From an uncultured bacterium (lineage in GTDB: Bacteria; Verrucomicrobiota; Kiritimatiellia; RFP12; UBA1067), in the NCBI GenBank assembly GCA_902803135.1, contig CADCPA010000180.1:1-37574 (forward strand): a DNA stretch of 37,574 nt, read 5' to 3'. The notes under the pieces were generated by a model. That model was given only the letters and a program-made list of their open reading frames with translations, was not told the origin of the DNA and ran no database searches. Shown in pieces: positions 1 through 37,574 of the stretch. The position numbers and the translations under genes are program-made. How positions within the stretch are numbered: the stretch's first letter is position 1; each line of letters begins with the position of its first letter.

Positions 1-3000
1 CGCGCCGAGCGCCCACAGGTCGGTCACGCCTTCGGCCGTCTCCTGCTGACGCGCCGTGCCGAGGAACGCCAGGCGCACGATCGGATCGCCCGCCGCGGAT
101 TTCGGCACGAACCGCGCGAAGAGGTGCGTATTCCCGTCGACGACGACCACATGGGCCACCGCACGATAGTCCTTGCCGTCCGTAAACGGGAACGGCGTCT
201 TGAACTGAGGATCGGCATACCAGCCGGCAAAGGCGTAGCCCGAGCGCGCGCTCGCGCGCACGGACTTCTTCTGCCCGAGCTTCACGCGCACGGGCTTGGA
301 GACCTTGCCCTTGTCGGCTTCGCACCAGGTCATCAGGGCCGCCTGCCCCGCCGGCACGTCTTCGTCCAGACGTTTCCACACCGGCACGACGCTGCCCGTC
401 GTCATCCCGTCCGTCACCACGACGGCGAGCGATACCTTGGCCAGCTTGGCCGGCGGCACGGTTGCCAGCGCCGCGGCGCCCGCGGCGTCCGTCGCCGTCC
501 AGCCCGCGAAGAAGCAGCCGTCCGCCGCCTTCGCCTTCCACTTCGCCTTGCGGCCGGGCGTGAGCTTCTTCGGCAGCTTGACGGTACCCGTCGCCGGCAG
601 CATCTCGGGCTGCGGATCGACCGGATCCTTCTCGGCCACCGGAACCTCGTCCGCCGGAATCGCCGTATCCGCGACAAGCGCGCCGCCGTCGGCGACCGAA
701 ATCGTCTTCGACGCAGGCGAATAGCCCGCCTCGGCGGTGTAGACCACCGTCACGTCCGCCGTCCCGTAGTCCAGCACGCAGGCGCCCGCCGCCACCGGCT
801 GCGCGACGCCTCCCGCGAAGACCTGCACCGTGTAGTGCGCCGCCGCGGGAATGGCCAGCGTCACCCGCTTCTTCGTCGGCGCCGCCGGCACCTTGGACGC
901 CGGCACCTCGGCATCCGCCTTCACCGTACCGAGATCGACTTCGCCCGCCGTCAGTTCATAGCCCGCATCCGCCGTGTAGACGACCGTCACCGCCGAACCG
1001 TAGGGCACGACGACCTGTCCGCCGACGACCGCCTGGACCGCGCCGTCCACCACGGCCGACGCCGTCGCGTGTGCGACCGCCGGCACCTTGACCGTCACGA
1101 GCTTTTTCGCCGGGGCCGACGGCACCAGCTCGGCCGGCATGTCGAAATCGTCCGACACGATGCCGAGGTCGACCTCGACGGCCGCCGGCTCATAGCCTTC
1201 CTCCGCCGCGTAGACGACCGTGACCCAGGCGCCCTCGTCCACCTCGGCCACCCCCGCCACGACGGGCTTCGTCTCGTCGTTCGCCACGACCGTCGCCGTC
1301 AGATGCGCCACGGACGGCACGCGCACGGCAACCGTCTTCGTCGGAATCGGTTCCGGGGGCGGCTCGGGCGTCGGCAGCGCCTCGACCGTCACGCCGGCGA
1401 AGGAAACGGCCGGCGCGGCCGCGCTCAAATCGACCCGCACCACGGCCGGCTTGACCAGGTAGTCCGCCGCGGCCGTCAGGAAGACCTTCACGTCGTCCGT
1501 CGACCACGGCACCGTGAACGGCGCCGCGGCATACGCGTTCGTCACCGTTGCGCCGCCCGCCGTCCGCACGATCCAGGCGGAGGCGACATGCGCCGGAAGC
1601 GCCGGCGCCGCAATCGTGATGTCCGACGGCTCGACCGGCTTCTTCACGGGCGCGTCGGGGATGTCCGCCGCGGGAATTTCCAAGTCGATCGTCAGCGCCG
1701 CGCCGCCGTTCACCGGCACGGAGACGGTCTCGGGCTCATAGCCGGCTTCCGCCACGTAGACGACCGACACGTTCGCCGTGCCGCCCGGCACCGTGAACGT
1801 GCCCGTCTCGGCGTCGACGACGCCCGTCGTGCCGTCCGCCTCGTATTTCACCGTGAAGTGCTCCGGCACCGCGCCCACCGAAACGGTCACGTCGTCCTGC
1901 ACCCAGCGAACCGCATCGACCCACGCCTGGCCGGCGACGCCGTCGATGTAGAGGTAGTCCATCACCCATGCGACCGTGTTCGTCGACCCGGCCGGGACGT
2001 CCAGATGCCACGTCACCTCCTGCCAGCCGGACGCCGTGGCGGCGGCCGCTTCGGTCGCCGGATCGAGCCCCGTGAAATCCGCAAAGCGGCACGAGGCGTT
2101 GGCCGATCCCGTCAGACCCAGCAGGTTCTGCCCGTTGAGCATCAGGCTCAGGCGCTCGTAGGAGCTGTTCCAGTCGGCCGTCGCATCGCCCGTCGTCGGC
2201 GGCTCGCGGGTGGACAGGATCTTCCAGTTGAACGTCAGGGTGCCCGGTCCGAGCAGCTCCGTCTCCAGCATCGCCGTATCCTGCGAACCCGCCCCCGTGA
2301 CCGACACGCCGGCCGCAGAGCCGTTCTGGGCGGACGCCTCCGCCACGGGCGCCCAGCCGGCCGTGCCATAATCCGACTGGACCGTCGGCTCCAGCTCCTC
2401 GGCGTCGATGGCCCGCGCGAGCGGATCGACCGCGATCCAGTTCGCCGTCAGGTTCGTCACACCGGCCGAAGGCGCCGGCACGCGCATCGTCGCGGCGACG
2501 GTCTGGCCCCGCTCCGTCAACCAGCCGTCAAAGTCGACGCTCGGCGTCAGGTTGGTCACCGCGGGGAAGGCGCCGTAGGTCTCGCCGACCGTCACCAAAA
2601 TTGTCGTCTCGACCGGACCCGGCAGTCCCTCTTCCGTCAGCAGCTGGCCTCCGTTCGCGCTCAGATGCACCGTGTAGGACCGTGCCTGCCAGCGTGCATA
2701 CAGCGTCGTCACGCAATCGACGTCCGCCGCGAGGTTCGTCACCGTCGCCTGGTCCGCATAGACCACCTCGCCGTCCGCCCGCGTCGCCCAGCCCGCAAAG
2801 TCGTAGCCGTCCTTGCCGAAGGTGCAGGCCGGCAGCTGCCGCGCCGCGTCGAAGGGCCAGACCACCGCAGCCATCGCATTCGTCGCGCCCGCGTCGTTCT
2901 TGTTGAACGCGACCGTATAGCTTCCCGCCGTCCACTTCGCGAACAGCGTCACCGTGCCCTTCGGAACCGTCGTGAGATTCTTGACCGCAGCCTGGTCCGC

Positions 3001-4245
3001 ATAGACGACCTCGCCGTCCGCCCGCGTCGCCCAGCCCGCAAAATCGTAGCCCGCGCGCGTCAGGACGTTCGCCGGCAGCAGCTTCGACACGTCGTAGGTC
3101 TGGGCCGCGGACGGCATCGAGCCCGTGCCGCCGTTCGCGTCGAAGGCGACCGTGTACGCATTCGGCGACCACTTCGCATAGAGCGTCACCGTGCCGCCCG
3201 CAATCGGGGTGAGATTCTTGACCGTCTGTCCGTTCGTGAACACGACCGCTCCGCCCGGGGCCGTCGCCCAGCCGATAAAGGCATAGCCGGTCTTCGTAAA
3301 GGTGTTCGCCGGCAGCAGCCGGCCTTCGCCATAGACGTAGTCGGCCTTCGCCATCGTCCCCGTGCCGCCGTTCGCCTCGAAGGCGACCGTGTACGTATTC
3401 GACGACCACTTCGCGTAGAGCGTGACCGTGCCGTCGGCCGTCGCGGTCAGGTTCGTCACCACGGCCTTGTCGGCATACACGACGTCGTAGCTCGCGTGGC
3501 TCGCCCAGCCCAGAAACGCATGGCCCGCCCACGTGAAGGCGTTCGCCGTCAGCGCCCGGGGCTCGTCGTAGACGAACGCCTCGTCGGCCATCGCGCCCGC
3601 ACCGCCGTTCGCGTTGAAGACGACGGAATACGCGTTCGGCGTCCACTGCGCGTAGAGCGTCTTGCCCGCGGTCTCGGCGAACGTCGTCGCCGCCGTGACG
3701 GCCGTGCCGCCCGCCGCCGCGGTGAACCAGCCCGTGAACGTATAGCCCGCCCGCGTCGGCACGGGAAGTTCGCCGTAGGGCTGCTTGTAGACGACCGCCT
3801 TCGAGGACGTGGCGGACGTGCCGCCGTTCGCGTCGAAGACGACGGTGAACGAATCCGCCTCGACCACGAGATTCGTCACGAACGTCACGTAGTCGCCCAT
3901 GAACGGAACGGCGGCGCCATTCGCAATCTCGCCGCCGCGCGCCGGCTCAAAGCCCGAATAGCCCTGGCAGTACTGGAACGTCACGCTGCGATAGCCCGGC
4001 TTCAGCGTGGCCGTGATCGACGCCGAATCGACGTTGGAGGGCATGCAGGTCGTGGGTCCGGCGGGCGACAGCGTCTCGACGCTGACCGTCGACGAACCGG
4101 ACACCACGTAGGAGACGTCGACCGTCGAAACCGCATCCGCCAGCTGCGCGAGCAGGGGGAGGTCGACGTTGAGCGTGTTGGCCGCCGGAGACGCCCCCGC
4201 GACGCCCCATGCAACCAGACCCAGCAACCAGATTTTCCTGTTCAT
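1..4245 (-). CDS. Large secreted InlB-repeat surface protein, C-terminus off the window
   Basis: The reading frame opens at ATG 4245 and stays open to the window edge, giving 1415 codons with no stop, so the 3' end is missing. The start is preceded by AAAGGGG about 7 nt upstream. A signal peptide ([18 protein letters not shown]) is followed by a short beta-rich region. Six InlB B-type repeats cover about residues 132-603, each with an ANGG turn, a GYxFxGW core and a TLYAKW end. A jelly-roll, carbohydrate-binding-like module follows (about 607-781), then a second family of about 78-residue repeats (about 782-1205). The tail has further GYAFAGW-type segments. The role is probably adhesion or glycan binding at the cell surface; no enzymatic motif is visible. 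It follows the C10 protease gene on the same strand, after a hairpin. InlB repeats are well known in surface proteins; the ligand cannot be inferred. Confidence 0.85.
631..1902 (-). repeat. Second tandem protein-repeat family in the same gene, 78-residue period
   Basis: Three clear units start at 1332, 1098 and 864, exactly 234 bp (78 codons) apart. Each opens with a strand like [13 protein letters not shown], carries VTVVYTAxAGYE near the middle and closes with a VPxAPxKK linker. Two more diverged copies precede them (about 1340-1902). They look like small beta-sandwich or stalk modules. I do not recognise the family; it is distinct from the InlB repeats upstream. Confidence 0.75.
2437..3852 (-). 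repeat. Six tandem InlB B-type repeats (about 78-81 residues each)
   Basis: Units begin with a strand like [10 protein letters not shown], pass through LPANxFTxxGYxFxGWAT and end in TVTLYAKW. The first and last units are more divergent than the middle four. Two neighbouring units share a 62-bp stretch (2747-2808 and 2990-3051) that differs at only two bases, which indicates recent duplication or gene conversion between units. Confidence 0.9.
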
Positions 4246-4283
4246 TTGAACGCCCCTTTCCGTTTCAACCCTCTCTGAAAACG

Positions 4284-4312
4284 AACCGCCCGGACGCATT
4301 CGCCGGGCGGTT
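4284..4312 (-). terminator. Hairpin between the C10 protease and InlB-protein genes
   Basis: A perfect 10-bp stem (AACCGCCCGG with CCGGGCGGTT) has a 9-nt loop. On the minus strand it is followed by CGTTTTC, a weak U-run, so termination may be partial and the downstream gene may be reached by read-through. I see no convincing separate promoter for the InlB-repeat gene in this gap. Confidence 0.6.
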
Positions 4313-4338
4313 TTTCTTCCCAGGTCAAATGCGCGGCC

Positions 4339-7300
4339 TTACTCGGCGGACGGATCCTTCTCCGTCACGACGAGCTTGAAGAAGCGCTTCGACGCGGTCG
4401 GATCGACCGTGATGGCGAGCGTGAAGGCGCCCGACGCCTCCTCGAACACGGCCTGCTTGACCGGCGTGCCCGACTCGTAGTCCGCGCGCACGACCTCCCA
4501 CGGGCCCGCGGGACTCTCCGCCGAGAAGAGCGAGTACCAGAAGCCGCGCACGCCGTTGGCGATTTCCGCCTTGACCGTCAACTTGCCGTCGCCGGCAGAT
4601 TCGATGGTGAGCGGGGTGCCGCCGCCTGCCGCCGGCTGCGGTTGCAGCGCCGCCTCGTCCATGACGAGCGTCACATAGACGCTGCCGTCTTCGCGGAACT
4701 TGACGCCGCCGTCCAGCTTCCAGCCCAGCGGCGGACCGTCAACCGTCACGGTCGTCGCCGGCGAGACGCCCATCTCCTCGGCCTCTTCGGCCGAGAGCAG
4801 CTCGAAATCGCCCGTCTGGAGATTGTCGAGGTCGTCATTCCAGGCGACCGCCAGCTCCGCCGTGACGGCGACCGATTCCTCGTCGACCAGCGCCCAATAG
4901 AGCACCAGCTTCGCATCCTGGGCGGGCTTGTAGCCGGCGAGCGCACCCTCATCGCCTTCGAGCGCGAGCGACTCGGCCTTGGCCAGCGCGCCGATGCAGC
5001 CCGCTTCGTGCGCCGGGAGTTCACCCGCTTCGAGATCGTAGACGTTCCAAACCTCGCACTCCCAGGTGCGGATGACGAGAAGGCCGCCGACGCGGTTCGT
5101 CGTCACATAGGGCTCCGGTGCGTGCAGGCCGAGCGCAATGCCCTTGACCGCGTTCGTGGACCCGTTGACGAACGTCGTTCCGTCCACCGTGGCGCCGCCG
5201 CCATGGACCGTCACCGGCGGCTTGAAGGCCGGATCGGCGATTTCCGCAAGGTCGATGATGTCGTTGCCCGTCTCGTCGAAGACGAGCTCGTACGAAGCCA
5301 CCGCGAGACGATACGTCTGGGTCTCGGCGATCTTGTCGGCCGACTGCTTCTGATAGAAGCTGGCCAGCAGGGAAACCGGCTCGGTCGGCGTCACCGCGAA
5401 AGCCGGGCCGCCCACCGCCGACTCTTCGGGCCGACCCGAAGGACCGGCGCCATTCCAGCTCTGGAAGACCCAGCGGTCGGCCGGCTTCGCCGTGAACACG
5501 ACCTGTTCGCCAACCGGATACCAGCCGGACGCCGGCTCGACCGTACCCGGCTGCTGAGACGGATCCGTCCGGCTCGGCGAGACGTCCACCGACACGTACA
5601 CGAACTTCGTCTCCGTCAGCCACGTAAGCGTATAGTGGTCGCCCGCGGCAAGGGTGATTTCAACCTCGTTCTCCTCGCCCGTGACCGTGGAGGTCGCACC
5701 CGAGACCGTGTTGGTGAGATCGAGCACATAGCCGCCGCAGCCCACCACGATACCCGCGGTTTCGTTCGTCACCGCCAACGCCGACGTCGCCACGATCGTC
5801 TGACCGTTCGTGTAGACGTCCGTCGTCGTGCCCCAGCCGGGAATCGGCGTGCCCGAGTCCGTGCCGTCTTCCGAGACGACCGTCAGGGCGATGTCCGACG
5901 ACTTCTTCGCGTATTCCAGCCAGCCCTGGGCGATCACGTCGTCGACGCTCTTCGCATAGATGCCGTACGCCTCGTCGGCGAACACCGGCCAGGACGCGAA
6001 CTCGTCGTAGACCGGCTGGGCCCCCGTCGGCGCATAGGTGGAGACGAGACGGTTCGTGCCGACGGCCGTCACGATGTTCGTCGTCGTGACCGTGTTCGTA
6101 ACCAGAGAACCATCCGCCAGGTCTTCGATTTCAAGCGTCTGCACGACGTTCGTCACCGTGAACTCCTCGTCGAGCTTGACGTTGCGGCCGTAGCCGTAGG
6201 AGAGGCGGCCGTTCTGGACGAACCAGCGCTCGTCGGGCTCCGCGCCCTGCGGCAGCACGACCGCGTAGGACGGGCACATGTCGCCGTTCTTCGTCGCCGC
6301 CGTCGCGAACAGGTAGACGAAGCGGTTCGTAAAGTCGTTCGTGTTCTCGTCGTCCAGCTGGAAGATGTGGTTGAGCACGCACTGCGTGTTCGTCTCGCCG
6401 CTGCGGCCGCTGACGTAGAGGATCGCCTTGTTCTCGGCGAGCGCGAGCTTGATCGCCTTCGCGAAGCTCAACGCCACGGAGCTGTTCAGCAGCGGGAACG
6501 GCACGATCCAGTCCGGCGTCGAGGCCGAAAGACGCTGCGCGATCGTGCTCGCATAGCAGTCGGGGCCGACCGTATACTCGCCTTCCTTGCCGATGCAGAA
6601 GAACGAGTACGTGCCCGTCACCGGCGGCACGCGGGTCGCGAACCAGCCGTTGTCGTCCGTCATCACCTCGCGCGGCCCGAACTGGCGCACGAGCACCGTG
6701 TTCGTCGTCACGACGCCCGTCTCCTCGTTCGTCTCGACGGCGTCGACCGGCACGTCCTTCGGGTCGATCACGCGCGGGAACGACACCGTGAAGCCGCCCG
6801 CCGTCGCCTGGCCGACCACCGGCACGATGTCGTCGTCGTCATAGGAAATCATCGTCACGACGCCGTCCACGATTTCGGACAGGTACGAGCTGCCGCCCAT
6901 CGTCGCCTTCGTGTCGACGTACGGAAGGGCGTACCAGCCGTCGCCCGAGCCGCCCCAGCCCATGAACACGCGCACGCGCTCGACGCCGTCGCTGTCCTGG
7001 CCGTAGCCGACGGCCACCACGGAGTGGCCTTCGATGCCCATGCCGACCGGCGCGCCGGCCGCGCACTGGCCGTAGATGAGCTTGCGCAGATTCGTTTCGC
7101 CCGGGTTCGGGCCGTTCAGGCCCACGTAGCGGGCGTTCTTGAAGCCGAAGACGTCCTTGAGCGCATCGGCGATTTTGGCCTCCATGGCGCCCGACCCCTC
7201 GTCGCTCCAGCCCATGTCCACGCCGACGGCCGCATCGAAGGCCACGCGGCCCAGCAGCTCGCGCTGCTCCTCGGAAAGGCGGTCGTAGGAGCCGCGCGTC

Positions 7301-8145
7301 GTGTTGCCGGCGAAGAGCGACCAGTCAAGCTCGCCGCCCTTCGTGCGCGCCGGCTTGAACTCGAACCATTCGTAGAATTCCGCCGGACGGCCGTTGTAGG
7401 TGCACGAGCCGCGGTAGCCTTCGACGCTCTCCTCCGCGCCGAAGAACTGGACAATGGCCGAGCAGGCCGTCGCCACGCAGCCGCACACGCAGTGGTTCGG
7501 CGTATAGAGGTTGTAGCAGTAGCCGCCGCCGCCGTTGCCCTGGTTCCAGTGCGTCAGCGGACCGCCCTTTTCAAAGCCCTTGACCACGCAGACTTCCATT
7601 TCGACGACGTCGCGCCCGACCTTCACGCTGGCCTGGAGCGCCGCAGCGTCGCCGATGCCGAGGCGCGCCCACTTCGCCTTCTGCCGGTCGGCCCATTCGG
7701 CCGCCACCGCGGCCCTGTCGTCGTCCGGCGGCGGCGCCGGCGCCACGCCCTGGAGCGTCGCACCCGCCGGATCCTCCTCGTAGAGGCCGAGGAAGCGCAG
7801 ACGCTTGCGGATGTCGGCCGCGAGGATGCCGCGCAGCGGATGCATCGCCGGCAGTTCGCCCGGATTGTTGTCGAGCGCCACGACCACCGGCTCGATTTCG
7901 GTGACCGGCGCCACGATTACGCAGCCGTCGCCCGCCATCGCAACCTGATGCCACAGCACCGTCTGCGCCTTGTTCGTGTCGCAGACCGTGATCACGTCGC
8001 CCGTCGCCACGCGGCCCGCGCCAAACTTGTCGTTGCGCAGGACCCACGCGTTCGCGGCGGCAACCGCCATGTCGCGCGACACCGGCTCCGCGCAGACGCC
8101 CAGCGCCAACGCAGCCGCGACAATCAAAAAAATGCTTTTCTTCAT
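4339..8145 (-). CDS. Secreted C10-family (streptopain-like) cysteine protease, multidomain
   Basis: This 1268-residue protein has a signal peptide (MKKSIFLIVAAALALGVCA) and an inhibitory-propeptide-like N-terminal region. A C10 peptidase core follows: the nucleophile Cys223 lies in CGCVATA and the His374 in EGHSVVAVGYG, followed by a MGWGGSGDGWY motif. This order and spacing match streptopain. The long C-terminal half has beta-rich modules, including a divergent bacterial repeat around the WVFQSWNG segment, and ends in a domain finishing in FFKLVV. Family members cleave proteins outside the cell; targets cannot be read from sequence. The open frame extends 24 codons upstream, but ATG 8145 opens the signal peptide and has GGGGA nearby, so it is the start. 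It has its own promoter after the smpB terminator. C10 proteases are usually far shorter. Confidence 0.88.
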   Translation of the reverse strand: MKKSIFLIVAAALALGVCAEPVSRDMAVAAANAWVLRNDKFGAGRVATGDVITVCDTNKAQTVLWHQVAMAGDGCVIVAPVTEIEPVVVALDNNPGELPAMHPLRGILAADIRKRLRFLGLYEEDPAGATLQGVAPAPPPDDDRAAVAAEWADRQKAKWARLGIGDAAALQASVKVGRDVVEMEVCVVKGFEKGGPLTHWNQGNGGGGYCYNLYTPNHCVCGCVATACSAIVQFFGAEESVEGYRGSCTYNGRPAEFYEWFEFKPARTKGGELDWSLFAGNTTRGSYDRLSEEQRELLGRVAFDAAVGVDMGWSDEGSGAMEAKIADALKDVFGFKNARYVGLNGPNPGETNLRKLIYGQCAAGAPVGMGIEGHSVVAVGYGQDSDGVERVRVFMGWGGSGDGWYALPYVDTKATMGGSSYLSEIVDGVVTMISYDDDDIVPVVGQATAGGFTVSFPRVIDPKDVPVDAVETNEETGVVTTNTVLVRQFGPREVMTDDNGWFATRVPPVTGTYSFFCIGKEGEYTVGPDCYASTIAQRLSASTPDWIVPFPLLNSSVALSFAKAIKLALAENKAILYVSGRSGETNTQCVLNHIFQLDDENTNDFTNRFVYLFATAATKNGDMCPSYAVVLPQGAEPDERWFVQNGRLSYGYGRNVKLDEEFTVTNVVQTLEIEDLADGSLVTNTVTTTNIVTAVGTNRLVSTYAPTGAQPVYDEFASWPVFADEAYGIYAKSVDDVIAQGWLEYAKKSSDIALTVVSEDGTDSGTPIPGWGTTTDVYTNGQTIVATSALAVTNETAGIVVGCGGYVLDLTNTVSGATSTVTGEENEVEITLAAGDHYTLTWLTETKFVYVSVDVSPSRTDPSQQPGTVEPASGWYPVGEQVVFTAKPADRWVFQSWNGAGPSGRPEESAVGGPAFAVTPTEPVSLLASFYQKQSADKIAETQTYRLAVASYELVFDETGNDIIDLAEIADPAFKPPVTVHGGGATVDGTTFVNGSTNAVKGIALGLHAPEPYVTTNRVGGLLVIRTWECEVWNVYDLEAGELPAHEAGCIGALAKAESLALEGDEGALAGYKPAQDAKLVLYWALVDEESVAVTAELAVAWNDDLDNLQTGDFELLSAEEAEEMGVSPATTVTVDGPPLGWKLDGGVKFREDGSVYVTLVMDEAALQPQPAAGGGTPLTIESAGDGKLTVKAEIANGVRGFWYSLFSAESPAGPWEVVRADYESGTPVKQAVFEEASGAFTLAITVDPTASKRFFKLVVTEKDPSAE

Positions 8146-8184
8146 GCCAACTATTCCCCGTTTAAAACACGCGGTCAGGGTGAA

Positions 8185-8194
8185 AGTGTACACT
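8185..8194. promoter_or_regulatory. 10-bp perfect palindrome in the protease leader
   Basis: AGTGTACACT lies in the 5' leader of the C10 protease gene, about 22 nt downstream of the -10 element. Its position suits an operator, but a single palindrome of this length can occur by chance. Confidence 0.3.
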
Positions 8195-8215
8195 CCCCCA
8201 TCAAAACCTCGCACC

Positions 8216-8221
8216 ATTATA
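8216..8221 (-). promoter_or_regulatory. -10 element of the C10 protease promoter
   Basis: A perfect TATAAT on the minus strand lies about 70 bp upstream of ATG 8145. The -35 region is poor (TTCCTT at 17-bp spacing), so activation by a regulator is plausible. The smpB terminator lies just upstream. Confidence 0.55.
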
Positions 8222-8248
8222 CACGATTCAGAGGGAAAAAGGAACGGG

Positions 8249-8286
8249 AAAAAGAAAAAAAACGGGCGGCTGCGTCAGCAGTCGCC
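8249..8286 (-). terminator. Intrinsic terminator of the rpoZ-smpB transcript
   Basis: On the minus strand GGCG-A-CTGC and GCAG-C-CGCC pair around a TGAC loop, followed by CG and then eight T, one C and five T. The smpB stop codon lies within the hairpin, so the coding end and terminator overlap. Confidence 0.85.
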
Positions 8287-8739
8287 GCGTTCCATGTCGC
8301 GCTTCAGAGCCTTCTGCTTCAGCGCGTCGCGCTTGTCGTGAAGCGCCTTTCCGCGGCAGACGCCCAGCTCGAGCTTGATGCGTCCTTTCTTCAGGTAGAG
8401 CCGCAGGGGAATGAGGGTGAGGCCCTTTGCCTCGGTTTTGAGCCGGAGATCCTCGATCTCCTTCTTGTGCACCAGCAGCCGGCGATTGCCCTCGGGACGG
8501 TGGTTGAAGCGGTTGCCGAACGCGTAGACGGGGATGCTCATCCCCACGACATACAGCTGGCCGCCCAGCACGGCGCCATAGGCACCGGACAGGGACGCCT
8601 CGCCGTGGCGGACCACCTTCACCTCGGTGCCACGCAACTCAATGCCGCACTCGATCTTCTCGAGCACGGCATAGTCGTGATACGCACGGCGATTGGCTGC
8701 AAAGTCGCCCGGCGCGGTTTTCTTCTTCTTTTCGGCCAC
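8275..8739 (-). CDS. smpB: SsrA-binding protein SmpB
   Basis: SmpB binds tmRNA and brings it to stalled ribosomes for trans-translation. The 154-residue protein matches the family length and shows NRRAYHDYAVLEKIE, GIELRGTEVKVVRHG, HKKEIEDL, a KGLTLIPLRLYLKKGRIKLE-type core and the basic tail after GKALHDKR. The start is GTG at 8739, encoding MAEKKKK, with a G-rich stretch (GGGGGG) just upstream; no ATG upstream is in frame. It follows rpoZ by 24 nt and shares its promoter. The terminator hairpin overlaps the stop codon. The tmRNA gene itself is not in this window. Confidence 0.95.
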   Translation of the reverse strand: MAEKKKKTAPGDFAANRRAYHDYAVLEKIECGIELRGTEVKVVRHGEASLSGAYGAVLGGQLYVVGMSIPVYAFGNRFNHRPEGNRRLLVHKKEIEDLRLKTEAKGLTLIPLRLYLKKGRIKLELGVCRGKALHDKRDALKQKALKRDMERGDC

Positions 8740-8763
8740 AGGCCCCCCGGAGGAGAATCCCGA

Positions 8764-9039
8764 TCAGAGCGCGAAGATGGACTTCGCCGCCGCATGCTTC
8801 TGCCAACGCGTCTTCGCCTCTTCCGCCTTCGCGATCGCGTCGAAGTCGATTTCGCTGATCAGCCAGCCTTCCGCCACTTCGCGGAGCGCCGTGTCAACCT
8901 TGTCCTCGTCGGAGGAAAGCGGACGCACCAGCGGCTTTTCGCCCGCGATCAGCTGCTTCGTCCGCTTGGAAATCAGGTTCACAAGAACCGGAATCGAAGG
9001 AATCTTTTCATGGGCCTGCTTGAGATATTCGGTGTTCAT
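8764..9039 (-). CDS. rpoZ: RNA polymerase omega subunit
   Basis: A 91-residue protein of omega-subunit size. It carries the family pattern of a short helix (PVLVNLISKRTKQLIAG) followed by KPLV and an acidic stretch leading to DTALREVAEG. Omega binds the beta-prime subunit and helps RNA polymerase assemble. The first gene of a two-gene operon with smpB, it has a clear promoter and a GGAGAG ribosome site 5 nt before the ATG. The identification rests on a short family with weak conservation, so it is probable rather than certain. Confidence 0.8.
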   Translation of the reverse strand: MNTEYLKQAHEKIPSIPVLVNLISKRTKQLIAGEKPLVRPLSSDEDKVDTALREVAEGWLISEIDFDAIAKAEEAKTRWQKHAAAKSIFAL

Positions 9040-9089
9040 TCTGCTCTCCGTAAGGATTTCTCTTTGCTTCTCCGCAAAAAGAGTCTTTT

Positions 9090-9118
9090 ATTATACATTT
9101 TTTGGAGCGAAGGCGCAA
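9090..9118 (-). promoter_or_regulatory. Promoter of rpoZ-smpB
   Basis: TTGCGC at 9113-9118, a 17-bp spacer and a perfect TATAAT at 9090-9095, all on the minus strand, form a near-consensus sigma70-type promoter about 50 bp upstream of the rpoZ ATG. Confidence 0.85.
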
Positions 9119-9171
9119 GGGGGGAATCTGAGAAAAATGATCGTCCGCATCGCGTGGCGCGCGCAGCGGGT

Positions 9172-9200
9172 TTGCAAGCGGCGGGGAAGTTTGGTAAGAT
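9172..9200 (+). promoter_or_regulatory. Promoter of hrpA, placed for a leaderless mRNA
   Basis: TTGCAA at 9172-9177, a 17-bp spacer and TAAGAT at 9195-9200 predict transcription starting near 9207, only about five bases before the hrpA ATG at 9212. No ribosome-binding sequence precedes that ATG. A second, weaker plus-strand promoter-like pair (TTGCTT at 9065, TATTAT at 9089) overlaps the rpoZ promoter. Confidence 0.6.
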
Positions 9201-9211
9201 ACCCGCCTTTC

Positions 9212-12200
9212 ATGCAGACGAATCCCACAGACGCACCCGACGCGCTTCCCGCGCCCGACTTCAACTACCCCGCCGAGCTCCCCGTCTCGTCCCACCGCGA
9301 CGAGATCCTCGCCGCCCTCGCCCGCCATCCTGTCGTGATCGTCTGCGGCGACACCGGCAGCGGCAAGACGACGCAGCTGCCGAAAATGGCGCTCGAGCAC
9401 CTGCTCGCGGCCGCCTCGGCCCGGCCCGTCGGCCCGGCCGCACGCCTCCGCGTCGCCTGCACCCAGCCCCGCCGCCTGGCCGCGGTCACGATGGCCGCCC
9501 GCGTCGCCCACGAGCTGAAGTCGCCCGTCGGCGGCCTGGTCGGCTACCAGCACCGGTTCGGACGCCGGCTCTCCCGCGACACGCGCATCAAGTTCATGAC
9601 GGACGGCGTGCTCCTCGCCGAGACCCGCACCGACCCCCTCCTGCGCGCCTACGACGTCGTCATCGTCGACGAAGCCCACGAGCGCTCCCTCAACGTCGAC
9701 TTCCTGCTCGGCATCCTCACGCGCATCCTCGCCCGCCGCCGCGATTTGAAAGTCGTCGTCTCGTCCGCCACGCTCGATGTCGTCCGTTTTTCAGAGTATT
9801 TCAACAAGGCGCCCGTCATTTCGGTGCCCGGTCGCCTCTTCCCGATCGACATCCGGTACCGTCCGCCCCGCGAAGACGACGAACGCGACCTGCCGCGCGA
9901 CGTCGCCGCGGCCGTCGCCACCCTCCCCCCGCGCGACGACGTGCTCGTGTTCCTCCCCGGCGAGCGCGACATCCGCGAGACGGCCGACGCCCTCGCCCGC
10001 CTCCGCGGCTGCGACGAGATCATCCCCCTCCTGGCCTCGCTCCCCGCCGCCGAGCAGCAGCGCGCCTTTCGCCTCTCGGACCGCCGCCGCATCATCCTCG
10101 CGACGAACGTCGCCGAAACCTCTGTCACCATCCCCGGCATCCGCTGCGTCATCGACTCGGGTCTCGCCCGCATCTCGCGCTACGTGCACCGCACGCAGGT
10201 CCAGCGCCTCCAGATCGAGCCGATCTCCCAGGCCTCCGCCCGCCAGCGCGCCGGCCGGTGCGGACGCCTCGGCCCCGGCATCTGCATCCGCCTCTATTCG
10301 GAGGACGACTTCAACGCCCGCGACCCCTACACGCCGCCTGAAATCCTGCGCGCCTCCCTCGCCGGCGTCATCCTCACCCTGCTCGACCTCCGCCTCGGCG
10401 ACGTCGAACGCTTCCCCTTCCTCGATCCACCCCGGCCCGTCCTGCTCCACGAGGGCCTGCGCGAACTCCTCGAGCTGAACGCGATCGCCCACAGGCCGCG
10501 GAACGTTGAAAGCGGGAAGTTGAAGGTTGAAGGTTCCGCCGCGGAGACGCGCGTCGTTCTGACGGACATCGGCCGCAAGCTGGCCCGCATCCCCCTGGAG
10601 CCGCGCCTCGCACGCATGCTGCTCGCCGCAGCCGACAACGCGATTCTCCCCACGGCCCTTCCGATCGTCGCCGCCCTCGCGTGCGACGATCCGCGGCGAC
10701 GCCCCGTCGACGCCCGCGAGAAGGCCGCCCAGGCCCACGCGCCGTTCCGCGTGCCGGGGTCGGACTTCCTGTCCACCCGCAAGCTCTGGCTCTGGTGGCA
10801 GAGCCAAACCGCCGGCCTGTCCCAGGCCAAGGCCCGCGCGCTGGCGAAGAAGACCTACCTGTCCTATCCGAAGATGCGCGAATGGCGCGATCTCGTCAAC
10901 CAGCTGACCGACCTCGCCACACGTCTGGGCCTGAGCTTCGCCGAAACGGTTCTGCCTGCGCGGAAAAATGCGCCGAAGGGCACGATTCCGCAGAACCGGC
11001 CGGACGGCGAACTCGATCCCGACGCCTCGGCACGCCTCCATCGGGCGCTGTTGACCGGCCTGCTCGGACGCATCGGCCTCTACGACCCCGAAGCGCGCAA
11101 CTACCGCGGCGCCCATGGCCTGCGCTTCTACCTCCATCCGTCCTCCGTGCTCATGAAGAAGGCCAAGGCGCCCGACGCGGCCCCGACCGACGTCGTCAAC
11201 GCCCATGCGAAACCCAAGGCCCCGGCGGCGAAGCCGAGCTGTCCGCCCTGGGTCATGGCCGGCGAACTCGTGGATACCGCCCGCCTCTTCGCCCGCAACG
11301 CCGCGGTCCTCGACCCGACCTGGATCGAACCCGTCGCCGGCACGCTCGCCAAACACACCTACCACTCGCCCGAGTGGGACCCCCAGACCGGTTTCGTGCG
11401 CGCCACCGAGCAGGTGACGCTTTACGGACTCGTCATCGTGCCCGCGCGCCGCTGCGACTTCAGCCGCGTCAACCTCCCCCTTGCCCGCGAGCTCTTCATC
11501 CGGCACGCGCTCGTCCTCGGCGATTTTCCCCATCCGCCGTCCGAGATGCGGCCGAACCTCCGGTTGCTCGACGCCCTCCGCCGCCGCGCGGAAAAGGCCC
11601 GCCGCCCCGAATTCTTCGACGTCGAACGCCTCGTCGCCCATTTCGCCGCCGTGCTGCCGCCCGACGTCGCCTCGATACCGGCCTTGCGCAAGTGGCTCGC
11701 CCGCGGCGACTGCCGCGCCTTCCAGCTCCGGAAAGCCGACTGGTGGCCGCACGAAAGCGCCGGCGAGACGGACTTCCCCGACGCCATTCGCATCGGCGGC
11801 GTGAAGATGTCCCTTTCCTATCGCAATACGCCCGAGGATCCGGAGACGGACGGCATCACCTGCACCGTGCGCAGATCCGACGCCGCCGCCCTCCGTCTCT
11901 GGCGGGCGGACTGGCTCGTGCCCGGCGCCCTGCCCGAGAAGCTCGCCTACCTGATTTCCGCCCTGCCCTCGGCCCAGCGGCGCGTGCTGACCCCGATCGG
12001 CGACACGGTGAGCGGACTCCTCGCCCATCTGAAGCCCGGCGCCGAACCGCTCGAAGATGCCGTACGCCACGCGATTCTCGCCCACTGGGGCTTCCACATC
12101 CCCGCCGACGCCTGGGCGCAGCTGAAGCTGCCGCCGCACCTGCGCGTCCGTTTCCGCGTGCGCGACGACGCGACCGGGCGCGTCCTCGCCTGCTCCCGCG

Positions 12201-13171
12201 ACCTGGAAACCGTCCTTGCGGCAGCCGGCGGGACCGCCGACGGTACGGCCGCCGCGCCGAAACGCCACGTCATCGCCCTCACGCCGCAGACAATCGATCC
12301 GCAGAACCCGGCGACCTTCTGGCCGTTCGGCACACTTCCGGAAAAGACGGCGGACGCGGAGGCGGGCTGGAAGCTCGAACACTTCCCCGCCCTCCACGAC
12401 GAGGGTCCGGACAAGGGCGTTTCGCTGCGCCTCTACGGCGATGCCGCCACGGCGGAGCTCGAGCAGGCCGCCGGTCTGACGCGCCTCTATCTCCTCGCGC
12501 TCGGCGAACGTGCCCGCATCCCCTTCCTGCGGAAAAAGCTTTCGGTCGGCGCACAGCTCTATCTCAAAACGCTGAACTACGACAGCGTGCAGATTTCCGC
12601 GGACATTCTCGCCGGCGCCGTACGCGAAGCCTATGTGCGCAATCAGCCGCCCGTGCGCGACGCCGCCACGTTCCGCCGGCGCCTGGAGGAGAACCGCAAC
12701 ACGCTCGCGGCCGCCCAGTTCGAAATGGGCGAAATCCTCGGCGCCGCCTATGCCGCCGCCGCCCGGATCGACGCGCGCCTCGACGAAGGCGGCCTCCCCG
12801 ACGAGACCGTCGACGCGGTGCGCACCCAGCTCGCCTGGCTCCTCTACCCCGGCTTCCCCAAGAACGTACCGCTCGCCCGCCTCCGCAACTACGCCCGCTA
12901 CCTCCGCGGCGCCGCGCTGCGCCTGGACCGCGCGCGCACGAATCCGGCCGGCGACCGCGCCAAGGAGGCGAAGTTCGCCCCCTACTGGGTTCTTTACACC
13001 GAGGCCGTGCAGGGAAAGTCGAGCGTCAAATTCGCCGCCAGGCCCCTCGCCGAGTTCCGCTGGATGCTCGAGGAGTTCCGCATCTCGCTCTTCGCCCAGG
13101 AACTGCACACCTCCGAGCCGGTCAGCCCAAAGCGCCTCGACGCCAAACTCGCCGAAGCCGCAATCGACTAG
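9212..13171 (+). CDS. hrpA: DEAH-box ATP-dependent RNA helicase HrpA
   Basis: The 1319-residue length matches E. coli HrpA. The helicase core is intact: GDTGSGKTTQLPK at residues 46-58, TQPRRLAA, DEAH at 153-156, SAT at 185-187, NVAETSVTIPG and QRAGRCGR at 345-352. A helicase-associated region and a long C-terminal domain typical of HrpA follow. HrpA is linked to unwinding RNA and rescuing stalled or collided ribosomes. An in-frame ATG at 9137 has a distant GGGGGG, but the 25 codons it would add have atypical codon use, and the promoter falls inside them, so 9212 is preferred. Residues about 430-443 are encoded by a 7-nt-period array absent from the usual family pattern. This is the only plus-strand gene in the window. 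Confidence 0.95.
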   Translation: MQTNPTDAPDALPAPDFNYPAELPVSSHRDEILAALARHPVVIVCGDTGSGKTTQLPKMALEHLLAAASARPVGPAARLRVACTQPRRLAAVTMAARVAHELKSPVGGLVGYQHRFGRRLSRDTRIKFMTDGVLLAETRTDPLLRAYDVVIVDEAHERSLNVDFLLGILTRILARRRDLKVVVSSATLDVVRFSEYFNKAPVISVPGRLFPIDIRYRPPREDDERDLPRDVAAAVATLPPRDDVLVFLPGERDIRETADALARLRGCDEIIPLLASLPAAEQQRAFRLSDRRRIILATNVAETSVTIPGIRCVIDSGLARISRYVHRTQVQRLQIEPISQASARQRAGRCGRLGPGICIRLYSEDDFNARDPYTPPEILRASLAGVILTLLDLRLGDVERFPFLDPPRPVLLHEGLRELLELNAIAHRPRNVESGKLKVEGSAAETRVVLTDIGRKLARIPLEPRLARMLLAAADNAILPTALPIVAALACDDPRRRPVDAREKAAQAHAPFRVPGSDFLSTRKLWLWWQSQTAGLSQAKARALAKKTYLSYPKMREWRDLVNQLTDLATRLGLSFAETVLPARKNAPKGTIPQNRPDGELDPDASARLHRALLTGLLGRIGLYDPEARNYRGAHGLRFYLHPSSVLMKKAKAPDAAPTDVVNAHAKPKAPAAKPSCPPWVMAGELVDTARLFARNAAVLDPTWIEPVAGTLAKHTYHSPEWDPQTGFVRATEQVTLYGLVIVPARRCDFSRVNLPLARELFIRHALVLGDFPHPPSEMRPNLRLLDALRRRAEKARRPEFFDVERLVAHFAAVLPPDVASIPALRKWLARGDCRAFQLRKADWWPHESAGETDFPDAIRIGGVKMSLSYRNTPEDPETDGITCTVRRSDAAALRLWRADWLVPGALPEKLAYLISALPSAQRRVLTPIGDTVSGLLAHLKPGAEPLEDAVRHAILAHWGFHIPADAWAQLKLPPHLRVRFRVRDDATGRVLACSRDLETVLAAAGGTADGTAAAPKRHVIALTPQTIDPQNPATFWPFGTLPEKTADAEAGWKLEHFPALHDEGPDKGVSLRLYGDAATAELEQAAGLTRLYLLALGERARIPFLRKKLSVGAQLYLKTLNYDSVQISADILAGAVREAYVRNQPPVRDAATFRRRLEENRNTLAAAQFEMGEILGAAYAAAARIDARLDEGGLPDETVDAVRTQLAWLLYPGFPKNVPLARLRNYARYLRGAALRLDRARTNPAGDRAKEAKFAPYWVLYTEAVQGKSSVKFAARPLAEFRWMLEEFRISLFAQELHTSEPVSPKRLDAKLAEAAID
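10501..10535. repeat. Heptanucleotide array inside the hrpA coding sequence
   Basis: Five units in exact 7-nt register, with forms such as GAACGTT, GGAAGTT and GAAGGTT (the last twice in a row). The array encodes the linker RNVESGKLKVEGSA between the helicase-associated domain and the conserved LTDIGRKLARIP segment. It keeps the reading frame and resembles the intergenic arrays elsewhere in the window. Confidence 0.7.
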
Positions 13172-13178
13172 GCCCCGT

Positions 13179-13253
13179 CATCCACCATTCACCACAGCCT
13201 ATCCACTATTCACTATTCATATTCACTATTCACTATTACTTATTACTTATTAC
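13179..13253. repeat. Heptanucleotide array after the hrpA stop codon
   Basis: About eleven units keep a 7-nt period with two 6-nt slips. Typical units are CATTCAC, TATTCAC and TTATTAC. The array begins 8 nt after the hrpA stop and ends two bases before the terminator hairpin. It is AT-rich within high-GC surroundings. Confidence 0.8.
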
Positions 13254-13255
13254 CT

Positions 13256-13296
13256 AAAGCAAGGGGTTCGGACCATTTGTCCGAACCCCTTGCTTT
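13256..13296. terminator. Bidirectional terminator hairpin between hrpA and the bS22-like gene
   Basis: A perfect 18-bp stem (AAAGCAAGGGGTTCGGAC and its complement) with a 5-nt loop sits between convergent genes. The stem ends in AAA/TTT on both sides, so it can stop transcripts from either strand, although the U-run is only three bases. Confidence 0.75.
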
Positions 13297-13310
13297 CAGC
13301 CACGCCGGGC

Positions 13311-13400
13311 TTATTTGTTCTTATGCCGCTGCGCCTTCATCCGCTTGTCGTATTTATGCTTCGACATTTTCTTCCGGCGCTTTTTCTTGATGGAACCCAT
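13311..13400 (-). CDS. Tiny basic ribosomal protein of the AURKAIP1/COX24 (bS22-like) family
   Basis: A 29-residue, lysine- and arginine-rich protein that starts MGSIKKKRRKKMSKHKYDKR. It matches the bacterial AURKAIP1/COX24 family, whose mitochondrial relative mS38 and mycobacterial relative bS22 sit in the small ribosomal subunit. A near-perfect Shine-Dalgarno (AAAGGAGGT) lies 5 nt before the ATG, the strongest ribosome site I saw in the window. It follows hisG by 74 nt and ends 14 nt from the bidirectional terminator, so it may share the hisG transcript. An intervening heptanucleotide array with hairpin potential could modulate this. Its size makes it easy to miss. Confidence 0.8.
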   Translation of the reverse strand: MGSIKKKRRKKMSKHKYDKRMKAQRHKNK

Positions 13401-13412
13401 CGTGGACCTCCT

Positions 13413-13475
13413 TTTGAGATTTGAGTTCGCCGTTCGCGGTTCACACCTTGAACTTTGAACCGTGAACTTTGAACT
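13413..13475. repeat. Heptanucleotide array between hisG and the bS22-like gene, with inverted halves
   Basis: Nine units in one unbroken 7-nt register. The half next to the bS22-like gene is GTTC-rich (for example TCGCGGT) and the half next to hisG is GAAC-rich (for example TTGAACT and GTGAACT). GTTCGCGGTTCA at 13432-13443 pairs with TGAACCGTGAAC at 13456-13467 at 11 of 12 positions, so a hairpin can form. The last unit runs into the hisG stop codon. Confidence 0.8.
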
Positions 13476-14344
13476 TAGAAAATGATTTTGTTGAGCGGCA
13501 GTTCGATGATGCCCGTGGCGCCCGCCGCCTTGAGCACGGGCACGAGTTCGCGCACCTGGCGCTCCTCGACCACGCTCTCGACCGCATACCAGTCGGCATC
13601 GTTGAGCTTGTTGACCGTCGGCGCATGGAGAGCCGGCAGGGCGGCCGTGATCTTCTCGATCTTCTTCGCCGGGGCGTTGAGCTTGATGAGCACGCGCTTC
13701 TGCGCGTCGAGCGCCGCCGTGAGGAGCATTTTGAGCTGCTCGACCTTCGCGCGCTTCGCCTTGTTCTTCATCGCCGCCTTGTTGGCGATCAGACGCGTGG
13801 TGGACGTGAGGATCGTGTCGACGATGCGCAGGTTGTTCGCACGCAGCGAGCTGCCCGTCTCCGTCAGGTCGACGATCGCATCCACGAGCTCCGGCGCCTT
13901 GACTTCCGTCGCGCCCCAGCTGAATTCGACATCGGCCTTCACGCCGTTCTTCTTGAGATAGCGCTTGACGATGCCGAGCGCCTCGGTCGAGATGCGCTTG
14001 CCCTGCAGGTCCTTGACCGTTTTGACCTTCGAGTCGTTTGGAACGGCGAGCACCCAGCGAACCGGGTTGGACGTCGCCTTGGAGTAGTTGAGTTCGCAGA
14101 CGTCCTCGACGTCGGAACCGTTCTCATACACCCAGTCCCAACCGCAGATGCCCGCGTCGAGGAGGCCGAGCTCCACATAGCGGCTCATTTCCTGTGGACG
14201 GAGAAGACGGCACCGAATCTCCTCGTCGTCGATCGTGGGATAGTACGAGCGGGACGAGCATGAAACGTTGAAGCCCGCGCGCTTGAACAGCGCGAAGGTC
14301 GATTCCTGTAAACTGCCCTTGGGAAGGCCGAGAACAATTGCCAT
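13475..14344 (-). CDS. hisG: ATP phosphoribosyltransferase, long form
   Basis: HisG joins ATP and PRPP in the first step of histidine biosynthesis. The 289-residue protein is the long form: a catalytic periplasmic-binding-like part (LGLPKGSLQ at the start, LLDAGICGWDWV, then ISTEALGIVKRYL and IVDLTETGSSLRANNLRIV near the PRPP site) and a C-terminal ACT-like regulatory domain of about 75 residues ending in ATGIIELPLNKIIF. The long form usually works without HisZ and is inhibited by histidine. It has its own promoter and an AGGAAAC site directly before the ATG. No other his gene lies in the window, so the pathway is dispersed here. Confidence 0.95.
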   Translation of the reverse strand: MAIVLGLPKGSLQESTFALFKRAGFNVSCSSRSYYPTIDDEEIRCRLLRPQEMSRYVELGLLDAGICGWDWVYENGSDVEDVCELNYSKATSNPVRWVLAVPNDSKVKTVKDLQGKRISTEALGIVKRYLKKNGVKADVEFSWGATEVKAPELVDAIVDLTETGSSLRANNLRIVDTILTSTTRLIANKAAMKNKAKRAKVEQLKMLLTAALDAQKRVLIKLNAPAKKIEKITAALPALHAPTVNKLNDADWYAVESVVEERQVRELVPVLKAAGATGIIELPLNKIIF

Positions 14345-14374
14345 GTTTCCTATTTCTCCGTTGGTTAAAGTGAT

Positions 14375-14403
14375 ATTGTATCAAAAACGCGGAGAAACGG
14401 CAA
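14375..14403 (-). promoter_or_regulatory. Promoter of hisG
   Basis: TTGCCG at 14398-14403, a 17-bp spacer and TACAAT at 14375-14380 on the minus strand lie about 30 bp upstream of the hisG ATG. The predicted leader is about 24 nt, too short for a histidine leader-peptide attenuator. Confidence 0.8.
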
Positions 14404-14499
14404 CTGTTCTTTAGTCTCAATTGGAAAAACGGGCAACATTGGAATTGGGTGGCCGACTTTGGCTTGTACGCGCCGCGCCGGGGACAATCCCCTTTAATT

Positions 14500-15708
14500 T
14501 CAGTGGATGTTGCCGCGGGACGGATGCGACTTCTTCTTCGGCGGGTCAAGTTTGAGGAAGGTCGCGAACTTGAGCGCCTCGGCGGGGATTTCCTCGCCGG
14601 TCGTATCGGGCATCTCCTGAATCGGCGGCGGCGGCGCTTCCAGGTGCCGGTGGGCGCGCGGCTTCGGATTGACGAGCGTGCGGAGCGCGGCCTTGAACGC
14701 ATCGAGGCCGACGGGACCCTCGTAGTCCTTGAGATCGGCGTAGTCGCGCAGATCCTTGAGGGACGGCTCGCACGAGAGCGCGATCGGCGTCACGCCCGTC
14801 TCCTTCACGAAGCGGCGCAGGTTCCTGCGCGCGGCGGGGCGGTCCATCTTGTTCGCCACGACGAGAAACGGACGCGCCGGCAGCTCGTCGTTGTAGGCGG
14901 CGATTTCGTCCGCCAGCGTCTTGTAGTCCTCCCAGGGCTTGCGGTTGTCGGTGCCCGCCATGTCGATGACGTACACGAGCGCGTGCGCGCGCTCGAGATG
15001 CTTGAGGAACGCGAGGCCGAGGCCCACGCCGCGGGAGGCGCCTTCGATGATGCCGGGCACGTCCGCCATCTGGATCTGCGCGAAGTCGTCGTATTCGATC
15101 GTGCCGACCATCGGGTTGATCGTCGTGAACGGATAGGACGCGATCTTGGGCGTCGCGCTCGAGAGGCGCGTGAGCAACGAGCTCTTGCCCGCGTTGGGGA
15201 AGCCGAGGAGTCCCGCGTCGGCAATCGTCTTCAGTTCGAAATGGAGGCGGAGCTCCTGGGGCGCGCCGCCGGCCGTGTGTTCGGTCGGCGCCTGGTTGAC
15301 CGAGCTCTTGAAGTGCACGTTGCCGAAGCCGCCCGCACCGCCCTTGGCGATGACCACCTTCTGGCCGGGCTCCGTCACGTCCGCCACGACCGCACCCGTC
15401 TCGATGTCCGTCACGAGCGTGCCCGGCGGCACGTCCACGACGAGGTCCTTGCCGCGGCGGCCGAAGCAGCGTCCGCCCGAGCCGGGCACGCCGTCTTCAG
15501 CCACGAGCTTCGGCTCGTAGAAGAGCGGGAGGAGCGAGTTCACGTGCGTCGAGGCGCGCAGCACCACGTCGCCGCCGCGGCCGCCGTCGCCGCCGTCGGG
15601 GCCGCCGAACGCCACCAGCGCTTCGCGGCGGAACGTCGCCGCGCCGTCACCGCCCTTGCCGGACTTCACATAGACGTCGACCTGGTCGATGAATGTCTTG
15701 TTCTTCAT
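14500..15708 (-). CDS. obgE: Ribosome-associated GTPase ObgE/CgtA
   Basis: Obg is a GTPase for late assembly of the 50S subunit and stress signalling. The 402-residue protein has the glycine-rich Obg fold at the N-terminus (KSGKGGDGAATFRREA, then GGPDGGDGGRGGDV) and a G domain with GFPNAGKSS at residues 169-177, YPFTT, DVPGII and NKMD. A short proline-rich tail ends in a basic stretch instead of a full C-terminal domain. It follows parC by 13 nt and is the last gene of the long operon. I see no clear terminator after it; a small GGGGA/TCCCC hairpin lies 8 nt past the stop without a U-run on this strand. Confidence 0.95.
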   Translation of the reverse strand: MKNKTFIDQVDVYVKSGKGGDGAATFRREALVAFGGPDGGDGGRGGDVVLRASTHVNSLLPLFYEPKLVAEDGVPGSGGRCFGRRGKDLVVDVPPGTLVTDIETGAVVADVTEPGQKVVIAKGGAGGFGNVHFKSSVNQAPTEHTAGGAPQELRLHFELKTIADAGLLGFPNAGKSSLLTRLSSATPKIASYPFTTINPMVGTIEYDDFAQIQMADVPGIIEGASRGVGLGLAFLKHLERAHALVYVIDMAGTDNRKPWEDYKTLADEIAAYNDELPARPFLVVANKMDRPAARRNLRRFVKETGVTPIALSCEPSLKDLRDYADLKDYEGPVGLDAFKAALRTLVNPKPRAHRHLEAPPPPIQEMPDTTGEEIPAEALKFATFLKLDPPKKKSHPSRGNIH

Positions 15709-15721
15709 GTTCTGACCTCTC

Positions 15722-17962
15722 CTAGAGCAGCACGCCCTTTGCGGAAGCTTCGCCTTCGTCCCACCACGCGCCCTTCGTGGGCGACACGCGCGCGATGGCC
15801 TTCGTCGTGAGCTGGATGCCGCGCGCCGCGGCGCCGCGCACCTCGACGACGGGCTGTTTTTCCGCGCCCTTCTGCACCAGTTCGAGCGGCTTGAAGAGCA
15901 TCTGATGGATCTTCTGGTTCTTCGCCGGCTTGAACTTCACGTAGAGCACCTCCGGGCATCCCTCGTCGAAGAAGAGCACGCGGCTCTTTTCGGGCGCCAG
16001 GCGGTAGTCCTTGTTGTTGATCATGCCGCCGAACGTAAAGCGCTTGATGTAGGAGAAGCCGTAGAGCGGCTCTTCGTACACGCACACGAACGCGCGTTCG
16101 CGGTCCTTCTCCGGATTGAAGAGGAAGACCTCGAGCAGGTCCTTGTCGACGAAGATCTTCTCGGAGGGCGGCGTCATCTTGTAGCGGCCGTCCTTCCACA
16201 CGAACACGAGCTTGTCGAGCGACGAGCACTTGAAGAGCTCGTCGCCGCCGCGCAGGCCGCTGCCCACGAAATGGTTTTCCCTGTCGTACCTGATCGTCAG
16301 CTCGCTCGCGGTGATCGCGCGCACGTCGACTTCCTTGAACGCGCCCTGGACGATCTTCGTGCAGCGCGGGTACTTCTTGCCGTAGAGCTTGATGAGGTTC
16401 TTGAGGTACTTCACGACGAACGCGCGCAGATGCACGAGGTTGTCGTTGACCTGGGCCTCTTCCCTGCGGATGTTCTCGATCTCCTCGCGGTTCTTGTCGA
16501 TGTCGAACTGCGAGATGCGGCGGATCGGAATCTTCAGCAGACGGTCGATGTCCTCGTCCTTGATCTCCGGATGGCGCAGTTCCTTCAGGAACGGCTCGAA
16601 GCCCGTGCGGATCGCAGCCTGCACGCCTTCGAAGGTCTTCTCCCGCTCGATGAGCTTGTAGATGCGCTCTTCGATGAAGATGCGGTCGAGCGTGCGGTCG
16701 TGGAAGAGCTTGTCGAGCTCGGCGAGGCGGATCTCCTGCTCCCGCTTCGTGAGGGCCATCAGGCGGTCGACGTTCTTCTGGAGGATCTGCGTGACGGTCA
16801 TCAGCCGCGGACGTCCCCCGTCCAGCACGATCGGACGCGACGCGACCGACTTCTCGCACGTCGTGAATGCGTAGAGCGCGCTCTTCACCTTCTCCTGCGT
16901 CGCGCCCGTCGCCAGCTCGAGCTCGATCTGCACCTCGTTGGAGGTGAGGTCGTGTATCTTGCGCACGGCGACCTTTTTCTTCTTGATCGCCTCTTCGATG
17001 GAGGTCGAGATCGAATCCGTCGTCTCGCCCCAGGGGAGCTGCGTGATGACGAGCTTGTTCTTGTCGCGCGCCTCGACGACCGCGCGCACCTTGACCTTGC
17101 CCAGACCGTCTTCGTACTCCGAGACGTCCATCACGCCGCCGAGCTGGAAGTCGGGATAGAGCGTGAAGGGCTTCTTCTGGATGAGATTGATTTCCGCCTC
17201 GACGAGCTCGCAGAAGTTGTGCGGCAGAATCGCCGTGGAGAGGCCGACGGCGATGCCGTCCGCGCCCAGCATGAGCAGCAGCGGGATCTTCGCCGGCAGG
17301 AGCACGGGCTCCTTGTTGCGGCCGTCGTAGCTCGGCGTGAACTCGGTCGTCTTCGGGTTGAACACCTCCTTGCGCGCCAGCTCCGCGAGACGGCACTCGA
17401 TGTAGCGCGGGGCGGCCGCGGGCATGCCCGTGAAGAGGTCGCCGAAGTTGCCCTGGCCGTCGATGAGATAGCCCTTGCCCTTGCCCCAGAGCTTGTTCGC
17501 CATCACAACGAGGGCATCGCCGATCGACGCGTCGCCGTGGGGGTGGTACTGCATGGCGTGGCCGACGATGTTCGCGACCTTCGTGAAGCGGCCGTCGTCC
17601 TTCTCCCAGAGCGAGTGGAGAATGCGGCGCTGCACCGGCTTGAGACCGTCCTCGACGGACGGAATCGCACGGTTGCAGATGACGTACGCGGAATACTCGC
17701 GGAAGTTGAAATCGTAGAGGTCGCGCAGCGGGCCGTGGCCCGTCAGCGAGCCCGCCGGCGGCGGCGGATGTCCCTCGCCCGCCGGTGCCGTCTTCTTCTT
17801 CCCGTCGGCTGCCGCCGCCTCGACCTTCGCCTCGTCCTTCGCCGGGGCGGCCGTCTCTTCGAACGACTCCGGCTGGACTGCCTTCTGCGACCCGGCCATT
17901 GAAAACAGATCCAGATTGTCGAACAGACTTGGCGGTTCGTTCTTGTTGTTCTTCTTGCCCAT
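15722..17962 (-). CDS. parC: DNA topoisomerase IV subunit A (ParC-type)
   Basis: This 746-residue type IIA topoisomerase breakage-reunion subunit starts with about 75 low-complexity residues before the conserved core. The core has YDFNFREYSAYVICNRAIP, PVQRRILHSLWE, HPHGDASIGDALV and the catalytic Tyr187 in APRYIECRL. A coiled tower region and a compact, atypical C-terminal domain follow. The pattern resembles the second, chlamydial/verrucomicrobial-type A subunit rather than GyrA. It decatenates chromosomes together with ParE, whose gene is not next to it here. It starts 25 nt after the ABC exporter gene; the GAGAG just before the ATG is a weak ribosome site. Confidence 0.88.
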   Translation of the reverse strand: MGKKNNKNEPPSLFDNLDLFSMAGSQKAVQPESFEETAAPAKDEAKVEAAAADGKKKTAPAGEGHPPPPAGSLTGHGPLRDLYDFNFREYSAYVICNRAIPSVEDGLKPVQRRILHSLWEKDDGRFTKVANIVGHAMQYHPHGDASIGDALVVMANKLWGKGKGYLIDGQGNFGDLFTGMPAAAPRYIECRLAELARKEVFNPKTTEFTPSYDGRNKEPVLLPAKIPLLLMLGADGIAVGLSTAILPHNFCELVEAEINLIQKKPFTLYPDFQLGGVMDVSEYEDGLGKVKVRAVVEARDKNKLVITQLPWGETTDSISTSIEEAIKKKKVAVRKIHDLTSNEVQIELELATGATQEKVKSALYAFTTCEKSVASRPIVLDGGRPRLMTVTQILQKNVDRLMALTKREQEIRLAELDKLFHDRTLDRIFIEERIYKLIEREKTFEGVQAAIRTGFEPFLKELRHPEIKDEDIDRLLKIPIRRISQFDIDKNREEIENIRREEAQVNDNLVHLRAFVVKYLKNLIKLYGKKYPRCTKIVQGAFKEVDVRAITASELTIRYDRENHFVGSGLRGGDELFKCSSLDKLVFVWKDGRYKMTPPSEKIFVDKDLLEVFLFNPEKDRERAFVCVYEEPLYGFSYIKRFTFGGMINNKDYRLAPEKSRVLFFDEGCPEVLYVKFKPAKNQKIHQMLFKPLELVQKGAEKQPVVEVRGAAARGIQLTTKAIARVSPTKGAWWDEGEASAKGVLL

Positions 17963-17987
17963 CTCTCTCAGCTACTCGTTTCAACTA

Positions 17988-19997
17988 TCAAGTGGTCTTC
18001 TGCATGTCGCACAACTTGCGGTAGACGCCGTTGGCGGCGAAGAGTTCGTCGTGCGTGCCGCGTTCGACGATGCGGCCCTGGTCCATCACGAGGATGAGGT
18101 CCGCATTGCGGATCGTCGAGAGGCGATGCGCGATTGCGAACGTCGTGCGGTCCTTCATGAGATTGTCGATCGCATCCTGCACGAGACGTTCCGTCACCGT
18201 GTCGAGCGCGCTCGTCGCCTCGTCCAGCACGAGGATCGGCGGATTGCGCAGGATCGCACGGGCGATGGCAATGCGCTGCCGTTCGCCGCCGGAGAGCGCA
18301 AAGCCCTTCTCGCCGACGACGCGGGCGTAGCCCTCGGGCTGGCCCATGATGAAGTCGTGCGCGTTCGCCATTTTCGCCGCGGAGACGACCTGCTCGTGCG
18401 TCGCGTCCGGCGATCCGTAGCGGATGTTCTCCTCGATTGTATCGTTGAAGAGGAGCGTTTCCTGCATCACGCTGCCCACGAGCTTGCGCAGGTCGGAGAC
18501 GCATAGGTCGCGCAGGTCGACGCCGTCCATCGTCACGCGGCCCTCGCGCGGATCGTAGAAGCGCGAGAGGAGTCCGCTCATCGTGGACTTGCCCGACCCC
18601 GTGCCGCCCACGACGGCGACGACCTTGCCCCGCGGCACCGCGAACGTCGCGTGCGAGACCGCGTCGCGGTCCGCCGTGTCGTAGCGGAACGACACGTCTT
18701 CGAACCGGATCTCCCTGTCGAAGGACGGCTTCGCGACCGGCTCGGCCTTCTCCGGCAGCTCCATCTGCACGTCCAGCAGCGCGAAGATGCGCGACAGGGC
18801 GGCGCGGCCCTGCTCGATCTGCACCTGGATCTTCGACAGCTGCTTGAGCGGCTTGTAGATGATCAGGAGCGGCGCGAGCATCGGCAGCACCGTCGTCATC
18901 GTCACGTGCGCGAAATAGCACCACACGATGAAGGCGCAGATCAGCAGGATGCCGACCGTCTCGACCGCCGGACCGACGAGGAGGCCGAGGCGGACCGTCT
19001 TCAACGTCGCCTTCAGCAGGTCTCGCACCACGCGGCGGTAGCGGGCGTTCTCGTACGCGGCCGTGTCATAGGCCTTCACCACGCGCACGCAGGTGAGGAT
19101 CTCGTGGATACGGCTGCCCACGACGGAGAACCGCTTGAGCGCCTTCTTCGCCCACTTGCGGATCCGCTTCGAGAGCATCACCACGGGCACGATGAACATC
19201 GGGAAGCCGATGCAGATCATCGCCAGCGTCGGAATCATGTGGTGCGCCACCGCGAACCAGATGATGTAGCCCACCGAGACGACGATTTCAAACGGCGCCT
19301 GCGCGAGTTCCTGCAGCACGTGCTGGAGGATCTGGCGCATCTGCTGCGGATCCGACGTCGCGCGGCTCATCAGCTGGCCCACGTCGATGCGGCCGAAGAA
19401 CTGGAGCGACTGCTTCTGCAGATGCTCGAGCAGGTCGACGCGCAGGTCCGCCACCACGCGCATCGCCGCCCAGGCGAGGCAGTAGTGGTTCAGGAAGACG
19501 AGCCCGAGACGGACGAACGCGATGAACGGCACGACGAACACCACGAGGAGCACGAGCGCGCCCCCCATGCCGCCGTGCTCGTCCTGCAGGCTGAAGCCGA
19601 GCTTGCGCGCCGCCTTCTCCACCTGCGGATACCAGCTGGGCAGCTCGCTCGCCTTCTCCAGTTCGCGCGCGAGCTTGTTGCCGGATTTCGTCTTGTGCGC
19701 CGCCTCGACCGTCTGCACGTCCTGTTCGTTCGGCAGCGCGTCCTGCCCGCTTTGCAGTACGTCCTGTTCGTTCGGCTGCGCGCCCTGTTCGTTCTGCAGC
19801 ACGCCCTTCAGCGACGGCTGGATCACCTGGTAGAGCGGCAGCAGCGTGCCCGCCGTGAGGACGCCGCAGACCAGGCCGAGCACGATGCGCAAACGGTAGC
19901 GGCGCGCATACGACCACAGACGGCCATAGACCTCGCCCGCCGAGTACTCGCGATCGAAGAACTCCTGCTGGTAGGCCGGATGCTTGCTCTTCTTCAT
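17988..19997 (-). CDS. MsbA-like ABC exporter with fused ATPase
   Basis: A 669-residue half-transporter with a six-helix exporter domain followed by a nucleotide-binding domain. The latter has GGTGSGKST (Walker A), LSGGERQR (signature), ILVLDEATSALD (Walker B) and the AHRLST H-loop. Such dimers flip lipids or export drugs; with the acyltransferase and envelope genes upstream, a lipid A or phospholipid flippase is likely but unproven. The loop between the first two membrane helices is unusually long, about 65 residues beyond the usual turn, and contains four glutamine/asparagine-rich heptapeptides (residues 66-93). Its ATG overlaps the stop of the radical SAM gene in ATGA, so the two are translationally coupled. 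Confidence 0.9.
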   Translation of the reverse strand: MKKSKHPAYQQEFFDREYSAGEVYGRLWSYARRYRLRIVLGLVCGVLTAGTLLPLYQVIQPSLKGVLQNEQGAQPNEQDVLQSGQDALPNEQDVQTVEAAHKTKSGNKLARELEKASELPSWYPQVEKAARKLGFSLQDEHGGMGGALVLLVVFVVPFIAFVRLGLVFLNHYCLAWAAMRVVADLRVDLLEHLQKQSLQFFGRIDVGQLMSRATSDPQQMRQILQHVLQELAQAPFEIVVSVGYIIWFAVAHHMIPTLAMICIGFPMFIVPVVMLSKRIRKWAKKALKRFSVVGSRIHEILTCVRVVKAYDTAAYENARYRRVVRDLLKATLKTVRLGLLVGPAVETVGILLICAFIVWCYFAHVTMTTVLPMLAPLLIIYKPLKQLSKIQVQIEQGRAALSRIFALLDVQMELPEKAEPVAKPSFDREIRFEDVSFRYDTADRDAVSHATFAVPRGKVVAVVGGTGSGKSTMSGLLSRFYDPREGRVTMDGVDLRDLCVSDLRKLVGSVMQETLLFNDTIEENIRYGSPDATHEQVVSAAKMANAHDFIMGQPEGYARVVGEKGFALSGGERQRIAIARAILRNPPILVLDEATSALDTVTERLVQDAIDNLMKDRTTFAIAHRLSTIRNADLILVMDQGRIVERGTHDELFAANGVYRKLCDMQKTT
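19719..19802 (-). repeat. Four 21-bp tandem repeats coding for heptapeptides in the ABC exporter
   Basis: Four 21-bp units, three of them close copies of GTCCTGTTCGTTCGGC plus five bases (plus strand) and one more diverged. Each encodes a heptapeptide such as ALPNEQD or VLQSGQD. The repeats fall in the predicted periplasmic loop after the first membrane helix, where length changes in whole units keep the frame. Confidence 0.85.
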
Positions 19998-21151
19998 GAC
20001 GCCGCACCGCCCTTCGCGATTTCCGCGTCCGTGAGGTAGCAGGTCGGATCTTCACCCCAGAGGTCGCCGGTCACCGCCTCGCCGCGCGCACGGAAGTTGC
20101 CGCCGCAGATGTCGAGCCAGCGGCAGTTCACGCATCGCCCCTTCACATGTTCCTTCTTGTGGCGCAAAAGGTCGAGCAGCGATCCCTCCGGCGGCCGTCC
20201 CCAGATTTCGGAGAACGGTTTCTCCAGCACGTTGCCCACAGGCTGGTTGCGCCAGAACTGGTCCGGATACACCGTACCGTCCCAGGAGATGCAGCCGATG
20301 CCGTCGCCGGACGAATTGCCGCCGTTGAGCATCAGCAGCTCGAGCGCCTTCTCCGCGTTCGGATGCCCTTCTCTGGCCATCTTCATGTAGAGCGCCACGC
20401 CGTCGCAGGCGTTGTCGACAGTCAGCACCTCGACGGGGAAGCCCGCGTCGAAGCACGCCTTCGTCTCGGCGACGATCGTCTCGAGCGCCGCACGCGCCTC
20501 GGCAGGATTGAGGTCCGTCGCCGCGATCTCGCGGCCGCGGCCCGTATAGACGAGATGGTAGAGGCAGATGCGCGGCACGCGCTCGGCCCGCATGAGCGAG
20601 AAGATCTCGGGAATCGCCGTGACGTTCGCGCGCGTCATCGTCACGCGCAGACCCACCTTCACGTTGCGGTCGCGCAGACGGCGGATCGCCGCGAGCGACC
20701 GCCGGTAGGCGCCCGGACAGCGCCGGAACGCGTCGTGGATCTGCTCCGTGCCGTCGATTGAAATGCCCACATAGGAGACGCCGAGGTCACGGATCCAGTC
20801 CGCCCAGTCGTCGTCGATCAGCGTGCCGTTCGTCGAGAACGTCACGCGGATCCCCTTCTCCTTCGCCTGCTGCGCGAGGGCGCGGATGTCGGGCCGCAAA
20901 AACGGCTCGCCGCCCGAGAAGAGGATCACCGGCACGCCGAACGCGGCCAGATCGTCGATCACCGCACGCGCTTCCGCCGTCGTCAGCACGCGCGGCTCGC
21001 CCGCCTGCGCCGCATAGCAATGCGAGCAGGCGAGATTGCAGGCCGGCGTGCAATTCCACACGACGACCGGCCGGCGGTGCACGCCCTTGCGGTACCGCAG
21101 ACGGTCGGATTCCTCAATGGTTCCGAAATAGAGTTTTGAAATGCCAATCAT
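19994..21151 (-). CDS. ahbC: Radical SAM/SPASM enzyme, probable AhbC (didecarboxysirohaem deacetylase)
   Basis: A 385-residue radical SAM protein. The N-terminus MIGISKLYFGT, then RPVVVWNCTPACNLACSHCYA, gives the CxxxCxxC cluster at Cys38, Cys42 and Cys45; SGGEP, STNGTL and ISIDG follow. The C-terminal part has CVNCRWLDICGGN and GDLWGEDPTCYLTDAEI. This pattern is that of the AhbC/AhbD/NirJ group; the N-terminus and C-terminus fit AhbC best. AhbC removes two acetate side chains from didecarboxysirohaem in the sirohaem-dependent haem b pathway of anaerobes. An upstream TTG at 21169 is possible, but ATG 21151 matches the family start. AhbA, AhbB and AhbD are not in the window; NirJ cannot be fully excluded. 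Confidence 0.75.
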   Translation of the reverse strand: MIGISKLYFGTIEESDRLRYRKGVHRRPVVVWNCTPACNLACSHCYAAQAGEPRVLTTAEARAVIDDLAAFGVPVILFSGGEPFLRPDIRALAQQAKEKGIRVTFSTNGTLIDDDWADWIRDLGVSYVGISIDGTEQIHDAFRRCPGAYRRSLAAIRRLRDRNVKVGLRVTMTRANVTAIPEIFSLMRAERVPRICLYHLVYTGRGREIAATDLNPAEARAALETIVAETKACFDAGFPVEVLTVDNACDGVALYMKMAREGHPNAEKALELLMLNGGNSSGDGIGCISWDGTVYPDQFWRNQPVGNVLEKPFSEIWGRPPEGSLLDLLRHKKEHVKGRCVNCRWLDICGGNFRARGEAVTGDLWGEDPTCYLTDAEIAKGGAAS

Positions 21152-21213
21152 GCCAACACGATCTTCCAACGGATCCGTCCGGCCTCACGGTGCAGGCCGA
21201 CCTCCGTCCCCTT

Positions 21214-22044
21214 TCATCGTTCCGTGGGCATCCCCCACGATTCCAGCTTCGTCGCAATCCAGTCGAACGAGCTCTGAAGCATCTCGCGCGAAGAACCCGT
21301 CAGCACGGGGCCGCAGGCCAGGCGCACGTCCTTCGACGGGTCCACCGGTCCGAAATCCTTCGCCAGACCCTTCGCCTCCGGCCGCGTCGGCTGCATGTCC
21401 GTCTTCACCGCGATCGGCACCACCGGCACGCCCGCCTTCTCCGCGAGCTTCGTGCCGATCGAGCTCCAGCCCTTGCGGGCGAACACCGGCACGCGCGTGC
21501 CCTGCGCGAAGATGAGCATCGAGTTGCCCTGCTTGATCCGTTCGCCGCCCACGTTGAAGACCGTCATCAGATCCTCGCGCGGATTGGCGCGGCCGATCGG
21601 AATGAGGCCCATGTGCGCGGCGGCCTTCGTCACCCCCGGAATGTGCGAGAGGGACTGCTTCACGATCGTGCAGAAGGGTCCGTAGCTCAGCAGCACGTAC
21701 GGCAGCAGGATGGTTTCGAGCGAAGACATGTGGTTCGACAGGTACACGACCGGTCCGTCGTAGGCCTTGCGGTTGTCCCACCCTTCCAGATGGAACTTCG
21801 TGCCGTAGCCCTCCGCCTTCTGCTGCGCGCGGAAACAGAAATGCGCCCATTTGTCCGTATCGAGCAACCCGAAATGCTCCCTCAGGCCGCAATGCACGAA
21901 CACGCCGAGAATGCTCCACGACATCCCCAGGCGCGTCATCAGGCCGGGCTTCCGCACCTTCTCCGCACAGCGTTCGGGGGGCGTTTCATACGCCCCCGTC
22001 GCGAGGAGCTCCTCGCGAAACTGTTCCAACGTCGTTCTTTTCAT
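21214..22044 (-). CDS. PlsC-like lysophospholipid acyltransferase
   Basis: A 276-residue protein with a PlsC-type acyltransferase core: SNHMSSLET as the catalytic HX4D-like box, GLIPIGRANPRED as the second block, FAQGTRV (in place of FPEGTR) and VPVVPIAVKT. It probably acylates a lysophosphatidate-type acceptor at the inner membrane. The catalytic box has Glu in place of Asp (HX4E) and the usual Glu of the EGTR block is Gln, so the exact reaction is uncertain. Apart from this core it has an N-terminal extension of about 75 residues. AAAGGGG precedes the ATG. It lies 12 nt after the secreted-protein gene and 62 nt before ahbC. Confidence 0.8.
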   Translation of the reverse strand: MKRTTLEQFREELLATGAYETPPERCAEKVRKPGLMTRLGMSWSILGVFVHCGLREHFGLLDTDKWAHFCFRAQQKAEGYGTKFHLEGWDNRKAYDGPVVYLSNHMSSLETILLPYVLLSYGPFCTIVKQSLSHIPGVTKAAAHMGLIPIGRANPREDLMTVFNVGGERIKQGNSMLIFAQGTRVPVFARKGWSSIGTKLAEKAGVPVVPIAVKTDMQPTRPEAKGLAKDFGPVDPSKDVRLACGPVLTGSSREMLQSSFDWIATKLESWGMPTER

Positions 22045-22056
22045 CGCCCGCCCCTT

Positions 22057-23331
22057 TTACATGTTCGGCAGCGGCACACCGCCCTCTTCGCCGTTCTGCA
22101 GCTGCTGCTGTTGCTGCTGTTCGCGCGCCTCGCGGCTGCGCCGCAGCTCTTCCTGGATCTGCAGCAGCGCCTCGCGCTGCTGGGCGCGCTCGGCCGCCGC
22201 CTTCTCACGCTCGGCCGCCGCCTTTTCGCGCTCGGCCTCGGCCTGCGCCGCCGCCGCCGCCGCGCGCGCCGTCTCTTCCGCGCGCGTCGCCTCCTTCAGG
22301 GCCCGGCGCTCGCGGAGACGCGCCAGCGCGTCGCCCGCCGTCTCGTTCTCCGGCGGCACGCCGGCCTGCGGACCCGCCGCGCCCGGACGCCCCAGCTGGA
22401 ACGGCTGACGGCCGCCCGTCATCGGAAATCCACCCGGACGGCCGCCCATGCCGGCGGCCATGCGGTTGATGCCCGAAGCGGCGTTCAGACGGTTCGCCAA
22501 TCCAGGACCGCCCTTGCCCTTCGCCGCAGCCGGATCCGCACCCTCGCCCAGCTTGAGCGTGCCTTCCACGCCGTCGCGCTCAAGCGTGACGGACATCACC
22601 TTCGGATCGGCGTCTGCCGCCTTCACGAGCCATCCATCGCGCGTTTCGCCCACTTTCATGTAGTACGTCGCCGCCGGCTGCCGCGACGCATCCGTGAAGC
22701 CCACCGCCACGGAGCCGCGCGGCGTCACGTTGATGGCCGATATGCGTACGCTCGCCAGCATCCGCTGCGCCTCTTCCTGCTGCGCCAGCTCGGCCGCGGC
22801 CGCTTCCATCTCCGCGTTGGCGGCGCTCACCGCGGCACCCACACCGGAATCGGGATCGAAACCGACGGGCTCCGGACCGAACGGCATGCGATCGAGAATG
22901 GTCTTGTAGCGCGCGAAGTTCGGATCCTCCGCCACCGCCGCCGCCGGCACCGCGTTCGTTCCGCCCGCCGCCTCATCCGACGCCTCGTCGTCCGCCGCCG
23001 CCGTCTCGTCGTCCACCGCCGTCTCGGCCGCCGCCACCTTGTTCGTGCCGGCCGCCGCCACGGCGTTCGTTCCGGCCACCGCATTGGTCGACGGCACAGT
23101 CAGCAGCGTCTTCGCGACGACATTCGTCGACGCCGCCAGGGCCGCCGCATTGGTCGACGGCACAGTCAGCAACGTTTTCGCGGCGGCATTCGTCGACGCC
23201 GCCGGGGCCGCGGCCGCGGGCTTCGCAGCAGGGACCGCCGCGGCGACAGGGGCCGCATTCGTCTCGGCCGTCGCCAAAAGCGGAGAGAGCCCGGCCACGA
23301 GCAGGGCAAGAATCTGAAGATGGTGTTTCAT
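22057..23331 (-). CDS. Secreted Ala-rich protein of unknown function with a GspC/PilP-like small beta domain
   Basis: I do not recognise this 424-residue protein. It has a signal peptide (MKHHLQILALLVAGLSPLLATA), an Ala/Pro/Thr/Asn-rich linker containing a duplicated 22-residue segment, and an acidic stretch. A compact domain runs from SVRISAINVTPRGSVAVGF to GVEGTLKLGEG, whose pattern recalls the inner-membrane platform proteins of type II secretion or type IV pili. A Gly/Pro-rich segment and a long charged helix with a poly-Gln run follow. The neighbouring prepilin peptidase makes a role in such a system plausible, but this is inference. It begins four bases after the ubiE stop codon with no ribosome site, so it is either coupled to ubiE or read from the TAGAAT-like element within ubiE. 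Confidence 0.7.
   Translation of the reverse strand: MKHHLQILALLVAGLSPLLATAETNAAPVAAAVPAAKPAAAAPAASTNAAAKTLLTVPSTNAAALAASTNVVAKTLLTVPSTNAVAGTNAVAAAGTNKVAAAETAVDDETAAADDEASDEAAGGTNAVPAAAVAEDPNFARYKTILDRMPFGPEPVGFDPDSGVGAAVSAANAEMEAAAAELAQQEEAQRMLASVRISAINVTPRGSVAVGFTDASRQPAATYYMKVGETRDGWLVKAADADPKVMSVTLERDGVEGTLKLGEGADPAAAKGKGGPGLANRLNAASGINRMAAGMGGRPGGFPMTGGRQPFQLGRPGAAGPQAGVPPENETAGDALARLRERRALKEATRAEETARAAAAAAQAEAEREKAAAEREKAAAERAQQREALLQIQEELRRSREAREQQQQQQLQNGEEGGVPLPNM
23081..23212 (-). repeat. Two 66-bp direct repeats inside the secreted-protein gene
   Basis: Copies at 23081-23146 and 23147-23212 lie head to tail, each encoding a 22-residue unit with the core KTLLTVPSTNA. They differ at only a few bases, so the duplication is recent, and whole-unit change keeps the reading frame. 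Confidence 0.85.
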
Positions 23332-23335
23332 GGTG

Positions 23336-24028
23336 TTATATTCTATCATATTTTTGGAAATAGAGGCAATGGCAGGAGGGAATGTAGAACATTTCTTTTG
23401 TCTTGCCAAAACCGGCCGCCTCGGCCAGCGTCGTGAATTCCGCAGCCGATGTCGTGTGCGCGATCGATTGGCGCAGGTAGGCGTAGTCCGCCTTCAGCCG
23501 GTGCGCGAGCAGACGCGTCCAGAGACCCAGCCACCACGAGGTGAAAACAGAAAATACGCGTGATTCCATGCGAAAGAACTCAAGTATCATCATCTTTCCC
23601 CTCGGCTTGAGCACGCGATAGGCCTCGGCGAGCGCACGGTCCTTGTGCGGGAAGTTGCGGAAACCGAAGGAGCACGTCACCACGTCGAAGGACGCGTCGG
23701 GGAAATCGAGCGCCTCGGCGTTCCCCTCGACGAGCGACACCCGGCCGCCGAGCTTCGCCCGCGCGACCTTCGCGCGGCCGATCTCCAGCATCGCCGGCGT
23801 GAGATCGAGGCCCGTCACGCGGGCCGCGGGGAAGGTCTTCCCCAGGCCGCACGCGAGATCGGCCGTGCCCGTGGCGAGGTCGAGGACGGCCTGCGGGTTG
23901 CCGGCGAGACGCGCCAGCTGCGCGAGGGCCCGCCGGCGCCAGAGGACGTCGACGCCGCAGGTCAGGACGCGGTTGAGCGCGTCGTAGCAGCCCGCAATGC
24001 GGGTGAAGAGCTCACGAGACGGGGACAT
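23336..24028 (-). CDS. ubiE: Demethylmenaquinone/ubiquinone C-methyltransferase
   Basis: A 230-residue SAM-dependent methyltransferase with the UbiE/MenG signatures: LDLATGTADLA (SAM site), VTGLDLTPAMLEIGR, EGNAEALDFPDASFDVVTCSFGFRNF and the C-terminal TTLAEAAGF. It methylates the quinone ring in the last steps of menaquinone (or ubiquinone) synthesis; in an anaerobe menaquinone is the likelier product. The ATG at 24028 is used in preference to an upstream TTG, and overlaps the prepilin peptidase gene by 17 nt. The next gene starts four bases after its stop. Together with the ETF-quinone oxidoreductase at 31496-33121 it indicates a quinone pool. Confidence 0.85.
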   Translation of the reverse strand: MSPSRELFTRIAGCYDALNRVLTCGVDVLWRRRALAQLARLAGNPQAVLDLATGTADLACGLGKTFPAARVTGLDLTPAMLEIGRAKVARAKLGGRVSLVEGNAEALDFPDASFDVVTCSFGFRNFPHKDRALAEAYRVLKPRGKMMILEFFRMESRVFSVFTSWWLGLWTRLLAHRLKADYAYLRQSIAHTTSAAEFTTLAEAAGFGKTKEMFYIPSCHCLYFQKYDRI

Positions 24029-24914
24029 TGAAGAATCCAAGATACCAGTTCACGACCGCCGGACCCCAGAAGGTCCAGATCACGGCGCCCAGCGCGAGAT
24101 ACGGACCGAACGGAATCGCCGTGCATCCGCCCAGTTTGGCCTTGCCGCGGAGAAGCAGCGCCAGGCCGATGAGCGCCCCGGAGAAGGAGGAGGCCACAAC
24201 GGTGAAGAGAACGGAGAGGGGCCCGAAAAAGCCGCCGACCGCCCCGAGGAAGTAGGGGTCGCCGTCTCCGAGCGCCTCGAGTTCGGGATCGTTCTTCCAC
24301 TTCCGCACGACCGACGTGCCCACCTTGCGGACGATCCACAGCGAGACAAAGCCGATCGCCTCGCCGCCGAGCGACCAGCAGAGCGCCGTCAGACGATCCT
24401 TCTCGCCTTGCAGTTCGGGCACGAGACAGCTCAGAATCGGACCCGCCGCCATCCCGACATAGAGCAGAAAGCTCGGGAAGAACGAGTTCTCGAGATCGAT
24501 GAACGCGAGCAGCATGAGCCAGGCGAGGATGAACCAGCTCGCCGGCACCATTCCAAGCGTGCGGCTGAGCTGAAGCCCGAGCATCGGCTCGCCGCCGAAG
24601 AAGAACGGCATGCCCCACTGCAGATAGGCCAGGAGGAAGAAGATGCCGCCCATCATCTCGACAATCGTGTAGCGCATGCTGATCGGCCGGTGGCAGTTTG
24701 CACAACGGCCGCGCAGAAAGGTCCAGCTGAGAATCGGGATGTTCTGGTACCAGCGGATGCGCGCATTGCAGTTCGGACAATGCGACGGCGGAAACGCGAT
24801 ATTCTCCCCGCGGGGAATGCGCCAGATGCACACGTTCAGGAAACTCGCGATGCACGCACCCATCGCAAACGCAAAACAGGCGAAAACGATGAAATAGTAG
24901 GTCATGCGGTCCAT
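24012..24914 (-). CDS. Prepilin peptidase / N-methyltransferase (type IV prepilin family)
   Basis: A 300-residue polytopic membrane protein. It opens with the prepilin peptidase pattern (ACIASFLNVCIWRIPRGE), has the zinc-type motif C46xxC49 and C71xxC74, and both catalytic aspartate regions, AFIDLENSFFPS and LGDGDPYFLGAVGG. The enzyme cleaves and N-methylates type IV pilins and type II secretion pseudopilins at the inner membrane. A second ATG lies three codons in. It follows the U32 gene by 4 nt, inside the long operon. No pilin or secretion ATPase gene is in the window, so the substrate system is elsewhere. Confidence 0.92.
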   Translation of the reverse strand: MDRMTYYFIVFACFAFAMGACIASFLNVCIWRIPRGENIAFPPSHCPNCNARIRWYQNIPILSWTFLRGRCANCHRPISMRYTIVEMMGGIFFLLAYLQWGMPFFFGGEPMLGLQLSRTLGMVPASWFILAWLMLLAFIDLENSFFPSFLLYVGMAAGPILSCLVPELQGEKDRLTALCWSLGGEAIGFVSLWIVRKVGTSVVRKWKNDPELEALGDGDPYFLGAVGGFFGPLSVLFTVVASSFSGALIGLALLLRGKAKLGGCTAIPFGPYLALGAVIWTFWGPAVVNWYLGFFNVPVS

Positions 24915-24918
24915 TTGC

Positions 24919-26166
24919 TCAATCCCTCACCTTCTCCATGAAGAAGACCTTGTCGCCCACGCGCACGCGGGGGCACGGGAACGTCGCCCAGGTTCCGCGC
25001 CCGGCGGAGGTCAGAATCTCGTCGTCGCGGCGGAGCGCGGCAATCGTCGTCTCGACGACGCCGGTGGTCGAGCCGTGGATCTGAACGGAATCGCCGACGG
25101 CCAGCGGATGGTCCTGTATCTGCACCTGCGCGATGCCGGCTTTGAGAAAGTAGTCGATGACGCGTCCGGAATAGCGCTTGACCGTCGTCGCCAGGGAATC
25201 CTCGCGGTCGGTGTACTGATCCGCCCCGGGACGTCCGAAAAACAGGCCCACGCCCAGCTCGCGGTGGAACACGGTACGGGTCTCCTCGACGAGGCGGTTC
25301 GCCAGTTCGGGCGTAAACGTTCCGTTCAGCACGGCGTCGAGCGCCGTCCGATAGGCCCGCACCACGCAATGGACGTATTCCGGCTTGCGTGCGCGCCCTT
25401 CGATCTTGAACGAGGCGACGCCCGAAGCGACGAGCCGGTCGAGGAACGGCAGCGAGCAGAGGTCCTTCGCCGAGAGGACCGTATGGGGCGTCACTTCGAA
25501 TTCGGCATCCGCGTCGTGAATCGGGTTGCCGTCCTTGTCCGAATAGCGGTCGACCGCCTTGATGAGGAAACGGCGGCGGCAGGGCTGGTGGCATTCGCCG
25601 CGGTTCGCGCTGCAGCCGTAGGCCTCATGGGAGAGGAGGCAGCGGCCCGACTCGGCAATGCACTGGGCCCCATGGACGAACACCTCGATTTCGACGCCGG
25701 CGTTCGCGACGATCTCGCGGGCCTCGGCGAGGGTGCATTCGCGGGCCAGGACCACGCGCGCCGCCCCCTGGGCCTTCATGAACTTCGCCGCGAGGGAGTT
25801 CGAGCAGCTCATCTGCGTCGACACGTGGAAGACGGCGCCCTGCTTTCTGCAGAGGGCGGCAACGCCCCAATCCGCGATGATGAAGGCGTCCACATACGGC
25901 TTCGCGAAGACGATCATCTCTTCGACAGCGGCCAATTCGCCCTCGAAAATGATCGAATTGAGCGTTAAATAGAGTTTCACGCCGCGTGCGCGGCAGCGGC
26001 GGGCGGCTTCGGGCAGCGTCTCGCAGGTGAAGTTCACGCCCGATCGGGCGCGCATGTTGAATCCGTCAAGGCCCAGGTAGACGGCATCGGCCCCCGCGTC
26101 GAGCGCCGCCTGGAGGCAGGTCATGTCGCCCGCAGGCGCAAGGAGTTCTGGTCTGTTTTTTCCCAT
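24919..26166 (-). CDS. U32-family protein, TrhP-like
   Basis: A 415-residue U32-family protein. It has PELLAPAGD near the N-terminus, GADAVYLGLDGFNMRA, and the Cys-rich block EVFVHGAQC, SGRCLLS and SANRGECHQPCRR, which supplies iron-sulfur ligands in characterised relatives. A C-terminal beta-barrel region (VGDSVQIHGSTTG) is present. E. coli TrhP (YegQ) of similar length hydroxylates the wobble uridine of some tRNAs with prephenate; other U32 members act in rRNA or ubiquinone hydroxylation. TrhP is my preferred assignment, at moderate certainty. The ATG at 26166 follows the -10 element closely and lacks a ribosome site. It is the first gene of the nine-gene run ending in obgE. Confidence 0.82.
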   Translation of the reverse strand: MGKNRPELLAPAGDMTCLQAALDAGADAVYLGLDGFNMRARSGVNFTCETLPEAARRCRARGVKLYLTLNSIIFEGELAAVEEMIVFAKPYVDAFIIADWGVAALCRKQGAVFHVSTQMSCSNSLAAKFMKAQGAARVVLARECTLAEAREIVANAGVEIEVFVHGAQCIAESGRCLLSHEAYGCSANRGECHQPCRRRFLIKAVDRYSDKDGNPIHDADAEFEVTPHTVLSAKDLCSLPFLDRLVASGVASFKIEGRARKPEYVHCVVRAYRTALDAVLNGTFTPELANRLVEETRTVFHRELGVGLFFGRPGADQYTDREDSLATTVKRYSGRVIDYFLKAGIAQVQIQDHPLAVGDSVQIHGSTTGVVETTIAALRRDDEILTSAGRGTWATFPCPRVRVGDKVFFMEKVRD

Positions 26167-26177
26167 TGAAGACTGAT

Positions 26178-26183
26178 AGTATA
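26178..26183 (-). promoter_or_regulatory. -10 element upstream of the U32 gene and the nine-gene run
   Basis: TATACT on the minus strand ends 11 nt before ATG 26166, so the predicted leader is only about five bases. The -35 side is weak (TGGAAA at 18 bp). This suggests another very short-leader transcript. Confidence 0.5.
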
Positions 26184-26277
26184 GCATAAGACGGGGGACG
26201 TTTTCCACCCGTTACTAGGCCGCCCGCACCCCGTCTCTTACAGAGTCGGCTCCTGTTGTCGTGAAATGCCGCCCCTC

Positions 26278-26312
26278 TTCACCGACCCACGACAACCATT
26301 CACGACTCACGC
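26278..26312. repeat. Short heptanucleotide array between the sugar transporter and the U32 gene
   Basis: Five units in 7-nt register with forms such as TTCACCG, TTCACGA and CTCACGC. A partly complementary segment (TTGTCGTGAA) lies at about 26256-26265. The remaining 26184-26277 shows no gene or clear signal. Confidence 0.55.
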
Positions 26313-26327
26313 CGAGCTCTTGACTGA

Positions 26328-26361
26328 CAAGGGCCGATGCACGCACGTGCACCGGCCCTTG
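26328..26361. terminator. Long hairpin after the sugar transporter gene
   Basis: A 15-bp stem with one mismatch (CAAGGGCCG, then TGCAC) closes a 4-nt loop, 26 nt past the transporter stop. No U-run follows on the minus strand, so it is either a weak terminator or a 3'-end RNA stabiliser. Confidence 0.45.
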
Positions 26362-26387
26362 GAACCAAGACTTTTACGTCAACGCGC

Positions 26388-27761
26388 TCAGTCGACCTTG
26401 AAGTCCTTCGAGACCTTCGAGAAGAAGGCCGAATAGACGAACATGTACGCCAGGCCGAAGACCGGCACGAGGTAGGCGACCATGAACGCCTTCGTGAACT
26501 TGGCCGCGTCGATCACCGCGCCCGCCGCGTCGCGCGAACCGGTCGCCAGATTGTCCGCAATGCCGTTCTGGATGAGCGGCAGGATGCCGCCGCCGACGAC
26601 CATGACCATGAAGAGGCCCGAGGCCGCCGCCGTGTACTTGCCGAGCTTCTCCGTGGCGAGGTTGAACGTGCTCGGCCACATGATCGAGGTGCAGAGGCCG
26701 CAGAGCGCGAACAGGAGCGCCGTCAGCGGCACTTCCGCCATCACGAAAGTCTTGCCCGTGAACACCGGCATCTTCGTCGCCACTTCCGTCAGCTGCGTGC
26801 CGACGACGATCAGGACGATCGCCGTGAGCGTCGTGACGATCATCATGAGACGGGAGGAAACCTTGCCGCCGATGAACGCACCGACCGTACGGCCGACGAG
26901 CATCAGCAGCCAATAGGTTCCCGCCACCATGCCCGCCGTGGCGGCCGGGTTCGCGGCGCCGAGCTTGGCCAGCGAGCCGCCCTGCGGCGAGAGCCAGAAC
27001 ACCATCGTGCCGGGGATGCCGACTTCGACGCCGACGTACATGAAGATCGCGATCACGCCGAGGAGGCAGTGGCGATACTTAAGCGGAGCGAGCACGGGGA
27101 TGTCTTCCTTCGTGTCCGTCGCTTCCGGGTTCTCGATCTTGATGAACTGGAGGATGATGAACGCGAGCGCGAAGACCGCGAGCGCGATGTACATCACGAG
27201 GTTGACGTCGGCGACCTTCGACTCCTTCGTCACCTGGCCGACCAGTGCGCCGACGAGCATCGGGGTCGCCGTGCCGCACATCGAGTTGAACGTCGTGCCG
27301 ATGAGGTTCAGCTGGTTGCCCTTGTTGCCGCCGCCGCCGAGGAGGTTCAGCATCGGGTTGACGACCATGTTGAGCATGCACACCGAGAAGCCGCACACGA
27401 AGGCGCCGAGCAGGTACACGCAGAACGGCTTGACCGCATTGCCGTCGGCCGCGGCCGGCACGAGACCGGAGATGTACTGGATCGCCACGCCCACGAAGCC
27501 CGTCGCAATGGCGATGAGCGCCGTCTTCTTGTAGCCGAGCTTCGTCAGCATCTTGCCAGCCGGAATGCCCATGAACAGGTAGGCGGCGAAGTTCATCATG
27601 TTGCCCATCATGCCGAGCATGTTGGAACCGTCGATCCCCTTCTGCAACACCCAGACCTGGCCCATCGGGGCCGCGAGGTTCGTGACGAATGAGATCATGC
27701 CGTAGAGGGCGAACATCGTAAAGACGGCCACCCAGTTCAGGCTCTTCTTTTCTTCTGCCAT
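26388..27761 (-). CDS. MFS sugar transporter (FHS / FucP-like)
   Basis: A 457-residue integral membrane protein with about twelve hydrophobic segments. The stretch NPMLNLLGGGG followed by NQLNLIGTTFNSMCGTATP fits the fucose-galactose-hexose:H+ symporter subfamily, as does the early PAGKMLTKLGYKK loop. Such symporters import a hexose with protons across the inner membrane. The gene starts 60 nt after galK with an AAAGGA site, so the two are probably co-transcribed and galactose is the expected substrate. That is an inference from context; fucose, glucose or another hexose is possible. Confidence 0.85.
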   Translation of the reverse strand: MAEEKKSLNWVAVFTMFALYGMISFVTNLAAPMGQVWVLQKGIDGSNMLGMMGNMMNFAAYLFMGIPAGKMLTKLGYKKTALIAIATGFVGVAIQYISGLVPAAADGNAVKPFCVYLLGAFVCGFSVCMLNMVVNPMLNLLGGGGNKGNQLNLIGTTFNSMCGTATPMLVGALVGQVTKESKVADVNLVMYIALAVFALAFIILQFIKIENPEATDTKEDIPVLAPLKYRHCLLGVIAIFMYVGVEVGIPGTMVFWLSPQGGSLAKLGAANPAATAGMVAGTYWLLMLVGRTVGAFIGGKVSSRLMMIVTTLTAIVLIVVGTQLTEVATKMPVFTGKTFVMAEVPLTALLFALCGLCTSIMWPSTFNLATEKLGKYTAAASGLFMVMVVGGGILPLIQNGIADNLATGSRDAAGAVIDAAKFTKAFMVAYLVPVFGLAYMFVYSAFFSKVSKDFKVD

Positions 27762-27821
27762 TTTGTTTATCCTTTAGTTGACTTGATTAAAACTTGGAAC
27801 TGCCGTGCCGGACGCCGCCTC

Positions 27822-28997
27822 TCAGACGAGGTGCGCGCCGGCGCTTGGCTTGATGAGCGCGCAGGTCGGCTCGTCGCCATAGGCCGTCTTGTAGGCCGCC
27901 GTGATCGCCGCCGCGATCTTGTCCGCCGCCTCGGGCTTGACGAGCAGGCAGCAGCTGCCGCCGAAACCGCCGCCGGAGAGACGGGCGCCGAGCACTTCGG
28001 GGATCGCCTTGGCGGCGTCCACGATCGTGTCGAGCTCTTCGCAGGAGTTCTCGAACCAGTTGCGGCTGGACTCGTGCGAATCGAACATCAGCGAACCGAA
28101 CGCCGCGAGGTCGCCCTTTTCGAGGAGCGCCGCGCCGTTGACCACGCGCTCGTCTTCGCCGATCGGGTGGATCGCGCGCTTGGCCGTCGTCTCGGAAAGG
28201 CCGCCACGGTAGAGAATCCACTCGGCGCAGGAGACATCGCGCAAATGGGTGACAGGGTGCTTGAGGACGCCAGCAAAATACTTGGCGGCGTCTTCACAGG
28301 CCTGCCGGCGGCTGGCGTAGGCGCCGTCCACGAGCGCGTGCTTGGCGTTGGACTTCACCATCATGAACGCGACCGTCGGACCGAGGTCGACGTTCTCGAA
28401 CTGGCAGTAGCGGAAATCGCTCTTCACGAGCGAGCCTTCCTTGCCGTAGAGCGAGGAGGCCTGGTCGAGCAGACCGCACGGACAGCCGGCGAACGTGTGC
28501 TCCGCCTTCTGGCCGATCTTCGCCAACGTCGTCTTGTCCTTCTCGATGCCGTAGAGCGCCGCCAGGGCCAGCACCGTGGCCATCTCGAGCGCCGCGGAGG
28601 AGCTCAGGCCCGCGCCAAGCGGGATGTTGCCGCCGAACACCGCCTTGAAGCCCTTGCCGGCCTTGGCCGGTTCGCCGTCGAACAGCCAGTTGAACGTGCC
28701 GAGCGGGTAGTTCGCCCACGTCGCACCCGTCTCGACCTTCTTCACGTCGGCGAGCTTGCACGTGTACGTCTCGTTCATGTCGAGCGCGACGAGCGTGACC
28801 GTGTCGTCGGCCGCAGCCGACACCGCAAAGAACGTACCCTTGTCGATGGCCGCCGAGAAGACGTAGCCTTCGTTGTAGTCGGTGTGGTTGCCCAGCACCT
28901 CGATGCGACCCGGCGCATAGGCGACCTTCTCCGGCTTCCCGCCGAACTTCGCGGCGAAAGCAGCCAGCACCTTGTCATAGACGTCCTGATTCTGCAT
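27822..28997 (-). CDS. galK: Galactokinase
   Basis: GalK phosphorylates galactose at C1, the first step of the Leloir pathway. The 391-residue GHMP-family kinase shows APGRIEVLGNHTDYNEG near the N-terminus, the phosphate loop PLGAGLSSSAALE, the catalytic-Asp segment GLLDQASSLYG and the C-terminal GARLSGGGFGGSC. The N-terminal signature has Asn in place of the usual Glu (GNHTDYN instead of GEHTDYN), a variant known in some anaerobes. AAGGAG lies 10 nt before the ATG and a strong promoter lies upstream. It is followed by the transporter; galT and galE are not in the window. Confidence 0.93.
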   Translation of the reverse strand: MQNQDVYDKVLAAFAAKFGGKPEKVAYAPGRIEVLGNHTDYNEGYVFSAAIDKGTFFAVSAAADDTVTLVALDMNETYTCKLADVKKVETGATWANYPLGTFNWLFDGEPAKAGKGFKAVFGGNIPLGAGLSSSAALEMATVLALAALYGIEKDKTTLAKIGQKAEHTFAGCPCGLLDQASSLYGKEGSLVKSDFRYCQFENVDLGPTVAFMMVKSNAKHALVDGAYASRRQACEDAAKYFAGVLKHPVTHLRDVSCAEWILYRGGLSETTAKRAIHPIGEDERVVNGAALLEKGDLAAFGSLMFDSHESSRNWFENSCEELDTIVDAAKAIPEVLGARLSGGGFGGSCCLLVKPEAADKIAAAITAAYKTAYGDEPTCALIKPSAGAHLV

Positions 28998-29050
28998 GCT
29001 AAATGAACTCCTTGTTCGGGATTGACCTTATTCGGGTTATGCAACTTAAG

Positions 29051-29079
29051 ATTATCTACTATCCCTGCCTGGATGTCAA
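29051..29079 (-). promoter_or_regulatory. Promoter of galK and the sugar transporter
   Basis: A perfect TTGACA at 29074-29079, 17 bp and GATAAT at 29051-29056 on the minus strand form the best -35/-10 pair in the window. Downstream, between promoter and ribosome site, TTCGGG occurs twice about 17 bp apart as a direct repeat, which may be a regulator site. Confidence 0.85.
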
Positions 29080-29099
29080 GCGGAATCAAAGCCAAGTGC

Positions 29100-29933
29100 T
29101 CATTGCGCCGCTTCCCACACCACGCCCTGGAGGCGGAGGGCGAACCGGCGGATGCCGTTGAAGCGCGTGTCGACCTTCGACCAGTCCGCATCGTTGCGGC
29201 AGTCGCGCAGATAGCTCGCGACGGCGACGACCCGGCCCTGGGCGTCGAGCACGGGGCTGCCGCTGTTGCCGGCGGTAAACGTCGCGTCGATTTCGATTTC
29301 CATCGGCCCCACCCCGACGATATGGCCCGCCAGTTGCGTGATCACGCCCCGGCCGTCGCTGTTGCCGAGCACGGTTATGCGCTCGCCCACGTCGGGAAGG
29401 CCTTCGCGCAGTTCGAGCCCCGGCAGGTCGGCCGACACGGCGAAGCGCGCAAAGTCGACGTCGTGCGCATACTCGCGCGCGCCGAGCGCGAGCTTCGTGC
29501 CGTCGAGCATCGTCGCCTTGACATACGGCCGGTTCCGCACCACGTGCGCGTTCGTATAGAGCCAGGTGCGTGCGCCCTCGCGCACGAGAAAGCCCGTCCC
29601 GACATGTTCCCCCGTCGCAATGACGGCCAGCTTGTTCTTCGCCGCGGCGAACGCGTCGGGGCGGCGCGGACGCGCGGTCGGCGGCGGCGCAACCGGTCGG
29701 CTCGCCGCGTCCTGCGGCTTCCGCGCGTTCTTCCCGCCGCCCCAGTCGAGGCGGATGCCGAAGAGAATGTTCGAGAGCGACGAGCTGAAGTCCGCGGAAA
29801 CGGACGGACGCATCGGCGGCCAGGTGCTCGGCGTGCCATCCGCCTTGCGGAACACCGAAGACGGGTTCACCGCGCCGACCGCCGCAGAGGCGCCGATCAA
29901 CGCGGTGAACAGCACTGTCAGGGGGATCTTCAC
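29100..29933 (-). CDS. Secreted trypsin-like (S1/HtrA-type) serine protease
   Basis: A 277-residue exported protein. Its start is GTG 29933, which overlaps the stop of the preceding gene in GTGA, so translation is coupled. A signal peptide (MKIPLTVLFTALIGASAAVGA) is followed by a Pro-rich linker and a trypsin-fold domain with His130 (LYTNAHVV), Asp160 (HDVDFARF) and Ser224 (TAGNSGSPV). No PDZ domain follows, unlike DegP or DegQ. It probably acts in the periplasm or outside the cell; the substrate is unknown. A long frame upstream covers the end of the oxidoreductase gene and is not coding here. Confidence 0.85.
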   Translation of the reverse strand: MKIPLTVLFTALIGASAAVGAVNPSSVFRKADGTPSTWPPMRPSVSADFSSSLSNILFGIRLDWGGGKNARKPQDAASRPVAPPPTARPRRPDAFAAAKNKLAVIATGEHVGTGFLVREGARTWLYTNAHVVRNRPYVKATMLDGTKLALGAREYAHDVDFARFAVSADLPGLELREGLPDVGERITVLGNSDGRGVITQLAGHIVGVGPMEIEIDATFTAGNSGSPVLDAQGRVVAVASYLRDCRNDADWSKVDTRFNGIRRFALRLQGVVWEAAQ

Positions 29934-31393
29934 GCCTGGGCGGCCGACGCAGGGGCCGCAGGAGCCGGGGCCGGGGCCGCGGGAGCCGGAGCGGGGGCGG
30001 CTGCGGGACGCGGCGGCACCTTGAAGTCCTCGGGCTTGAAGTAGTGCGTCTGGTGCGAGTCGGCCGATGCGTTCGCGGCGAGCACCGCGACGGCGCTCTC
30101 GTACGCGAGCTCGGCCGGGCAGTTGAGCTTCTCGCCGTGGCGGCAGGCCGCGAAGAAGTTCTCGAGGTGCGGCATGTGGGCCGGCTTGTTCAGCGCGATG
30201 CCGAGCGGGTTGCCGTTCGCCAGCTCCGTGATGCGCGTGTCGACCACGATGTCCTTCGAGACGTCCTTCTTGAGCTTGTCGTCGGCGGCGGGCAGAATCC
30301 AGCCCTTGTCGATGAACGCCCGCCACTCGTCGTCCTTCCACGGGTTGATCGAGTTGCCGAGGTCGCGCTGCACGGTGTTGCCGCGCGCGGAGATCTCCGC
30401 AATCGTCAGAGCGGCCTTTTCGCCCATGAACTGCTCGTAGAAGCCGCCGCGGGCGTTGGAGGACATCACCTGGTAGTACGCCTCGTTCTTCGTGCCGTCG
30501 GGCAGCGTGAACTCGTAGATGCACATCACGCGGTCGTAGGCTTCACGCGCCGGCTTGAAGGCGTCCTTGCCGCCGATCGCCGTCACGCTGGAGGGCGGCA
30601 CGCCCCACGCCCAGATGAAGAGGTCGATCTGGTGCGAACCGAGGTCCACCATCGAGCCGCCGCCGTACTTGTAGAACCAGCGCCAGTTGAGGTACTGCTC
30701 GGCGTTCGTGTAGCCGTACTTGTCGAGCACCTCCTGCTTCGGCGGCTTCTTGTACGTGGTGAACGGCAGGAGCGAACGGTTCCACTGCGCATAGGCGTTG
30801 GTGATGCGGCCGAGCATGTTCGGCACGACCGTCTCGAAGCAGTGGCGGTAGCGCGGATTCGAACGGCGCTGGTGGCCGATCTGGAGCAGCTTGCCCGTCT
30901 CCTGCGCGACGCGGCACATTTCGGCGGCGAGCTCAAGGCGGTTGGACATTTCCTTTTCGCAGTACACGTGCTTGCCGGCGCGGAGGCACGCGCACGTATG
31001 CTCGCAGTGCATCCAGTCCGGCGTCGCGATCACGACGGCGTCGATGTTCTTGTCTTCCTTCTCCAGCATTTCCCGGTAGTCTTCATAGCACGCCACATCG
31101 TGGCCGTAGCTCTTGAAGAAGGCCTTCGCCTGCTGGCACTGGAGCTTCCAGATGTCGCACACGGCGCGCACGCGCACGCCGGGAATGCGCACGATCGACT
31201 TGGAGAGGACGCGCGCCTCGGCGCCGAAGCCGATGAGCGCGATGTTGATCTGGTCGTCCTTCGGACCCAAGAGGCTCTTGCCGTCGTCCTCCACCTTCCA
31301 GTTGTGGTCTTCGGCATGGAGGATGTTGAAGCTCGGCAGAAACGCCCCCGCCGCCGCCGCACCCGTAACAAACGTTCTCCTGTTCATTTCCAT
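29930..31393 (-). CDS. Tat-exported Gfo/Idh/MocA-family oxidoreductase
   Basis: A 487-residue NAD(P)-dependent sugar-oxidoreductase-like protein. The N-terminus MEMNRRTFVTGAAAAGAF is a twin-arginine signal, so the protein is exported folded with its cofactor. The Rossmann part has IALIGFGAEARVLSK, VVIATPDWMH and GKHVYCEKEMS, where the usual EKP is EKE. The C-terminal domain has GGGSMVDLGSHQIDLFIWA. The last about 30 residues are an Ala/Pro tail. Relatives act on sugars, inositols or glycosides; the substrate is not evident. AGAGGA precedes the chosen ATG; a second ATG two codons later is also possible. It sits between ETF-QO and the protease. Confidence 0.88.
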   Translation of the reverse strand: MEMNRRTFVTGAAAAGAFLPSFNILHAEDHNWKVEDDGKSLLGPKDDQINIALIGFGAEARVLSKSIVRIPGVRVRAVCDIWKLQCQQAKAFFKSYGHDVACYEDYREMLEKEDKNIDAVVIATPDWMHCEHTCACLRAGKHVYCEKEMSNRLELAAEMCRVAQETGKLLQIGHQRRSNPRYRHCFETVVPNMLGRITNAYAQWNRSLLPFTTYKKPPKQEVLDKYGYTNAEQYLNWRWFYKYGGGSMVDLGSHQIDLFIWAWGVPPSSVTAIGGKDAFKPAREAYDRVMCIYEFTLPDGTKNEAYYQVMSSNARGGFYEQFMGEKAALTIAEISARGNTVQRDLGNSINPWKDDEWRAFIDKGWILPAADDKLKKDVSKDIVVDTRITELANGNPLGIALNKPAHMPHLENFFAACRHGEKLNCPAELAYESAVAVLAANASADSHQTHYFKPEDFKVPPRPAAAPAPAPAAPAPAPAAPASAAQA

Positions 31394-31457
31394 TGTCTTT
31401 TCCTCTCTTCTCTTAAACTCTCTGCAATCGCGACGGGAATCCGACGCCCGCCGATCT

Positions 31458-31492
31458 CCCAACTCACAACTCTCAACTCACAACTCACAACT
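31458..31492. repeat. Heptanucleotide array after the etfQO stop codon
   Basis: Five exact 7-nt units, three of them CACAACT and the others CCCAACT and CTCAACT (plus strand). The array lies directly between the etfQO stop and the leader of the oxidoreductase gene, inside what otherwise looks like one operon. Confidence 0.85.
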
Positions 31493-31495
31493 TCC

Positions 31496-33121
31496 CTACA
31501 TCCGCGTGTAGCGCGGGCCGTCGCCGCCCTGCGGGAACGTCCAGTCGACGTTCTCCATCGGACACTTGATGCGGCACGTCTTGCAGTGCAGGCAGTTCGA
31601 GAAATCGACCTGCAGCTTCCCGTCTTCCCGACGGTAGACTTCCGCCGGACAGAACCGCGTACACGGCGAACCGAACTTCTCCTCGCACGCCGCGCACAGC
31701 GCCGGATTCCTGATCCGCAGGTGGCACGGCTGGTCCTCTTCGTGGATCACGCCGCTCATGAAGACGTCCGTCAGACGATCCGGCTGCACCGGCGACGACG
31801 CGACGGCACGCGCCTGGACGCGCGCGAGATCCGCGCGGTCGAGCGGCTGAAGCGCCTTCGCGTCGCCTTCTTCGCAGCCCGGAATGCGGAAGTTCGGGAA
31901 CGCGCCGCGCGTGAGCCACGCGAGACCGCCCGCAGCCACGCCCCACGGCAGTCCGTACGAGAACGCCGCGCGCACGTTCCTCACACGCGCCATTTCCCGC
32001 CAGCCCGGCGTCTCCTTGACCAGCTTCTCATAGGCCTCGCCGATCGCCCCGCTCTTCGCGCGGGCGCCGAGCGCGCCGCCGTCGGCGAGAATCGCCTTGG
32101 CCGCCGCGACCGCGCTCTGGAGCGCAATGTGAACGCCCTTGATGCGCAGCGAGTCCAGAAGCCCGGCACCGTCGCCCACAATCAGGCAACCCGGCGTCGA
32201 GAGCTTCGGCACGGAATAGAAGCCGCCTTCGGGAATCACCTTCGCGCCGTAGGCGACCGTCTTGCCGGCCTTGATGTGCGACGCCACGCAAGCCGCCGTC
32301 TTGAACTGGCGGAACAGCTGGAACGGATCGATTTCCGCACGCGTGTAGTCGAGCGCATACGCATAGCCGACCATCACCTGCGTCTCGGAGATGTGATAGA
32401 CGAAGCCGCCGCCGTAGGTCGAGAAGTCCGCCGGCCAGCCGAACGTGTGCATCACCTCGCCCGCCGTCTGCGTGCCGGCGGGAACTTCGATCAGCTCCTT
32501 GATGCCGAGCGCGTAGGTCTGCGGACGTTCGCCCTGAAGTTTCCTGTCGGCGATGAGCTTCTCGGTGAGAATGCCCGAACCGCCTTCGGCGAGCACCACG
32601 ACCTTCGCGCGGATTTCCTCGCCGGGCAGGTAGTTGCCCTTCTTCCGGCCGTCCTTGTCCAGGCCCTTCTCGCCCGTCTTCGCGCCCACCACGACGCCGC
32701 CCTCTTCGATCAGCGACGTCACGGCGTAGCCCGTGTAGACTTCCGCACCCTCCCTGCGGGCGATGTCCGCAAGGTACTGCGTGACCTTCGTGAGGGACAC
32801 GACCGGGAAGCCCATGGAGCTCATCATCGGCGGCACCCACGGAATCTTCAGCGAGAAGCCCGCGAAGAAATTGCAGCGGAAACTCTCCTTCACGACCTTC
32901 GCCTCGCACGGCATCTTTTCGATTTCCGCGTCGGTGAGCAGGTCCTTGAAGCCCGAGGGGTCGACGATTGCGCCCGACAGGACGTGCGACCCCGCGGAAC
33001 GGCCCTTGTCCAAAACGACGACCGTCGGCTTCCGGCCCGTCGCCTGGCGGCGCAGGGCGATGGCCGTCGCGAGGCCCGCCGGACCCGCGCCCACGATCAA
33101 AATGTCTGTCTCGATTGCCAT
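31496..33121 (-). CDS. Electron-transfer flavoprotein:quinone oxidoreductase (FixC with FixX-like domain)
   Basis: A 541-residue flavoprotein. It has an N-terminal FAD site (DILIVGAGPAGLATAIAL), an ETF-QO body with GSHVLSGAIV and PLGAGLLDSLRIKG-type contacts (GDGAGLLDSLRIKGVH), and a C-terminal [4Fe-4S] domain with CPAEVY, CLHCKTCRIKCP and the PQGGDGPRY end. This equals FixC fused to a FixX-like ferredoxin. ETF-QO passes electrons from reduced Etf into the membrane quinone pool. AGGAAG precedes the ATG at 33121. It lies 32 nt after etfA, so the three genes form a unit. Confidence 0.9.
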   Translation of the reverse strand: MAIETDILIVGAGPAGLATAIALRRQATGRKPTVVVLDKGRSAGSHVLSGAIVDPSGFKDLLTDAEIEKMPCEAKVVKESFRCNFFAGFSLKIPWVPPMMSSMGFPVVSLTKVTQYLADIARREGAEVYTGYAVTSLIEEGGVVVGAKTGEKGLDKDGRKKGNYLPGEEIRAKVVVLAEGGSGILTEKLIADRKLQGERPQTYALGIKELIEVPAGTQTAGEVMHTFGWPADFSTYGGGFVYHISETQVMVGYAYALDYTRAEIDPFQLFRQFKTAACVASHIKAGKTVAYGAKVIPEGGFYSVPKLSTPGCLIVGDGAGLLDSLRIKGVHIALQSAVAAAKAILADGGALGARAKSGAIGEAYEKLVKETPGWREMARVRNVRAAFSYGLPWGVAAGGLAWLTRGAFPNFRIPGCEEGDAKALQPLDRADLARVQARAVASSPVQPDRLTDVFMSGVIHEEDQPCHLRIRNPALCAACEEKFGSPCTRFCPAEVYRREDGKLQVDFSNCLHCKTCRIKCPMENVDWTFPQGGDGPRYTRM

Positions 33122-33153
33122 ATCCTGACTCTTCCTAACCGGTGAGACGATGC

Positions 33154-34398
33154 CTACTTGCTTTCGAGTTCCTTGACGAGCAGCGGAAGAATCTCGAAGA
33201 GGTCGCCGACGATGCCGAGGTCCGCCACGCCGAAGATCGGCGCATTCGGATCGGAGTTCACGGCGACGATCGTATCCGCGCCGCGGATGCCCTCGAGATG
33301 CTGAATCGCGCCCGAGATGCCGAAGCAGAGGTAGAGCTTCGGCGCGACGGTCTTGCCCGTCTGGCCGACCTGGCGCGTCACGGAGCACCAGCCCGCGTCG
33401 ACACAGGCGCGCGAACAGGCGACTTCGCCGCCGAGGAGCTCGGCCAGGCGGAACAGCAGCTTGAAGTTCTCCTCCTTCTTGAGGCCGCGTCCGCCCGCGA
33501 CGAGAATGTCGTGCGCGGTGATGTCGATCGCCGCGGGATCCTTCACGACCTTGACGAGCTTCGTCTTCGGCGCAATCAGCTTGAGCGCCTCGGCCAGCAC
33601 CTGGCCCTTGCGCTTCGGATCCGCCGGTGCCTTCTTGAACACCTTCGGCCGCACCGTCGCCATCTGCGGACGGTGGTTCGGCGTCATGATCGTGGCCATG
33701 ATGTTGCCGCCGAAGGCCGGGCGCGTCTGGTGCAGCAGCATCTGCAGCGCACCGGTGTCCTTGTTCTCCGTCTCTTCGATCTTCAGCATCGTGCAGTCGG
33801 CCGTCAGGCCCGTGCGCACCTTCACCGCGACGCGCGCGAAGAACGCGCGGCCCACGGCCGTCGCACCGGCCAGCACGACTTCGGGCCGATGCTTCACAAT
33901 CAGCTGGCTGACCGCGTCCACATACACGTTGGCTTCATAGTCGGCGAGGGAGGGATCGTCCACCTTGTAGACGACATCCGCGCCCGCCGCAATCAAACTG
34001 TCTTCAGCCGCCTTCGGCAGCTGGCTGCCCAGCAGCACCGCGGCGAGCTTGGCGCCCTGGCCGCGCTGGTTCTTGAGCTCCACGCCCTTCGCCAGCAGTT
34101 CGTAGGCGACTTCCGCCACCCGGCCGCCGTTCTGCTCGGCGAACACCCAGATGTCCTTGTAGTCTTCGATGTGCTCGGTGCCGTAGATCTTCTGCTTGAC
34201 CTCGGCGATCGCCTTGAACGGACACGCCGTGACGCACGCGTTGCACGCCTTGCACGCCGCGGCGTCGACTTCCGCGAGCTTGCCGGGCTTGTTCGCGCCC
34301 GGGGCGTCGACCATCTTGAGGGCGCCGAACCCGCAGCCCTTCACGCACTTGCCACAGCCCTTGCAGAGCTTCGGGTCGATGAAAATCGGGGCGCTCAT
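33154..34398 (-). CDS. etfA: Electron-transfer flavoprotein alpha subunit with N-terminal ferredoxin domain
   Basis: A 414-residue EtfA. The first about 65 residues form a two-cluster ferredoxin: Cys12, 15, 18, 22 and Cys49, 52, 55, 59 (CKGCGKCVKGC and CKACNACVTACP). The EtfA body follows with the FAD-binding end: VAGGRGLKKEENF, GGEVACSRACVDAGW, RQVGQTGKTV and YLCFGISGAIQHLEGI. An N-terminal ferredoxin like this occurs in Etf subunits of some anaerobes that couple to electron bifurcation, such as CarE of Acetobacterium. It starts in ATGA overlap with etfB and is followed by ETF-QO. Confidence 0.92.
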   Translation of the reverse strand: MSAPIFIDPKLCKGCGKCVKGCGFGALKMVDAPGANKPGKLAEVDAAACKACNACVTACPFKAIAEVKQKIYGTEHIEDYKDIWVFAEQNGGRVAEVAYELLAKGVELKNQRGQGAKLAAVLLGSQLPKAAEDSLIAAGADVVYKVDDPSLADYEANVYVDAVSQLIVKHRPEVVLAGATAVGRAFFARVAVKVRTGLTADCTMLKIEETENKDTGALQMLLHQTRPAFGGNIMATIMTPNHRPQMATVRPKVFKKAPADPKRKGQVLAEALKLIAPKTKLVKVVKDPAAIDITAHDILVAGGRGLKKEENFKLLFRLAELLGGEVACSRACVDAGWCSVTRQVGQTGKTVAPKLYLCFGISGAIQHLEGIRGADTIVAVNSDPNAPIFGVADLGIVGDLFEILPLLVKELESK

Positions 34399-35198
34399 GC
34401 CTTCACCAGCCCTTTCTTCTGCAGGAAGTCCGCAATCGCCTGCGCACCGGCCGCCGCATCCGTCCGCGCATCGACCTTCTCGCCGCCGCCCTTCGTCGGA
34501 GGCGGGAAGATCGTCACGACCTTCGTGGGCGAGCCCGTGAGGCCGATGCGGATCGGATCCGCCGCGAGCGCCTTCTCGTCGAATGCCGCAATCTCGGCCT
34601 TGGCGGCCTTGCGCCAGCCGGCGAGCGGCGCAAAGCGGGGCGTCGTCGCCTCCTTCAGCACCGTCATCACGCACGGGAACGAACCCGTGACCACATGCTC
34701 GCCGTCGTCCATGACAGACGTCACCTGATAGGACGATTTGTCCGCCTTCAGGCTCTTCACGTACGTCACCAGCGGCACGTCGAGGAATTCCGACACGCCC
34801 GGGCCCACCTGGGCCGTGTCGCCGTCGATCGCCTGCTTGCCGAAGAGGACCAAGTCGGGCGTCCGGCCCCCGCAGATCTTCCGGATGGCCATCGACAGCG
34901 TGTACGAGGTCGCCAGCGTGTCGGCGCCTCCAAAGGCGCGGGACGACACGAGATACGCGTCGTCCGCGCCACGGGCCATCGCCTCGCGCAGCACGACGGC
35001 CGCCTGGGGCGGACCCATCGTGACCACGCTGACTTTCGCGCCCGTCATGTCTTTCAAGCGCAGCCCTTCCTCAAGGGCATACTCGTCGAACGGATTGATG
35101 ATCGACTCGACGCCCTCGCGCATGAGCGTGTTGGTTTTCGGGTTGATTCGGACGTTTGTCGTGTCCGGGACCTGCTTGATGCAGACAATGACGTGCAT
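34395..35198 (-). CDS. etfB: Electron-transfer flavoprotein beta subunit
   Basis: A 267-residue EtfB that begins MHVIVCIKQVPDTTNVRINP, with the clostridial-type IINPFDEYALEEGLRLKD, VTMGPPQA, FGGADTLATSYTL and LFGKQAIDGDTAQVGPG. It pairs with EtfA and carries a flavin (and, in bifurcating members, interacts with NADH). ATG 35198 is chosen over a GTG nine bases upstream because it matches the family start. It lies 13 nt after the aldose epimerase gene and overlaps etfA by 4 nt. Confidence 0.92.
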   Translation of the reverse strand: MHVIVCIKQVPDTTNVRINPKTNTLMREGVESIINPFDEYALEEGLRLKDMTGAKVSVVTMGPPQAAVVLREAMARGADDAYLVSSRAFGGADTLATSYTLSMAIRKICGGRTPDLVLFGKQAIDGDTAQVGPGVSEFLDVPLVTYVKSLKADKSSYQVTSVMDDGEHVVTGSFPCVMTVLKEATTPRFAPLAGWRKAAKAEIAAFDEKALAADPIRIGLTGSPTKVVTIFPPPTKGGGEKVDARTDAAAGAQAIADFLQKKGLVKA

Positions 35199-35211
35199 GG
35201 CTGCCACCGTC

Positions 35212-36447
35212 TTACTTCGCGGAGAAGCGGTACTCGGTGTGGCTCTTGAACGTCTCGCCCGGACGGAGAACCGTCGACGGGAATTCGGGATGGTTCGGGG
35301 AGTCGGGGTAGTGCTGCGTCTCGAGGGCCAGGCCCGCGAACATGCAGAGGTTCTTGCCCGCCGCCTTGGCCGGCTCCGTCGGCTCGAAGTTCTGGGCGCC
35401 GTACATCTGCATGCAGGGCTCGGTCGTCCAGATTTCCATCGTACGGCCCGACACGGGGTCGCGCATGATGCAGGCCTGCTTGAGTTCGCCGTTCGCGCCC
35501 TTCAGCACGAAGTTGTGGTCGTACCAGTTGTCCATCGGGATGAAGGCCTTCTCGGCCGTCATGAGGTCCATCTTGGCGCCGATCGGACGCAGCGTGCGGA
35601 AGTCCATGCCCGTGCCTTCCACCGGCGCGTTCTTCGTGGGGATGAGGCCGATGTCGGTCTGCGTGTATTCGTCGGCATTGATCTGGAGCTCCTGCTTCAG
35701 CACGTCGCCGCTCGACTCGCCCGCCATGTTCCAGTACGTGTGGTGCGTGAGGTTGAGCACCGTCGGCTTGTCCGTCGTGGCTTCGTAGTCGATCATCCAC
35801 TTGTTGTCCGGCGTCACCGTGTACGTGACCTTGCACGTCACCGTGCCCGGGAAGCCCATTTCACCGTCCGGCGAGACATAGGTGAGTTCGAGGCACTCGT
35901 TGCCCCTCTGGCGGAACGGACGCACCTTCCAAATCTTGGAGTCCCAGCCTTCGGGACCGCCGTGGAGGTTGCAGTGGCGCACCGTCTTGTCGGTCTTCTT
36001 GTCCTCGTTGCACGCGAGCTGGAACTCCGTGCCGTCGATCGAGAACTTGCCGTCCTTGATGCGGTTGCCGAAGCGGCCGATGAGCGTGCCCATCGAGTGG
36101 CCCCACTTCTCGTACTCCGCCGGCGTGTTCCAGCCCAGCGTGACGTCGGCGAGGTTGCCGAACTTGTCCGGCGCGTAGCAGCGCACGAGACGGCCGCCGA
36201 AGTCGGTGACGTCGAGCGTGAGGCCGCCGCGGCCGCGCAGACGGTAGAGCTTCACTTCACGGCCGTCCTTGAGCTTGCCGAAGGGACGCACGTCGAACGC
36301 CCGCATCGGCACCTGGCCGGGATTGCGCGCCGCACGGGCCGCACGCACCCTGCGCATCGCACCCGGATCGGCCGGCTGGACCGCATCGGCCGCCACACAC
36401 GCACAGGCCATCATGGCCGCACAAAGGGGAATCATCAATTTCTTCAT
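35212..36447 (-). CDS. galM: Secreted aldose 1-epimerase (galactose mutarotase)
   Basis: A 411-residue mutarotase that interconverts the alpha and beta anomers of galactose or glucose. It has a signal peptide (MKKLMIPLCAAMMACACVAA) and a basic spacer before the GalM fold: FGGRLVRCYAPDKFGN, GRFGNRIKDGKF, LHGGPEGWD, the catalytic His in NLTHHTYWNMAG and the catalytic Glu in ALETQHYPDSPNHPEFP. The export signal puts it in the periplasm or outside, where it would feed a sugar importer. AAAGG lies 8 nt before the ATG. It follows leuS by 26 nt and precedes etfB. Confidence 0.92.
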   Translation of the reverse strand: MKKLMIPLCAAMMACACVAADAVQPADPGAMRRVRAARAARNPGQVPMRAFDVRPFGKLKDGREVKLYRLRGRGGLTLDVTDFGGRLVRCYAPDKFGNLADVTLGWNTPAEYEKWGHSMGTLIGRFGNRIKDGKFSIDGTEFQLACNEDKKTDKTVRHCNLHGGPEGWDSKIWKVRPFRQRGNECLELTYVSPDGEMGFPGTVTCKVTYTVTPDNKWMIDYEATTDKPTVLNLTHHTYWNMAGESSGDVLKQELQINADEYTQTDIGLIPTKNAPVEGTGMDFRTLRPIGAKMDLMTAEKAFIPMDNWYDHNFVLKGANGELKQACIMRDPVSGRTMEIWTTEPCMQMYGAQNFEPTEPAKAAGKNLCMFAGLALETQHYPDSPNHPEFPSTVLRPGETFKSHTEYRFSAK

Positions 36448-36473
36448 TTTAGTGACCTTTCTTATGAAACATC

Positions 36474-37574
36474 CTATCGCACCACAAAGTTGACCATCCG
36501 CTTCGGCACGGCGATCACCTTGACGATCGTCTTGCCTTCGAGGAATTTCGCCACGTCAGGATTCGCCTTCGCCGCGGCTTCCATCTCGGCGGGCGTCGCC
36601 GCGACGCCCACCGTCACGCGGCCGCGGAGCTTGCCGAGCACCTGCACGGGAATCTCGACTTCGTCTTCGACGAGGGCCTTGGGGTCGAACGCCGGGAACG
36701 GCTCGTACGCGAGCGTCGTCCCGTGGCCGAGGAACTGCCAGAGCTCTTCGCCGAGATGCGGCGCGAAGGGCGCCAGGCAGAGCACGAACTTCTCCGCGGC
36801 TTCGCGCGGGAGGTCCTTGCCTTCGCCCGCGAACGCGTTCACGAACACCATCATCGCCGAAATACCCGTGTTGAAGTTCATCGTGTCGATGTCTTCGTCC
36901 ACTTTCTTGATGGTGAGGTTCAGCATCTTCGCCTCGGCCTTCGTGAGCGCGCGGTCGACGAGAGGCTGCTCGGTGACCATCTTGTTCACGCGTTTGAGGA
37001 AGCGGTACACGCCGTCGACGCCCTTCGTGTTCCAGGGCTTGACGGCCTGCAGCGGACCCATGAACATCTCGTACAGACGCAGCGAGTCGGCGCCGTAGTC
37101 GCGGATCACGTCGTCGGGGTTGACCACGTTCTTGAGGGACTTGGACATCTTCGCCGGAATCTCGACGAGTTCTTCGAGGTCGTTCGGATCGCCGTCCAGC
37201 TCCTTCGGTCCGAAGGGCTTGTCGTCCTTCCACGTCACCTGGTCCTTGGGGATCAGCACGCCGCGCTTGTTCTTGAACGCCATGCCGAGGATCATGCCCT
37301 GGTTGACGAGCTTCTGGAACGGTTCATCCGTCGGCACGAGGCCGAGGTCGAACAGCACCTTGTGCCAGAAGCGGCTGTAGAGGAGGTGGAGCACCGCGTG
37401 CTCCGCACCGCCCACGTAGAGGTCGACCGGCAGCCATTTCTTCAGCAGCGCGGGATTGCAGAACGCCGTGTCGTTGTGCGGGTCGATGTAGCGCAGATAG
37501 TACCAGCAGCTGCCGGCCCACTGCGGCATCGTGTTCGTCTCGCGCGTGCCCTTCGCGCCCGTGGCCGGATCGAC
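36474..37574 (-). CDS. leuS: Leucyl-tRNA synthetase, C-terminal part (5' end off the window)
   Basis: The 366 codons present give the C-terminal part of LeuRS, which charges tRNA-Leu. Visible are ETNTMPQWAGSCWYYLRYIDP, GGAEHAVLHLLYSRFW, the KMSKSLKNVVNPDD catalytic loop, DYGADSLRLYEMFMGPL and the C-terminal anticodon-binding and tail region with TVGVAATPAEM and IAVPKRMVNFVVR. The connective editing domain and the HIGH motif are beyond the right edge. It leads straight into galM (26 nt), so both may be co-transcribed from a promoter outside the window. Confidence 0.95.
   Translation of the reverse strand, partial: VDPATGAKGTRETNTMPQWAGSCWYYLRYIDPHNDTAFCNPALLKKWLPVDLYVGGAEHAVLHLLYSRFWHKVLFDLGLVPTDEPFQKLVNQGMILGMAFKNKRGVLIPKDQVTWKDDKPFGPKELDGDPNDLEELVEIPAKMSKSLKNVVNPDDVIRDYGADSLRLYEMFMGPLQAVKPWNTKGVDGVYRFLKRVNKMVTEQPLVDRALTKAEAKMLNLTIKKVDEDIDTMNFNTGISAMMVFVNAFAGEGKDLPREAAEKFVLCLAPFAPHLGEELWQFLGHGTTLAYEPFPAFDPKALVEDEVEIPVQVLGKLRGRVTVGVAATPAEMEAAAKANPDVAKFLEGKTIVKVIAVPKRMVNFVVR

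Follow-up and report, generated by a model that had tools for sequence, protein, structure and literature searches.

Heptameric repeats have been described as over-represented, dispersed and mainly intergenic, and dispersed heptanucleotide repeats are documented in Xanthomonas (GGGAATC), Nostoc (GGGGA(C/T)T) and Calothrix (PMC4692102). In Beggiatoaceae and cyanobacteria, TAACTGA repeats are rare in ORFs and lie there mostly at protein edges (PMC4679880). Many bacteria carry an excess of repeats of this unit length. Here we analysed a heptanucleotide array that lies in frame inside a gene of the window (i.e., the whole stretch of 37,574 nucleotides, from a genome designated G000). The product of this gene is HrpA, as supported by an E value of 2e-235 against the solved E. 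coli HrpA and by the presence of DEAD, Helicase_C, HA2, OB, and DUF3418 domains.

In a register of seven, the array reads GTTGAAA GCGGGAA GTTGAAG GTTGAAG GTT and encodes VESGKLKVEGS; coordinates are given in the table. The array is confirmed as real; when the codons of the surrounding loop were shuffled, the observed period-7 score was reached in 0 of 4000 trials (p<=0.0002). A preliminary description of this DNA had placed the array at residues about 430-443 and had pointed out that the gene remains open despite a 7-nt unit, and both statements agree with the present coordinates. Its further statement that hrpA carries "the same" heptanucleotide array as is found elsewhere is true genome-wide and untrue within the window, where the other arrays carry different units.

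Features of the window that bear on the hrpA array (positions are those of the window)
Feature	Position	Strand	Basis
hrpA, DEAH-box RNA helicase, 1319 aa, no internal stop, open across the array	9212..13171	+	ORF translation, homology, domains
Extended HrpA loop, residues 426-449, LELNAI to LTDIGRKL, turn joining two strands	10487..10558	+	alignment, predicted structure
Heptanucleotide array, 4.4 units, residues 432-442	10505..10535	+	sequence, codon shuffling
Degenerate unit GCGGGAA	10512..10518	+	sequence and frame
Perfect period-7 core, 17 nt, GTTGAAGGTTGAAGGTT	10519..10535	+	Tandem Repeats Finder
Period-7 array, TGAATAG/GTAATAA, intergenic, between hrpA and the next gene	13199..13256	units on minus strand	sequence
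Period-7 array, TTGAACT, overlaps a gene end	13445..13480		sequence
Period-7 array, CTCACAA, intergenic	31456..31492		sequence

With a period of 7 beyond chance, many sites on both strands and a mainly intergenic family, the hrpA array groups with the dispersed heptanucleotide repeats. It shares with those of Xanthomonas, Nostoc and Calothrix the 7-nt unit, the few copies per array, the many sites on both strands, the mostly intergenic location and the lineage-typical unit; the units themselves are different, however, and here many unit families occur per genome and unrelated units recur in one protein loop (PMC4692102). TAACTGA repeats are likewise 7 nt long and mostly intergenic, with stops in one orientation and a few in-ORF cases tolerated in cases where the protein is peripheral (PMC4679880); by contrast, these in-ORF repeats are mostly in hypothetical proteins or at protein ends, whereas the arrays described here occupy linkers in the interior of conserved proteins and have lost their stops through degenerate units. 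Rickettsia palindromic elements (RPE) are also dispersed repeats found in frame within conserved protein genes, but are palindromes of 105-146 bp with terminal inverted repeats, whereas the arrays found here are direct arrays of 17-60 nt without such structure (PMC2229807). Specifically, the hrpA array is a 31-nt direct array in which no inverted repeat is present, while RPE and MITEs are defined by terminal inverted repeats and a length of ~100-150 bp. Borg tandem repeats evolve fast and create disordered protein regions, as these arrays do, but Borg in-ORF units are always divisible by three, while units here are 7 (as in hrpA) or 8 nt and the frame is kept by total length only (PMC9879509). 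Finally, the constant-size, variable-sequence repeats of Bacillus also combine a fixed period with varying sequence, but have units of 20-21 or 52 nt (PMC8161180). In the literature searched, we found no description of a conserved protein in which a single loop repeatedly carries unrelated non-triplet arrays.

Genome-wide, AAGTTGAAGGTTGAAG (<=2 mismatches) has 47 matches in G000, 25 forward and 22 reverse, vs 14 for a reversed control; as matches overlap inside one array, such counts exceed the number of sites, and the GTTGAAR family occupies about 16 sites besides hrpA, mostly intergenic. In 202 kb of G000 (the sampled stretches represent ~6% of this genome), clear enrichment of non-triplet periods was confined to 7 and its double, 14; in 400 kb of G027, a genome of the same family, period 7 dominates the non-triplet periods, together with 14 and some 8, while shuffled DNA yielded almost no arrays with non-triplet periods. 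Array density was 27-fold (G000) and 20-fold (G027) higher in intergenic than in genic DNA, as judged with a home-made gene caller seeded with hrpA codon usage on genomes that are fragmented MAGs; the hrpA copy is thus an exception.

The array falls at a site where HrpA varies in length. Our HrpA set comprised relatives' genomes as well as named genomes of other phyla as outgroups. In 79 HrpA proteins from other phyla, the loop (LELGAI-LTDIGRKL) has 5-16 residues (median 10), and E. coli HrpA is shorter by about 14 residues at this position; the 'Lentisphaerae bacterium RUG632' MAG, the sole record from the right group among the named genomes scanned, has a loop of 5 aa. Most genus-mates have 9 aa, the nearest clade (G010, G012, and G015) 20 aa without a clear array, G000 24 aa and G001 34 aa, and loops of relatives differ in length by whole codons. 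In a predicted structure of moderate overall confidence (mean pLDDT 68, pTM 0.46), the array lies in an unstructured turn at 432-444 (pLDDT<50), flanked by strands at 425-429 and 446-450.

The preliminary description had allowed that the period could be a coincidence of protein sequence, which would be indicated if all relatives carried the same residues with unrelated codons. While the perfect repeat in hrpA is only 17 nt long, the loop alignment revealed the array residues in no relative's HrpA, so that this indication is missing; moreover, the unit is dispersed elsewhere in the genome, and codon shuffling yielded p<=0.0002 not only for the hrpA loop of the window but also for seven other loops. 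The probability that protein sequence or codon bias explains the period is therefore close to negligible.

These seven loops come from a test of 40 loops at four periods (floor 1/4001), in which a period of 7, 8, 10 or 14 reached p<=0.0002 in the HrpA loops of eight genomes of the family, G000 included; loops of G035 and G061 showed a weak period-14 signal and were left out of the array count. The eight array-bearing loops have 16-56 residues. Besides the array in G000, the units are GGGATCG/A (G118), CCGTCCT (G027), CGACGCT/CGACACT (G064), GTTCAAGGGGCCAG (G001), the 8-mers AAGGACAC/G (G137) and AGAACTTC (G018), and a 10-mer (G115). Seven of these eight units, i.e., all except the G115 10-mer, were searched genome-wide, and each is dispersed in its carrier genome, whereas most other genomes have few or no matches. 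GTTGAAG has 41 matches in G000, 37 in G001, 30 in G118, and 0-1 in G010, G012, and G015, and is also found in other genomes of the family (44 in G132, 26 in G033). The G118 unit has 19 matches at home vs 0 in ten genomes, the G001 unit 20 vs 0-1 elsewhere and the G137 unit 9 vs 0 in eleven genomes; the G027 unit has 189 matches at home, 15 in the sister G064 and 0-3 in others, the G064 unit 20 at home, 11 in G018 and 0-1 in others, and the G018 unit 12 at home, 42 in G137, 5 in G027 and 0 in others. When the loop was left out of the tree, well-supported branches still required five or more changes; this is not a count of gains, since three of the changes may represent one gain and two losses. 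The earlier reading of spread into a tolerant linker is supported by the dispersed unit and by the different-unit arrays in the loops of seven other family members, and proved general, beyond the window's genome. In some lineages, period-7 arrays are accompanied by arrays of period 8 that form dispersed families of their own (L198 in G137, L199 in G018, and L379:6195-6224 in G027). In addition, inverted array pairs, some 15-140 nt apart, are frequent (L296, L297, and the G064 hrpA loop, L187) and could fold into hairpins.

In hrpA and G027 mutL, the arrays avoid stops that canonical units would bring. Read forward, GTTGAAG contributes a TGA every 21 nt. A canonical GTTGAAG in place of the degenerate hrpA unit GCGGGAA would put a TGA at residue 435, and a further canonical unit at the 3' end of the array would place one at residue 442; in G027 mutL, the third AACTCCT unit is CACTCCT, which yields TCA where the canonical base would yield TAA. 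This stop avoidance in hrpA and G027 mutL is the expectation under purifying selection on an inserted array. In-frame arrays were also found in linkers of FeoB of G000 (residues 164-171), TonB (61-71 and 123-132) and a B12-radical-SAM protein (116-131 and 461-481) of G027, as well as between the N- and C-terminal domains of G027 MutL (387-396 and 410-431) and at the joint of a KS-KS protein of G027 (369-380, overlapping the domain edge by 3 residues). For six proteins with in-frame arrays, random placement (one array per protein) would put all arrays outside Pfam domains in ~1% of cases. An in-frame AACGTTC-type array is common to a GH97-like gene of G061 (L262) and G035 (L306). The G027 mutL linker (L362:13829-13961) contains three different heptanucleotide unit families, which might influence mismatch repair and, in turn, the instability of repeats.

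We consider it probable (roughly 0.8) that the hrpA array is a copy of lineage-specific dispersed repeats that spread by copying and are kept between genes and in flexible linkers by selection. Heptanucleotide arrays would be copied to new chromosomal sites, which we infer from their dispersal and lineage-typical units, and purifying selection would then clear nearly all arrays that land in genes, sparing those whose net length is divisible by 3, that are free of in-frame stops and that fall into flexible loops or into linkers between domains. One such tolerant site would be the wing loop of HrpA, having received arrays repeatedly within this bacterial family; template switching during repair or replication, or microhomology-mediated repair, would be the plainest candidates for the copying route. 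The insert is probably near-neutral for HrpA, and insertion probably came first, with length and stops corrected later. The 20-aa loops of the nearest clade count against this explanation, as they indicate that a long loop is possible without a clear array. An alternative in which a single old insertion per clade was inherited vertically and its units were rewritten by conversion with each genome's dispersed arrays is possible, if on balance rather doubtful. The loop arrays of G000 and G001 share an ACGTT-AA start, a GTTCCG end and the CGGAGACGCGC flank, with a 7-nt gap in the alignment, and may, judging from these sequences, represent one inherited insertion; the sisters G027 and G064 both have loop arrays, with different units, and an intergenic site with constant position and length but differing units also favours rewriting. 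On the other hand, the G001 loop aligns nearly as well with other G000 arrays (scores of 8.5-14, vs 15 for the G000 loop array), and G118, G115, G137, and G018 occupy scattered positions in the tree, so that at least five changes are needed. On contig C52, an intergenic array has a AAGCGGGARGTTGAAGGTTG flank in common with hrpA. This was considered as flank co-copying and set aside, as the flank on C52 is immediately upstream of a probable start codon on the minus strand, such that the likeness is possibly due to chance.

Copying between sites would be unnecessary if arrays arose by independent local slippage from short seeds, and slippage can indeed make short arrays, with one orthologous site varying by one 7-nt unit; local seeds would, however, yield unrelated units per site, while the units are lineage-private yet common to dozens of sites per genome (e.g., 189 matches in G027 vs 0-3 in most others), and we regard this origin as very unlikely. 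An active, step-fixed copying process, such as a dedicated repair route or a polymerase that uses a template, could also lay down lineage-specific, drifting arrays whose period stays at 7 or in some cases 8, with flexible linkers (the HrpA wing loop among them) as natural traps that record insertions, but seems unlikely as well. Gain or loss of units could also act as a phase-variation switch that turns HrpA off, as one unit added leads to a stop at residue 442 and one removed to a stop at 448. Known contingency loci have much longer arrays than the 2.4 perfect units of hrpA, though, and the degenerate unit reduces slippage, which makes a switch highly improbable. The in-frame arrays show that linker sequence of core proteins (e.g., HrpA, MutL, and FeoB) can come from non-triplet repeats. 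With private repeats of several lineages, the HrpA loop offers insertions that can be aligned and that have passed a built-in filter (length divisible by three, absence of stops), such that the spread of repeats becomes testable, and its arrays show where proteins tolerate spreading repeats.

Arrays also turn over at orthologous intergenic sites of a sister genus with dense arrays. At one site, G061 has an array that G063 and G017 lack, and G035 and G062 have other filler there; at a second, arrays differ by one 7-nt unit. In an orthologous array of G035 and G062 (L275:51-91 and L298), place and length are constant and the variable unit positions have changed, as if units had been swapped. A stretch of 1437 bp is 100% identical between L272 (G063) and L295 (G062), genomes that are otherwise divergent, which represents either recent transfer or a cross-binned contig. 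Within the window, a perfect 18-bp inverted repeat, AAAGCAAGGGGTTCGGAC-N5-GTCCGAACCCCTTGCTTT (13256-13296), directly follows the intergenic array downstream of hrpA and resembles a bidirectional terminator separating convergent genes, and a coding repeat at 3115-3661 has 2.3 copies of a 237-bp unit that are 75% alike.
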